The translations under genes were made by a program, and so were the position numbers. The notes below the pieces were generated by a model, which was not told the DNA's origin, made no database searches, and worked only from the letters and a program-made list of their open reading frames with translations. Positions 1 to 64,000 of a DNA stretch of 64,000 bases are shown here, piece by piece (position 1 is the stretch's first letter; each line of letters starts with the position of its first letter). This DNA comes from Siphonodentalium dalli (lineage: Eukaryota; Mollusca; Scaphopoda; Gadilida; Siphonodentaliidae), in contig CP136061.1 of the NCBI GenBank assembly GCA_032622095.1, forward strand, positions 89,274,983 through 89,338,982. Direction: 5' to 3'.

Positions 1-840
1 CTCTCACATTGCCGAAAACGTGTATTTAGTAATATCGTTGTTGTTGATATTTACGGCTTGGGGGCTATTTTCTTATTTAGCAAGTTAGAGCTCAAACGGT
101 TCGAGTCTATAAAGGACACACTCATATATATGACACTTCCCGTGGGTAGCAAGTTTGAGCTCAATCGGCATTCCCTGGAATTTCCCGTAGATTGGCAGAT
201 TCCAGTAGCTTTATAACGGTATATCTGGGGAGAAATCTGATGCTATATTCGTGATTATCTGGGATGATTTCGGTATATAATTATATACTGTAAAAACAAA
301 GCGCGCCATCCGTGCTCTCAGGGTTGGTCAGAAACAAATGTTTTTTAAATTTAATGTATGTTCCGTATATCTCTCTGCAGATGCAAATAACGTTGAATGG
401 CAAACAGACGCTCTTTATAGAGATGCGTCAAAAACAAACGCTCATTAAATAATCACTTGATTAACCCACGCCGTGCCTTTGCGGTGATTTGAGATTGGAG
501 AATGGGTGCTCTGATCTTCTCTAAACCGCGACCACGGTCGTGTCGGTGGGATTTGACACTTACATAGGAAGTTTGAGATCAATCTGTACACGCGTTTTGG
601 ATTCTATGAAGTACACACACACACACACACATATATACGAAGTCTCAAAATATATAGTATAGACTAGCAGGTTAGCCCGCCACCGGCGGCGTTTGTCCGA
701 AACATTTTGAATTATTTTGTTTTTATTTATATATTTTTAATATTTTTGTATTTTATGTTTTGTTTGTGTTTTTATGTTTACCCATACCATAGTATGGTAA
801 ACATAGTGTCGTTGCCCGGATTGACCACTCGTCGTTCGTC
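1..840. other. Non-coding flank, no gene seen
   Basis: AT-rich sequence with recurrent gtttgagctcaa phrases, a (CA)n run at about 611-632 and, near 836-880, a pyrimidine-rich series of tctgtc words typical of repeat edges. Bases about 352-510 recur at about 2706-2860 (see the duplication entry). No exon is supported. Confidence 0.5.
352..510 (+). repeat. Dispersed direct repeat, copy 1 (copy 2 at 2706-2860)
   Basis: About 150 bp containing aacgttgaatggcaaacag, gatgcgtcaaaaacaaac and gccgtgcctttgc recurs 2.35 kb downstream with roughly 10 per cent differences. It marks either a dispersed element or an old duplication. Confidence 0.6.
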
Positions 841-844
841 CGTC

Positions 845-1150
845 TGTTTGTCTGTCCATCTGTCTGTCAGTCCATAGAAACTTTACGAGTAATGCGATAA
901 CTCAAACATTTTCTATCCAATCGAAACCAAATTGTATATGGGTTTCTCATCCCAAAATACAGATCGAGTTCGAATTTGGGTTTGATCCGAGATTTTGTTA
1001 CAGAGTTATGGCCCTTTTTCAACTTAGAATTCACGCATTCTGCCATAACTCATTTTTTTATCTGATTGGAACCAAATTTGGTATGTGAGTTCGAATATGG
1101 GTTTGATCCGATTAATTTTAAAGGAGTTATGACCCTTTTTCGAGAAAAAA
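845..1150 (+). repeat. Family S ('gagttatggccc') tandem repeat, about 2 units
   Basis: Two diverged units each containing 'accaaatt', 'cgaat(a/t)tgggtttgatcc' and 'gagttatgrccctttttc'. The same family forms longer arrays at 28400-29070 and 39430-39930. It begins after a run of tctgtc words, as a dispersed repeat with a defined edge would. Confidence 0.6.
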
Positions 1151-2135
1151 AAATGAAAAAAAAAATCAATTTAAAAAAAAATTACTTTTAACTTTTATAA
1201 TAATAATAAAAAAAATGTCATTGACATTGTCATTTGTTTTCATTTAGATATTGATGATTATGATAAAAGTTGATAAAAAGATTTCCAATGTGTCCGTTTA
1301 ATTTTTTTAAATAATTAAAAAGTTTTTAAGTTAAAAAAATTTGAAAAACTAACACCATTATAACTCTGCCAAGGGTACCCCGAATCACCACACCAAATTT
1401 GATTAAATCGGTCCAAAATCTTGTGTTATGTACTGGCAAATCTGTTTGGAGCAACATTAAACCAATTCATTAATTGCCTTTGGACTACTTAGCTATTGAT
1501 AAGGCAATATTATTTTCTGATGTCTCTTATGCCAATGTGCAAATAATCTGATAAAGAAGGCTATGGTATCTAATTTAAAATAAAGATTCAACAATAAACA
1601 TCACATGATATTAACAGTAGACATCTCTGCTGCAGAGTTATATCTTCAGATGGTCTGATATCATTATAATTGTTATTTGTTTAATAGAGGGGTCAGTGTT
1701 CAACATAAACAATTCCTGTGATATTTTGACAGCTCTGCTATATAATTGATATTAATGGGTCAGTGGTGAGGTTGCTTATCTGTATACTAGGACACATTCT
1801 TATTGTAAACTTAAATTGGACTCTCTTAACCCAAGTATTCCATGTCCAGGTCACACCTACACATTTAACCCATGGGCTTGCTGGCTGTGGCGGTTTAGCA
1901 TTACAGATCCTGTACCAGTGCATTCTCTTATATAAATGGCAGTGACCCATAAATTCCAATAATTTGTGTTATGTACATTTGTCTATAATAGTACATAACA
2001 GTATACTCTATAATTCAACACCAAAATTCTCATTTATCCGATCATATTAAATTTTTATCGCCAAGGGATGGGTTAACATCTGCCGATCGTGATCGGCCTC
2101 TCGTTCAATGAGTTAATATTGGGTTTTTCAATATT
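1150..2135. other. AT-rich non-coding stretch
   Basis: Contains A/T-rich simple sequence (1140-1350) and no supported gene. Around 1895-1950 there is a half hairpin relic (agtgcattctcttatata), a degraded arm of the hairpin module found elsewhere in the window. Confidence 0.4.
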
Positions 2136-3540
2136 TTACCAGATTTGACCTTGAATTGATCATTTTCAAGGTCAAGGTCATGTCGGGGTCACAATATATA
2201 ATTTGTGGGTACCCGTTTGAAGGTTAAGACTGACCCGATGAAAAATTCCCCCGTTCCTAGGAACGACAGACATAAGAATGTTTCACACGTCGACGATCCC
2301 CGTGTGTTTTTACACTTATATACGAAGTTTGAGCTCACCTAGGGTGGAAAAACTTACCCGATCCGCGTTCTTAGGAACACAACACGCTCATGTCTATACA
2401 CGCCGTCGTGAACCCCATCCTCGCAAAGAGCGGACAGTCAATTAATCCCGTCGTGAACGCCATCACCAACGCGACGTAATTTTGTTTGGTATCATGTGTT
2501 GCGTTCTAAAAATAGGAAAGCACTTGCCCCGTATACGTTTGCGTAAATACGAAATTGTGAGTGTTGGTTTGTAACCGGGATTTCTGAGAAGCATTATGCC
2601 TATAACTACCCCCCCCCAAGCCCTGACCTAAGTGTTATACATACTATAACAATGATGTTGTAAGAGTACTATGGCATCCAATAAATCTCCCCACATAGGA
2701 AACCACTCAATGTTCCCGTATATCACTCTGCAGATGCTAATAACGTTGAATTGTAAACAGACGCTCTTTATAGCGATGCGTCAAAAACAAACGCTCATTA
2801 ATGATTAACCCCCGCCGTGCCTTTGCTGTGATTTGGGAGTGGATAAAGGGTACTCTGAGCTTGTCCATTTTGAAGGTCAAGGTCAAGTGGGGTCCAAAAC
2901 ACTGCCCGGACAAAAGTAACCGACAAACGTGCCCGTCAAAATCCATCCGGTTTTACCCGATTTGACCTTGAATTGATCATTTTGACGGTCAAGGTCAGGA
3001 CGGGGTCACGACTCGACCCGTCCAAAACACTCAGTGGACAAAAGTAACCCCACATATCAAATTTCGTCGAAATCCCATCAAAATTGGCGATATGACCTTG
3101 AATTGACCCGATTTCAAGGTCAAGGTCACGTCGCACGGGCAAATGAATATGCTTATGAGACTCCCCATACGAAAGTATCCCCACATACCAAGTTTCATCG
3201 AAATCCCGTGATATTCGGGCGTTTGACCTTGAAATGACCCAATTTCAAGGTCACATCGCACGGGCAAATTAATAGGTTTATGCCACTCCCCGGCCTTATG
3301 TACCCCCACATACCAAGTTTCATCGAAATCCCGTGATATTCGTGCGTTTGACCTTGAAATTACCCGATTTCAAGGTCAAGGTCACATCGGACGGACAAAT
3401 TAATAGGCCCATGTCACCCCCCGTCCGAAAATACCCCCACATACCAAGTTTCATCGAAATCGGCTTGGCCGTTTTCGAGTTCATCGCGAACACACACACA
3501 GACAGATACACAGACAGATCTTCCAAAATATATAATAGAT
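2136..3540 (+). repeat. 130-bp tandem repeat rich in tcaaggtca boxes
   Basis: From about 2936 to 3480, roughly four units of 126-131 bp repeat the phrases ccccacataccaagtttcat, cgaaatccc and an inverted pair tgaccttga...tcaaggtca. A single related segment lies at 2136-2290. The right edge ends in acagacagatacacagacag, typical of dispersed invertebrate repeats. Short frames predicted across it are repeat translations. Confidence 0.7.
2706..2860 (+). repeat. Dispersed direct repeat, copy 2
   Basis: Second copy of the sequence at 352-510, same orientation. It runs directly into the nuclear-receptor-like tandem repeat that follows. Confidence 0.6.
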
Positions 3541-3561
3541 AGATTATCCATCCCTTAACTA

Positions 3562-3825
3562 ACACTATTTCTGATTGGGCAAAATCCATCACATGATAAT
3601 CTGGGAAAATGTCAAATTGGAGTCCCGAAAATTTCACCAAATCATTTGGCAATAGTGTTACTTCGTGACATCATGGAGTCCTGATAAAAAAAGTCATATT
3701 GGACTTGATTGAATCCAATATGACATTTTTATCGGGACTCCTTGACGTCACAAAGTAACTCTATTGCCAAATGAATCGGTGAAATTGTGATGCGCGCGCA
3801 ATAATCTGGCAGATTTAATTAGCTG
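3562..3825. mobile_element. Foldback (inverted-repeat) element
   Basis: Arms meet around 3700. ttacttcgtgacatcatgga on the left mirrors cttgacgtcacaaagtaa on the right, and gtcatattgga mirrors tccaatatgac. The outer portions (attgggcaaaatcc; caataatctggcaga) are more diverged. No ORF. Probably an old non-autonomous transposon. Confidence 0.6.
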
Positions 3826-4029
3826 ACATTTCACTTCCGCATTGAGTTTTTTTTTCACTTCCAAGTTTTATATTCCAAATCATCCTTTCTGATGATCAAA
3901 TACAGGCTTTTATAGAGAATCAAGTGCCGACAAATACCAAAAATAACCATGCACAAAAGTTTTACATGTATTCCCAAAATTTGGATAAACATACAGATGG
4001 ATAATAAAAATGTCATTCAATTTTGCTGC

Positions 4030-4175
4030 ACACTGGCAGTATGTGTTTTTCTTGTACTCGTCCAGGTTGTGGTGAAAAGTCATATTGAACTTGACACTGC
4101 ATGTCTCGTCCGATATGAATTTTCACCACAACCTGCATGACTAAGACAAGAAAAACACATACTGTACACAACATT
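4030..4175. mobile_element. Small foldback element
   Basis: Arms cagtatgtgtttttcttgta and caagaaaaacacatactgta are near-perfect inverted copies, with inner matches aggttgtggtgaaaa and ttttcaccacaacct. Length about 145 bp; no coding potential. Confidence 0.65.
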
Positions 4176-4288
4176 GTATAATAAAGTTATAATATCCTGT
4201 GAGATAATATTTTATTGAAATTTTTCAATTTTGTCCTACAACCCAGGGAATGTGGCATTTTAACTATATATTCCAGGTGTCAAAGGGT

Positions 4289-4317
<29 letters not shown>
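4289..4317. repeat. (TA)n microsatellite
   Basis: An uninterrupted TA run directly before the degraded left end of a family B element. Confidence 0.9.
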
Positions 4318-4320
<3 letters not shown>

Positions 4321-4578
4321 CCTTTCATGATGGGAGCTGCACTGGCACAGCATTGAAGACCCTGTGCCAGCACATTCTCTTATATATGCGAGTCTCCCAT
4401 AGGGAACCTCGCATATATAAGAGAATGCACTGGCTTACAAGGTCAAGGTAAATATTGTTAGGCCACTGTATTCTCTTATATATGCGAGGCTCCCTATCGG
4501 AGACTCACATATATAAGAAAATGCATTGGCACATGGTTTTCGCAAAATTCCAGGAAGCTCCAGCCATGGAGGGGTTAA
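4316..4578 (+). mobile_element. Family B hairpin MITE (TTAA type), copy 1
   Basis: Left end cccttt catgatgggagctg is slightly degraded; the right end is catggaggggttaa. It contains two palindromes (about 4365-4435 and 4460-4530), the first with ccagtg/cactgg outer pairs and inner ctccc/ggga(a)c, separated by a spacer containing caaggtcaaggtaaatattg. Confidence 0.75.
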
Positions 4579-4818
4579 TCTCCCATGAGAGAATCATGAT
4601 CCTTTTGTCATATAGAATCTCTGTTCAAATAGTTGAAAGAACAATATGCAAATATCTAAGAAACAACCCTTCCTTTTCATCCTCCTTTGAGAGAATCATG
4701 ACCCCTTGTCATACGAGATATTTGGTCGAAGACTTCTAACCACCAGATACAGATATATATTGAACCGATCCATTAATCATTGAACCCAGGGGCTTAGGCA
4801 TAGGAAATATCTTCTGAT

Positions 4819-5220
4819 CAAGCCTGTAATTAGTTTGTCTGTCATTTGCAGAATGAGGTCCCCAGAGGGTGAAATTAGTGATGCTATCCTACACAACAGG
4901 CTACCAAATTCATCCTTTGGGGACCTCATTCTGCTTAGACCTCATTTTATTTTTTCCTTCTGGGAAGTTTCTATATCCCTAAATTTTCAGAAGATAAAAT
5001 GCATAATCGAGGTGAATAATGGGTGAACATTACCAACTTCAACTGAGGAACTTCAATCTGATCCTATAATTTTGTAGGTCACCCATAGCAGTTGGGGCCT
5101 ATGCAGAATGTTCCCAGAGTGTGAATTTGGTAATGCAAGCCCATAATGCTGAATAGCATCACTAAATTACACTCTGGGGACCTCATTCTGCAAATGACAG
5201 ACACAGTATTTGCAGGCTTG
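4819..5220. mobile_element. Family G hAT-like MITE, copy 1
   Basis: Ends caagcctg and caggcttg. Two palindromic modules built on gaatgaggtccccagagggt flank a spacer. Flanking octamers cttctgat and ctcctaat are similar, as expected of a decayed 8-bp target duplication. The minisatellite starts right after it. Confidence 0.75.
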
Positions 5221-5229
5221 CTCCTAATG

Positions 5230-8200
5230 ATTTCTAGCACTCATATTGACGACATCAGAGTTTTAACCCTTTATTTCTAGCACTCATATTGACCGACATT
5301 AGAGTTTTAACCTTTTATAGAGTTTTAACCTTTTATTTCAAGTACTCATATTGACTGACATCAGAGTTTTAGCCCTTTATTTCTAGTACTCATATTGACC
5401 GACATCAGAGTTTTAACCCTATATTTCTAGCACTCATATTGACGACATCAGAGTTTTAACCCTTTATTTCTAGCACTCATATTGACCGACATTAGAGTTT
5501 TAACCTTTTATAGAGTTTTAACCTTTTATTTCTAGTACTCATATTAACCGACATCAGAGTTTTAGCCCTTTATTTCTAGTACTCATATTGACCGACATCA
5601 GAGTTTTAACTCTTTATTTCTAGTACTCATATTGACCGACAGAGTTTTAGCCCTTTATTTCTGGTACTCATATTGACCGACATCAGAGTTTTAACCCTTT
5701 ATTTCTGGTACTCATATTGACCGACATCAGAGTTTGAGCCCTTTATTTCTGGTATTCATATTGACCGACATCAGAGTTTTAACCCTTTATTTCTAGTACT
5801 CATATTGACCGACATCAGAGTTTTAACCCTATATTTCTAGTATTCATATTGACCGACATCAGAGTTTTAACCCTTTATTTCTGGTACTCATATTGACCAA
5901 CATCATAGTTTTAACCCTTTATTTCTAGTACTCATATTGACCGACATCAGAGTTTTAACCATTTATTTCTAGTACTCATATTGACCGACATCAGAGTTTT
6001 AACACTTTATTTCTAGTATTCATATTGACCGACATCAGAGTTTTTAACCTTTTATTTCTAGTATTCATATTGACTGACAGAGTTTTAACGTTTTATTTCT
6101 AGTACTCATATTGACCGACAGAGTTTTAATGTTTTATTTCTAGTACTCATATTGACCGACAGAGTTTTAGCCCTTTATTTCTGGTACTCATATTGACCGA
6201 CATCAGAGTTTTAACCCTTTATTTCTAGTACTCATATTGACCGACATCAGAGTTTTAACCCTATATTTCTAGTATTCATATTGACCGACATCAGAGTTTT
6301 AACCCTTTATTTCTGGTACTCATATTGACCAACATCATAGTTTTAACCCTTTATTTCTGGTACTCATATTGACCGACATCAGAGTTTTAACCATTTATTT
6401 CTAGTACTCATATTGACCGACATCAGAGTTTTAACCCTTTATTTCTAGTATTCACATTGACCGACATCAGAGTTTTTAACCTTTTATTTCTAGTATTCAT
6501 ATTGACCAACATCAGAGTTTTAACCCTTTATTTCTAGTACTCATATTGACTGACATCAAAGTTTTAACCCTTTATTTCTAGTACTCATATTGACCGACAG
6601 AGTTTTAACGTTTTATTTCTAGTACTCATATTGACCGACAGAGTTTTAATGTTTTATTTCTAGTACTCATATTGACCGACAGAGTTTTAGCCCTTTATTT
6701 GGTACTCATATTGACCGACATCAGAGTTTTAATCCTTTATTTCTGGTACTCATATTGACCGACATCAGAGTTTTAGCTCTTTATTTCTGGTATTCATATT
6801 GACCGACATCAGAGTTTTAACCCTTTATTTCTAGTACTCATATTGACGGACATCAGAGTTTTAACCCTTTATTTCTAGTATTCATATTGACCGACATCAG
6901 AGTTTTAACCATTTATTTCTGGTACTCATATTGACCGACAGAGTTTTAACCCTTTATTTCTGGTACTCATATTGACCGACATCAGAGTTTTAGCCCTTTA
7001 TTTCTGGTATTCATATTGACCGACATCACAGTTTTAACCCTTTATTTCTAGTACTCATATTGACCGACATCAGAGTTTTAACCCTATATTTCTAGTATTC
7101 ATATTGACCGACATCAGAGTTTTAACCCTTTATTTCTGGTACTCATATTGACCCACATCATAGTTTTAACCCTTTATTTCTGGTACTCATATTGACCGAC
7201 ATCAGAGTTTTAACCATTTATTTCTAGTACTCATATTGACCGACATCAGAGTTTTAACCCTTTATTTCTAGTATTCATATTGACCGACATCAGAGTTTTA
7301 ACCTTTTATTTCTAGTATTCATATTGACCAACATCAGAGTTTTAACCCTTTATTTCTAGTACTCATATTGACTGACATCAGAGTTTTAACCCTTTATTTC
7401 TGGTACTCATATTGACCGACATCAGAGTTTTAACCATTTATTTCTGGTACTCATATTGACCGACATCAGAGTTTTAACCCTTTATTTCTGGTATTCATAT
7501 TGACCGACATCAGAGTTTTAACCCTTTATTTCTGGTACTCATATTGACCGACATCAGAGTTTTAACCCTTTATTTCTAGTACTCATATTGACCGACATCA
7601 GAGTTTTAACCCTTTATTTCTAGTACTCATATTGACCGACATCAGAGTTTTAACCCTTTATTTCTAGTACTCATATTGACCGACATCAGAGTTTTAACCC
7701 TTTATTTCTAGTACTCATATTGACCGACATCAGAGTTTTAACCATTTATTTCTAGTACTCATATTGACCGACATCAGAGTTTTAACCATTTATTTCTAGT
7801 ACTCATATTGACTGACAGAGTTTTAACCCTTTATTTCTAGTATTCATATTGACCGACATCAGAGTTTTAACCTTTTATTTCTAGTATTCATATTGACCAA
7901 CATCAGAGTTTTAACCCTTTATTTCTAGTACTCATATTGACTGACATCAGAGTTTTAACCCTTTATTTCTGGTACTCATATTGACCGACATCAGAGTTTT
8001 AACCATTTATTTCTGGTACTCATATTGACCGACATCAGAGTTTTAACCCTTTATTTCTGGTATTCATATTGACCGACATCAGAGTTTTAACCCTTTATTT
8101 CTGGTACTCATATTGACCGACATCAGAGTTTTAACCCTTTATTTCTAGTACTCATATTGAGCGACATCAGAGTTTTAACCCTTTATTTCTAGTACTCATA

Positions 8201-8308
8201 TTGACCGACATCAGAGTTTTAACCCTTTATTTCTAGTACTCATATTGACTGACATCAGAGTTTTAACCCTTTATTTCTAGTACTCATATTGACTGACATC
8301 AGACTTTT
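5230..8308 (+). repeat. 44-bp minisatellite, about 70 units
   Basis: The unit is catattgaccgacatcaga followed by gttttaaccctttatttcta and gtact. A recurrent 40-bp variant lacks one 'catc'. Units alternate at fixed sites (ctagt/ctggt, actcat/attcat, accctt/accatt/acgttt). Blocks of variants recur at about 432, 520 and 569 bp, which shows higher-order duplication. 44 is not a multiple of three and no frame stays open, so it is not coding. Each unit contains ttaaccctttatttc, resembling the end of the TTAA transposons, and the array stops against such an end (8307-8345). Confidence 0.95.
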
Positions 8309-8348
8309 AACCTTTCTTTACTAAATGAATTCTCCCACCCAGTTAACC
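8305..8348 (+). mobile_element. Family H terminal remnant
   Basis: ttaacctttctttactaaat followed by gaattctcccacccagtta matches the left end of family H elements (compare 41976). Only the terminus survives, abutting the minisatellite. Confidence 0.55.
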
Positions 8349-8393
8349 CTTTCTGGTCTAAATTTCAGACAACATTTGTGGTAGGTATCATAC

Positions 8394-8970
8394 TAAAGGG
8401 GTACTGTACACTATATCCACCCATTTCTGGGACCATTTCCTTTTAACCCTTTACCCAACAAACCGGCCAAAACCGGCCAAATAAAGCTTCAACAGCCTAA
8501 AATATCTTCGGTCTGTCTCAATAGAACCATACAAATATGGATATCATTGGAACCGGCTCCTTGACCACATTGTGATAGTTACAGTTATGCCCTGTGCCAA
8601 TGCATTCTCTTATATATGCGAGTCGACCATAGGTCGCCTCGCATATATAAGAGAATGCATTGGCCTAAACAAAATCTTTTTTTAACACTTTTTACCATTT
8701 TTTCTTACATTCTTTAACAATTTTATAATTTTTAATGTGTTAAGCCAATGCATTCTCTTATATATGCGAGGCGACCTATGGTCGACTCGCATATATAAGA
8801 GAATGCATTGGCACAGGGCCGTTCTGTTGGGTAAAGGGTTAATACTTAATATGAATATATGCAACTAATGAATGCATTTGAGCCATTAATTAGTTCAAAA
8901 TACACTTGTGTGCTCTATGAACGATGCAAACAACATGGTAATTAAAATGAAATGAATTTATTACTGGAGT
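8394..8970 (+). mobile_element. Family E element (left part) interrupted by a family A element
   Basis: aggggtactgtacactatat followed by cccatttctgggaccat matches the left arm of the better preserved copy at 31420. After the insertion at 8443-8842 the arm resumes with gaatatatgcaactaatgaa and runs to about 8970. The right arm is missing. Confidence 0.65.
8443..8842 (+). mobile_element. Family A paired-hairpin MITE, copy 1
   Basis: TTAA, then ends ccctttacccaaca and tgttgggtaaaggg, then TTAA: a piggyBac-like layout. Inside are two 69-bp palindromes (8596-8664 and 8744-8812) in opposite orientation around an AT-rich spacer. The left unique part carries two accggccaaa words. It is inserted into a family E element, so the host sequence is known on both sides. 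Confidence 0.9.
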
Positions 8971-9100
8971 CAAACAACCAATCAACCCAGATATATCAGA
9001 TTTATGGAGCCACAGACTCATTATGAGTGTCCATTGCTTCAAATGTGCTTGCTCCCGTGAGCGTGAACTAATTCTTATTTATTATCGAAATAGTCATGTA

Positions 9101-9254
9101 CAGTAATACCCTAAATAATCGACTCCTTAACCACAGCAGAATTATGAGTGAGAGCTTTCCGATGAATGGCAACAAGCCATATTTCCGACTAAATCCTGAA
9201 AAGTTACCCATAATTCTGCTGTGGTTGAGGAGTCGATTATTTAGGGCATTACTG
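9101..9254. mobile_element. Family F TA-type palindromic MITE, copy 1
   Basis: Ends cagtaataccctaaataatc and ttagggcattactg with TA on both sides. The right arm is full length. The left arm has lost the stretch between the gaattatg box and the centre, so the fold is asymmetric. Confidence 0.85.
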
Positions 9255-9497
9255 TATCAATATCGGAATTGCACATTGGGATGTCCCCCAACTCAGATCT
9301 TTGAATATGGCTTCTTTCCAATAATGTATCTTTAGTCGAAGACTTCAAAACAACATATATATAGAATCATCACCCCCCCCCCCCCCACCCTTGTCATATC
9401 TGGTCGATGACCTGAAAGGATCAGATGTAGATATATAACCAAACTTGTCCCTTCGCAGATTTCGACCGATTCAGACTTCTAAATCAGGACTTTCCTT

Positions 9498-9754
9498 TTA
9501 ACCCTTTCATGACGGGAGCTGCGATTGTGCAGCATTAAATACACTGTGCCAGTGCATTCTCTTATTATCCGAGTCTCCCATAGGAAGCATAACATATATA
9601 AGAGAATGCACTGGCTTACAAGATCAATGTAAATATTGTTATACCAATGAATTCTCTTATATATACGGAGCTCCCAAACTCGCATACTATACGAGAATTC
9701 ATTGGCACAGGGTTTTTGACAAATTTCAGGAATCTTTAGTCATGAAAGGGTTAA
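9498..9754 (+). mobile_element. Family B hairpin MITE, copy 2
   Basis: TTAA-ccctttcatgacgggagct at the left and gtcatgaaaggg-TTAA at the right. Both hairpins are partly eroded in their loops (ttattatccgag; ctcccaaactcg). Confidence 0.85.
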
Positions 9755-10081
9755 TAAATCTCCTGTGATAGAACTAGCTGGCCATGAGTCAATTGTTATT
9801 TAGGATTTCTGGCCAAAGCCTTTGAAACACCAGATATGGAAATATAACCAATATGAGCGTTCAGACTTTCATGTCAAACTTGATTTTCCCATTTATTCTC
9901 CTATGATAGAACCATGAACCCCTTGTTATTCATGATCTCTGAGGCACAACAGGTTTCAAATTGGGAGGCGCCACTTCTCCCAATTTGATTATTTAGGACA
10001 AGTAGACTGTATCAAGGAGAAGTCATACTGGCTCAAGTTCAACATACACCCCAATATCACCAGCCTATGATTCAATAAGTA

Positions 10082-10419
10082 CAGTAATGCTCTAAATAAT
10101 CGACTCCTTAACCCTTTCAGTGCAAAGTCCGATTTTTATATCAACCCATATTTCCTTGATCATTTTTCAAATTTATTGATTATAATAATGTGATACATTG
10201 ATGGAAAGAGCGCTAAACAAAAATCGGACTTGGCACTGAAAGGGTTAAACACAGCAGAATTATTGGTAACTTTTCAGGATTTAGTCGGAAATATAGCTTG
10301 TTGCCATTCACCGAGAGCTTTCCAATGAAGGCCAACAAGCCATATTTCCGACTAAATCCTGAAAAGTTACCCATATTTCTGCTGTGGTTAAAAGGAGTCA
10401 ATTATTTAGAGCATTAGTG
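10082..10419. mobile_element. Family F palindromic MITE, copy 2, with nested insertion
   Basis: cagtaatgctctaaataatc starts the left arm; ttagagcattagtg ends the right arm. The left arm is split at its ccttaa by a 133-bp element (next entry), the only difference from the intact arms of other copies. Confidence 0.9.
10108..10248. mobile_element. Hairpin-less family C element nested in family F
   Basis: TTAA, ccctttcagtgcaaagtccg at one end, cggacttggcactgaaaggg at the other, TTAA. Length 133 bp between the duplications. Its outer 40 bp resemble the ends of family C elements at 20432 and 38520, but it lacks the gccaatgcattctc palindrome they carry. Confidence 0.88.
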
Positions 10420-10799
10420 TATTATGCAATAGCCCAATAATTGAATGAGTAAGAACACCATTGTAATCAGATAATAAGATTTAAATATGCTGTTGGGATA
10501 TATGCATACTTGTATATGAGAGAGGTCATTTCTCACTGGTACAAAAATGGGGAGAAGTGACCTTTTAGGGAGAAGATATCTCCCAAGTCACCCTTAGGCT
10601 GCTACTCTCCGAAGTCGCATTTTAAGTTGGTTGCTGAAGCACAATATATTACCAAACTAGACATTCTTGATAGAGATATCTCTGTTCAAAGAGATCAAAG
10701 CACAATATGCAAAAATGAAACCAATCGTGGCCTTCCCTTTTATTCTCCTTTGAGAGAATAATGGCTCCCTTGTCATATGAGATTTCTCTTCGTGGACTT

Positions 10800-11189
10800 T
10801 TAACCCTTTACCCATCAAACCGGCCAAAACCGGCCAAATAAAGCTTCAACAGCCTAAAATATCTTTGGTCTGTCTCAATAGAACCATACAAATATGGATA
10901 TCATTGGAACCGGCTCCTTGACCACATTGTGATAGTTACAGTTATGCCCTGTGCCAATGCATTCTCTTATATATGCGAGTCGACCATAGGTCGCCTCGCA
11001 TATATAAGAGAATGCATTGGCCTAAAAAAAATCTTTTTTTACCATTTTTTCTTACATTCTTTAACAATTTTATAATTTTTAATGTGTTAAGCCAATGCAT
11101 TCTCTTATATATGCGAGGCGACCTATGGTCGACTCGCATATATAAGAGAATGCATTGGCACAGGGCCCTTCTGTTGGGTAAAGGGTTAA
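10800..11189 (+). mobile_element. Family A paired-hairpin MITE, copy 2
   Basis: Same order as the copy at 8443 with a handful of substitutions (cccatcaaac for cccaacaaac) and a shorter spacer. The hairpins show intact gtcgaccataggtcgc and mirrored gcgacctatggtcgac loops. TTAA at both ends. Confidence 0.92.
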
Positions 11190-11705
11190 CCACCAGCTTC
11201 AGATATATATGTATATAATGGAAGTGAGTGAGACTCAGGAATGACAATATATCATACAGCAAGATACTAGATCTTTTTTTGAAGACCTAAAAGAACCAGT
11301 TATATCTATATTTACATAGCCGGTCTGTGTTACACTAAATCCTGTTTGGTGATTGGTCAACTGCCAATTGGGTCACCCATTTTATATCCCAATAACCCAA
11401 GAGTGTAACCCAAACGCGATGTCACATATTGTTGACCTAATCTGATCTAATCACTAAAAGCTGACAGCAGAATAATTGGGCGTGTTTTTCAAAGTTCAGC
11501 CGAATTGAATCTGCAGCCCGTTATTTATATCGATCACATTATTGTTATGAAGTGCTTAGAAATCTTATATTGGGCTGACTTAATGTGCTGCGTGGGCTAG
11601 TCTCAAATACTCGGCAGATTTTGTGAAAATAAATAAGAATGCACTCTGCTTTTTTATGGGAATAAATCATCAGAAAGCTACATAAATATAAAAAGTGAAT
11701 GGAGT

Positions 11706-11822
11706 TGGTGTGTGTGTGATTGGGGGATACGGCGCTGTGGTCGTTGGGTGCCCATTTTGCGGTTTACACGATGTACTCCAACAACCACTGTGCTGTATCC
11801 CCCAATAACACACACACACCCA
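11706..11822. mobile_element. Foldback with (GT)/(CA) ends
   Basis: gtgtgtgtgattgggggata and tatcccccaataacacacac are inverted copies, followed inward by cgctgtggtcgttgg and ccaacaaccactgtg. About 115 bp. Confidence 0.65.
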
Positions 11823-11861
11823 CTTTCGTTGCGGAGGAGGGGGGGGGGGGGTATACTGGAA

Positions 11862-12185
11862 TCAGCTTGTCCGTCCATCCATGGTCCGTCCGTGGACACA
11901 AATTTGTCCGGAGTTTTTCTCAGTTGTTTTTTTTATTATCATTTTCCGTGAAACTTGGCACAGACATCAACCACCATGGGAATCTGTGCACCTGCGATTA
12001 TGACTTTTTTTGGTGGAGTCATCCCCCATTTTGTCCTAGCTTTTATTCCTACATTTTTAGGTAAACTTGACACAGATATTTAGTTCCATGGGAGACTGTG
12101 CACCTGCGATTATGACGTCTGTTGGAGTTTTTTTGTGGAGTTATTCCCCTTTTTCCCATTGGGACAGTCACATCTCTAGTTTGAA
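11862..12185 (+). repeat. Dispersed repeat ('tccgtccatccatgg')
   Basis: Shares phrases with 53815-54165: ctgtccatccat, acttggcacagacat, cctgcgattatgac, agttatcccccttttt and ggacagtcacatctctagt. Two sub-units repeat within it. A dispersed non-coding repeat. Confidence 0.6.
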
Positions 12186-12244
12186 TTTTAATTTAATATA
12201 TAAGTTGATTTTCCCTTTTATTTTCCTTTGATGAATCATGACTT

Positions 12245-12475
12245 ATTGCCATGATCTTTGGTCGGCACCTCAACCACCTGACCACATGTAATATCGTGAC
12301 CTCCTTGTCACGTGAGTTCTTCAGTCGGCACCTCACACCACCTGACCACATGTAATATCATAACCTCCTTGTCACGTGAAATCTTTGGTCGGGACCTCAC
12401 ACCAGCAGGCCACATGTAATATCATGACCTCCTTGTCACGCGAGATATCTTGTTAGCACCAGACCACATGTAATG
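12245..12475 (+). repeat. 64-bp tandem repeat, about 3.5 units
   Basis: Repeats of gaccacatgtaatatc followed by cctccttgtcacgtgag. Each unit carries an acatgt and a cacgtg/cacgcg hexamer (E-box-like). Confidence 0.7.
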
Positions 12476-12565
12476 TAATTTCACACCCGTTGTTTTCAAT
12501 CGATACACATCCCAATCAGGGCTGAAAGTATCAGATCAATGACACGTCAATGTTCTACTTATCAA

Positions 12566-12818
12566 CAAGCCTTGAAATAGGGTGTCTGCCATTTGCAGAA
12601 TGAGGTCCCCAGAGGGTGAATTTAGTGATGCTACCCACATAGCGGGCTAGCATCACCAACTTCACCCTCTGGGAACCTCATTCTGCTGAGGTGTAAGCAG
12701 AATGAGGTCCCCAGAGGGTGAATTTGCTGATGCTAGCCCACTATGTGGGGTAGCATCACTAAATTCACCCTCTGGGGACCTCATTCTGCAAATGACAGAC
12801 ACACTATTTCAAGGCTTG
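12566..12818. mobile_element. Family G short hAT-like MITE with perfect 8-bp duplication
   Basis: Ends caagccttgaaatagggtgt and ctatttcaaggcttg. Perfect target duplication cttatcaa at 12558-12565 and 12819-12826. Two palindromic modules lie back to back without the long spacer. Confidence 0.95.
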
Positions 12819-12965
12819 CTTATCAAACAAATTCCTTTCCCATGATGCTGTGATCTGTGCTGTAGTCTTATACAATAGAAAGCCAGAGGGGTCCCGTCCC
12901 ACTCGACTAGCACTTCATGTAGAGTATATTGATCTGCTATGCAGGAAGCACGCATACTCTGATTT

Positions 12966-13890
12966 ATTGAACATTTAATTATAAGAAATCTTATATATCA
13001 TATTAAGGTTGTACGATGTCCTTGACCATATATCTAATTGAACATTTCATTAGGAGAATCTAATATATCATATTAAGGTTGTACTGCCTTGACCATATAT
13101 TCTAATTGAACATTTCATTAGGAGAAATCTAATATATCATATTAAGGTTGTACTGCCTTGACCATATATCTAATTGAACATTTCATTAGGAGAATCTAAT
13201 ATATCATATTAAGGTTGTACTGCCTTGACCATATATTCTAATTGAACATTTCATTAGGAGAAATCTAATATATCATATTAAGGTTGTACTGCCTTGACCA
13301 TATATTCTAATTGAACATTTCATTAGGAGAAATCTAATATATCATATTAAGGTTGTACTGCCTTGACCATATATTCTAATTGAACATTTCATTAGGAGAA
13401 ATCTAATATATCATATTAAGGTTGTACTGCCTTGACCATATATTCTAATTGAACATTTCATCAGGAGATGTTGTATATATCATTAAGGTAGTACTGCCTT
13501 GACCATATATTCTAATAAAATATTTCTTCAGTAGAAATCTTTTATATCATATTAAGGTTGTACCACCTTGACCCAATATTCTATTGAACATTTCATCAGG
13601 AAGAATCTTATACTAAGTTTAATACGACCGTGACCATATATTCTTATAGACCATTTCATCATGAAATATCGTATATATCATATTAAGGTTTATACGACCA
13701 TGACCATATTATATTCTAATGAAATAAATCATCAGGAAAATCTTATATTTCATACTAAGGTTTATACAACTGACCATATATTCTTATAGATCATTTCATC
13801 AGGCGATATCCTATATATCATATTAAGGTTGTACCACCTTGACCATATATTCTAATTGAACATTTCATCTAGAGAAATCTTATATATCGA
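12966..13890 (+). repeat. 69-bp tandem array, about 13 units
   Basis: The unit contains aggttgtactgccttgacca, tatattctaattgaacattt and cattaggagaaatctaatat. The first seven units are nearly identical. From about 13460 the units diverge (tcatcagg, taagtttaatacgacc), so amplification of the left part is more recent. Confidence 0.92.
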
Positions 13891-14292
13891 TAACATTAAA
13901 GACATATAATAGACTTACTTCTAGTGATTAAAACCAATTAAGTTAGTAATTAGCCAAACGGTATCTCCACTAGGATAATATAGCAATCCACTAAGATTAT
14001 CAAATATTCCAACGACATCAAATGTACCATTTCAGAGAACACAACATTTGGATGATTTATCAGGCATAAACATTTGGCAATGATTTCGCCAACAATAGTC
14101 AGTATGACTTCTCCTTGATAACAGTCCACTTCTCCCAATAATCAAATAGGGAGAAATGACTTCTCCAAATTTAAAACCTCTAGGCTGATCCCTAATCACT
14201 ATAGCTTATTATTCACCCCCCCCCCCACTCCCGCCCGCAGTTGAAGTGAAATTAAGCCACCTTTGCGGGGGAGATGCAGTGTGGTGCACTTA

Positions 14293-14428
14293 CAGTAATG
14301 CTCTAAGTAATCAACCTCTCGGGGAGAGCTTTCCAATGAATGGCAACAAGCCATATTTCCGACTAAATCCTGAAAATTTACCCATAATTCTGCTGTGGTT
14401 AAGGGGTCGATTTATTAGAGCATTACTG
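14293..14428. mobile_element. Family F MITE, copy 3 (left arm shortened)
   Basis: TA-cagtaatgctctaagtaatc ... tagagcattactg-TA. As in copy 1, the left arm lacks its inner part, leaving one good arm. Confidence 0.85.
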
Positions 14429-14504
14429 TATATTGAATCTCAACTAAGATTGGCTTCACTCAATTGATTACTTTCTGGCTGTTATACCCATCTTAAAATT
14501 ACCA

Positions 14505-14700
14505 TAAAAGAAGAATACTTTCTACAGACGGCAGGTTTTGCCCTGAAATGTTTACTCAGATAAAGTGACTGCCATTAGGGAGATAAATAGAGCAAGAGGA
14601 TTTGAATGACGATGACTTTATTGATAACCAGAGTATCATATTTCTGTCGACGTATTAACTGTTCAATAAATCGGCAGCATATGATGGTATCGATCCATTA
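14505..14700 (+). repeat. Direct duplication, copy 1 (copy 2 at 15583-15738)
   Basis: gactttattgataaccagag and cgacgtattaactgttcaat are shared exactly with a segment 1.05 kb downstream. Copy 1 contains the uninterrupted sequence into which a family G element has inserted in copy 2. Confidence 0.8.
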
Positions 14701-14701
14701 A

Positions 14702-14770
14702 AATTCAGACAATAAGTTCAACAAATGACCATCTGTCAGAACTTATTATCTGAACATTTCCCTCCAATAT
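14702..14770. repeat. Family H core palindrome fragment
   Basis: cagacaataagttcaacaaa and cttattatctgaacatttcc form the central inverted repeat of family H. Ends are missing. Confidence 0.55.
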
Positions 14771-14773
14771 ATA

Positions 14774-14976
14774 CAGTAATGCTCTAAATAATTGACTCCT
14801 TAACCACAGCAGAATTATGGGTAACTTTTCAGGATTTAGTCGGAAATATAGCTTGTTGCCATTCATACTCACTGAGAGCTTTCTGATGAATGGCAACAAA
14901 CCATATTTCTGACTAAATCCTGAAAAGTTACCCATAATTCTGCTGTGGTTAAGGAGTCGTTTTTAGGGCATTACTG
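14774..14976. mobile_element. Family F MITE, copy 4, near-complete palindrome
   Basis: Both arms present, TA on each side. The arms differ at few positions (atagcttgttgcc against ggcaacaaaccat). Confidence 0.9.
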
Positions 14977-14999
14977 TAGGACTCCATCTGCACTTTTAT

Positions 15000-15115
15000 T
15001 ATCTGTCATCTGTTAATTGTTCCTGATCATACCTCTGGACAGATGAATGATATACCATTTGAATGTATACTTTTATAACTGAGTGGGACAATCCATTTAG
15101 TATAGAAAAGGGTTA
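15000..15115 (-). repeat. Family H end fragment
   Basis: acttttataactgagtggga followed by caatccatttagtatagaaa matches the inverted end of family H. Confidence 0.5.
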
Positions 15116-15186
15116 CTGGCCTCTGAGTCATGTGAGATTTCCGGGCTCTGGGCTGATAAAAGAAGAATACCTGCTATAGATGGCAC

Positions 15187-15578
15187 CAAGCCTGAGTTTA
15201 GTGTGCCTGTCATTTGCAGAATGAGGTCCCCAGAGGGTGAATTTAGTGACGCTATCCTGCGTCGCATCACTAAATTCACCCTTTGGGGAATCATTCTGTT
15301 TAGGCCTCCTCTTCACTGGAAAGTTTATAAAATTTTATAGAAACTTCTTCACATACTTCTATTTCTTTTTTAGTTTAGTTTCTTTATATCCCCAAATTGG
15401 CAGACAACACATTGCATATTCGAGGTTCCCAATGGGTGTACATCACAATATTCACCATTTGAGAACTTCAATCTGAGTCTATGTCATCTATGCTAGCCAT
15501 CTATGCGGGATAACATCACTAAATTCACCCTCTGGGGACCTCATTCTGCAAATGACAGGCACACTAAACTCATCCTTG
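15187..15578. mobile_element. Family G hAT-like MITE, copy 3
   Basis: caagcctgagtttagtgtgc ... gcacactaaactcatccttg. The duplicated segment at 14505 shows the sequence without the element (agacggcaggttttgcc), with flanks gatggcac and gacgggag here, consistent with an 8-bp duplication since mutated. Confidence 0.85.
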
Positions 15579-15582
15579 GACG

Positions 15583-15738
15583 GGAGGCTTTTGCCCTGAA
15601 ATATTTACTCGAAAAAAAGTGGCTGCCATGAGAGAGATAAATAGAGCAAGAGGATATGAAGGACGATGACTTTATTGATAACCAGAGTATCATATTTCTG
15701 TCGACGTATTAACTGTTCAATAAATCGGCAGCGTATGA
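15583..15738 (+). repeat. Direct duplication, copy 2
   Basis: Partner of 14505-14700, same orientation, including ctttattgataaccagagta and a shared aataaatcggcagc. Confidence 0.8.
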
Positions 15739-15739
15739 T

Positions 15740-16165
15740 GGAATCCAGAAAAAATCAATAACTTACTGGCCACTGCATGAGATGGTGGGGATAAACCTGC
15801 TAGTGGCTAATAATGTCAGTAACCAGATCTTCAATCATCCCTGCTTCTCAACAGTGAAAGTTGATGTTTGTGTGAATATCGCCATGACGATATAGGCTAA
15901 TATCTGACAAGGTTGCGTAACATATACTAATGCGATGTCATAACATGTCGTGTGAGGCTAGAACTGAAGCTGGGATCAGCTTACTCAATTTCGTGCTATT
16001 TTAGCTTATTATACAGAATGATATATCTAGTTTATATTACCCCTAGTAAAGCTTCTACTGTTCACTTTAGATTTACTTCTCATTCATACCTTTACACCAA
16101 TCATAGAACATCTGGCTCATCAGTGCTATTCAGTAGGATACTAGGGATTTAATACAGGTAAATAC
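15740..16165. other. Unique AT-rich non-coding stretch
   Basis: No repeat relationship, exon or RNA gene recognised. A 66-codon frame (15952-16152) has no family resemblance. Confidence 0.3.
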
Positions 16166-16166
16166 A

Positions 16167-16609
16167 TAACCATTTTATGATGGGAGCTACGCTGGTGCAG
16201 CATTAAATATTCTGTGCCATTGCATTCTCTTGGTGCCTCACATATATAAGAGAATGCACTTACTTACAAGGTCAAGGTAAATATTGTTAGGCCAATACAT
16301 TCTCTTATATATTTGAGGCTCCCTATCAGGCTATGGGAAACTCGCATATAAGAGAATGCATTAGCACAGGGTTTTTTGCTAAATTTTAGGAAGCTCCAGT
16401 GCATAATGTCTTATATATTTGAGTCTCCATAGGGAGCCTCACATATATAAGAGAATAAACTGGCTTACAAGGTCAAGGTAAATATTGTTAGGCCAATGTA
16501 TTCTCTTATATATGTGAGGCTCCCTATTGGAGACTCGCATATATAAGAGAATGCATCACGCACAGCATTTTCACAAAATTTCAGGAAGCTCCAGTCATGT
16601 AAGGGTTAA
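16167..16609 (+). mobile_element. Family B hairpin MITE, tandem composite
   Basis: Begins aaccattttatgatgggagc and ends catgtaagggttaa. Contains four hairpins or half-hairpins: a first pair, a repeated aggaagctccagtgcataat junction, then a second pair. It looks like two overlapping copies joined by unequal exchange. Confidence 0.7.
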
Positions 16610-16661
16610 TAAATTTAATATTATATTATATTATCTAATATTAACTACCTAGCACCATGTA

Positions 16662-16856
16662 CAGTAATGCCCTAATTAATCGACTCTCTAACCACAGCAG
16701 AATTATGGGTAACTTTTCAGGATTTAGTCGGAAATATGGCTTGTTGCCATTCATCGGAAAATTTCTCGGGGAGAATGGCAAAAAGCCATATTTCCGACTA
16801 AATCCTGAAAAGTTACCCATAATTCTGCTGAGAGTCGATTAATTAGGGCATTTCTG
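16662..16856. mobile_element. Family F MITE, copy 5
   Basis: TA-cagtaatgccctaattaatc ... gattaattagggcatttctg-TA. Full arms with a slightly changed centre (aaatttctcggggagaat). Confidence 0.9.
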
Positions 16857-16859
16857 TAC

Positions 16860-17310
16860 GTAGGGTATGACAACCCTAGTTTAACTTTCTTCAACGATGT
16901 TATTAACTATCTTTAAGGTAAAATAAATTTTTCCTACTATATCATCATACTCAGCACATAACCATTCGAAGTACCGAAGGATGCATTATTAGAGATACTC
17001 CCCACTATACAGAAAACTGGTGCTATGTATTATTATAGTTGTAATTATTTATTTCACTCCTATGCGCGATTTCCATTGAAAACGCTGTTAATTAAAAATC
17101 GTATTGTCAGTCTAGTGAATTATGTCATTTCCCGTGACGTCATTGATGTTACGTCGCTTTATACTGATCTAGACTGAACTTTCGATGGTTGATCTTTCTC
17201 CACATTGGGACTTTCATGCATTAATTATGTGTGTTTTTAATCATATTTGGTGAACCAAATAGATGCAGAAGTGTAATAAATAGAGTAATCAATTAGTTCT
17301 GAGAATTACA
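16860..17310. other. Unique stretch, nothing assigned
   Basis: AT-rich DNA with two TGACGTCA-like words (cccgtgacgtcattgatg at about 17140). No exon or repeat recognised. Confidence 0.3.
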
Positions 17311-18000
17311 TTTAATAATTCACTCAAGGCGAGAGACGTTTGGGTGCACTATCATTTCTTACTGACGTCTCTTGCCTCTTGTGAATTCTATTGCGTCACA
17401 GCCATTGGAGCGATCTAAAATATGATTACCCAAAGACCTCTTGTGCCAAATATTATTCTTGAAAGTGCTGACAATTAAATGTCTAATTGTTGTATTAACA
17501 TTATGTGTATGTTTCTGTATAACATGTATCCAATTTGGGATAATAATGGTTGTTGCTTAAATTACATGTTTTTATGGTTCATAACACTTCCCTTTTGGAT
17601 AATTGGGCTACTACATGTAGTAGGTAGCGTTTGAGCTAGATGGTTTTCTACATCATGGGCCGTGTTAAGGGAAGAAATGTCAAATATCGGGCTTTGAAGT
17701 CTCATTTATATAAGGATCACTCCAATGGCTGTGACGTAATAGAATCCCTGAATTAAACGAGACTTAATTACCTTATTACATCACTTAGCCATTGGAGGGA
17801 TCATATGCCCACCCGATTATTTTGTAACCCACCCTAACTAACGTTAATGTGATTTCTTTTTCTGGAAATGCATTGTTGGTTGTCGGGAGTATTTGACATT
17901 TGGCTTTTAATACTGAAGCCTAATCGAAGCGAGACTGTGTGCGCGCATCTCATATGATCCCTCCAATGGCTAAGTGACGTAATAGAATCCAAATCAAACT
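17310..18000. repeat. Inverted repeats around 'ccaatggctgtgacgtaat'
   Basis: attctattgcgtcacagcca (17386) mirrors tggctgtgacgtaatagaat (17727). A second pair, attacatcacttagccattg (17774) and caatggctaagtgacgtaat (17965), belongs to the same family. Every copy carries a CRE-like tgacgta. Probably one or two foldback elements, boundaries unclear. Confidence 0.55.
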
Positions 18001-18013
18001 TCACCTTAAGGTA

Positions 18014-18147
18014 CAGTAATGCTATAATTAATCGACTCCTTAAACGCAGCAGAATTATGGGTAACTTTTCAGGATTTAGTCGGAAATATGGCTTGTTGCC
18101 ATTCATCGGAAAGCTCTCTAAGGAGTCGATTAATTAGAGCATTACTG
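18014..18147. mobile_element. Family F MITE, copy 6 (right arm deleted)
   Basis: Left arm complete to cattcatcggaaagctctc. Then only the outer 35 bp of the right arm remain (aaggagtcgattaattagag). TA at both ends. Confidence 0.85.
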
Positions 18148-18229
18148 TAAGTCTCGTTTAATTTGTGAATTATTTAACGTAATTCTCGGAACCAGTTGAT
18201 TACTCTGTATTTATAACAATTTTCTTCTG

Positions 18230-18364
18230 CTGTAAGTTTGATGTTCCGACATGGAGGTTAGTTTTCTTATTGAATAAATCTTTTTATTATTATTATATTG
18301 AGATGGGTTCCGTCTATGCATTCATCATTATAGGTTGGATTTCAAGGATCTTTGGTATGCTCAT
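18230..18364 (+). repeat. Direct repeat flanking a family G element, copy 1
   Basis: tattgaataaatctt, tattatattgagatg and ggttggatttcaaggatctt recur at 18826-18965, on the other side of the family G element. Confidence 0.75.
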
Positions 18365-18823
18365 CAAGCCTGAGTATAGCGTGCCTGTCATTTGCAGAAT
18401 GAGGTCCCCAGAGGGTGAATTTAGTAATGCTATCCCGCATAGTTAGCTAGAAACACTAAATTCACCCTCTTGGGACCTCATTCTGCATGGCGTCAGCTGC
18501 TATGGGAGACATGGACTCAGATTGAAGTTCCGAAATGGTGAATATTGTGATCTACACCCATTGGGAACCTCAATTGTGCAAAGTGTCATCTGCCAATTTG
18601 GGGATATAGAGAAACTTAACTAAAAAAGAAATTAAATCTGTGTGAAGAAGTTTTTATAGAAATTTGATAATAAAGAAACTTTCCAGAGAAGATGAGGTCT
18701 AAGCTGAATGAGGTCCCCAGAGTGTGAGTTAGTGAAGCTAGCCCACTATGTGGGATAGCGTCACTAAACTCACCCTCTGGGGACCTCATTCTGCAAATGA
18801 CAGACAGGCTATAATGAGGCTTG
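18365..18823. mobile_element. Family G hAT-like MITE, copy 4
   Basis: caagcctgagtatagcgtgc ... ctataatgaggcttg with both palindromic modules and a full spacer containing atttggggatatagag. No clean 8-bp duplication, because the flanks themselves are duplicated. Confidence 0.82.
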
Positions 18824-18825
18824 CC

Positions 18826-18965
18826 AACATGGAGCTTTCCTTATTGAATAAATCTTAATTGTTATTATTATATTGAGATGAGTTCCGTCCTGGCATTCAT
18901 CATTATAGGTTGGATTTCAAGGATCTTTGGAATGCTCAACAACCAGCATGGGGGGATGGATATCG
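18826..18965 (+). repeat. Direct repeat flanking a family G element, copy 2
   Basis: Second copy of the 18230 sequence, about 600 bp away. Confidence 0.75.
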
Positions 18966-19455
18966 ACACGGAACAGGTTTCTTCCATTCATTCATTGTAG
19001 AGTTATGGTCCTTAGATTGAAGATGAATGAATGAATTGTTTGTAATAGTGACATGAATATCTATCATACACAACAAAAAGGTCACATACAGGTGACCCTA
19101 GCATAACTTTACAATATACATCAAAACTCCTGGCCCTCAAGGCTATATGTCACTATAAACGTAATACATTAAATATAAACTTAAGTGCATATATAGTGTG
19201 GTTAATATTGATCTACAGTTCAACTAAGGAGAGTTTGTATAGTTTGGTAAGAGCTATACAATGAAGACGCATCTGTGCCGACTTTTGATCTCTGTGACCT
19301 CAGTCATGTTTTCATGTTACCTAAATGTACCTGGAATTTTTTGTTTGGCTTCCTAATCCTAGTTTTTTTTTTTTTGGGCCTAATGCACTGTGATTGACAA
19401 ATGACAAGTCCCAGATTATTGTATAAATTTGCAAGAGAGCTGTACCTTAACTGTA
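18966..19455. other. Unique AT-rich stretch
   Basis: No supported gene. Contains a poly-T run at about 19363-19374. Confidence 0.3.
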
Positions 19456-19460
19456 CTGTA

Positions 19461-19662
19461 CAGTAATGCCCTAATTAATCGACTTCTTAACCACAGCAGA
19501 ATTATGGGTAACTTTTCAGGATTTAGTCGGAAATATGGCTTGTTGACATTCATCGGAAAGAGCTTTCCGATGAATGTCAACAAGCCATATTTCCGACTAA
19601 ATCCTGAAAAGTTACCCATAATTCTGCTGTGGTTAAGGAGTCGATTAATTAGGGCATTACTG
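19461..19662. mobile_element. Family F MITE, copy 7, almost perfect 200-bp palindrome
   Basis: Arms match nearly base for base from cagtaatgccctaattaatc to the centre cggaaagagctttccg; TA flanks. Open frames on both strands here are mirror translations of the palindrome, not genes. Confidence 0.93.
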
Positions 19663-19754
19663 TAAGTGGGTCACACGTTGACATTTTTCCGTTTGATTTG
19701 AGATTTTATTCACATTATTAATTTTTTTAATCAATAAATAATTAAACACATTAA

Positions 19755-20430
19755 GGTATGAATGATATTTGACATTGAATTGTCCTGTGATTACATAAAT
19801 AATAAAGGGTCGTCAACTGTTGGTTATTTGTAAATTGTAAAGAATTCGGAGACAGTAAGCCACATGTCCTGTCATTGTGAAAATTTGACAGGCACCATTC
19901 TGAAATGACAAGCTCCATCAATTTGGTGCCTGTCATTTTAACAGGCGGTAACAAAAATAATTAGTTTGAGCCTTGATCATGCCATGAATCTCTACTCTGG
20001 CTAATACCCGTTACAGTAGCATGAATTCTGAAGTTAGAGAAATTATTTTTATACAGAAGAAAAATTCCAATAAATCTTGATAAATGAGACGTGTATGATC
20101 ATTTGTCTGTATAAAAATAGTCTTTGGCTGACAACAAAACCACCTTGGCACGGTTTTCATTAGCGGGGTTACATGTGGACATTGCCGTGAACACAATTGT
20201 AGGCATATATGTATACTGTTACAGGGCTGTTCGAAACCAAATGTGGATATACGCAAACATATAATAAAATATCTGGTTTATGTTGTAGATGCAGCGTAGT
20301 ATATATATGTAATATATTGTTTCGGCACGCACACATACAATGATAATTTTAAGGATATTTGACTTGAACATTGCATTCATAACATTGTGTCAAGAAGAAC
20401 AGTAACTCTATTACTGTGGACATGTTAATG
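19755..20430. other. Mostly unique stretch with a half foldback
   Basis: No gene supported. Near 19976 the phrase gatcatgccatgaatctcta is an isolated end of the foldback family found complete at 20727-21207. Confidence 0.35.
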
Positions 20431-20431
20431 T

Positions 20432-20678
20432 TTAACCCTTTGAGTGCCAGGTCGATTTTTGTACCAACCCATATACCCTGTGCCAATGCATTCTCTTATA
20501 TATGCGAGTCGACCATAGGTCGCCTCACATATATAAGAGAATGCATTGGCCTAACATTTTTTTTTTTTTTTTTTTTACAATTTTTTACAATTTTGATAAT
20601 TTATTCTTATATTTTTTAACAGACTTATTTTGTAGGTTTAGGGCCGATGAGATCGGCCCCTGGCACTCAAAGGGTTAA
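20432..20678 (+). mobile_element. Family C hairpin MITE (TTAA type), copy 1
   Basis: TTAA-ccctttgagtgccaggtcga ... cccctggcactcaaaggg-TTAA. Carries one 69-bp palindrome (from 20479) joined to the left part at ccatat|accctgtgcc, then a T run and AT-rich spacer. Confidence 0.88.
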
Positions 20679-20726
20679 TTAAATTTGATAGATACCCCCT
20701 GGTATGCTGTGCAGGGTAGCTCATAG

Positions 20727-21207
20727 ATCATGACATGCATCTCTACTATGTCTAAGGTATATATAGAGATCATATTCCACCAGTACAAAAGTTTTGACAG
20801 GGAACCTTATACAGTCCAAAAAATAACGTGGGGAATATATTTCTTACTTATTATCTGTTCCTTAATAATGTAATTCACTGTAGGTGAAGGTCCCAACTCA
20901 AAACTTCAAGATTTAAGTGACTTTGTGAGTGAATTTGCTTCGTGTCGCTTACAATTATGGAGATTCTCCTGGGTAATTAATTCAATGTTTATTATGATAT
21001 CGGCTCACAGAAGTCATGGAAAAGCATGCAATTTCGAGTTGGGACCTTGACCTACAGCAAAGTACATCATTAATGAACAGATAATAACTAAGAAATATAT
21101 TTCCCGCATTATTTTTTCGACCATAAGGTTCCCTGTCACCAGGTTTTGTACTGGTGGAATATGATCTCTACGGGCGTTAAGCCGGAGTAGAGATTCATGG
21201 CATAATC
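20727..21207. mobile_element. 480-bp foldback element
   Basis: Long inverted arms: gatcatgacatgcatctcta against tagagattcatggcataatc, and internally gaccaccag-like ccaccagtacaaaa against ttttgtactggtgg, and gtaggtgaaggtcccaactc against gagttgggaccttgacctac. The unique centre is about 110 bp. No coding content. Confidence 0.75.
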
Positions 21208-21256
21208 TAGGTAGCATCACTAAATTCACTCTCTGGGGACCTCATTCTGCAAATGA
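21207..21256. mobile_element. Family G arm remnant
   Basis: tctggggacctcattctgca with one arm only. It shows how these elements decay. Confidence 0.6.
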
Positions 21257-21440
21257 CCGGCTCCATATATTCCGGCCTGGTGATGTGATATATGTAAAGA
21301 AAACGGATATTAGGAACAGGATATTACATAGCCACAATCATTTCCCTCAAAGTCATTAGCTCTTCCATCTGGGGATCTAGTAGTGCCGTTGTTCACATGA
21401 TCTCATCTCTCAAAATTACATGAGAGAGCAATTCCATTCA
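21257..21440 (+). repeat. Direct duplication, copy 1 (copy 2 at 22297-22472)
   Basis: ccggctccatatattccggc and gtaaagaaaacggatatta recur 1.04 kb downstream. Family G and A elements occupy the space between. Confidence 0.8.
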
Positions 21441-21442
21441 GA

Positions 21443-22227
21443 CCTGCAAATAGTATGTCTGTCACTTGCAGAATGAGGTCCCCAGAGGGTGAATTTGTGA
21501 CTATCTCGCATAGCTAGATTCACCAAATTCACCCTCTGGGAACCTTATTGTGCTTAGGCCTCAACTACTATGGGAGACCTTAAGATCAGATTGAAGTTCC
21601 CCAGTTAACCCTTTACCCAACAGAAGGGCCCTGTGCCAATGCATTCTCTTATATATGCGAGTCGACCATAGGTCGCCTCGCATATATAAGAGAATGCATT
21701 GGCTTAACACATTAAAAATTATAAAATTGTTGAAGAATGTAAGAAAAAATGGTAAAAAGTTTTAAAGGCCAATGCATTCTCTTATATATGCGAGGCGACC
21801 TATGGTCGACTCGCATATATAAGAGAATGCATTGGCACAGGGCATAACTGTAACTATCACAATGTGGTCAAGGAGCCGGTTCCAATGATATCCATATTTG
21901 TATGGTTTTATTGAGACAGACCCAAGATAATTTAGGCTGTTGCAGCTTTATTTGGCCGGTTTGTTGGGTAAAGGGTTAAGTTGATTATGCATTTTATCTT
22001 CTGCAAATCAGGGGATATAGAAACTGAACAGATGGGGGGGGGGGGGGGAGTAACTAAAATAATGTTAATTTGAGGCTGTAGATATTTCTGATAAGATGAG
22101 TCCTAAGCAGAATGAGATCCCCAGAGGGTCAGTTTGGTGATGCTAGCCCACTGTGCGCTATAGCGTCATTAAATTCACCCTCTGGGAACCTCATTCGGCA
22201 AATGACAGACACACTATTCAAGGCTTG
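21443..22227. mobile_element. Family G hAT-like MITE, copy 6, split by family A
   Basis: Left module from cctgcaaatagtatgtctgt, right end cactattcaaggcttg. The spacer is interrupted at gttccccag|TTAA by a family A element (21605-21979) and resumes with ttgattatgcattttatctt. Confidence 0.85.
21605..21979 (-). mobile_element. Family A paired-hairpin MITE, copy 3
   Basis: Reverse orientation, with the short end cccaacagaagggccctgtg first and the accggcc part at the far end. Both hairpins and TTAA duplications are intact. It sits inside a family G element. Confidence 0.92.
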
Positions 22228-22296
22228 ATTGCTTTCGCTCCCCCACTCACGATGTTACATTTGAAAGCAATATGGGGGAATGACATTGAACAGTGA

Positions 22297-22472
22297 TGTC
22301 CGGCTCCATATATTCCGGCCTGGTGATGTGATATATGTAAAGAAAACGGATATTATGAACAGGATATTACATAGCCACAATCTTTCTCCCCAAAGTCGTT
22401 AGCTGTTTCATCTGGGGATCTAATAGTGCTGTTGCCCTGCTCAGAATGTTACTTGAGAGAGCTATATTGCAT
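22297..22472 (+). repeat. Direct duplication, copy 2
   Basis: Partner of 21257-21440. It ends in gctatattgcat at the TTAA into which a family A element has inserted. Confidence 0.8.
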
Positions 22473-22831
22473 TTAACCCTTTACCCAACAAACCGGCCAA
22501 AACCGGCCAAATAAAGCTTCAACAGCCTAAAATATCTTCGGTCTGTCTCAATAGAACCATACAAATATGGATATCATTGGAACCGGCTCCTTGACCACAT
22601 TGTGATAGTTACAGTTATGCCCTGTGCCAATGCATTCTCTTATATATAAGAGAATGCATTGGCCTAAAAAAAATCTTTTTTTACCATTTTTTCTTACATT
22701 CTTTAACATTTTTATAATTTTTAATGTGTTAAGCCAATGCATTCTCTTATATATGCGAGGCGACCTATGGTCGACTCGCATATATAAGAGAATGCATTGG
22801 CACAGGGCCCTTCTGTTGGGTAAAGGGTTAA
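22473..22831 (+). mobile_element. Family A MITE, copy 4, with one collapsed hairpin
   Basis: TTAA ends intact. The first palindrome (22626-22663) is reduced to 38 bp: both arms keep gccaatgcattctcttata but the gcgag-loop-ctcgc centre is lost by joining the two tatata tracts. The second palindrome is full length. Confidence 0.92.
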
Positions 22832-23305
22832 TGCTCTTCTCGATGCCGCACACAATGTTACGTATGAAAGCAATATTGTGTTTAATGCTCTGCCAGATAC
22901 AAAAATGGCTGGGAGGGATTGTATCTGTCCAACAGGTTTATCTTCTAGATTCTTTGATGTCTCGCGATGATACGAGAACCGCCAACTTATCCCATAATTG
23001 ATCAGGAATTCCAACGCGACATATCTCTCAACTCAATTTTCGTATTATTTGCCCCTAAGCTGAATATTCTAACTGAATTTTCGCACTTAGTCAGAGACTT
23101 TAAAAATGGATTGAAATTTTATCGAATTAGGCTTTATCACGTCTGGGGTTTATTGAGTTAGGAGTTGTACGATTCTAAGCTGATATCTTACAAAGCTACT
23201 AGTATCCCAGTATTGAGCAATCACAGGGACATGGAGACGGGGGTGGGCATTTGCCTAACATTGACCAAAATGTTCTAACAATTGGAATTGGAAATTACTG
23301 GTCAG
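22832..23305. other. Unique stretch with a duplicated flank
   Basis: gaaagcaatattgtgtttaa (22869) repeats the flank of the preceding insertion and serves as its unoccupied counterpart. The rest has no recognised content. Confidence 0.4.
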
Positions 23306-23310
23306 AAATA

Positions 23311-23418
23311 CAGTAATGCTCTAATTAATCGACTCCTTAACCACAGCAGAATTATGGGTAACTTTTCAGGATTTAGTCGGAAATATGGCTTGTTGCCATT
23401 CATCGGAAAGCTCTCTGT
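23311..23418 (+). mobile_element. Family F MITE, left arm only
   Basis: cagtaatgctctaattaatc through cattcatcggaaagctctc, then unrelated sequence. The right arm is absent. Confidence 0.85.
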
Positions 23419-23419
23419 G

Positions 23420-24240
23420 CATAACTGTAGGTTGAAATTGTACTGATAATTTTATTTTCAAACCAGAATTCAGTGTGAAATTTTTTATAACAGAAGTCAA
23501 CATTTTTCTGGTTTCAAGTAAATTTTTTGACTGATATGGCTGTCAGTTGGGATATCTTTATCACGTCTGCATGGAGTTTAAAGTCCTGGCACATTAGGGT
23601 TCACGAGGGAACAAAATCGGGGAAATCTGATATTTTTAGGGATTAATAAGAACATGTTTATGAACAACATAACAAAAGCCCCCAAAAATCCGTGATGAGC
23701 TTTTTGAGATATCATGATTTTTCGGAATGGTTCGAATTCTGACGAGATACCATCAGGCCATATGCGAATGCAGTCATACGTAGACTAATTTACGGACTGA
23801 ATTTTCACACATACCCATCTATCCTGGAGCAGGTGTTGCTAGATATATGCAATTGAGCTTACACCAGTCGATATTCCATAATTGTGATGACGTTATTACG
23901 AAAGAGAGCATAGCAATCGCATGATGATTCAAAATTTTCCCCATAAAAGAGCGCGAGTAAAAATATCCAGATGACAATGAGTTGAACTATGAACCATACT
24001 AGAACAGAGGTTAATTCAGAAAATTACAGTTTTTAAGTTATATCGAAACATCACCAGTATTACGGTTTTATAGCCCAAAACTTAAATTTACCCCCTAAAA
24101 CGTATATCATGGCTTCGAGTGTCAGAAAGGCTTAAAAAAAAAACTCACAATAGTCCAAGCATTTGGTGTAACACTTGTGCAAAGGGTGCTGAAAGCATGA
24201 AACTCGGCACATATGTTCCTTATACACTATTGATCATTTT
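23420..24240. other. Unique stretch, nothing assigned
   Basis: More evenly mixed composition than its surroundings and no MITE signatures. Frames are short and interrupted. Could hide a non-coding exon or enhancer; no direct evidence. Confidence 0.3.
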
Positions 24241-24760
24241 CAGATGTGTAGACATCACGGCAGGTCCTACATGTACCTATGGTTGCTAGGCAACTATCCG
24301 ATATCGAAGAAATACAAATTTGACTGATATTATGGCAGTTTTAACAAACTAAACTACAGCAATGCCCTAAATAATCGACTCCTTTAATAACGACAGCAGA
24401 ATTATGGGTAACTTTTCAGGATTTAGTCGGAAATATGGCTTGTTGCCATTCATCGGAAAGCTCTCAGTGAGAGCTTTCTGGTGAATGGCAACAAGCCATA
24501 TTTCCGACTAAATCCTGAAAAGTTACCCATAATTCTGCTGTGGTTAAGGAGTCGATTACTTAGGGCATCACTGTACGTCATGCAGCATTTTTATGGTGGA
24601 AATAACAACATTAGTTGTTAGTGTGGACCTGATTGAAATATTATCATATTTATTACTATCAGGGGTTGTAACAGTTGCTAAGGACATACCAAAATCCAAA
24701 AATGCACATCTGACTGATAATATGATAGTTTTAACAAACTAATTTAAACTACGTCATTAT
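24241..24760 (+). repeat. Tandem duplication with a family F element in the first copy
   Basis: tttgactgatattatggcag then ttttaacaaactaaac (24319-24353) repeats as ctgactgataatatgatagt then ttttaacaaactaattt (24711-24745). Only the first copy holds the MITE; the second is the empty site. Confidence 0.8.
24357..24573. mobile_element. Family F MITE, copy 9, with paralogous empty site
   Basis: aaacTA-cagcaatgccctaaataatc ... ttagggcatcactg-TAcgtcat. The empty duplicate reads aaactacgtcat at 24746, with a single TA. This fixes both element ends and the TA duplication. Confidence 0.95.
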
Positions 24761-24828
24761 GATTTTATGGTGAAACAATTATAATAGTTGTCAGTGTGTG
24801 TTTGACTGAAAAATTAACCATATATTTC

Positions 24829-25083
24829 CCAGCCTTGAAATAGGGTGTCTTGTCATTTGCAGAATGAGGTCCCCAGAGGGTGAATTTAGTGATGCTACCT
24901 CGCATAGCAGGCTAGCATCACCAAATTCACCCTCTGGGAACCTCATTCTGCTGAGGTGTAAGCAGAATGAGGTCCCCAGAGGGTGAATTTGGTGATGCTA
25001 GCCCGCTATGCGGGGTAGCATCACTAAATTCACCCTCTGGGGACCTCATTCTGCAAATGACAGACACACTATTTCAAGGCTTG
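24829..25083. mobile_element. Family G short hAT-like MITE with perfect 8-bp duplication
   Basis: Duplication tatatttc at 24821-24828 and 25084-25091. Ends ccagccttgaaatagggtgt and ctatttcaaggcttg. Same compact form as the copies at 12566 and 30031. Confidence 0.95.
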
Positions 25084-25137
25084 TATATTTCTTGAGTAGG
25101 TTCTGATATTCATCTGTAGGAATGTTCTAGAAATAAA

Positions 25138-25300
25138 AGAAGACGACTAATAATAGAAAGTGCAGAAGAATTAAATCCTATGCATTGGAGGGAAATGTTC
25201 AGATAATAAGTTCAGCAAATGACCTATGGTCGTTTGTTGAACTTATTATCTGAACATTTCCTAAGGGAACCACTCATAAATGAGTATTTATTATGCCCTG
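25138..25300. mobile_element. Family H element, partial
   Basis: Core palindrome ttcagataataagttcagca / gttgaacttattatctgaac around gacctatggtc, then ctaagggaaccactcataaa. The left terminus is missing. Confidence 0.65.
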
Positions 25301-25318
25301 TACTCTGGGTGATTACTG

Positions 25319-25500
25319 CTATGCTGATCTGGTCATGCCAATGGTGTGATGGGGATATCTTTCATGACAACACATTTCGGGTTTTACTCGATGCGAGATA
25401 TTTCAGGAAATTGTAGTATGACTGATTTGGCATGTCAATGGAGCTATAGTGATGAGGATATCTCGCAGGACAACATATTTCGGGTTTTCGCAGATGCATC
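25319..25500 (+). repeat. About 105-bp tandem pair
   Basis: catgccaatggtgtgatggg ... acaacacatttcgggtttt is followed by catgtcaatggagctatagt ... acaacatatttcgggtttt. The two open frames here come from this duplication and resemble no known protein. Confidence 0.6.
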
Positions 25501-25689
25501 TTTGCAGATGTCTCATTGTTGCAGTGTGTAACTTTTATGACTGCGTTAATACTTTCGATGTTTAGGGGTATGAACAATGGTTGGGCCACTCTTGAAGATT
25601 TTATTGCGGGAACACAATGCATAATATAACAGCTAACTTTGCTGATGACATATATGTCTCAGTTGGAATGTAGAATAATGGTTGTATAT

Positions 25690-25800
25690 AGACGGTATGT
25701 CCACCTTAGGTGGTATGTCCACCCTGTGCGGTATGCCCACCCAAAGTGATATGCCAACCCTATGTGATATGCCACATGAGGGTATGCACTGTATTTTCTT
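25690..25800 (+). repeat. 20-bp minisatellite, about 5 units
   Basis: Units of ggtatgtccaccttaggt with variants gatatgccaaccctatgt. Confidence 0.8.
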
Positions 25801-26178
25801 GAGTTCAACATGAATTGGGCTTTCTGTTAATGAATAATATATGACAATTTTGTAGAGTTTGATAGTTATGATCTGCCTGAAGCAATATGATTAGGAAATC
25901 GCATTCTAATAGCATATAAATCTCAATACAGGTTTGTCCGTACTTTGTACAATATTCATAATAAACAATGTGTCATGTGATACACTTAAGATTCCACTCA
26001 TGTCCGACAGTCCAATCACTGCAAGTGAACAGATAAAGCTAAATTAAATGCATGAACACTGATTTGCATGCAAAACTTAATCTAACCTTTGCCTACTACA
26101 AAAACAATTATGTTCGAAACATTCAACAGCTAAAGTACATGTATTGTTTAAATCCAAATGCTTCAAATCAAAAATACT
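25801..26178. other. Unique AT-rich stretch
   Basis: No repeat or gene recognised. Confidence 0.3.
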
Positions 26179-26180
26179 TT

Positions 26181-26393
26181 CAGTAATGCTCTAAGTAATC
26201 GACTTCTTAACCACAGCAGAATTATTGGTAACTTTTCAGGATTTAGTCGGAAATATGGCTTGTTGCCATTCATTGGAAAGCTATCGGGGAGAGCTATCCG
26301 ATGAATGGCAACAAGCCATATTTCCGACTAAATCCTGAAAAGTTACCCATAATTCTGCTGTGGTTAAGGAGTCAATTACTTAGAGCATTACTG
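26181..26393. mobile_element. Family F MITE, copy 10
   Basis: Complete arms around cattggaaagctatcgggga; right flank TA. The left flank is TT, so the left TA has mutated. Confidence 0.88.
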
Positions 26394-26549
26394 TATATTA
26401 GAGTTTTGCTGAAATCATTCTTTGTGGTTCTCATTTTGTGGATGTTTATAGAATATTCACTCAGTTGTTTATATAACAAACTATTCTTCAAGGTGTTTAT
26501 TCTTTGGTATCGTTCACACTTAACCCCAGGTAAGATCATATATGCTTCG

Positions 26550-26844
26550 TCATTCTGCTTAACCTCATCTTCTGGGAAGTATCTATAGTCTCCAATTAAC
26601 AATTGTTTTAGTTTCTATATCCCCTATAGATAAAATGCATAATCAAGGTTTCTAATGGATGAACATCACCAACTTCAACTGGGGAACTTCAATCTAATCC
26701 TAGGTCTACTATATCAGTTGAGACCTAAGCAGAATGAGGTTCCCAGAGGGTGAATTTGTTGATGCTAGCCCACCGTATGGGATAACATCACTAAATTCAC
26801 CCTCTGGGGACCTCAAATATCAGACACACTATATATCCAGGCAT
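26550..26844. mobile_element. Family G MITE, left module deleted
   Basis: Starts inside the first module (cattctgcttaacctcatct), keeps the spacer (ttctatatcccctatagata) and second module, and ends atatccaggcatg. Confidence 0.75.
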
Positions 26845-26938
26845 GTACACCAATCCGGTTACCTTCTTTTTGCATGGATCCCAAATCTGTGTTTATGGGG
26901 ATTTGAACCAGCTTAACCTTTGCTGGATGGATCATGTA

Positions 26939-27090
26939 CAGTAATGCCCTAAATAATCGACTCCTTAACCACAGCAGAATTTTATGGGTAATTTTTCAGG
27001 ATTTAGTCGGAAATATGGCTTGTTGTTATCCTGAATCCTGAAAAGTTACCCATAATTTTTCTGTGGTTAAGGAGTTGATTATTTAAGGCA
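26939..27090. mobile_element. Family F MITE, copy 11, centre deleted
   Basis: Arms shortened to about 75 bp each. The centre gttgttatcctgaatcctga replaces the usual cattcatcgg core. Confidence 0.85.
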
Positions 27091-27473
27091 ACTAGCATTT
27101 TAGCTGTGTTAAAGGGACCCCAAAATTTAAACAAAACATTAAATCAAAACTGTTACAGTGATTTGTCAACAAACATTGCTAAACTTGTATTAAGTTAAAA
27201 TATTTCAGTCTAATTATGATTTTCAGAATATTTTTAAACCTTAGTTGGTACCTTATTTGACTACGGTAATTGAACTGTTATTGGTAATTTCACAGTAACA
27301 GTAATGTGTACATAACAATGGTTTTGACATGCAAAATCTCATTATTCGAGAGTTATTAATAATGAAAATAAGAACAAATCAATCTATTTTTTCATGTACT
27401 TGTTGACGATAGTTGTAAGTTTTACAGACTTTTATGTTATTTCGCATCAACCCACTTCATAGGCCTATAATCC
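27091..27473. other. Unique AT-rich stretch upstream of TULP4 exon 1
   Basis: No feature recognised. Probably intron upstream of the first coding exon. Confidence 0.35.
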
Positions 27474-27931
27474 CAAGCCTGAGTTTAATGTGCCTGTCGT
27501 TTGCAGAATGAGGTCCCCGGAGGGTAAATTTAGTAATGCTATCCTGCATAGTGGGCTAGCATCACCAAATTCACCCTCTGGGTACCTCATTCTGCATGGC
27601 CCCATCTGCTATGGGAGACATAGACTCAGATTGAAGTTTCCAAATAGTGAATATTGTGATGTACACCCATTGGGAACCTCGATTATGCAATGTGTCATCT
27701 GCCAATTTGGGGATGTAGAGAAACTGAACTAAAAAAGAATTAGAATCTATGAAGAATTTTCTATAGAAATTTGATACTAAAGAAACTTTCACGAGAAGAT
27801 GAGCCCCAAGCAGAATGAGGTCCCCAGAGGGTGAATTTAGTGATGCTAGCCATCTATGTGGGATAGCATCACTCAATTCACCCTCTGTGGACCTCATTCT
27901 TCAAATGACGGACATGCTAAAATCAGACTTG
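27474..27931. mobile_element. Family G hAT-like MITE just upstream of TULP4 exon 1
   Basis: caagcctgagtttaatgtgc ... catgctaaaatcagacttg with both modules. It ends 48 bp before the exon, leaving only a short AT-rich tract and the acceptor. Confidence 0.82.
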
Positions 27932-27979
27932 TTTATTCCATTTAAATGTTTTTGTAAAAGGTTTGATGTTTAATTTCAG

Positions 27980-27997
27980 GTTCGTCGTCTTGTGGAT
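27980..27997 (+). other. TULP4: TULP4 5' UTR part of the first coding exon
   Basis: A pyrimidine-rich tract ending in TTTCAG puts an acceptor at 27978-27979, so the exon starts 18 bases before the ATG. At least one upstream non-coding exon and the promoter must therefore exist, either in 1-27979 or to the left. I could not identify them. The frame is open through these 18 bases, so an upstream coding start cannot be fully excluded, but the ATG at 27998 aligns with the vertebrate initiator. Confidence 0.75.
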
Positions 27998-28258
27998 ATG
28001 CATGTTCACTTCGAGCAGAACATCTCGACTCGGAGTGAGTGTACGATTCATTCACTGTCATGGATGGGAAAGGTGCCGGACACGCTGCCGGAGCAGGAGG
28101 AGGGGTGGAAACTCAACCGAACACAGTATTATCAGGAAGGCTGGCTTGGAAGTGGCAATGCTAAGGGTGTCGTCGGGGCGACGTTTACAACTAGTCATTG
28201 TCGGAAGTATGAGCCGCCATCGAGATCCAACTTCAATCTGCGTGGTCACAGGAGTGAG
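27998..28258 (+). CDS. TULP4: TULP4 coding exon 1 (residues 1-87)
   Basis: Starts at the ATG giving [10 protein letters not shown]. The distance from this Met to the conserved LSW motif is 22 residues, the same as in vertebrate TULP4, which is why this start is preferred to the GTG two codons upstream. Conserved family phrases are [23 protein letters not shown] and FNLRGH. It ends ...LRGHRSE with donor GAG|gttagc, phase 0. The last residues open the first WD repeat, completed in exon 2. The preceding intron ends in a hAT-like MITE (27474-27931) only 48 bp upstream. Confidence 0.96.
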
Positions 28259-31200
28259 GTTAGCATCCATTCTCACCTCTCATTGTCGATTGACGACTGT
28301 AGCGACATTGGTACAACCAAATTGTTGGTGCATACTGTGCTGCCATAAATAATTGACCCAGTAACTGGGGTTATTATGCGTTTTTGTCCCCCGAAAAAAA
28401 AATTCGGGGGACTATTAAAATAGCCGGTGTCCGTCCGTCTGTCCGTGCGTGCGTGCGTCCGGAAATGGTTTCTGGATGATAACTTTAGTTTCGGTTATTA
28501 GATCAAAAGCAAATTTCATAGGTGAGTTTATCAGACCAAAATACAGGTCTATTTCGAATATGGGTTTGCTCCGCCCATTTTTGCGAGAGTTATGGCCCTT
28601 TTTACTTAGAATCTTGTAATTTTCTGGTATCCGGATGATAACTGCAGTTTGTGTGATCATATCTGAACCAAATTTGGTATGTGAGTTTATTAGTCCTATA
28701 TACAGGTCAAGTTCGAATATGGGTTTGCTCCGCTCATTTTGGCGAGAGTTGTGGCCCTTTTTCGACTTGGAATCCTGTCAATTTCTGGTTTCCGGATGAT
28801 AACTTCAGTTTGTGTGATCATATCTGAACCGAATTTGGAATGTGTGTTTATCAGCTCGAAATACAGGTCAAGTTCAAATTTGGGTACAATCCGCCCATTT
28901 TTGCTAGAGTTATGGCCCTTTTTCAACTTAGAATCCTGTCAATTTCTGGTTTCCGGATGATTATAACCTTTGTGTGATCATATCTGAATCAAATTTAGTA
29001 TGATAGTTTATCAGCCCAAAATACAAGTCAGGTTTGAATATGGGTTTGCTCTGCCCATTTTTATTGACTTGGATATCTTTCAATGAATAGACAATGTTTC
29101 CTTTATATTGACAGCACATAAATTATTTATAGTATCTTTATATATCAGACATTATCCCTGGTGTAGCTCGGAGCTGACACTGCATAAAAATTAGTGCTCT
29201 GCAGAAACTGTGTACCTAATAACTAAAAGGATAGCCTTTTGGTTCTGGTCGAAGCTTTTGCTTGTGTATACTATTCTCAATATGGTGTCTATATGGGATA
29301 GTTATGCACTCTAAACAGTTAAATTTTCTGATGTCAATCTTAAACTCTCAAGTGATTATAAATGATAATCACACTAGTGAATTATGTCACTTTAACCATC
29401 GCGTTATGTATTCATACGTGCTCTCAAAATGTATGCTTCATGCTTATAATGCCGTCCAGTCATACATACCCAGAACTACGCCCTGGATTTCAAGCCTTGA
29501 ATGTGTGTGTCTGTCATTTGCAGAATGAGGTCCTCAGAGTGAATTTAGTGATGCTATTCTGCATGGCTAACATCACCAAATTCATCCTCTCAAAACCTCA
29601 TTCTGCTGAGGCCTCAACTGCTAGGGGAGACCAAGGATCAGATGGAAATTGCCCAGTTGAAGTTGGTGATGTTCACCCATTAGTCACTTTGATTATTCTT
29701 TGATTTATCTTCTGTAAATTAGCAGATATAAAAACTGAACAGAACGGGAAAAGTAAATAAAAACAAGGTTAATTTGAGACTATAGATACTTCCTTAAAGA
29801 TGAGGCCTAAGCAGAATGAGTTCCCCAGAGGGTTTAATTAGTAATGCGAGTCCGATGTGCAGGTTAGCATCACCAAATTCACCCTCTGGAGACCTCATTC
29901 TGCAAATGACAGACTCACTATTTCAAGGCTCATTTTGTTTTTGTTACTGCAATTTAATGGAGTTTTCCAGATTTTGAGAAAACAAAATTAGCCTACCCCC
30001 CCCCCCCCCCCCCCCCCTGAGCTTCACAAACAAGCCTTGAAATAGGGTGTCTGTCCTTTGCAGAATGAGGTCCCCAGAGAGTGAATTTAGTGATGCTACC
30101 CCGCATAGCGGGCTAGCATCACCAACTTCACCCTCTGGGAACCTCATTCTGCTGAGGTGTAAGCAGAATGAGGTCCCCAGAGGGTGAATTTGGTGATGCT
30201 AGCCCACTATGTAGGATAGCATCACTAAATTCACCCTCTGGGGATCTCATTCTGCAAATGACAGACACCCTATTTCAAGGCTTGTTCACAAAACTGTCAC
30301 ATCTTTTTTCGCAATGTTCTTATTTTTCGTGCAATCAATCCTGAAAAAAAAAAGATAAAACAAAAACTGTTTTTTAAATTGATATTGGTACAATTGAGGG
30401 TATCCCTTTTTGTTTTCAATATTTTTTTTCCACACAAAAAAATGAAAACTGAAATTTAATAAAAGGCTGGCTTGGGAGTCACAACTCTAAGGGCATCTTT
30501 AAGGGGATGCTTACAAACAATCATTGTCGGAAGTACTAGTATGAGCCGCCGTCAAGATCAAACATCAATCTGCATCGTCACATGAGTGAGGTTAGCATAA
30601 TTGAAACATCTTCTTGTCTCGGAGCTGAAATTGTAGACTTAATGTTGGCTTCTTTAGGAGTGCTGTGCTCGAGTGTATTGAAGTTAATTAAATAATACAG
30701 TCTTATTTGATCCCAAAGTCTCCAATATCTCAGACTTTTTCTGTCAATTTTCTTTTTTTTCTGCGGTGCTTAAGAAAAATGTCTAGACTGTTATTAAATC
30801 AATATATGTGCAGTGGAGGTTATGCCATGTTGAAATATGACCCTACATAAAGTCACTTACAAGTCGCAATCTGATAGTTCTGTGTTCCCACGGATATGTT
30901 AACGAGTTTTAGGTACAATTCTACATGTATCATGAAATAAAAATGTTCAGGGGTGCTGGATGTAACCAAGGGCGGAGGGGAGCACACTTCAAGAAAAGGG
31001 TACTATATTCCCCCGATGTATTAGTATAAATACCATAAAGGTAAAATTTGGTTATCATACAGCATTTTAGAAGCACTTTCCAGAACCATGCAAGCCCATA
31101 TTAAGGTACTAGTTTGAATTTTTTCTCTTATGACAATATAAAATTGCTGTTTTGGCGTATTTCTTGCCATGCTATGAAAGGGCTGTTAGTTCCCCCCCCC

Positions 31201-34200
31201 CACACTGGTACAGCATTAAAGATCATGTGCCAGTGCGTTCTCTTATATATGTGAGTCTCCCATACGGAGCCTTGCATATATAAGAGAATGTACTGGCTTA
31301 CAAGATCAAGGTAAATATCGTTAGGACAATGCATTCTCTTATATATGTGCGAGGCTCCTTGCAAACTTTCAGGAATCTCCAGTCATGGAAAGATTAATTT
31401 GTGAATTCATGACATTTAAAGGGGTACTGTACACTAAATCTGGCCATTTATGGGACCATCTCCTATTATATACTCAACAGAATATATGCAACAAATGAAT
31501 GAATATGAGCCATGGATGAGTGCAAAATACACTTATGTGATCTATGGACAATGTAAAAAACATGGTAATTATAATGAAAATGAGTTAACCCTTTACCCAA
31601 CAGAACGGCCCTGTGCCAATGCATTCTCTTATATATGCGAGGCGACCTATGGTCGACTCGCATATATAAGAGAATGCATTGGCACAGGGCATAACTAACT
31701 ATCACAATGTGGTCAAGGAGCCGGTTCCAATGATATCCATATTTGTATGGTTCTATTGAGACAGACCGAAGATATGTTAGGCTGTTGAAGCTTTATTTGG
31801 CCGGTTTTGGCCGGTTTGTTGGGTAAAGGGTTAATGACTTGAGCCATAAATTCATTTTCATTATAATTACCATGTTGTTTTACATCATTCATAAATAAGT
31901 GTATTTTGCACTCATCCATGGCTCAAGTTCATTCATTTGTTGCATATATTCTGTTGAGTATAATAGGAGATGGTCCCATAAATGATCGGATTTAGTGTAC
32001 AGTCCCCCTTTAAACTTGTTATATATACCATTTTAATTTTACAGGTGATATTGGTTAAATGGAACGAACCATACCAGAAGCTGGCCACGTGTGACGCACA
32101 AGGAATCATATTCGTTTGGATTAAACATGAGGGACGCTGGTCTATCGAGCTTATTAATGACCGGAATAATCAGGTACAATACAGTAAACCATATGGTTCT
32201 ATATAGAGATTAATATATTTTTATCCGTCGAGCCATCAATGCATTCGTCCATCCGCTCATATATCTCAACCATGGGTGATCGGATCTTAATGAAATTTGG
32301 TATGCAGGTTTGGCATCAGGAGGGCTTTCAAAATAGAGTTCATTGATGTTGTTCACATTTTCCATTTAAGAGTTATCCCTCTTTGTTTATCTGAAAATGT
32401 TGAAATTTTGTATGCAGGTTTGTCATCAGGAGGGTTTTCAAAAGAGTTTTCATTGATGTTGTTCACATTTTTTGTTCAGAGTTATCCCTCTTTGTTTATC
32501 TGAAAATGTTGGATTTCCATCCGTCCGCTCTTATATCTCAACCATGGGTTATCGGATCTCAATTATATTTGGTATGCAGGTTTGTCACCAGGAGGGCTTT
32601 CAAAAGAGGGTTCATTGACATTGTTCACATTTTCAGTTCAAGAGTTATCCCTCTTTCTTTATCTGAAAATGTTTCCATCCGTTATTTGTTAGAATTGTCA
32701 AGTAATTTTTTCGTAATTTTATCAATTTGTCACCATGGGGGTATCACAGCACCCATGGTGCAACCTCTTGTTTTACATTAAATTTTGATCTTTTATCACT
32801 AAATACTGCAGGTATCAGAATAGAGGTTTCAAATTTGGAGCAGTCACTTCTTCCTATTTGATTATTATGGAGAAGTTGACTGTTATCAGGGAGAACTCAT
32901 AATGGCTCAAGCATGGGTTTAGCCACCATTTTTAAAAGGCAGGTCCGAATATTAACTTGAGGGGCACAGGACTGAGGCGCAAAGCTTTTAGCACTGGTGG
33001 GGTGAGGGTTCATGGGGCATATATCCCCCAGGAAAATTTGGAAAAATTGATCCTATCTAGAGCGAATCTCGAGCATATTTGTGTAATATCTGCAGATGTA
33101 ATTGAGAGGTAGTAAACTGATGTTTTGGATTCTATCTACCATTTATGTGAGGATATATACATATATATACATATCATGAACACACAGGCTCGGAACACAA
33201 TGTGACACCAAAAACAAAAAAGTTGTTGGCCACAATGAAATTACGATTAAACCCACTGAATGAATCTTATATGGGATCCCCTATAGTGTTATCATACATT
33301 GTGTCTATTCGTTCATAATTACAAATGACTGTGAAAAACAAGTTGACACTTTTTGATTCATATTAAAATCAAATTTTCGCCCTGGCGTATTTGAAGAGTT
33401 CACTGAAACATTATACCTTGTGTTTTTTGGCAATGTTATAGAATGCTACATGTATATTACTCCTGTTGGCATAGCACCTGAATACTCATAACTTATATGT
33501 TTCACGCACCTGAACAAGTCCATAATATGTGTTTAAACAAATCAATTCTTACAACACAATCAGTTACTATTCTAGCACTTGACATTATCTGCAGTAGAGC
33601 TGAAACGGTTGACCCATTCTTCTAACCGGTTAACCCTTTACCCAACAAACCGGCCAAAAATGCCCAAATAAAGCTTCAACAGCCTAAAATATATTGGAAC
33701 CGGTTCATTGACCACATTGTGATGGTTACAGTTATGCCCTGTGCCAATGCATTCTCTTATATATGCGAGTCGACCATAGGTCGTCTCGCATATATAAGAG
33801 AATGCATTGGCCTAAAAAAAAAAAAAATTAACACTTTTTACCATTTTTTCTTACATTCTTTAACAATTTTAGAATTTTTTCTTACATTTTTTAACAATTT
33901 TTATAATATTTTTCTACATTCTTTGACAATTTTAGAATTTTTAATATGTGTTAAGCCAATGCATTCTCTTATATATGCGAGGCGACCTATGGTCGACTCG
34001 CATATATAAGAGAATGCATTGGCACAGGGCCGTTCTGTTGGGTAAAGGGTTAACCGCTAATTTCTATCGGACTTCTCTCAGACTAATTATGTCGACATTA
34101 TGCCTTGCTCCAGGGACAAACCTAGGTGAGAAATAGTAGCTGAAATAAAGACCTTATTCACGGCATTTAAAGATATTCAAAAACACGCATTCACTGTTCT

Positions 34201-37200
34201 TTTGCTGGCTCTCGTGATGGGGAATGAGCAAGTGAAATTTGTGAATGGCAGGGGGATCGCTTATTTGCAATTGCCGGTGATCAGCATATGTTTGGACATT
34301 TGTAAAACGAGTAACAATAGTATGGGTATTGGTAAAACGAGTAACAAAACTATATATTAAAGATCTGTAATATATCATGATCATCATTAGTATATCCTCC
34401 AATGAATTATAAATAAAGACTAGAAAGTAATAACTAATAACTATAGAACTAAAAGGAAGGTCAGTTAGGTCACAGTCCTATTCAGTATTCGAACTATTCG
34501 TCGGTATCATGATCGCGGACAGTAACTATCGATAGCCGTGTTCACTTTTCAAATTTCAACACGAAATAATACCGAGTCTGAGGGGTGTCAATCTGATGAC
34601 AGATTCACTGATTCAGTGACGTCATTGCTTTGAACTATCCCGCCTGGATACACAGTGACTGCCCACGTACTCTTGTCGGAAGATCAGAGAAAACTTCAAA
34701 GGCCGGAATTAATTGAAGGTCGCCGACACGCTATTCAGTGTCTGAAACTTCCGCGTGCACCAATTAATGCTTGCATTGCACTCTACTATCGGTGGCACAG
34801 GGGTTAGTATTACTTTTGCATCATTTATCTTAATATTTTGAGGGTACCAGGGCATTATTCACGTTCACATTCAACTGACAGAGCGGGATGCGGTTTCGTC
34901 CAGTTCATTTTTTCTAACCGGTTACGTCGTTATCCGGATGCTAACCGGTTATCCGGCTGTCCGTTTCAGCTCTGATCTGCATGTCATAGCGCTATATATT
35001 AATTAATAGTTCACCCTTTCACAGCGCATAATGCCACAATAATATAGTTATGTGGCAAAAAGTTATTATTACTACTGCTGATTCGAGGGTTGTTAGATAT
35101 GCCAACATTTTCTGTGTGCACAGCGCTAGGATTGTGCGTCTACATTTAGTGATTCATGATCGTTCCGCCATGGTGTTTGATTTGCTCATTTTGTAGGACC
35201 AGCCAAAAGGTTCAATACAGCCCAAATCCCAGTCAAAGTATTTGAATCAGACCGATTCATTTAACGGTTCTCAGGGCCCTAACTGCAATTTATATTTTTA
35301 TAACTGAATGGGAGAATCCATACTATAATCAAAGGGATATTCGTCAAACTTGACAGTTGACACGATTAGTATACAACTCTCGGCAACAATTCCAGCCTAA
35401 AGTACTTCTGGTTTATGTTCTACTGTGGAGGAGATGCAAATCTTTATTCAAATCTTTATTTAATGGTGATTCGTTGCTGACATGTCTTGTGTGGGATGTA
35501 GAGTAATATGCTAATGACTGGGTATGCTATCTGTCACGCTAATAGGAGGCATTGAACCCATCAGATAGTGGAGAGCAATGCCCTTTGTAATATGGAATCC
35601 CTGTTATATACTAACCCGTTCTATACTAAATGTATACATTGGAATGGTCTATTATTCATTTGGAGGGATGTTAAGGACATATGAGCAGACGACAGCCAGA
35701 TGCAATAATAGCACAAGTGCAGAAGAATTCATATTCATTGGTGGGAAATGTTCAGATAATAAATACAACATACAACTATTGAACACATTGCTTAGGCCTA
35801 CAGTAATGCCCTAATTAATCGACAGCTTAGCCACAGCAGAATTATGGGTAACTTTTCAGGATTTAGGGGAGAGCTTTCCGATGAATGGCAACAAGCCAAG
35901 CCATATTTCCAACTAAATCCTGAAAAGTCAATTAATTAGGGCATTACTGTATGGGAGACCTAGGATTATATTGAAGTTCCCAAGTTTGTGATGTTCACCC
36001 ATTAGTCACTTGATTATGCATTTTATCTTCTGCAAATTAGAGGATATTAGAAACTGAACAGAAAAAGTAACTAAAAACAATGTCAATTTTTTACTTTAGA
36101 TACATCCCAGAAGATGAGGTCTAAGCAGAATGAGGTCCCCAGAGGGTGAATTTGGTGATGCTATGCATATAGTATCACTAAGTCCACCCTCTGGGGATCT
36201 TATTCTGCAAATGTGAGAGACACTAAATTCAGGCTTGGTTGGTTAAGTGCATGGCGTAGAGTAATGCTCTAAGTAATTGACTCCTTAGCCACAGCAGATT
36301 TATGGGTAACTTTTTAGGATTTAGTCGGAAATATGGCTTGTTGCCATTCACCGGAAAGCTCTCCCTGAGAGCTTTCCGATGAATGGCAACAAGCCATATT
36401 TCCGACTAAATCCTGAAAAGTTACCCATAATTCTGCTGTGGTTAAGGGGTCGATTATTTAGAGCATTACTTTATTAGGCCAACATAAGCCGTATTGTAAA
36501 GGAGCAATTTGTTCGATTCCTGAAAACGCAGACATGTGATAGTGTAGTACCTTTTGTTTCGTTCCACTTTATCAGGTCACCGACTTCGCTTGGTCTCATG
36601 ACGGCCAGATGGCGCTGATATGCTACAGAGATGGATTTGTTCTTGTTGGCTCGGTTACGGGACAGAGGTATTGGTCGTCGATGCTGAATCTCGAGAATTG
36701 TATAATAAACTGTGGTGTGTGGACTCCAGATGATCAGAAGGTAATGAAACTTTTTATTATGTGTTTCCCCATTAAATAGTGGGAAATTTCCACAACATAA
36801 TTATCGTATTTAATGTCTAGACCGACAGTAAAGATATCATTTTGTTATTGAAAAATTATTTCTCCACTGTCGCTTACCTCTTGGTAAAATCACTGAATAA
36901 TAGTGAACGAATATCAATGTGTGAAACGAAAATGGTAAAAAAGACATGTTTAAACTGAAATAAATTTAATATTTTGTGATTAGAATGTCATCTTATTGTT
37001 ATTTGGGATATTAATTTGACATCCGTCCATAATTATTAGTCGCTTTTAGTGATAATTGGTGGGAATTATTTTCTTTAGCGGATGACTAATTTCTTGCCAT
37101 TTGAAAGTGGTTCGTTGGCTATCAACTGAAATTTTGTGTACACTTTGTTGGAAATTATTTGGCATTAATTAAGGAAAACTAATACATTAAAAATAATTGT

Positions 37201-40200
37201 TGATATATTTAAAGCATATTATTATAAATAGAACACCTATTGTGTTTTGAGTGAATCCCGTATTATTTCATTTGTGACTAGCAGTGGAAATATCAAATTT
37301 CACTTCTAGTCACTCATGAAATAATTATGGTATTCACTCAAAAACCATAGGTGTTCTATTTATTACACACCAGCTTTTACTGAAAAACTCACACCATTCC
37401 TCCGTCCCACGTTGTGTCATCTTTTTCAAGCCATTTCACACAAGTGTGCGGGAGTAAAACAGCATCTATTGTCACATTACGTAGATAATGTCATCCAACA
37501 GTGCACCTTCAGCCAAATCAAGGCTTCTACACCGAACAACATACAGATACAGATGTTCACCTGAACAATGAAAGTGGAACTTTGTATAATGTATGACATC
37601 CCTTCTCTCTAAGTTCAGCTACATTGTTACTGACACTTTCATATTTTTTTTGTGACTACAGCCTCAAGACAGATATTTCTACCATAGACAGTAATTCATA
37701 TTTTTATGCCAGTAGAGTCATCATGTGGTTCACATAAAATACTGGTAGATTTTCTATTATACTTGGTTAATTTTAGCCATCACTTTTATACATCAGAGGA
37801 TTTACTGAATAGTAATTTCAGTTTTATACCTCCGGGAACTCATTATCATCATCGTCAGACCTGAAATTAGTAGATAACCCTTCCAACCAATCAAAACTTA
37901 GTCGGCATGAATAGAGGTGTTACTGTGCGGATTCTGCTTGAAGAATTTTTCACTCTTGTCAGATCGGCACCTATAATAATACCATTAACCATTCCATAAC
38001 TGGAGATTCCTCAAATTTGAGAAAACCCTGTGCCAATACATTCTCTTATATATGTGAGTCTCCCATAGGGAACCTTGCCTATATAAGAGAATACATTGGC
38101 CTAACAGTATTTACCTTTAGCTTGTTAAGCCAGTGTATTCTCTTATATATGGGAGACTCACATATGTAAGAGAATGCATGCCACAGGGTCTCTAATGCAG
38201 CTGCCATCATGAAAGGGTTAAGCATGTTATACTTCAAAACTATCACCAAGTATTCATAGTAATAATTTTGATGCCCATGAAAAACTTAAGATTCCCTGGC
38301 ACTAAACCTACAAAATAAGTCTGTTTTAAGAATATAAGAAAAAATTATTAAGATTGTAAATAATTGTAAAATATAATAACAAATAATGAAAAATTGTTAG
38401 GCCAATGCATTCTCTTATATATGCGAGGCGACCTATGGTCGACTCGCATATATAAGAGAATGCATTGGCACAGGGTATATGGGTTGATACAAAAATCGGA
38501 CCTGGCACTCAAAGGGTTAAAGTGATGCGAAACACTCTGGTAGGGTGATCAAATAGAAATGGAAAATAATCTTTCTCAAAGTAGTTATTTTTGCAATATT
38601 ATATCCAAATTGACAACACACACCATCATTCTTATATATGTTCATTAACTGCAGTGACCCCCGATGGCGAAATCGTTTTCATTGGGTTATCGCCGATAGT
38701 TGCGTCCCGAATCGAGAAGTAAATATTTACAATTGAGCGTAGTTGAGACAATGCTTTCTTTGAAGTGGTAAGGTTGATTTGTTTGAGATTTTCGGCAATG
38801 TTAGTAGAATTCTACAATCCCCGAGTTGGCATAGCACCCGTATACTAAATGATCAGTTTCATGGCCCCGAACCATTTTATATAAATTATATGAAGTGACC
38901 CTTGATGGCAGAAATGATTCCGTTTGTTTATCACTGATTGTTCTTGTCAACTTCAGTATGAATTAAAATGATGTGAAACACTCCGATGATGTGTTCCGAC
39001 GATGATGTGTTCCGACGATGATGTGAAATACTCCGATGATGTGTTCCGAATGAATAACAAATAATCATGCCAAAATAAGTTATTTCCATAAATTTTATTT
39101 CCAAAGAGTTATAAAACTGCGTCATTGTTATCAACGAATTAAAAACAGTGACAGGGAACTTTTTTGTTTGTTATATATAATACAATTTTCATTTTAAAGT
39201 TGCGCATGGCCTTTGAGGTGTTAAAATTGTCACACCTGTTAAAACTGCAACAAACAGAATAAATATTAAATTATAGACATATTTTGTTCGTATACCAATC
39301 ATAAGTATTGAGTAAATAGTATGTTATTGTCAAGTTTGTATGCTGTGTTATGTAATTAAACCCATGTTCTGTAACATTTTTATATGTCTGTTTGAAAAAA
39401 CGGTTGTATTATGTAAATGGGTTGTCCGTCGTCCATCCGCTTTTGGTTTCCGGATGATAACTTTAGATTGAATAGAGTGAAATGAACCAAATTTGGTATG
39501 TTAGTTCACTGAACCAAAATACAGATCAAGTTCGAATATGGGTTTCGTCCGCATGATTTTGACTGAGTTATGCCCCTTTTTCGACTTATATTTTACCTGA
39601 TTTGCGGTTTCCGGATGATAACTTTAGATTGAATCAAGTGAACTGAACCAAATTTGGTATATTAGTTTACACACCCCAAAATACAGATCAAGTTTGAATA
39701 TGGGTTTTGTCCGCATGATTTTGACTGAGTTATGCCCCTTTTTCGACTTAGATTTTACCTCATTTGCGGTTTCCGGATGATAACTTTAGATTGAATCAAG
39801 TGAACTGAACCAAATTTGGTATATTAGTTTAGCACCCCAAAATACAGAACAAGTTCGAATATGTGTTTTGTCCACATGATTTTGACTGAGTTATGCCCCT
39901 TTTTCGACTTAGATTTTATTTTTGTTATTATTTCGTCTTAAGTCAAAGGTTTCAAACAAATGAATTAAACCTTGCCCCACTCTACTCCAGAAACGGGCGT
40001 ATTATGCCACGCCCCGACGGCATGCTCTTGTTGGCTTTTGTTTACATAATAAGTGTACGAACTTGACAATAACATACTATTTATGCAATATTTATGATTG
40101 GTATTTGAACAAAGTCTGTCTATATTTTAAGATTATTTCTGTTTATGGCAGTTTTAATGGATGTGACTATTTTAACAGCATACCCACTGTGAAGGCCATC

Positions 40201-43200
40201 TGTGCCTTCAAATGTTGCCGGACCCTCTGCAAATAACTGGTCTGTAAAGACTGTACTGACAAGTTCAAACCTCCCAAAATTGCCAAAGATCATGTTACAG
40301 TGATGCCCTAAATAATCGACTCCTTACCCACAGCAGAGTTATGGGTACTTTTTCAGGATTTAGTCGGAAATATGGCTTGTTGCCATTCATCGGAAAGCTC
40401 TCACTGAAAAAGTACCCATAATTCTGCTGTGGGTAAGGAGTCGATATTATTTGGGCATTACTGTATGTTAGACTGATTCATAATCTTCTAGGAAGATTTC
40501 AAAATAATATCCAATCTATACAATTTAGCTGAGTCTATTGAAAAATATTGTAAATTTCACATAAAAAGAAAAATACATTGTTAGAAATCCTACAAATACG
40601 TTTCATTTCGTTTGTGTTAACCCTTTACCCAACAAACCGGCCAAAACCGGCCAAATAAAGCTTCAACAGCCTAAAATATCTCCGGTCTGTCTCAATAGAA
40701 CCATACAAATATGGATATCATTGGAACCGGCTCCTTGACCACATTGTGATAGTTACAGTATGCCCTGTGCCAATGCATTCTCTTATATATGCGAGTCGAC
40801 CATAGGTCGCCTCGCATATATAAGAGAATGCATTGGCCTAAAAAAATGTGTTAATGCATTGGCCTAAAAAAATGTGTTAATGTGTTAAGCCAATGCATTC
40901 TCTTATATATGCGAGGCGACCTATGGTCGACTCGCATATATAAGAGAATGCATTGGCACAGGGCCCTTCTGTTGGGTAAAGGGTTAATAACAAGTAAAAT
41001 CTCCCGGAGGAAAAATAACAAACTCGTGTCACGTACAGACGACCAAAATCAATTGAAGAGAGAGAAGATCAAGCGTTTTAAAATCAATGATTGATTCAAT
41101 AAATGAAGAATCAAAATACGACAGACACGATCGCCGCAGACGAGGACGAGTGTTGGAATGCTGAGAAACAGTTAATAAGCCCACAGCTTCCGTATATTAA
41201 TATCAATCCGAACCCACCAGCTTCTCTAAATTGTCATTCGTTTTCGACACACGTACCACAACCACACGATTGCATTGGGTGACAGATGGTATCTTGTTGA
41301 TGTACTAGTAACTTGAAACCAGACAGTCATTATGTTAGTAAAGTTAAACAGATGGGCCACCAGCTATTGATATGGCATTTTAGAAATTTTTATGGTTAAT
41401 TATTACAACTTGTTACTTGAAAATCTAAACATAAAAGTGTTTTTTTACATGTTGTTTTTTAAATTTCATCAGTTCAACATAACGGGCTAGCATCATCAAA
41501 TTTACACTATAGGAACCTCATTCTGCTTAGGCCTCAACTGCTATGGGAGACCTAGGATCAGATTAAAGTTCTCAAGTTGAAGTTGGTAGGTTATGTTGAC
41601 TCATTAAGTCACCTCGATTATGCATTTTATTTTCTGCTAATTAGGGAATATAGAAACTGAACAGAAGGGGGAAAAGTAACTAAAAACAATATTAATTCGA
41701 GACTATAGATACTTCGCAGAAGACGAGGCCAGAGCAGAATGAGGTCCCAGAGGGTGAATTTGGTGATGCTAGCCCACTGTGCAAATGACTGACACACTAT
41801 ATCCAGGCTTGCTGAGAGAAGTCGTGTGATTATTTATAATTGTCATTCATTGTAGACACACATATGCGGTGCCACCCCAGTTACATTCTGAACCATGTTT
41901 CGGTTAAATCGTAACTGTGGTTATAAGATAAACACAGATGTGGTTAAACAACAAGACAACAGTAGGATGGTGCAGTTAATCCTTTCTATACTAAATGGAT
42001 TCCCCCATTCAGTTATAAGATGTACATCTGAATGGTCCATTATTCATTTAGAGGGATGTTAAGGTTATAACAGCAGACGACAGATATATAAAAGTGCAGA
42101 ATGAGCCCTATTTATTGAGGGAAATGTTCAGATAATAAGTTCAACAAATATTTTCTGTGGGATAACTATACTGGGCATTAATGATGCTTTGGTATAGAAA
42201 GGGTTAAAAACAGATATTCCGTTGTTAATCCTTTCAGTGCAAAGTCCGATTTTTGTTGATACAAAAATCAGACTTGCCACTGAACCATGCAGTATCTGTT
42301 TCAGTGGATCAACCATGCGTACGCCGTAGGGGCAATGAACCTTTGTCAGTTCCCGAGAGCTTTCCGATGAATGGCAACAAGCCATATTTCCGACTAAATC
42401 CTGAAAAGTTACCCATAATTCTGCTGTGTTTAAGGAGTCGATTACTTAGGGCATTACTGTATGTGTGCATTGCAGAGAGATATCGTGTAGATCTGGCATC
42501 AACAATATCGTATGTTCTTCTCATTGAATGTGATATGGCTGTAGCTCTACTTACAACCGCAATCGGAACTTGGTTCGAAACAATGATCCTCTATTGAATA
42601 TAACTTTTGATCACACAAATTATCCTCAGTTTCTTATTAACCCTTTACCTAACAGAACGGCCCTGTGCCAATGCATTCTCTTATATATGCGAGTCGACCA
42701 TAGGTCGCCTCGCATATATAAGAGAATGCATTGGCTTAATACATTAAAAATTATAAAATTGTTAAAGAATGTAAGAAAAAATGGTAAAAAGTGTTAAAAA
42801 AAGATTTTGTTTAGGCCAATGCATTCTCTTATATATGCGAGGCGACCTATGGTCGACTCGCATATATAAGAGAATGCATTGGCACAGGGCATAACTGTGA
42901 CTATCACAATGTGGTCAATGAGCCGGTTCCAATGATATCCATATTTGTATGGTTCTATTGAGACAGACCGAAGATATTTTAGGCTGTTGAAGCTTTATTT
43001 GGCCGGTTTTGGCCGGTTTGTTGGGTAAAGGGTTAACATACTTTCTACATAGGGGAGATGAAATCTTCGTTTTGCACACATGCAGTACAGCATCAACGAT
43101 TACCTGCCAGTCTCTAGGATTGTAATGATATGAATTTAAGCTCTAATTATTTTCATTTTGCTTATTGCAGATGTACCAAAGGGTAAAACCAAAGTTGTTG

Positions 43201-46200
43201 AATTTTTTTGGCTATAATAGTTTTAATTTTATGTTATTCAGACAAGTTTAGTTGTTGAATAGAAACAATCAGTTTGTGGTTGTGAAATAAGCACATAATA
43301 TTCCTTTAATCCTTTCTTTACTAAATCCCATAGGGAGCCTCACATATATAAGAGGATGCACTGGCTTACAAGATCAAGGTGAATATTGTTAGGCCAATGC
43401 ATTCTCTTATATATGTGAGGCACCCTATGGGTGACTCGCATATATAGGGAGCCTCACATATATAAGAGAATGCTTTGGCACAGGGTTTTCTAAAAATATC
43501 AGGAAGCTCCAGTCATGGAAGTGTTAAATATGGAATATCCTTTTAATTAAAGGTTCTCTTTGGAACAAGTGACGGGCAGATAGTGGTGATGAGTTCCACG
43601 GGGGCCATGCTCACCCAGGTGGTAATCCAAGAGGGAATGGAGATTACATCGATGGCGTGGTCCTGTGAAAAATTCAACTTAGAAGAAGTTGACGCTGATA
43701 CATATAGTGTGAATAGAGGTAATTAACTTCTAGACCAGGCCTGATTATAGTGTTCCTGTCATTTGCAGAATAAGGTCCCCACAGGGTGAATTTAGTGACA
43801 CTATCTTGCATAATGGGCTAGCATCACTAAATTCACCCTAACGGGACCTCATTCTGCTTAGGCATCATCTTTTCTTGAAAGTTTCTTTATTATAAAATTT
43901 CTATAGAAACTTCTTTACATAGATTTTATTTTTTTTTAGTTTAGTTTCTCTATATCCCCAAATTGGCAGATGACACATTGTATAATTGAGGGTTCCAATG
44001 GGTGTACATCACAATATTCACCTTTTGGGAACTTCAATCTGAGTCTATGTCTCCAATAGAAGATGTGGCCATGCAGAATGAGGTCCCCAGAGGTTGGTGA
44101 TGCTAGCCCACTATTCGGGATAGCATCACTAAATTTACCTTCTGGGGACCTCATTCTGCATATGACAGGCACACTAAACTCAGGCTTGTTCTGGACCCTA
44201 TTCTTAACCCTCCTCATTTTTAATTTGGATAATTTTTCTTCTCATGCCTTAAAGATGGATTATCTCTTCATTTAAAGATGGATTATCTCTTCATATAACA
44301 ATTTTGAAATAGTTTCGTGGGTATAAAATAATAAATATGAATTGATGACCCATGTCAAAGACTCCTGTCCAGAAATGCTTCTATCGATTTAATATTGATT
44401 TTATTTAGAATATTTTCTGGTCTAAAAAAGTATGGTTGTTTAGCTAACGAACAATAGTGGTTACTGTTAACAGAGACCAGAAATTTTATTGGGTAATTTT
44501 GTCACAAATAAACTTTAATTAGACACATTATCGCTTATAACTATGTAATAAAACAATACAATAAATCAATCTGGGACATTTGACGTTCGGTACGTAGCTA
44601 TAGGAACAGCCTAATGCTCTCTGTCGCTATATGGTATCGCCTGAATGATATGTTCTAAAAATAGACCAATAAAGTGTCCCAATTAATCATCTCATTTCAT
44701 AATAAAATATTTGAAATAAAATCAATATTAATTGATAGAAGCCTTTCCGGACAGGGGTCGCCATGTCATATTTATTATGTTATACCCATGCAACTATTTC
44801 AAATTTGCTATTTAAGAGATAACCCATCTTTAAGTTCAAACATTTTAGTCTGAATATGATTTTAAGAATATTTTTGAATGCTTTGACCTTTTCCAGTTAT
44901 TACCATCAAGTTTTGATTAACCCTTTCATGACAGAAGCTGCACTGGTGCAGCATTAAAGACCCTGTGCCAGTGCATTCTCTTATATATGTGAGTCTTCTG
45001 TGCCCATAAGGAGTCTCGCATTTATATAAGAGAATGCACTGGCTTACAAGATCAAGGTAAATATTGTTAGGCCAATGCATTCTCTTATATATGCGAGGCA
45101 CCCTGTGGGCGACTCGCATATATAAGAGAATGCATTGCCAAAGGGTTTTCGCAAAATTTCGAGAAGCAAAATTCATGGAAGAGTTGAACTTTGATATTTC
45201 ATTGGATTGGTAGTGCCACTGTAACATTATTGAGTTATTAATACAGTTGATTAATAATGAAAATAAGAACAAAGTAGATATATTTTTACTTGTTAATGAC
45301 TGTTGTTTTAGAAACTTTTATAAAATTTGTGTTATTACGTCAAACTGTTTTCATGCTTGAATCTCTGAATATCCAATGATTTACTTTACAGAGAAAGAAC
45401 AGAAGGAGTACACCCTTGCAGTTTGCTTCAAATATGGTGCTATCTTTTTGATGAGTAATTTTGACGACATTTGTCCCAAAGTAATACAGACTTTTCTCAC
45501 AGGTGAGATCTTTGTCTATGTTATATAGGTGCATTAACTATAAGATAAATGTTATTTAAAAGTTGGAGGTAAAGAACATTATGCAAACACAAGCTATAAA
45601 GAGCTGTTGACCGACTGTAAAAATATACATTTATAAATTACACACATATCATATCAATTTTATACAAGTTAAAATATCCTAATTAAAAATACCTAACTGT
45701 AAGTTGTAACAGTTAATTGTGTTTAAGTGCAAATAATTGTGCTTAAGCATAAATAGCTTATTTGTGCTTAAGATTATTATAATATTTGCACTTTAAAAAG
45801 CGCAATTTGCGGTTAAGCGCAAATAATTGAGCTTAAGTGTAAATAATTGCGCTTAAGCACAAATAATTATTAAAAGTGAATGTGGCCTCCCATACATTTG
45901 CTGCACCAAATAAATTTCTGGCATTGGACACTTTCGTTAGCAAGTGCCATATAATTGTAAAACATGAATATAAAATGTTGATTTTAAATTTTTCTTTCCC
46001 AGGTGTCAAAATGGATTGGTCGAATCAGGGAGAGATTTTGGCAGTTGGCGGCTTTACTCGCCTTCCCAATCTACAGTGTCGAAATGAGATCCATTTCTAC
46101 TGCAAGGATGGAAAAATGAAGCATCTGGTCAACGTTCCTTCTCAGGTGAGTAGGCCTCAATATATGGTGCCGGACATTTGCAGAATGAGTAGCGTCGAAT

Positions 46201-49200
46201 AAAATTTTACCCTGTGCCAATGCATTCTCTTATATATGCGAGTCGACCATAGGTCGCTTGCATATATAAGAGAATGCATTGGCCTAACAATTTTTTACAA
46301 TTTTATAATTTCACCCATACAGAGCCCCAGACAAACATGAGCAGACGACACTCTTCTATATGCTTCTATATATGTGTGGGGCTCCCTGCAGGGTAATGTA
46401 TGTTTTTTATTTGATTTAAATTGTAAGAATCATTTATTTTTAAAAAATGATAAAAAATTGTTAGGCCAATGCATTCTCTTATATATGCGAGGCGACCTAT
46501 GGTCGACTCGCATATATAAGAGAATGCATTGGCACAGGGTAAAAATTGTGTTATCATCTGAACATGAAACTATTAAACAACGTCACGCACTGCTTCCTTT
46601 TCATTTAATCATAAACATTATGCATTACCATAAATATTTCAGTGCAATGACACCTAGATTTTCTTCCCATGGATTAGAGTTGCAATTTGACTAAAAAATT
46701 GAAATGGCTCAAATGAAATTATCTCAAATTTATCGATAAATATAAGAAACAAAATGAGAGCTTTCCGATGAATGGCAACAAGCCATATTTCTGACTAAAT
46801 CCTTAGAAATTACCCATAATTCTGCTGTTGTTAAGGAGTCGATTATTTAGGTATATCTGTGATAGCTCTTGCCACATTATGTATACATAATTTAGGTGTT
46901 CTAACGAGTGTTGTCTGTTTAAATAGAATTGCTCTGAAGCGGGCTGTCACTGGTGTGGGTGATTACGGAGCCATTCAGATAATATAGGGATGCCCCAACA
47001 ATCAACCTATGGTAAACTTATAAAAAAAATCATCATTTCAAGCCTGCAAATAGTGTGTCTGTCATTTGCAGAATGAGGTCCCCCAAAGGGTGCATTCAGT
47101 GATGCTTTCCCACACAGTGGGTTAGCATCACCAAATTCGCCCTCTGGGTGAAAACAATGGTAGCAAAGTCTTTTGCTGTCCATCATTATTTTGTTCCCGT
47201 TCATTTATTTCCTTCTTCCCCGCACAAACATTCAAACCGAATGACGTATCTTCTTCACCTCTGCACTCACTTCCAGTATTTACATATTGCTGTCCCAAGA
47301 GCAATAACTGTATCTCTCTCAATCACAAAGTCTCTCCAACAACCAATTGCTATCCAAGAGCAGTAACTCTATCTCTCTCATCACAGACAGTCTCTCCACA
47401 ATCAACATGTAGTTAACACTGGGGACCTCATTCTGCTTAGTCCTCATCTTCTGGAAAGTATCTATAGTTTCAAATTAACAATGTTTTTAGTAATTTTTCC
47501 CTTCTGGGAAGTTTCTCTATCCCCTAATTTGCAGAAGATAAAATGCATAATCGAGGTGATTAATGGGTAAACATCACCAACTTCAACTGGGGAACTTCAA
47601 TCTGATCCTTGGTCTCCCATGTAGCTGTTGAGGCCTAAGCAGAGTGAGGTTCCTGGAGGGTGAATATGGTGATGCTAGCCAATTGTGCAGGATAGCATCA
47701 CTAAATTCACCCTCTGGGGACCTCATTCTGCAAATGACAGACAAACTATTTCAAGGATTGCATCATTTGAATTATTTATTACAGGGTAAGCCCCTCACAG
47801 CATTATGTTGGGGACACAACGATCGGCGGCTATTTATAGCAGCAGGGTACATCCTGTTTGTCGCGTGGGTAAATAAACAGGTGTCGCCACTACAAATGCT
47901 GTGTCAGCGAACGCTTCAGCAGCTGATTAGAGAGGAGGAGAGGGTCGAGACGCTGCCCCTCCCAGCTCGGATCAAACTCGGCATCAAAGCTTTATTCTCT
48001 CCAACCATCAAGGTTAGATTAAAAAACAGTTATACCCAGGCCTTAAAATTCATTAAAGTTTGCGAGAATCAAATATAGCATTTCTACAGCGAATCATCTG
48101 CTTTTTATGAGAATCAAACTAAGAATCGTGATTCCGATTCTCGTCAGATTTTAAACGCTGGAGGTATATTTCCTTCCATAATTCTAATAATGAACTTGGG
48201 ACTTAATGAACAGTAGAGATGCACTGTATCCTGATAATTCCTTTACTATTATTCAGAAATTCATGACTAATTAGGTTATTAGTAGAATATCTTTAGGCAA
48301 TTGAAAAATAAGTAGTTCATCTATTTGCGGAACCATCATAATTCATAAAACTAAATCAAAACAGACTTATAAGACATGAATAATGAAAACCATTTATTTG
48401 TCAATACAAAAGATTTAAATAAAAAAAAAAAATTCAATATATATGCGTGATGATGTTATGGGGAATTTTTTTTTTAATTCCTCTTATTACATTTATTTGA
48501 CAAATCACTGACATTAGTCAGCCTAAGAAAAGCTTTGGTCGATGTGAATTTAACCATTTGTCAGGTAGAACGACATAAATGTCGCTGTGCAGTTGGTAGG
48601 TGGAGTGACATTTATATTGTATATTATTTATTTTAATATGTATATTATTTCAATTATTTACATTGATTCATGTTTTTAGTATTGTTCTTTGTATCATTTA
48701 TTTGTTATATAGACGATTGTTACAATATTAGTCAATTTATTTGCAAAAATATATTCACCCATGGATGACATGACATCATGTAACGTACTCACCTGCCAAA
48801 GAGTTAAAACTTATATTTATCTTGTCTTCAGAGTTACATTCCGGATCCATTGAAGTTGCGAGAATTTGTGATGACGCCTCCTCCTGGTAACGAGAGGATG
48901 TACTGTACAATGATTCGCCATGGCGACGAGACATCTGGTGGTCACTATACTCTCTACCTTGAGTATCTAGGTGGGTTAGTTCCATTGCTCAAAGGAAAAC
49001 GCACCAGCAAGATCCGGCCAGACTTCGTCATATTTGATCCAAACATCAAAACAGAAGGTAACCGGCCTTTTTAACCTCTTCACTGCTAATGATTTGGAAT
49101 GCTGGGCTGATAATGTTATTGCCATTTTCCAGTGGAAAAATATAACGGGAACATCACGAAAACCTTAAAACTGACTCAGTTGAAAGGCTATTATCATTCA

Positions 49201-52200
49201 CAATCGTACACATTATACACTGTTTGAAACTTTGAAATATAGTTATTCGATGCATCAATCTCTGAATTCCAGTTATGAATAATGGCCATCTGCTAGTGTG
49301 CTGAAGTAGGTCTGTACTCAAGGTTTGTACCCAGTACGGATGCATAACACAGAGCGTGACATTTTACTTCGGTACTCAGTACTAACATAGAGGTTAACGA
49401 CAGGAGCTGCGGTGGTGCAGCATTAAAGATCATGTGCCAGTGCATACTCTTATATATAGAGGTTAATGATGAGAGCTGCGCTGGTGCAGCAATTAAGATC
49501 CTGTGCCAGTGCATACTCTTTTATATGCGAGTCTCACATAAATAAGAGAATGCATTTGCTAACAAGGTCAATGTAAATATTGTTAGGCCAATGTATTGTC
49601 TTATATTATGTGAGGCTCCCAATGGTACAGGGTTTTTAAACAATTTCAGGAAGCTCCAGTTATGGAATGGTTAAATACTATACTATGATCACTATCCTGT
49701 CCCACTTCATTTCACAATTACTGTGAATGGCAAGCCTGCAAATAGCGTGTCTGTCATTTGCAGAATGAGGTCCCCAGAGGGTGAATTTAGTGACGCTACC
49801 CCGCATAGCGGGCTAGCATCACTAAATTCCCCCTCTGGGGACCTCATTCTGCTTAGGCCCTCAACTGCTATGGCAGACCTAGGATCAGATTGAAGTTCCC
49901 CAGTTGAAGTTGGTGATGTTCACCCATTGGGCGCCTCGATATGGATTTTATCTTCTGCAAATTAGGGGATATAGAAACTTCCCAGATGGGAAAACGTAAT
50001 TAAAAACAATGTTAATTTGATACCATAGCTAATTCCCAGAAGATGAGGCCTAAGCAGAATGAGGTCCCCAGAGGGTGAATTTAGTGATGCTATGCAGGAT
50101 AGCGTCACTAAATTCACCCTCTGGGGACCTCATTCTGCAAATGACAGACGTCAGCATCAATCTTCGTGGTTTCTCATAAAAAGGCCATTTCGTGGGGACA
50201 TGAATTTGTGGATCACATGTCATATTTATCCACATTAAAGATGCATTATCCGAATTAACGCCTCCAAATTACTATTTCTTTGGCTTCGCTGGTAAAAAAT
50301 ATTTGATACGTGTCGAGGAACCCACCCATCAAAGTTACCCATAATTCTGATGTGGTTAAGGAGTTGATTATTTAGGGCATTACTGTACCATTCAGTTATA
50401 GAAGTATACATTGGAATGGTCTATTATTCATTTGAAGGAGGTTTCAGGAAAAATGAGCAGACAGCAGAATGAAGAAAAGATAGTACAAGTGCAGAAGTGT
50501 TCATATTCTTTGGTGGGAATTGTTCAGATAATAATTTTAACAAACGACGTTCATATGTTGAACTTATTATCTGAACATTTCCTAAGGGAACTACTTGTCA
50601 ATGAGTATCTAGTATATAAAGGGTTAACATTAACCTTTACTGACGATGAAATCGATCTAGCTTGTTTGCACAACATAATATGGAAGGCATTCACAGTACA
50701 TTGTATGTTGACTATAAACAATAGAACATATTATTTAAATATATAACTTTTGTTTTGCCTTCCATGTTCTATTACAGTAATTCTCTAAGTCATCGACTTC
50801 TTAACCACAGCAGAATTATGGGTAACTTTTCAGGATTTAGTCGGAAATATGGCTTGTTGCCATTCATCGGAAAGCTCTCCCTGAGAGCTTTCCGATGAAT
50901 GGCAACTAGCCATATTTCCGACTAAATCCTGAAAAGTTACCCATAATTCTGCTGTGGTTAAGAAGTCGATTACTTAGAGCATTATTGTACATGCATTTTA
51001 CAACATGCCGAAAACAAACCTAATGTCCAATCTTTGTTCCTCTCTAGTATACTGATATTACGTCCACAAAAGTTGTTTCAATATTCGTTGGCTCTTGATT
51101 TCGTGATTTGGCTATAACATGAAATTAACAAATAATAGCCCCCTTAAATTTAAATGATTTTACAGTATATTAAATTTCTTCTCAAATGTTCCACAGAAGT
51201 TGTAAATGGAGAACACAATAAACACAACACAGCGAACTCAGATTCAGATAGCGACGTATCACAGGATGGATGTGCGTCACCACGGTTACAGAGGAAGAAA
51301 CGCCCTAAGCTGTTCAGGCTGGAAACCGTCAACAGAAGCATAACGTTCAGGACATTGGACGAACTGTTGTATGATGATAATTTACCTGAGGTTAGTGAAA
51401 CCATTACGAGCGGATGAGTGTGTAATGGCCATTATTATACCCCAGTTATGAGGTGGGTATATTGGCCGGCACTGATCTAGGTTTTAAGTTTGGGCACCCT
51501 GTAGGTCCTAGGACGATATGCCGTAGGCATATATATCCCCATGGCCGCAGGCCAGAGGTTGGGGTGGGTTTTGGGAGGGGGTATCCCCCTCCCAAGAATG
51601 GGGGGTACGGGGGTATTCCCCCGGGAAATTTTTGAAAGTCCAATGCCCTGAGAGTGAATCTGGGCATTCTGAACCTTTAGGCCATATAAACTTAATAGTT
51701 TGTTTCTCAGGGATTTTCTTTTTCAAAGTGATGAGGGAGGCAGTTATTTATATTTATTATTTTTTTCAAATTAATTTTGTGGTGAGGCAGGTATTTATAT
51801 ATATAATATTTATCGGAGTCCCATATTAAGGAATAATACTGGATATGGACACTATAGTGAAACAGGACAGCTGACCATCATATAATCCCCTTAATTTTTT
51901 AATAAAGATTGGTATAAAGTTGTATAGAGGAGACAGTTTAAGATGAATGGTTTCTGTCAAATCAAACAGTGCTGTTTTTATTTCCTTCCACAACTCAGCT
52001 TTCAGGAAAGGCTGCTCAAGCGTTTTCCCCAACTGCTCGGTGAAATCCATATGCTTCAGACTGTCTAGTTGTGGCACTCCATGCTTTGACTTTTTGGGGT
52101 CGTTATAGCCAAAGAACTTGCGAAGTGATTCTGGAACATGATACGCTCTATCTTCTAGTTTAGAAATGTGTGGCCCCACATACCACAATGCATCACAAAC

Positions 52201-55200
52201 ACTAGATACGAACTGTCGACCGACACTGTCCAGACTATCCCATCGGAAACCAACTTTTTTCTCCTGCAACCAATCAATGAATGAGTTGGTTAACTCATCA
52301 CGTTTATTTTTTACATTGACAGTTTTTGGCAAAACCATCTCTTTGCCACTGGTCATCATCATCGATAACACGTCATCAGTTACTTTCACATTGGCGGCCG
52401 GTGGAACATCGTTTCCAATTACAATTTTGAAGTATCTTCCAAATTGAAATACTGCAATCACCTCAGACACTTTTATTTCCGGAGAAAGTTCGTCAAAATC
52501 GCCGGTTTTTGTTCTCCCCACCGCTACCGTAAATTCACTGATGCTTGCACCGTCAACATCTTTCGTTTTCTCAATATAATCCTCCCCCATTTGACGAACG
52601 GATTTCGACTTTTCGACAGATATGATTGTCCAACATCGGTCACCGATAGAAATATTGACCAAGGTAGCCATTTTGATCTTGTCGCTAACCGGAAGTTATC
52701 GCCCTTAGTGAATGTAAATTCCGGTTAGTCGGATAGATTTGCACTTTACATATGTAAACTTTTAAGAAGATTTATTCGGGCCGGGGTGGTTTGGGACATG
52801 CAGTATTTATATATTTATTATTTTATAGGTGCCAATAAATAAGGGGGAGGCGCAGGTTTTTGGGGGACGCGGCGATCCCTGAGAAACGAACTATTAAGTG
52901 TGTATGACCTTATATTGTGCTATTCATGCTGGTAAATTTAGTCATATTATATAGACAACAAATTCTTAATTGTTTGTAATTTTCTACTATCATACTCATT
53001 GATCTGATAGCTAAAAGTCATGACCAAATTTAGTTTGTTTCTACTCTTAATCATTGTACAATACGCTGAAATATTCTTTTGTTTATTAAAAGATTTGTTT
53101 CACTTTGAATGTTTCACCTTTTTTATACCAATACATGTATGTATATTTCCTTGAAACAAAAATATATATTCTACCTACCCTGTGTTAAAATTGTGGGTGA
53201 GAGTAGAAACTCTTAAACCACTGGTTTTTGGTCGCAGCATCTTGTTTAAATATTCGCGGAAATATGTTAAAAAACGTACCGCGTAATCACGTACCGTGAT
53301 ATGCTATCCTAAATTTAACCGTCGTGGAAATAACATTTCAAGCGCTTTAAAGGTTTATTTGCACACATAACGGCAAGCACTCGATGTGGAGTTTTGATAA
53401 GTACCGTAAGATTGATCTATAAATGAAATTGTTTTAGATCTGTACGGATCTTTCCAGATTTCAGTAGTTTCGTTTCAGCGCGTTCCGAATTTTAATTTAT
53501 TTACCCAAACCGGAAGAGGAAGACATATGTTTTGATTCGTTCGCGAAACAACCGACTGACTTAATTTTTATGATTAAAATGGGTCGTTTTCCTTCGGTAG
53601 ATCAAATTTGTTGATAAATAGCAATGTTTTCTTTCATTGCATAAGTGTTCCATTAACATATCCATCGTTTTAAAATTAGTTGGCAGTCTCTTTTTATCTA
53701 AAAATTCCTGATTGACTGGGAAATGCTGTTTTACAACTCTGAGGCATATTTCGTTTGGGCGCCCAAACCCGTTTTACGGGTCCAAAAACGGCCTAGAGTA
53801 GCCCCTGATTGGAATCAGCTCATCCGGCTGTCCATCCATCGAGGCATCAGTCTGTGGACTCAGTTTTGTCCGAGCTTGTATTCCTACATTTTCCAGTAAT
53901 TTTTTTTTAAACTTGGCACAGATATTTAGTAACATGACAATCTGTGATTATGAGGTCCGTCCGACTTTAAAAAAAATAAAGTTATCCCCCTTTTTCGCCT
54001 TAGAAATTTTTCGTAACTTTCACAATTTTGTCCGCGTTTATATTCCTTGTATATATATATTTTTTAAATAAATATGTTAATATGGCTACATTTAATGTAG
54101 CCCAATTGTACTGCGGGAGGTATCCATATTCCCATCAGGACAGTCCCATCTCTAGTTTGTATCAAAGTCCTGAAATGACATATTGGTCACATAGCTTGTT
54201 GATTTGAAGTTGAAAACTGGTTACTAAAATTGCGTTTACATAAGATCGTATTAATTCTAGTCATATGATAGAACAATAAACCAATCATCACGAATATATT
54301 TCTCTCTTAAGGCCGCTTCTAAAGAACGGTACTACAGTAATGCCCTAAATAATCGACTCCTTAAACACAGCAGACATGGGTAACATGTCAGGATTTAGTC
54401 GGAAATATGGCTTGTTGCCTTTCATCGGAAAGCTCTTGTTGAGAGCTTTCCAATAAATGGCAAGAAGCCATATATCTGACTAAATCATGAAAAGTTACCC
54501 ATAATTCTGCTGTTAAGAAGGCGAGGCGATTATTTAGGGCATTACTGTAGCTGTATAATCCTCATCATAATGCCCATCCTGTCTCATATGGAGAATAATA
54601 GAGGTGTTAAATTGTCCTGTTATATAACTTCCAGGGCTTTTGTGGCAATGATGGAATGAAATGCTAATTTATAAATAAATAGTTTTTACTTTTAGATGAA
54701 ATTTGCCAAACGAACATAGTTTTTGCCAAATGTGAATTAATTTTTTGCCATTAGCCAAATTGGAAATACCGCACAATCCTTGCATGTCATTATCCCTTTA
54801 TATACTGAATGGATTCTCCCATTCAGTTAAACAAGCATACCTTGGAATGGTCTATTATTCATTTAGAGATGTGTTCAGTTAATAAAAGCAGACGACAGGC
54901 AGAAAAACACTTAAAGAGCAAAATAATTCACAATCATTGATGGGAAATGTTCAGATAATAAGTTCAACAAACGGCCTATGGTCATTTGTCAAACTTATTA
55001 TCTGAACATTTCCTAAGGGAACTACTCATCAATGAGTTTTTAAACCTTTCATGACTGGAGCTTCCTGAAATTTTGCGAAAACCCTGTGCCAATGCATTCT
55101 CTTATATATAAGGGAATAGATTGGCCTAATAATATTTACCTTGACCTTGAAAGCCAGAGCTTTCTCTTATTTATATATGCGAACCTCCCTATGGGAGACT

Positions 55201-58200
55201 CGCATATATAAGAGAATGCACTGGCACAGGATCTTTAATGCTGCATCAGCCTAGGTCCCATCATGAACCTTGTAAGCAGTGCATTCTCATATATATGCGA
55301 GGGTCCCTACATTGTGAAAGGATTAATATAGAATGGGTTAAATCCAGTGTTCGTGCTGTCAGTGGCCAAATTGCCCAATGGCCAATCTTTTTCGAATATG
55401 GCTAATAAAAAGTTTATTTGGCCAATTTTTTTTTTCAACCCCAAATGGCGCCAGAAAGCTAATTAAAAAGTGATGAATAGATCGACAGTCCAGACAAAGT
55501 TAGGCGACAAAAGTATTTCATAGTTCGGAAATATCATACCGTAATGGTCCAATAAATATGCTGAGTTTTGTTTATACGCGGTCGATGACACCGACTATGT
55601 AACAAATAAAGTTTAAAACCAATATTTTAGTCATTAATTGTGAAGCGCTGAGAAAATGAGGATTTAATTTGGCCAAAGTTTTTTTAATTTGTCCAAAAAA
55701 CATTTGGCCAAAGTTTTTTTTCATTTGGCTAATAAAATTTTCGTTTGGCTAAACTTTTGACCACAAGAACACTGGTTAAATCATAAATTTGCTGGTATAA
55801 AGTTCCTCAAAATTGTTATCTAGATCATGAATTGTATTTCTTTCAGAGCAACAAGCTCGTAGATGTGAAGTCGAACATCTGGGGGACAAAGTTTGTGATA
55901 TCGTCGCTTGTGTCATACATTCCGGAGGAACTTGGCAGTATTTATTATAAAACGAGTCTGCTGCACCTACAGCCAAGACAGATGACGATCACCGTGTCGG
56001 AGCTCATCAGAAATGGCCGCCATCTATCTAAGGACCCTAACTTCACTCCAGCAGGGGGCACTGATGATGAAGATCAAAAGTTGGGTTAGTTCTGCTATTA
56101 TATGATCAAGCCTGAGTTTAGTCTTATTTACAGAATGAGGTCCCCAGAGGGTGAATTTAGTGATGCTATCACACATAGCGGGCTAGCATCACCAAATTCA
56201 CCCTCTGAGGACCTCATTCTGCATGGCCTCATATGCTATGGGAGACATAGACTCAGATTGAAGTTCACAAATATTGTGATGTATACCCATTGGGAACCTC
56301 GATTATGCAATGTGGCGTCTGCCAATTTGTGGATATAGAGAAACTAAACTAAAAATGAAATAGAATCTATGTGAATCTATGTGAAGAAGTTTCTATAGAT
56401 AATATAGAAACTTTTCAGAGAAGATGAGGCCTAAGCAGAATGAGGTCCCTAGAGAGTGAATTTAATGATGCTAGCCCGCTTAACTCTGGGGACCTCATTT
56501 TCCAATTTACAGACACAGTAAACTCAGACTTGGTTATGATACAAATAAACATTCTCAGAAATTTCTCGCATATTTTTCAATCTATATAATAACCTCTTCG
56601 CTGCTATTACCTCCATAACTATTACAGACATAAAAGTGCATGTTGTGTGCTATATGGTCCATAGTACCTACAGACCTACTTCAGCACACTAGCAGTAGAC
56701 ATTATTCATAACTGGAACTCAGAGATTGGTGCATCGGAATAACTAGATCTCAAAGTTTCAAACAGTATGTTCCCCGATTGTGAATGATAAAAGCCTTTCA
56801 ACTGAGTCAGTTTTATGGTTCTTGTTATATTCCCCTTATATTTTTCCACTGGAAAATGGCCATAACGTCAACAGCCCAGCACACGATGTCATAGTGTCAT
56901 TTAGCAGTGAAGAGGTTAACTTCAGAGTTCTGCACAACATTATTTCAGTATGTTCCACTATATCTATCAGATCCCTTAACGCACGAGTGCTCATTGCTTC
57001 AAATGTGCCTGCTTCAGTGAGCGTGAACAAATTCTTGTTTCTTATCGAAATAGCCATGTATCAATTGGAATGGCACACTGGGATGTCCCTCAACTGATTC
57101 AGGCTGAAAAGCCCATGTCGTGGATCGAACCTGCACCAACCTCTAGCCCAGACTATGATGACTTGATAAAGATTGATTTGTCATAGATCTGACCTTTCCC
57201 AGAGATTTGTCAGTCTTCATTATTGTGAAAATTAGCAACATCTAAGTAGATGCATTACTCACCATTAGCAAATTAACCCTTCCATGACTGTAGTTTCCTG
57301 AAATTTTGCGAAAACACTTTACCAATGCATTCTCTGATATATGTGAGTCTCCCATAGGGAGCCTCACATTTAAGAGAATAAATTGGCCTGACAATATTTA
57401 AATTGCCCTTGTAAGCCAGTGCATTCTCTAAATATATGCGAAACATCGTAACGATGCTCTAGCATGCCCTGTTTGACGTCACATGATGCCCGATTCATAG
57501 ATCGGCTTCTGAATTCCGAATTGAGGCACATGGCTATTCTTTTGGGGACGAAATCGTTGCCTCCCGTAACATTGTGGGATACATGGAGATATAATTCCTG
57601 GATGTCTCTTTTTTTCAAAATCAAAAGCCGGAAATAACTTACAATGCAGCATGCCATGTTGGGGTATGCAATGGGATGAATGCAAAATCTCATTGTGACT
57701 AATTTAGAGATTGAGTGGTGAAATATTGAATTTTTTTTTGGTCCTATCGTCAAATTAATAGAACTGCAGAAATGACCTCTATCCATAATGACCTCCATCC
57801 GTCTGTTGAACCATCTGTCCCTTGATTTTATTACCTGAACACCCTTCCAAATGAATAATGGACCATTCCAGTGTATAATTTTATAACTAGTTGGGAGAAT
57901 CCATTAGTAAAGAATGGGATAAAGCTACTCAATCAGATCAGACGGCCCCCATATCATGAAGATTCATCAACAACAACATTTCTTCAAAATATGCTTTAGT
58001 TACCAGAATCAATTAATTGCCACAAAATAATGCTAACCACTGTCAACTATGGTTTCAAATTTCCCATAATGTGTTATTTGTCAACATTTTGTTCAACGAA
58101 ATATGGCCGTATTATCACTTGAGTATTCACGGAATTTGGCCATATTACCACTTGTTTTTAGAGATATCCATCTTCACCCGCAATTTTGACCGAGACCGCC

Positions 58201-61200
58201 AGTTTGATGACGTGTTTCTGGGCCGCAAACAATTGCACTTCTCGAGAAATAACAAACTTCAAAAATTGATATCTGATCACTCTGAGCTTTGATGGGTGGG
58301 ATCCTCGACTCGTATCAAATATTTTTTACCCCCGAAGCCAAAGAAAAATTAATTGAGCAGTGTTAAATCAGACTATGCATCTTTAATGTGTTTAGCTCAA
58401 TTATAATTTTATATTATTCTTCTTTCTATTCAGATTGTGATAACGGAGTTCCGGAGGAATACATTCCATTCGAGGGCACACCCATCGCCCCGGAAACATT
58501 CAATCATGTTAAGCTGAAACGCGCTAATAATAGTGATATACTCAATTCCTCACAGAACTCGCCGAATGATATTGATTCAGGTGAAATAATTCTTCCAGGG
58601 AATGGTAGGACACGGAAATCTCCCAACATGAAAAATCGTGCCTTGTCCCCCGCAGAAAATAAAGTGACGAAAAAAAATAACGCATTTAACAATGATATAT
58701 CTAAAGACTCATACATTCGACAAGGAGCAAGGCCAAAAGTATCTGCCCAAATAAATCTCCATGGTTACGAGAATAAAGACGTGTCTCTCGAACTAATGAA
58801 TGATGTCGAATCATATGGTGCTCGAAAGTCTTCTTGTGTGCAATTGAACAATAGAACAGACCATGATACAATATCGGAGTCAGACTGTGGAAGAACGGAT
58901 CATTCGTTCGGCTGGGCAGACATAGAACCTGTGGGTGGTAACTCACTTATGGATGAAACAAATTCACCGGACAATGCCTGTTACGAAAATAAAGGCCTAC
59001 AAGACTCAATTCACTCAGAACGGACATGTTCATCTGAGAATCGCAGACGTCTTTATCTCGCTCAAAATGACTTTCAGGATGGTTATGGATCTCAAGATAA
59101 TATGGGCGTGGTTAACAGTGACACCGGGAACCTTTCAGATTACGATGCTTGTGATGATTTATCTGATGATGTTCTTGAAATGAGCGACGATGGCGGAACT
59201 ATCGGAATTCATAATTCCTTGGATACAGCTATAAATTCTTTAGTGGAGAAAGTTTCTAGGACTAAGAAGGTTTCTAATTTTGATTGGACAGAAATTACTC
59301 AAAGCACTTCCTTACCGTCGTCGCCAATCAAGTCAAATTTCCGTGACGAAACAAATAAGCATTTACAAGAGGACTTCCAGAAGACAAAATGCAAACATTA
59401 TAGTCCTATTTTTGGTCGGAAAGCTAAACACGCTAAGCCGGTGAACAATTGTGATGAAGATAAAACTTATTCGTTTGAGGATATTAAAATTGGAGAGAAA
59501 TTCAGGAATCTAGAATCTTTCCAGAAAGACAAGCTCAGACAAAAGGTATGTTTAACCAGGGACCAGCCTAGAAGTCATTTGCAGAATGAGGTCCCCAGAG
59601 GGTAAATTTAGTGATGCTATTCCCATAGTTGGCTAGCATCACCAAATTCACCCTCTGGGGACCTCATTCTCCTTGGCATCTGCTATGGGAGACATAGACT
59701 CAGATTGAAGTTCCCAAATGGTGAATATTGTGATGTACACCAATTGGGAACCTCGATTGTGCAATGTATCATCTGCCAATTTGGGGATATAGAGAAACTA
59801 AACTAAAAAATAAATAGAATATATGTGAAGAAGTTTCTATAGAAATTTGATAATAAAGAAACTTTCTAGAGAAGATGAGGCCTAAGCAGAATGAGGTCCC
59901 CAGATGCTGAATTTAGTGATGCTAGCCCACTATGCGGGATAGCGTCACTAAATTCACCCTCTGGGGACCTCATTCTGCAAATGACAGACACGCTATAATC
60001 AGGCTTGTTTGCTTATTAACCCTTGCGTGATGAGAGCTGCGCTGGTGCAGCATTAAATATCATGTGCCAGTGCATTCTCTTATATATGGATTCTCGCATA
60101 TATAAGAGAATGCACTGGCTTACAAGGTCAAGGTAAATATTGTTAGGCCAATGTATTCTCTTATATATGCGAGGCTCTCTATGGGAAAGAGAATGCATTG
60201 GCCTAGGGTTTTCGTAAAATTTCAGGAAGCTCCTGTCATGAACCAGTAGTAATGATCACCCGAAGTGGATCATTGAGGTAATTATGTCATTTTTCTTGGG
60301 ACAACATCAACAAAAATAGTTACAGCGTGTATGCCACTAGAGGTATACAATAATATGTATTCAATGGCTGGGATTCTGTTGAATGCATGTTACTCACGTC
60401 AATGGGTGTGGAACAAAACCGAAAACTCCTTGTTCTGCATTCATAATAATCAATATTAATTTCATTACTCATTAGTTAATCAGTCCGATGATTGAAGCGG
60501 TCCCAAAGATTTGGACGAAAAATATCTCACAGCTATTAGCTAATGCTCGGTGATATCAAATTGATAAATTTATCATTGAAACCAAACGTTATGAATGATA
60601 TCTTTGCTGAGCCACACACTCATGGACATCGAACGAATCAAGGATTTTCAGCAATAACAAACAATAATGGACAACAAATAGGCCACAGCGGCAAAACCAC
60701 CACAATTACGATTTCTTATGATGTGATGTTGGATCAGAATCAAGGTCATATTCCCAACCTGTGTATAATCTCACACAACCAGCTGACACAACAGCAGTTT
60801 ATCCGCACTCGGATCAAAATCCCCTCTACAGCCAATAAGATATCTTCACTCCCACTTCTATTTTATCATATCTGTCACCTTAATCTCCCAAACTACTCTC
60901 ACAAAAACCAGATCATTCCATATGAAACTACAGCTATGCTCTAACAGGGTTTCCGTTACTACGGCTCAGCGTCCGTGTAACGGCCTCATTCCCCTTGCTG
61001 ATGATATGTTTGAGACATACATGTACCTAAAGTCAATAGCAATCTATCGTAAAAAAAAATTCGACTGCAATGGGAGTTCGAGGGTTAAACAGAATACTAG
61101 TGAAAAGCCGGATCAATTGAGCACAGTATGTTACCGGTACAGTGTAACCCTTTGAAATAATAGCACCTAAAACTACAACGCAATGTTTGGTGTACGGTCA

Positions 61201-62750
61201 AATGGAGACGTTAATTGTAATTGTATACAGCTTAATACACATATGAAAATGTCGCGGTGACATCAAAGAATGCCGGACTGCTGAGTATGGATATTTTGTG
61301 CACGGGATTTCTGTGGATGAAATTACTCATGCTCGGAGATCCCGTGCAAAACATATCCCCTAATATGGAAATAAAGTCAAAGTAGCGCTAATAATAGTTT
61401 TGTTATCCCGCGTGGGGCCCCAAGCATAAACAACGACGCACGTGTTCACATTTCCCGACAGAACTCAATTATATTTCATAACACGGGTCTAAAACTCTGT
61501 TCATAGCAGTGGTCCTAACTATAGTTGTTGGACTAATGCAGACTATTGAACAAGCTACGCGTTCCGAGTTTGAACGATTTCGCTACAATTCATATTACGC
61601 CGCTATAAATATCTTCTGCAGTATGACGTCACAGCACACAAATAGTTTTACGATTGACAGAATATATCCTTTCGGTTTCATTTTCACGGAAGCTACCTGT
61701 TGGAATTTTTGGAAATACTTAATTCAATTCTCCTTGCTAGGTATTATTGGTCAATGCATAGATGCTTTTTAGTGTTTAAATATACCTGTTGGAATCTTAT
61801 AAATTTGTAAACACTGTAACTCATAGCTTGTTCATTTATTTAGTCTTCAATCTGACGGCGGTCTCACGTGCGTAATTTCATGATCAATGCTCTGCATACC
61901 ATCAACAGAATTAATGTACCGACGGAAATGATCAACTTGATCGAAAATCACCGTTATATCTTACACAGCCTTGAGTCTTCAAAAACAACAATGAAAATTA
62001 TTCTTATCTGCAGATTTGTTTATCGCGGTTGACACGGGAAATGACCGCGGTGTAAGGCGGTCGCGGAAAATAATACTGCGGTGTACGCCATAACGACTAG
62101 ATTACCGCGGTGGACATCCAACATGACCGCGGTCAGAAACTGCTTGACTGAGGTCTAGTGGTGGTATGACCACGGTTATTACCGGCCCATAACCTCGTTA
62201 AAGGGGTCGATTAATTAGAGCATAGCTGTACTTTATTTAGAGACACCTATCAAACCGGCCCACCCTGTGAGTATACACAATATAAAATGTTCAAAACCTT
62301 AAGGTTACTACAACCAGTCTGTACGTGGGGAAAATTTTGTTGACTGATTGGGATTGGCCAGTACGTTCTGATCAATCATAAATGAATGTAAGTGTTATTA
62401 TGAGACAGTGAAATTGTTTTTGGGGATATGGTGGGATTCGAACCCTGGCCCATGATGGCGAGCTCGCCTTGCGACTCAAAGTCCGACATCAATACCACAC
62501 GGCCACCAAAGTGACCCCATATATAAATGAAAGCTTTAGTATTTTTGCTGTTTATTCTTTTTAGCTCAAGAAAAGTAAGAGGAAACCGAGAAGGAAATAT
62601 GTGTCAGTTTGTAAGGGCGTGAGAAAGTTTGTGATGCATAATAAAGCTCCATTGTGGAACGAGAACAGTCAAGTCTACCAGCTCGATTTCGGAGGCCGCG
62701 TCACGCAAGAATCGGCAAAAAACTTCCAAATCGAATTTAAGGATAAACAG
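27998..62750 (+). CDS. TULP4: Tubby-like protein 4 gene, 12 coding exons, 3' end beyond window
   Basis: Joined coding segments are 27998-28258, 32045-32173, 36576-36740, 43553-43718, 45392-45502, 46003-46145, 47785-48012, 48832-49057, 51197-51390, 55847-56084, 58434-59545 and 62565-62750. They total 3159 nt (1053 codons) and stay in frame across every AG/GT junction. The product shows WD40 repeats (about residues 79-350), a SOCS box (about 359-414) and tubby-domain pieces (about 421-476, 542-620, 1004-1053). A roughly 370-residue polar insert separates the last two pieces, the split typical of TULP4. Vertebrate TULP4 is longer, about 1540 residues, mainly through a bigger insert. By family knowledge the protein is a WD40/SOCS-box adaptor of the tubby superfamily, thought to act as a substrate receptor for elongin-cullin ubiquitin ligases. 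The final tubby segment, stop codon and 3' UTR are not in the window. Identification is strong; precise function in this animal is inference. Confidence 0.96.
28388..29070 (+). repeat. Family S tandem array, about 4 units of 161 bp
   Basis: Repeats of ggtttccggatgataactt, atctgaaccaaatttggtat, caggtcaagttcgaatatgg and gagagttatggccctttttc. It opens with a gtccgtccgtctgtccgtgc run. Located in TULP4 intron 1. Predicted frames on both strands are repeat translations. Confidence 0.85.
29491..29930. mobile_element. Family G hAT-like MITE, copy 10
   Basis: caagccttgaatgtgtgtgt ... cactatttcaaggct, both modules and spacer present, somewhat eroded (gaggtcctcagagtgaattt). Confidence 0.8.
29995..30019 (+). 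repeat. Poly-C tract
   Basis: An uninterrupted C run of about 20 bases immediately before a family G element. Length may be unreliable in the assembly. Confidence 0.85.
30031..30284. mobile_element. Family G short hAT-like MITE with perfect 8-bp duplication
   Basis: Duplication ttcacaaa at 30023-30030 and 30285-30292. Ends caagccttgaaatagggtgt and ctatttcaaggcttg. Confidence 0.95.
30293..31189. other. TULP4 intron 1, possible exon-1 echo
   Basis: Mostly unique AT-rich DNA. At 30468-30595 the phrases ggctggcttgggagt, caatcattgtcggaagta, tatgagccgcc and gtgaggttagcat resemble TULP4 exon 1 around 28139-28265, with frameshifts and stops. This looks like a decayed partial copy of that exon, not a functional exon. 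Confidence 0.55.
30468..30598 (+). pseudogene. Decayed partial duplicate of TULP4 exon 1
   Basis: About 130 bp aligns with 28139-28265: aaggctggcttgg, then gcatc-tt, acaa-tcattgtcggaagta, tgagccgcc, caatctgc-tcgtcac and tgagtgaggttagcat, in the same order including the splice donor. Small indels break the frame. It sits 2.3 kb downstream in the same orientation in intron 1, so it is an internal tandem duplicate that has lost coding capacity. Confidence 0.7.
31190..31397 (+). mobile_element. Family B hairpin MITE, left end lost
   Basis: Starts in cactggtacagcattaaaga after a C run. First hairpin present; the second ends prematurely (gtgcgaggctccttgcaaac). Right end catggaaagattaa. Confidence 0.75.
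31416..32013. mobile_element. Family E long inverted-repeat element, ends intact
   Basis: TTAA at 31416-31419 and 32010-32013; ends aggggtactgtacactaaat and atttagtgtacagtccccct. The arms are about 165 bp, and a family A element splits the element near its centre. The aggg- termini next to TTAA recall Kolobok/T2-type elements, a tentative link. It ends 35 bp before TULP4 exon 2. Confidence 0.85.
31585..31834 (-). mobile_element. Family A MITE, copy 5, single hairpin
   Basis: TTAA-ccctttacccaacagaacgg ... ccggtttgttgggtaaaggg-TTAA. Only one 69-bp palindrome, joined directly to both unique ends. Either the pair collapsed by recombination or this is a one-hairpin form. Nested in family E. Confidence 0.92.
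32045..32173 (+). CDS. TULP4: TULP4 coding exon 2 (residues 88-130)
   Basis: Acceptor ttttacag and donor CAG|gtacaa flank 43 codons beginning [18 protein letters not shown] and ending NDRNNQ. This is the body of the first WD40 repeat, with W in KW and FVWI at the usual blade positions, and it is among the best conserved parts of the family. Both junctions are phase 0. A TTAA-flanked inverted-repeat element ends 35 bp before the exon (32009). Confidence 0.97.
32222..32765 (+). repeat. Tandem repeat with 'caaccatgggt' and 'atttggtatgcaggttt'
   Basis: Three diverged units share atatctcaaccatgggt, atcggatctcaat, ttggtatgcaggtttg and agagttatccctctttgttt. Related in style to family S. It closes with tcaccatgggggtatcacag. 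Begins 48 bp after TULP4 exon 2. Confidence 0.7.
32766..33625. other. TULP4 intron 2, mixed unique and old repeat DNA
   Basis: 33250-33530 shares phrases with 38560-38900 (ggcaatgtta, gttggcatagcacc, gtttcacg-). No exon recognised. Confidence 0.35.
33630..34053 (+). mobile_element. Family A paired-hairpin MITE, copy 6, expanded spacer
   Basis: TTAA ends intact. The spacer contains a threefold repeat of cttacattctttaacaattt variants, making it longer than other copies. Part of the left unique region is deleted (tatattggaaccggttcatt). Confidence 0.92.
34054..35270. other. TULP4 intron 2, largely unique sequence
   Basis: No MITE signatures over 1.2 kb, unusual for this window. 34500-34990 is comparatively GC/CpG-richer (cttccgcgtgcacc, ggtcgccgacacgc, gtatccggctgtccgtttcag) and could be regulatory. 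No ORF of note. Confidence 0.35.
35275..35345 (-). repeat. Family H end fragment
   Basis: tttataactgaatgggagaa followed by tccatactataatcaaaggg, an inverted family H terminus. Confidence 0.5.
35611..35788 (+). mobile_element. Family H element, partial
   Basis: taacccgttctatactaaat, tacattggaatggtctatta, then the core gaaatgttcagataataaat. Runs directly into a family G element. Confidence 0.65.
35786..36236. mobile_element. Family G MITE, left part lost, with family F inside
   Basis: cattgcttaggcc is interrupted by a family F element and resumes as tatgggagacctaggattat. The second module ends cactaaattcaggcttg. Confidence 0.75.
35801..35949. mobile_element. Family F MITE, copy 12, nested in family G
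   Basis: TA-cagtaatgccctaattaatc ... caattaattagggcattactg-TA. The left arm is shortened. The host context (cttaggcc / gggagacc) is recognisable family G spacer. Confidence 0.88.
36259..36471. mobile_element. Family F MITE, copy 13
   Basis: Complete arms around cggaaagctctccctgagag; the first base of the left end is changed (gagtaatgctctaag). Ends 104 bp before TULP4 exon 3. Confidence 0.9.
36576..36740 (+). CDS. TULP4: TULP4 coding exon 3 (residues 131-185)
   Basis: 55 codons between acceptor tatcag and donor AAG|gtaatg, both phase 0. The protein reads [20 protein letters not shown], then [10 protein letters not shown], and ends GVWTPDDQK. It holds the second WD blade (W-S-H-D-G) and the start of the third (VWTPDD). 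It matches the vertebrate exon with the same boundaries. Confidence 0.97.
36741..37984. other. TULP4 intron 3, first part, with one foldback
   Basis: Mostly unique. A short inverted pair, taaatagaacacctattgtg (37227) and ataggtgttctatttatta (37346), with internal gaatcccgtattatttcat against atgaaataattatggtattc, marks a small foldback at 37220-37370. Confidence 0.4.
37985..38221 (-). mobile_element. Family B hairpin MITE, reverse copy
   Basis: TTAA-ccattccataactggagatt ... gccatcatgaaaggg-TTAA. Both hairpins are recognisable but mutated in the loops (ttgcctatataaga; atgggagactcacatatg). Confidence 0.85.
38297..38520 (-). mobile_element. Family C hairpin MITE, copy 2
   Basis: Degraded left end (ccctggcactaaacctacaa), good right end gacctggcactcaaaggg-TTAA. 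One full palindrome, whose outer edge joins as cacagggt|atatgggttg, the mirror of the junction at 20470. Confidence 0.82.
38521..39205. other. TULP4 intron 3, unique and old repeat DNA
   Basis: Includes a short tandem of gatgatgtgttccgac units (38985-39050). No exon recognised. Confidence 0.4.
39206..40199. mobile_element. 1-kb foldback carrying a family S array
   Basis: Terminal inverted arms of about 150-200 bp: atggcctttgaggtg against cactgtgaaggccat, and tagtatgttattgtcaagtt against aacttgacaataacatacta. The interior is three 161-bp family S units (39430-39930). No ORF. Confidence 0.75.
39430..39930 (+). repeat. Family S tandem array, 3 units of about 161 bp
   Basis: ggtttccggatgataacttt recurs at 39445, 39606 and 39768, with gaaccaaatttggtat and gactgagttatgcccctttt in each unit. 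Bounded on both sides by the foldback arms. Confidence 0.88.
40298..40463. mobile_element. Family F MITE, copy 14
   Basis: TA-cagtgatgccctaaataatc ... tttgggcattactg-TA. The right arm lost its inner half (cactgaaaaagtacccataa). Confidence 0.88.
40617..40987 (+). mobile_element. Family A paired-hairpin MITE, copy 7, short spacer
   Basis: TTAA ends and both hairpins intact. The spacer is reduced to a tandem of ttggcctaaaaaaatgtgtt. The close packing makes the two hairpins nearly adjacent. Confidence 0.93.
40988..41478. other. TULP4 intron 3, unique sequence
   Basis: No repeat or exon recognised. Confidence 0.3.
41480..41811. mobile_element. Family G MITE, first module truncated
   Basis: Starts within the first module (aacgggctagcatcatcaaa), keeps the spacer and part of the second module, and ends cactatatccaggcttg. 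Confidence 0.72.
41976..42207 (+). mobile_element. Family H TTAA-type MITE, best-preserved copy
   Basis: TTAA-tcctttctatactaaatgga ... ctttggtatagaaaggg-TTAA. Carries ttcagataataagttcaaca near the middle. Shares the YCCTTTC start and TTAA flanks with families A-C. Confidence 0.8.
42225..42284. mobile_element. Family C end-to-end relic
   Basis: ttaatcctttcagtgcaaag joined to aaaatcagacttgccactga: the two ends of the hairpin-less family C form with almost no middle. Confidence 0.55.
42353..42461 (-). mobile_element. Family F MITE, one arm
   Basis: Only the right arm, gagagctttccgatgaatgg to ttagggcattactg-TA. Confidence 0.85.
42637..43036 (-). mobile_element. Family A paired-hairpin MITE, copy 8
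   Basis: Reverse orientation, TTAA at both ends, two full hairpins, full accggcc-containing unique part. Nearly the reverse complement of the copy at 8443. Confidence 0.93.
43306..43527 (+). mobile_element. Family H end fused to truncated family B element
   Basis: ttaatcctttctttactaaat (a family H end) is joined at 43327 to the middle of a family B hairpin (cccatagggagcctcacata). The second hairpin has inner cacccta/tgggtg pairs and a duplicated gagcctcacatatata. Right end catggaagtgttaa, 25 bp before TULP4 exon 4. Confidence 0.72.
43553..43718 (+). CDS. TULP4: TULP4 coding exon 4 (residues 186-240 plus 1 nt)
   Basis: Begins [20 protein letters not shown], the third WD blade, and continues with [21 protein letters not shown] split over a variable acidic linker. 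Ends AGAG|gtaatt in phase 1. The vertebrate counterpart of the linker is longer and also acidic. Mobile DNA crowds both edges: a truncated hairpin MITE ends 25 bp upstream (43527) and a hAT-like MITE starts 17 bp downstream (43736). Confidence 0.95.
43736..44188. mobile_element. Family G hAT-like MITE, 17 bp after TULP4 exon 4
   Basis: Target duplication ttctagac (43728-43735) and ttctggac (44189-44196), one mismatch. Ends caggcctgattatagtgttc and cactaaactcaggcttg. The second module has lost part of one arm. Confidence 0.9.
44197..44915. other. TULP4 intron 4 unique stretch with foldback
   Basis: gacccatgtcaaagactcct and tgtccagaaatgcttctatc (44345-44390) have inverted partners at 44735-44770 (gatagaagcctttccggaca; cgccatgtca), suggesting a foldback of about 430 bp (44325-44775). 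No exon. Confidence 0.45.
44917..45190 (+). mobile_element. Family B hairpin MITE, copy 7
   Basis: TTAA-ccctttcatgacagaagctg. The first hairpin has a disturbed loop (gagtcttctgtgcccataag); the second has inner gcaccctgtgggcga. Right end decayed (catggaagagttga). Confidence 0.82.
45392..45502 (+). CDS. TULP4: TULP4 coding exon 5 (residues 241-277 plus 1 nt)
   Basis: Acceptor ctttacag, donor ACAG|gtgaga, phase 1 at both ends. Coding reads [20 protein letters not shown] then [17 protein letters not shown]. It aligns with the vertebrate segment containing the SFTSGDISLMNNYDD stretch (next WD blade). Short (37 codons) but supported by phase, position and the FLM-SNFDD motif. Confidence 0.92.
45712..45872 (+). 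repeat. Short repeat of 'gcttaagcgcaaataattg'
   Basis: About 7 units of roughly 19 bp in TULP4 intron 5, in direct and inverted orientation (cttaagcataaatagc; agcttatttgtgcttaag). Self-complementary around each cttaag. Confidence 0.75.
46003..46145 (+). CDS. TULP4: TULP4 coding exon 6 (residues 278-325)
   Basis: Acceptor tttcccag, donor CAG|gtgagt. Residues [19 protein letters not shown] and [20 protein letters not shown] form a WD blade ([13 protein letters not shown] resembles the vertebrate QWCTQGDLLAVAG). Ends phase 0. Only a decayed hAT-like MITE fragment (around 46160-46196) and then a stand-alone hairpin pair follow the donor. Confidence 0.95.
46158..46198 (+). mobile_element. Family G remnant after TULP4 exon 6
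   Basis: gccggacatttgcagaatga matches the start of family G modules; the rest is gone. Low certainty because it is short. Confidence 0.4.
46209..46540. mobile_element. Stand-alone hairpin pair (family D)
   Basis: Begins accctgtgccaatgcattct and ends agaatgcattggcacagggt, so the outer hairpin arms are themselves the termini. The two palindromes (from 46216, and about 46466-46534) surround a spacer starting and ending with taacaatttt/aaaaattgtta. No CCCTTT ends or TTAA border, unlike families A-C. Outer flanks are tttt/aaaa. The first palindrome has lost three bases (gtcgcttgcata). Confidence 0.8.
46755..46858 (-). mobile_element. Family F MITE, one decayed arm
   Basis: gagagctttccgatgaatgg to gattatttaggtatatctg. 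Confidence 0.8.
47039..47760. mobile_element. Family G hAT-like MITE ending in TULP4 acceptor region
   Basis: Perfect target duplication catcattt at 47031-47038 and 47761-47768. The first module is interrupted after ccaaattcgccctctggg by about 275 bp of foreign sequence (47138-47415), and resumes at ctggggacctcattctgctt. The right duplication ends 16 bp before exon 7. Confidence 0.92.
47138..47415. repeat. Foreign insertion within the family G element
   Basis: Pyrimidine-rich sequence with an internal pair agagcaataactgtatctct / agagcagtaactctatctct about 60 bp apart. Not similar to other repeats in the window; source unknown. Confidence 0.5.
47785..48012 (+). CDS. TULP4: TULP4 coding exon 7 (residues 326-401)
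   Basis: 76 codons from acceptor ttattacag to donor AAG|gttaga, phase 0. The first half is the last WD blade ([18 protein letters not shown], then [13 protein letters not shown]). The second half, [20 protein letters not shown], is the N-terminal part of the SOCS box, with its leucine-rich BC-box-like helix around residues 359-375. The 8-bp target duplication of a hAT-like MITE ends 16 bp before the exon, inside the normal polypyrimidine zone. Confidence 0.96.
48013..48831. other. TULP4 intron 7, AT-rich unique DNA
   Basis: Contains an A-rich run near 48420-48432 and gaacgacataaatgtcgctg / ggagtgacatttatattg words. The only complete TULP4 intron here longer than 500 bp without a recognised MITE. 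Confidence 0.4.
48832..49057 (+). CDS. TULP4: TULP4 coding exon 8 (residues 402-476 plus 1 nt)
   Basis: Acceptor tcttcag, donor GAAG|gtaacc, phase 0 in and phase 1 out. [13 protein letters not shown] completes the SOCS box (Cullin-box side, IPDP...LREFV). GNERMYCTM then opens the tubby domain, with [20 protein letters not shown] and RPDFVIFDP as its N-terminal strands. A TTAA element (49071-49397) begins 13 bp after the exon. Confidence 0.97.
49071..49397 (+). mobile_element. Family I TTAA-type element, 13 bp after TULP4 exon 8
   Basis: TTAA-cctcttcactgctaatgatt ... agtactaacatagagg-TTAA. Its body is the reverse complement of 56589-56919 (ccattttccagtggaaaaat; actgactcagttgaaaggct; ttccagttatgaataatggc). 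The right terminus is shared with the next element's TTAA. Confidence 0.72.
49394..49674 (+). mobile_element. Family B hairpin MITE with duplicated left end
   Basis: The left part (ggagctgcggtggtgcagca ... cagtgcatactcttatata) is repeated once at 49460, so the first hairpin arm is duplicated. Right end ttatggaatgg-TTAA. Confidence 0.72.
49731..50150. mobile_element. Family G hAT-like MITE, copy 17
   Basis: caagcctgcaaatagcgtgt ... ctgcaaatgacagacg, both modules and spacer; the extreme right end is missing. Confidence 0.8.
50331..50386 (-). mobile_element. Family F MITE, terminal 55 bp only
   Basis: aaagttacccataattctga to ttagggcattactg-TA, joined directly to a family H sequence. Confidence 0.75.
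50389..50627 (+). mobile_element. Family H element
   Basis: ccattcagttatagaagtat, the core gttcagataataattttaac / gttgaacttattatctgaac, and right end agtatataaaggg-TTAA. Left CCTTT end replaced by the family F fragment. Confidence 0.7.
50775..50987. mobile_element. Family F MITE, copy 18, near-perfect palindrome
   Basis: Full arms around cggaaagctctccctgagag; TA flanks. Ends 210 bp before TULP4 exon 9. Confidence 0.9.
51197..51390 (+). CDS. TULP4: TULP4 coding exon 9 (residues 477-541)
   Basis: Acceptor ttccacag, donor GAG|gttagt. It encodes a polar linker: an Asp/Ser run ([12 protein letters not shown]), a basic patch ([13 protein letters not shown]) and [16 protein letters not shown]. Vertebrates have a longer linker here with repeated KSPKLPR motifs; the RKKRPKLFR patch is the likely counterpart. 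Conservation is weak, so support rests mainly on the open frame, the splice sites and matching phases on both sides. Confidence 0.88.
51425..51690. repeat. G/C-run repeat fragment next to element T
   Basis: A GC-rich stretch unlike the surrounding DNA, with several G or C runs (gggagggggtatccccct, ggtattcccccgggaaat), small self-complementary blocks and a closing gaaatttttgaaagtcc. A weaker relative seems present at about 32995-33080. It looks like a piece of a dispersed repeat; no ORF of its own is credible. Confidence 0.4.
51826..52671 (-). CDS. Unrecognised 281-residue protein carried by element T
   Basis: An uninterrupted frame from an ATG at 52671 ([20 protein letters not shown]) to a stop at 51826-51828. 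It fills most of element T and has no introns. I see no DDE/D triad, zinc finger or THAP motif. Residues about 1-90 alternate strand-helix-strand ([37 protein letters not shown]) in a way that could be a ubiquitin-like beta-grasp fold; this is inference. Residues about 120-185 ([20 protein letters not shown], then [16 protein letters not shown]) look helical and well ordered. The lack of stops suggests recent activity or selection. It could be an accessory protein, the remains of a longer transposon protein, or a captured host gene. No function assigned. Confidence 0.7.
   Translation of the reverse strand: MATLVNISIGDRCWTIISVEKSKSVRQMGEDYIEKTKDVDGASISEFTVAVGRTKTGDFDELSPEIKVSEVIAVFQFGRYFKIVIGNDVPPAANVKVTDDVLSMMMTSGKEMVLPKTVNVKNKRDELTNSFIDWLQEKKVGFRWDSLDSVGRQFVSSVCDALWYVGPHISKLEDRAYHVPESLRKFFGYNDPKKSKHGVPQLDSLKHMDFTEQLGKTLEQPFLKAELWKEIKTALFDLTETIHLKLSPLYNFIPIFIKKLRGLYDGQLSCFTIVSISSIIP
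52685..52728. promoter_or_regulatory. Inverted ETS-like sites upstream of the element T ORF
   Basis: A perfect 10-bp inverted repeat, ctaaccggaa (52685-52694) and ttccggttag (52719-52728), lies 14-57 bp upstream of the antisense ATG. The left copy continues as accggaagt, the consensus for ETS-family factors. Position and symmetry suggest the ORF's promoter, but this is inferred from motif alone. Confidence 0.4.
52900..53812. other. TULP4 intron 9, unique stretch
   Basis: No MITE or exon recognised. 53255-53560 has several CpG-bearing words (attcgcggaaat, cgtaccgcgtaatcacgtac, cagcgcgttccg, accggaagaggaag). Could be regulatory; unproven. Confidence 0.35.
53813..54165 (+). repeat. Dispersed repeat, relative of 11862-12185
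   Basis: ggctgtccatccatcg, tccgagcttgtattcctaca, aacttggcacagatattta and gacagtcccatctctagttt in the same order as the earlier copy. Confidence 0.65.
54335..54547. mobile_element. Family F MITE, copy 19
   Basis: TA-cagtaatgccctaaataatc ... gattatttagggcattactg-TA. Small differences in both arms (acatgggtaacatgtcagga; aatggcaagaagccatatat). Confidence 0.9.
54789..55039 (+). mobile_element. Family H element abutting family B
   Basis: tatccctttatatactgaat, the core gttcagataataagttcaac / caaacttattatctgaacat around ggcctatggtc, and ctaagggaactactcatcaa. The right end merges into the TTAA of the next element. Confidence 0.72.
55040..55326 (-). mobile_element. Family B hairpin MITE, reverse copy, rearranged
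   Basis: acctttcatgactggagctt ... attgtgaaagga-TTAA. The first hairpin has a collapsed centre (tcttatatataagggaatag), like the family A copy at 22626. An extra hairpin arm is present near the right end. Confidence 0.72.
55338..55779. mobile_element. Family P TTAA-flanked inverted-repeat element
   Basis: TTAA (55338-55341 and 55776-55779), ends atccagtgttcgtgctgtca and tgaccacaagaacactgg. The interior repeats ggccaa/ttggcc words with T runs. Ends about 70 bp before TULP4 exon 10. Confidence 0.72.
55847..56084 (+). CDS. TULP4: TULP4 coding exon 10 (residues 542-620 plus 1 nt)
   Basis: Acceptor ctttcag, donor TTGG|gttagt (phase 1). Encodes [12 protein letters not shown], then [20 protein letters not shown], the central tubby-domain strands and among the best conserved TULP4 motifs. 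It ends in an acidic tail (GGTDDEDQK) leading into the disordered insert. A TTAA element ends about 70 bp upstream and a hAT-like MITE starts 22 bp downstream. Confidence 0.97.
56107..56532. mobile_element. Family G hAT-like MITE, 22 bp after TULP4 exon 10
   Basis: caagcctgagtttagtctta ... cagtaaactcagacttg. The first module is complete and the second has lost one arm (agcccgcttaactctgggga). Flanks tatatgat / gttatgat are compatible with a worn duplication. Confidence 0.85.
56589..56919 (-). mobile_element. Family I TTAA-type element, copy 2
   Basis: aacctcttcgctgctattac ... tttagcagtgaagagg-TTAA. Inverted relative to 49071-49397 over most of its length. A 105-codon frame here is repeat translation. 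Confidence 0.72.
57273..57440 (-). mobile_element. Family B hairpin MITE, truncated
   Basis: TTAA-cccttccatgactgtagttt, one hairpin with damaged right arm, spacer, then the second hairpin stops after ctctaaatatatgcga. Confidence 0.72.
57441..57789. other. Unassigned stretch with an antisense open frame
   Basis: An antisense frame (57370-57798, 142 codons) runs partly through the adjacent MITE, so it is not a clean gene. The central part ([18 protein letters not shown]) has a protein-like composition and could be a processed pseudogene fragment. I do not recognise it. Confidence 0.3.
57790..57925 (-). repeat. Family H fragment, reverse
   Basis: tccaaatgaataatggacca then ataattttataactagttgg and gagaatccattagtaaaga, an inverted family H terminus. 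Confidence 0.6.
58434..59545 (+). CDS. TULP4: TULP4 coding exon 11, long disordered insert (residues 621-991)
   Basis: A 1112-nt exon, by far the largest here, between acceptor ctattcag and donor AAAG|gtatgt. The open frame runs from [17 protein letters not shown] to FQKDKLRQK. Composition is Ser/Asp/Asn/Lys-rich with no predicted fold, an acidic cluster ([16 protein letters not shown]) and basic patches. It occupies the same place as the very long insert of vertebrate TULP4 between the two tubby halves, but shows little direct similarity and lacks the proline-rich character of the vertebrate insert. Placement is secured by phases (1 in, 0 out) and by the frame length. A hAT-like MITE begins about 17 bp after the donor. 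Confidence 0.93.
59563..60007. mobile_element. Family G hAT-like MITE, about 17 bp after TULP4 exon 11
   Basis: cagcctagaagtcatttgca (left end slightly decayed) ... cgctataatcaggcttg; both modules and spacer complete. If the exon 11 donor is skipped, the frame continues into the first module (ending NEVPRG) before a stop. Confidence 0.82.
60016..60242 (+). mobile_element. Family B hairpin MITE, copy 11
   Basis: TTAA-cccttgcgtgatgagagctg; the first hairpin loop is shortened (tatatatggattctcgcata), the second lost its right arm centre. Right end ctcctgtcatgaacc without a clean TTAA. Confidence 0.78.
60243..62196. other. TULP4 intron 11, long unique stretch
   Basis: Nearly 2 kb with almost no MITE. 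A 133-codon frame (60543-60944) has an ATG but no recognised family, and no splice signals with phase 0 on both sides that would join it to exons 11 and 12. An inverted pair gcacgggatttctgtgg / ggagatcccgtgc lies near 61300. A cluster of cgcggt words lies at 62025-62185. Confidence 0.45.
62025..62185. promoter_or_regulatory. Cluster of accgcggt / tgcggt words
   Basis: At least five copies of accgcggt or tgcggt/tgtggt variants in 160 bp (tatcgcggttgac, gaccgcggtgtaag, ctgcggtgtacg, taccgcggtgga, gaccgcggtcag). TGYGGT is the core recognised by RUNX factors. May be a regulatory cluster or a small degenerate tandem repeat. Confidence 0.3.
62198..62230 (-). mobile_element. Family F terminal relic
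   Basis: ttaaaggggtcgattaatta then gagcatagctgta: the outermost 33 bp of a family F right arm. Confidence 0.65.
62422..62519 (-). pseudogene. tRNA-derived (Ser/Leu-like) sequence, probably SINE head or tRNA pseudogene
   Basis: On the minus strand there is a box-A-like tggccgtgtgg and a perfect box B, ggttcgaatcc, with a palindromic long variable arm (ggcgagctcgcc) between them, as in serine/leucine tRNAs. Ends ggggtca/tatcccc pair only partly and the T stem has mismatches, so a functional tRNA is unlikely. It lies 46 bp upstream of TULP4 exon 12 on the opposite strand. Confidence 0.5.
62565..62750 (+). CDS. TULP4: TULP4 coding exon 12 (residues 992-1053), last in window
   Basis: Acceptor ctttttag, donor CAG|gtgaga, both phase 0. 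It starts with a strongly basic stretch ([18 protein letters not shown]), as vertebrates have before the C-terminal tubby segment. It then reads [20 protein letters not shown] and [16 protein letters not shown], the near-invariant tubby signature. The remaining strand and C-terminal hydrophobic helix (about 38 residues in vertebrates) are not found in 62751-64000, so the terminal exon is outside the window. Confidence 0.97.
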
Positions 62751-62818
62751 GTGAGAATAGTATGTGAGATTCAAGGAGTAAAGGGCTTTATTTAACACTT
62801 TCTATAATAAATGTATTC

Positions 62819-63239
62819 CAAGACTGAGTTTAGTGTGCCTGTCATTTGCAGAATGAGGTCCCCAGAGGGGGAATTTAGTGACACTATCCCACATAGCAGG
62901 CTAGCATCACTAAATTCACTCTCTGGGGACCTCATTCTGCTTAGGCCTCATCTTCTTGGAAAAGTTTCTTTATTATTAAAATTTCTATAGAAACTTCTTC
63001 ACAATAGATTCTATTTCTTTTTATAGTTTAGTTTCTCTATATCCCAAAATTGCCAGACGACACATTGCATAATCGAGGTTTCCCAAATCTGAGTCTATGT
63101 CTCCCATAGCAGATGAGGCCATGCAGAATGAGGTCCCCAGAGGATGAGTTTGGTGATGCTAGCCCGCTATGCAGGATAGCATCATTAAATTCACCCTCTG
63201 AGGACCTCATTCAGCAAAGGCACACTAAACTCAGGCTTG
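62819..63239. mobile_element. Family G hAT-like MITE after TULP4 exon 12
   Basis: Perfect target duplication atgtattc at 62811-62818 and 63240-63247. Ends caagactgagtttagtgtgc and cactaaactcaggcttg. Starts 68 bp after the exon 12 donor. Confidence 0.95.
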
Positions 63240-63247
63240 ATGTATTC

Positions 63248-63428
63248 TACCACTCATTTATAAAAGGATACATTGGAATGGTCTATTATTCATCTGGAGG
63301 GGTTTTCAGGAAAAAAATAAGCTGACGACAGATAAGTAACGAAGTAGTCATATTTATCAGAGCGAAATGTTTCCTACATTCCTTAAGGGAACTACTCTTC
63401 AATTACTATTTATAGAAAGAATTAAATT
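63248..63428 (+). mobile_element. Family H element, partial
   Basis: ggatacattggaatggtcta ... ctaagggaact-like ccttaagggaactactcttc ... tatttatagaaagaattaa. The core palindrome is mostly lost. Confidence 0.6.
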
Positions 63429-64000
63429 TGGCAGCTGAATGAATTTCGGGGACTTTTCTTAGTGTTACAGCGCGACAGAGGTTAAAATTGGCCCCATTTT
63501 CAAGACTATGACTTGTCTTTCTTTGTTTCCCCAATTCTTATTTATAAAATTTCGCAATAAATAACATGATTTTTAAAGTGAGTCTCCCATGCTTTTCTGC
63601 CAAATGTAATTATCATTATGTACATTATTATTATGTACATTTACCAATTACAATGTACTGATGGAAATCATGGACAATCCCTTAAAATTGATCCTGTTGA
63701 GAATTTATGACGCTGTTTTGAAAAATTCACGTCATTCTTTAAAGGTACTCAACCCGTAAAGAGGGTCCCCATCTCAACAGATTCCAACAACAACAATCCG
63801 ATCAGAGGGTCCTATATTACTATTTCTTTGGCTTTGGGGGTAAAAAATATTTGATTCGAGTCGAGGAACCCATCAAACAAAGCTCAGAGTTATTAGATAT
63901 TGATTTTTCAAATTTGTTATGTTCTCGAGATGAGTACCAATAACTGCCGTAATCTGCTCTGGATGTGTACTCCAAATCTATTCAAACAGACAAGGATGAA
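63429..64000. other. TULP4 intron 12, start
   Basis: AT-rich DNA without an exon. 63825-63910 (ctatttctttggctt ... gtaaaaaatatttgat ... cgaggaacccatcaaa) matches 50272-50333 directly and 58265-58350 in inverted form: an unnamed dispersed repeat. Confidence 0.5.

Follow-up and report, generated by a model that had tools for sequence, protein, structure and literature searches.

It is the ends that define a MITE family, and what lies between them is usually regarded as passive filler. The piggyBac-like TTAA MITEs have ends of the CCCTTT type and a TTAA duplication. For the elements described below, the closest precedent in the parts of the literature drawn on here is provided by the CMITEs of the coral Acropora, which have different TIRs around an internal region of high conservation, together with TTAA duplications and ends of the CCCT type (PMC2872659). 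These elements have been linked to piggyBac-like transposons, the origin of their shared region is given as unknown in the available part of the report, and one CMITE shows the ends of one family together with an internal variant of another (PMC2872659). For Galileo of Drosophila mojavensis, the excerpts of the report used here describe chimeric copies with both TIRs of one subfamily and the internal region of another, and inverted repeats are proposed to attract the recombination and conversion involved (PMC3573991). In addition, the V highly conserved domain of SINEs is also found in the MER6 MITE, according to the portion of the source available (PMC6887750).

The hairpin pair in the window

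The window, that is, the whole stretch of 64,000 nucleotides of Siphonodentalium dalli that was analysed, holds at 46209-46540 a pair of hairpins which an initial annotation had described as opposed and bounded by ACCCTGT and ACAGGGT. This architecture is confirmed, with mirror-related hairpins of 68 and 69 nt, and the unit is composed as follows (A, B, C and D denote the carrier families treated in the next section).

46202-46208, no strand assigned: left A/T flank AAATTTT, which prolongs the outer inverted repeat; in family D, this place holds a T-run
46209-46215, plus strand: left edge ACCCTGT, of which CCCTGT is common to families A, B, C and D
46216-46283, plus strand: left hairpin (H), 68 nt
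46284-46464, plus strand: spacer, A/T-rich arms (CTAACA... and ...TGTTAG) flanking a D-type core at about 46312-46393
46465-46533, plus strand: right hairpin (H′), 69 nt, reverse complement of H
46534-46540, plus strand: right edge ACAGGGT
46541-46547, no strand assigned: right A/T flank AAAAATT, partner of 46202-46208

H′ differs from the reverse complement of H by one gap and one substitution, both of which lie beside the loop. The outer inverted repeat (46202-46257 and 46492-46547) is 98% complementary and overshoots the cassette by about 7 nt of A/T-rich flank on each side. The spacer of 181 nt had been annotated as AT-rich; this holds for its flanks, whereas its centre, at about 46312-46393, is the distinct D-type core, which is present once in the window. 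When the unit was folded as single-stranded DNA, a z value of -26.6 was obtained and 0 of 100 shuffles folded as well. The 14-mer GCCAATGCATTCTC, with up to 2 mismatches allowed, gives 77 matches in the window compared to 0.45 expected, and an Rfam search of 45900-46900 returned no match. Elsewhere in the window, an exon-like stretch at 46002-46145, ~60 bp upstream of the cassette, gives a weak, below-cut-off match to the N-terminal domain of WDR35/TULP4, and a tandem array with a unit of about 44 bp, starting with TTAACCCTTTATTTCTAGTACTCATATTGACC, occupies 5263-8330.

Carrier families, their ends and their cores

A 32-mer spanning the cassette edge has 127,059 exact copies (63,580 + 63,479) in the 2.23-Gb genome of 9 contigs, and the reversed control has 0. 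The carriers were sampled at 40 loci taken from the first 100 listed places of this 32-mer (contig C1, 0.1-4.6 Mb), with members of tandem arrays skipped; the sample is conditioned on the exact 32-mer and therefore leans to young copies. In 37 of these 40 loci, the cassette lies within one of four element families, the ends being those of A in 13, C in 10, D in 11 and B in 3, with none of these in the remaining 3. Within each of the pairs L040/L047, L045/L058 and L059/L060 the flanks are in common, and these pairs are probably duplicated DNA. The common part starts at CCCTGT in all four families and, in copies that have both sides, ends at ACAGGG. These sharp boundaries (CCCTGT...ACAGGG) define the hairpin pair as a cassette, which is combined with several sets of ends. 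On C1, C-ended cassette copies recur at about 11,175-bp spacing over 842587-920842, a long tandem array with one element per unit.

It had been noted previously that the pair, or one half of it, is embedded in three families of the window. The observation is borne out, the pair being present in the A and B elements of the window and one half in the C elements read there, as in these examples.

8443-8842, minus strand: family A, TTAACCCTTTACCC ends, pair embedded
9498-9754, plus strand: family B, TTAACCCTTTCATG ends, diverged hairpins
20432-20678, plus strand: family C, TTAACCCTTTGAGTGC ends, one hairpin (half cassette)

The terminal motif CCCTTT is present in A, B and C, which fits the CC[C/T]T of piggyBac-type TTAA MITEs. 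TTAA lies at both sides in 48 of 54 end pairs of family A and in 34 of 46 of family C (cassette-free copies included), some elements being counted on both strands; for family B, it lies at both ends of the one window example. All ten C loci of the carrier sample hold one hairpin each, and a C end adjoining a two-hairpin cassette was found at another locus (L165). Another TTAA-type family, CCCTTTCTATACTAAATGGATTC, occurs in the window at 41976-42207. A stretch similar to it, at about 720-830 of L033, holds GCAGACGACAG, which is like a motif in the D core, and this motif is possibly a further shared module.

Family D is not visible from the window alone because its ends, searched with up to 3 mismatches, were not found there. 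The D ends (GTGACCCGCCATATCAAATC..., also GTGACCCGCCATATC) are GTGACCCGCCATATCAAATCCAGTCGTAAGTCGGGATTTTTTT. Identical A/T 4-mers (ATAT, ATTT, AATT and AAAT) flank 14 of 19 D end pairs, a target duplication of 4 bp, and family D is not TTAA-bounded as piggyBac-type elements are. One D copy (L016) sits in the TATATA of a B-element hairpin arm with ATAT on each side, and the same junction is found on the left side only at L006.

The divergence of the hairpins was compared among 69-nt hairpins without indels, 43 of 156 being left unclassified. A (39), C (16) and D (49) have one and the same consensus, whereas that of B (9) differs at 4 positions, and the mean divergence from the own consensus is 8.1% in B compared to 0.6-1.0% in A, C and D. 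In the nine B hairpins, from the window element at 9498-9754 and others, joint changes of both arms number 9 compared to 3.1 expected, 7 of them complementary, in what are few and related copies. In stretches, the spacers of D agree with those of A at 46 of 53 positions and with those of C at 41 of 45, each above all 200 shuffles; for A against C, the score of 43 is not above the shuffle maximum of 44. In 16 D copies, which had been found through the spacer or the cassette, non-CpG divergence on the left side is 0.51% in the hairpin compared to 2.30% in the end, with 2.28% in the spacer, while on the right side the hairpin (1.74%) is much like the end (1.79%). Homogenisation of the hairpins between families is suggested by the shared consensus sequences, the D data being only half supportive.

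Ends and cores occur in more than one combination. When L001, which has A ends and a D-type core, served as the query, 1159 first-look candidates were obtained; of the 40 matches scored, 25, L001 included, are of full or nearly full length and 2 are partial. The other 13 align only over query positions 25-362, from the first base of CCCTGT to two bases past ACAGGG, i.e., CCCTGT to ACAGGGTA. Twelve of these core-only matches were read as loci, and all have D end sequence, with the right D end truncated at L012 and L134 and with flanks alike at L011 and L131; the thirteenth is the window copy, which is without ends. Thirteen A-ended hybrids were fetched besides L001, of which 12 have TTAA on both sides and one (L127) on one side, and three (L118, L124 and L125) have flanks in common. 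The A-ended family with a D-type core is itself dispersed.

For C ends, exact patterns of 33 and 23 bases give 11,649 junctions to the cassette compared to 9,427 to an unrelated core in the genome; palindromic elements may count twice, so that these are not element counts. Ten loci with C ends and another core were read with two ends or the core visible. Nine cassette-free C loci with both ends are palindromic MITEs of 149-224 bp whose C ends differ at a few bases, two of them (L137 and L138) looking identical; the palindrome of these elements (L137-L144 and L147) extends over nearly the whole length. C ends at most 30 bases apart were found at 50 places, mostly with a different core (TTTCCTTGATC...) and once as exactly CCCATATATGGG, and a further joined C centre without the cassette was read at L148. 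The empty-site pattern for D ends occurs at 3 places, one of which (C5:82037799) has only a T/A-run between the ends and two of which have other remnants. One exact pattern for A ends with at most 10 bases between them and no cassette gave 0 places. The joined C and D centres without the cassette could be pre-insertion forms or deletions. The initial annotation had considered that the module would be only an inherited internal part if every copy lay within TTAA-bounded elements of common ancestry. This is not what the genome holds, because family D is not TTAA-bounded and because ends and cores are recombined, as seen in the A/D hybrid and in C with and without the cassette.

Copies without family ends and the proposed origin

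The bare cassette has inverted ends of its own, CCCTGT/ACAGGG plus the hairpins, and it had been proposed as a unit in its own right. The proposal holds in so far as the cassette is discrete and keeps its edges across families of unrelated outer parts, but a stand-alone transposon is unsupported. Bare edges were searched with the window-flank pattern AAATTTTACCC (18 exact copies in the genome, all of which were read) and with VSTACCC..., an unrelated flank ending in TA (80 exact copies, 40 fetched). These 18 and 80 matches compare with 127,059 edge 32-mers, both patterns covering part of the possible flanks and demanding TA on one side. Many of the matches are bare on one side but have D, A, B or C on the other, represent minor variations of C or D ends, or break off within the spacer. 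Many dispersed end-less copies, as expected of an independent transposon, are not seen in the carrier sample, where 3 of 40 loci (L028, L037 and L048) are without A-D ends and two are independent, the flanks of L037 and L048 being alike. No amplified stand-alone subfamily was found, and no common target duplication longer than TA was seen in the bare copies.

No recognised ends flank the pair on either side in the window copy, L008, L037, L072, L075, L076, L077, L090, L096, L154 and the set L155/L158/L159. Clean edges with unrelated flanks on both sides are found at L076, L096 and L154. At L155, L158 and L159, a bare, clean-edged cassette is embedded in a TTAACCATTTAGC element that has a direct repeat of 27 bp outside it; the flanks are in common, and the three are probably duplicated DNA. 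No empty copy of this site was present among the loci fetched. The start of the TTAACCATTTAGC element resembles the end of a piggyBac locus (L108). At two different loci, L154 and L156, GACTGAGTA stands just before the bare left edge, which is perhaps chance or the remnant of another end. With the window spacer as the query, 18 of 20 loci fetched (of 40 scored matches) have D end sequence on at least one side, and the other two have A ends (L001) or no known ends (L008). The window copy most likely represents a D element whose ends have been lost, because its spacer has the D-type core and its relatives are mostly D-ended.

A search for an autonomous partner gave 128 piggyBac domain matches in the genome, some elements giving two, and many have open frames of 500-720 codons; the piggyBac set of this genome is large and possibly active. 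Twenty of the loci were fetched together with 1.8 kb of flanking sequence per side, and pairing of the ends succeeded in 4. Of these four, none has A, B or C ends, and no hairpin arm lies inside a piggyBac element in the 20 loci, one arm at about 4564 of L110 being outside the element ends at 452-3393. The transposase search, which covered piggyBac only, linked no enzyme to the bare cassette.

On balance, and with modest confidence, we favour an origin in which an internal MITE cassette on at least four end sets was spread by the outer ends and recombined by repair, the window copy being an end-less D element. The cassette would be the internal part of non-autonomous DNA transposons (MITEs), joined to at least four unrelated sets of ends. 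Transposases acting in trans would read the outer ends, those of A, B and C at TTAA and those of D at a 4-bp A/T site, whereby the copies multiply. The long hairpin may stall or break and be repaired or converted on another hairpin copy, and repair via the hairpins could swap the core between them, or an end, in a manner like that proposed for Galileo in the excerpts cited (PMC3573991). A fitting transposase would then amplify a successful hybrid, for example, A ends with a D-type core. The window copy would be of D lineage, with both of its outer ends lost within or alongside the T/A-runs that adjoin CCC and GGG. New combinations of ends and cores most likely arise by DNA repair. Against repair exchange, no exchange is caught in the act, and it is only on the left side of D that hairpin divergence is clearly below that of end and spacer. 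Moreover, recombination inside the hairpins leaves the identical CCCTGT edges in all families unexplained, whereas such edges would follow if a discrete unit had originally been inserted; the clean-edged copies with unrelated flanks look as insertion would give.

Insertion of an independent unit at TA is the strongest rival, unlikely yet credible: the cassette would be a non-autonomous transposon with ends CCCTGTGCC...GGCACAGGG, inserted at TA in the centres of older palindromic MITEs (C and D) and rarely in ordinary DNA. Its edges are sharp and identical across carriers, joined centres without the cassette exist in C and D, and TA|CCC and GGG|TA are found at D and at every bare pair except L037, which has no TA on the right. 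Since TA beside CCC/GGG is also part of C and D elements, copies derived from them would show it too, and both bare-edge patterns required TA on one side. TA is also the commonest dinucleotide before CCC (13 of 31 rows, counted by eye among the first 100 of 367 places with three free flanking bases, after family variants of AAA-, CCATA- and CGG/GGG-type had been set aside), although full reading showed two of these 13 rows (L081 and L083) to be variants of C. Furthermore, the junctions of A and B are without TA, no cassette-free A element was found with one exact pattern, the bare copies are rare, and no autonomous partner was identified at the piggyBac loci examined. It is rather doubtful that the hairpin pair is a transposon of transposons, self-bounded and moving at TA, which would prefer the centres of palindromic mini-transposons, ride on the transposase of the carrier and so colonise TTAA elements as well as a second target-site class.

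Direct repeats around 24 bare or truncated copies were compared with permuted flanks; L069 was left out as a B variant, and VSTACCC... copies were represented by L077, L088, L090, L092 and L096 only, L149-L168 being outside the test. They bear on the improbable reading of bare and one-sided copies as retro-insertions, in which a transcript ending in the A-run beside ACAGGGT would be reverse-transcribed by a LINE. Two copies that end in GGGTAAAA stand out with repeats of 15 bp (L061) and 10 bp (L073), permuted flanks reaching at least 10 bp in 0.5% of pairs. Two other copies are borderline, L072 with 9 bp at a distance of some 15-20 bp from the edges and L008 with 8 bp. The remaining 20 of 24 are not above permuted flanks, including the window copy, whose 6 bp is reached in 41% of permuted pairs, and including L062, L066 and L088, for which the test is uninformative since the aligned stretch stopped inside the element and misplaced the edge. 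In addition, most of the tested copies came from a pattern that fixes the A-run end. Descent of all carriers from one hairpin-bearing ancestor, of which the outer ends alone diverged, deserves very little credence. The B hairpins are a more diverged version (8.1% compared to 0.6-1.0%), and the A/T arms of the D spacer are homologous to those of A and of C; however, unrelated ends and two target types accompany an identical hairpin consensus, C ends also occur with an unrelated core, and A ends occur with two different cores.

Comparison with known systems

The CCCTTT ends of piggyBac-like TTAA MITEs match those of families A, B and C, and their TTAA duplication matches that of A and C, whereas D has no TTAA. 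As in the CMITEs, families with different TIRs have a common internal region here. However, the available part of the CMITE report describes TTAA elements, unlike family D, and a shared region of one 75-base stretch instead of a mirrored pair of hairpins, and the mirrored two-hairpin plan and a second target-site class are absent from that description (PMC2872659). In local alignment, the 60-base CMITE probe, as printed there, matches the window cassette no better than shuffles do. The Galileo excerpts resemble our proposal in the exchange of sequence between copies, but that exchange takes place within subfamilies of one transposon, whereas here the families have unrelated ends and target sites (PMC3573991). 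Similarly, the MER6 case, as far as the consulted portion goes, has a conserved internal domain across unrelated mobile elements, although that domain is SINE-derived and the one here is a DNA palindrome pair in DNA transposons (PMC6887750).

As far as our searches go, the sharing across two target-site classes and the dispersed A/D hybrid family are new, and nothing closer was found in the literature. The system allows testing of whether an internal hairpin pair promotes amplification and of how MITE families get assembled. Moreover, a classification of repeats based on internal sequence would place together elements whose transposases probably differ. In this genome, it is the inside that is the common part and the ends that are interchangeable, across two target-site classes and at a very high copy number.
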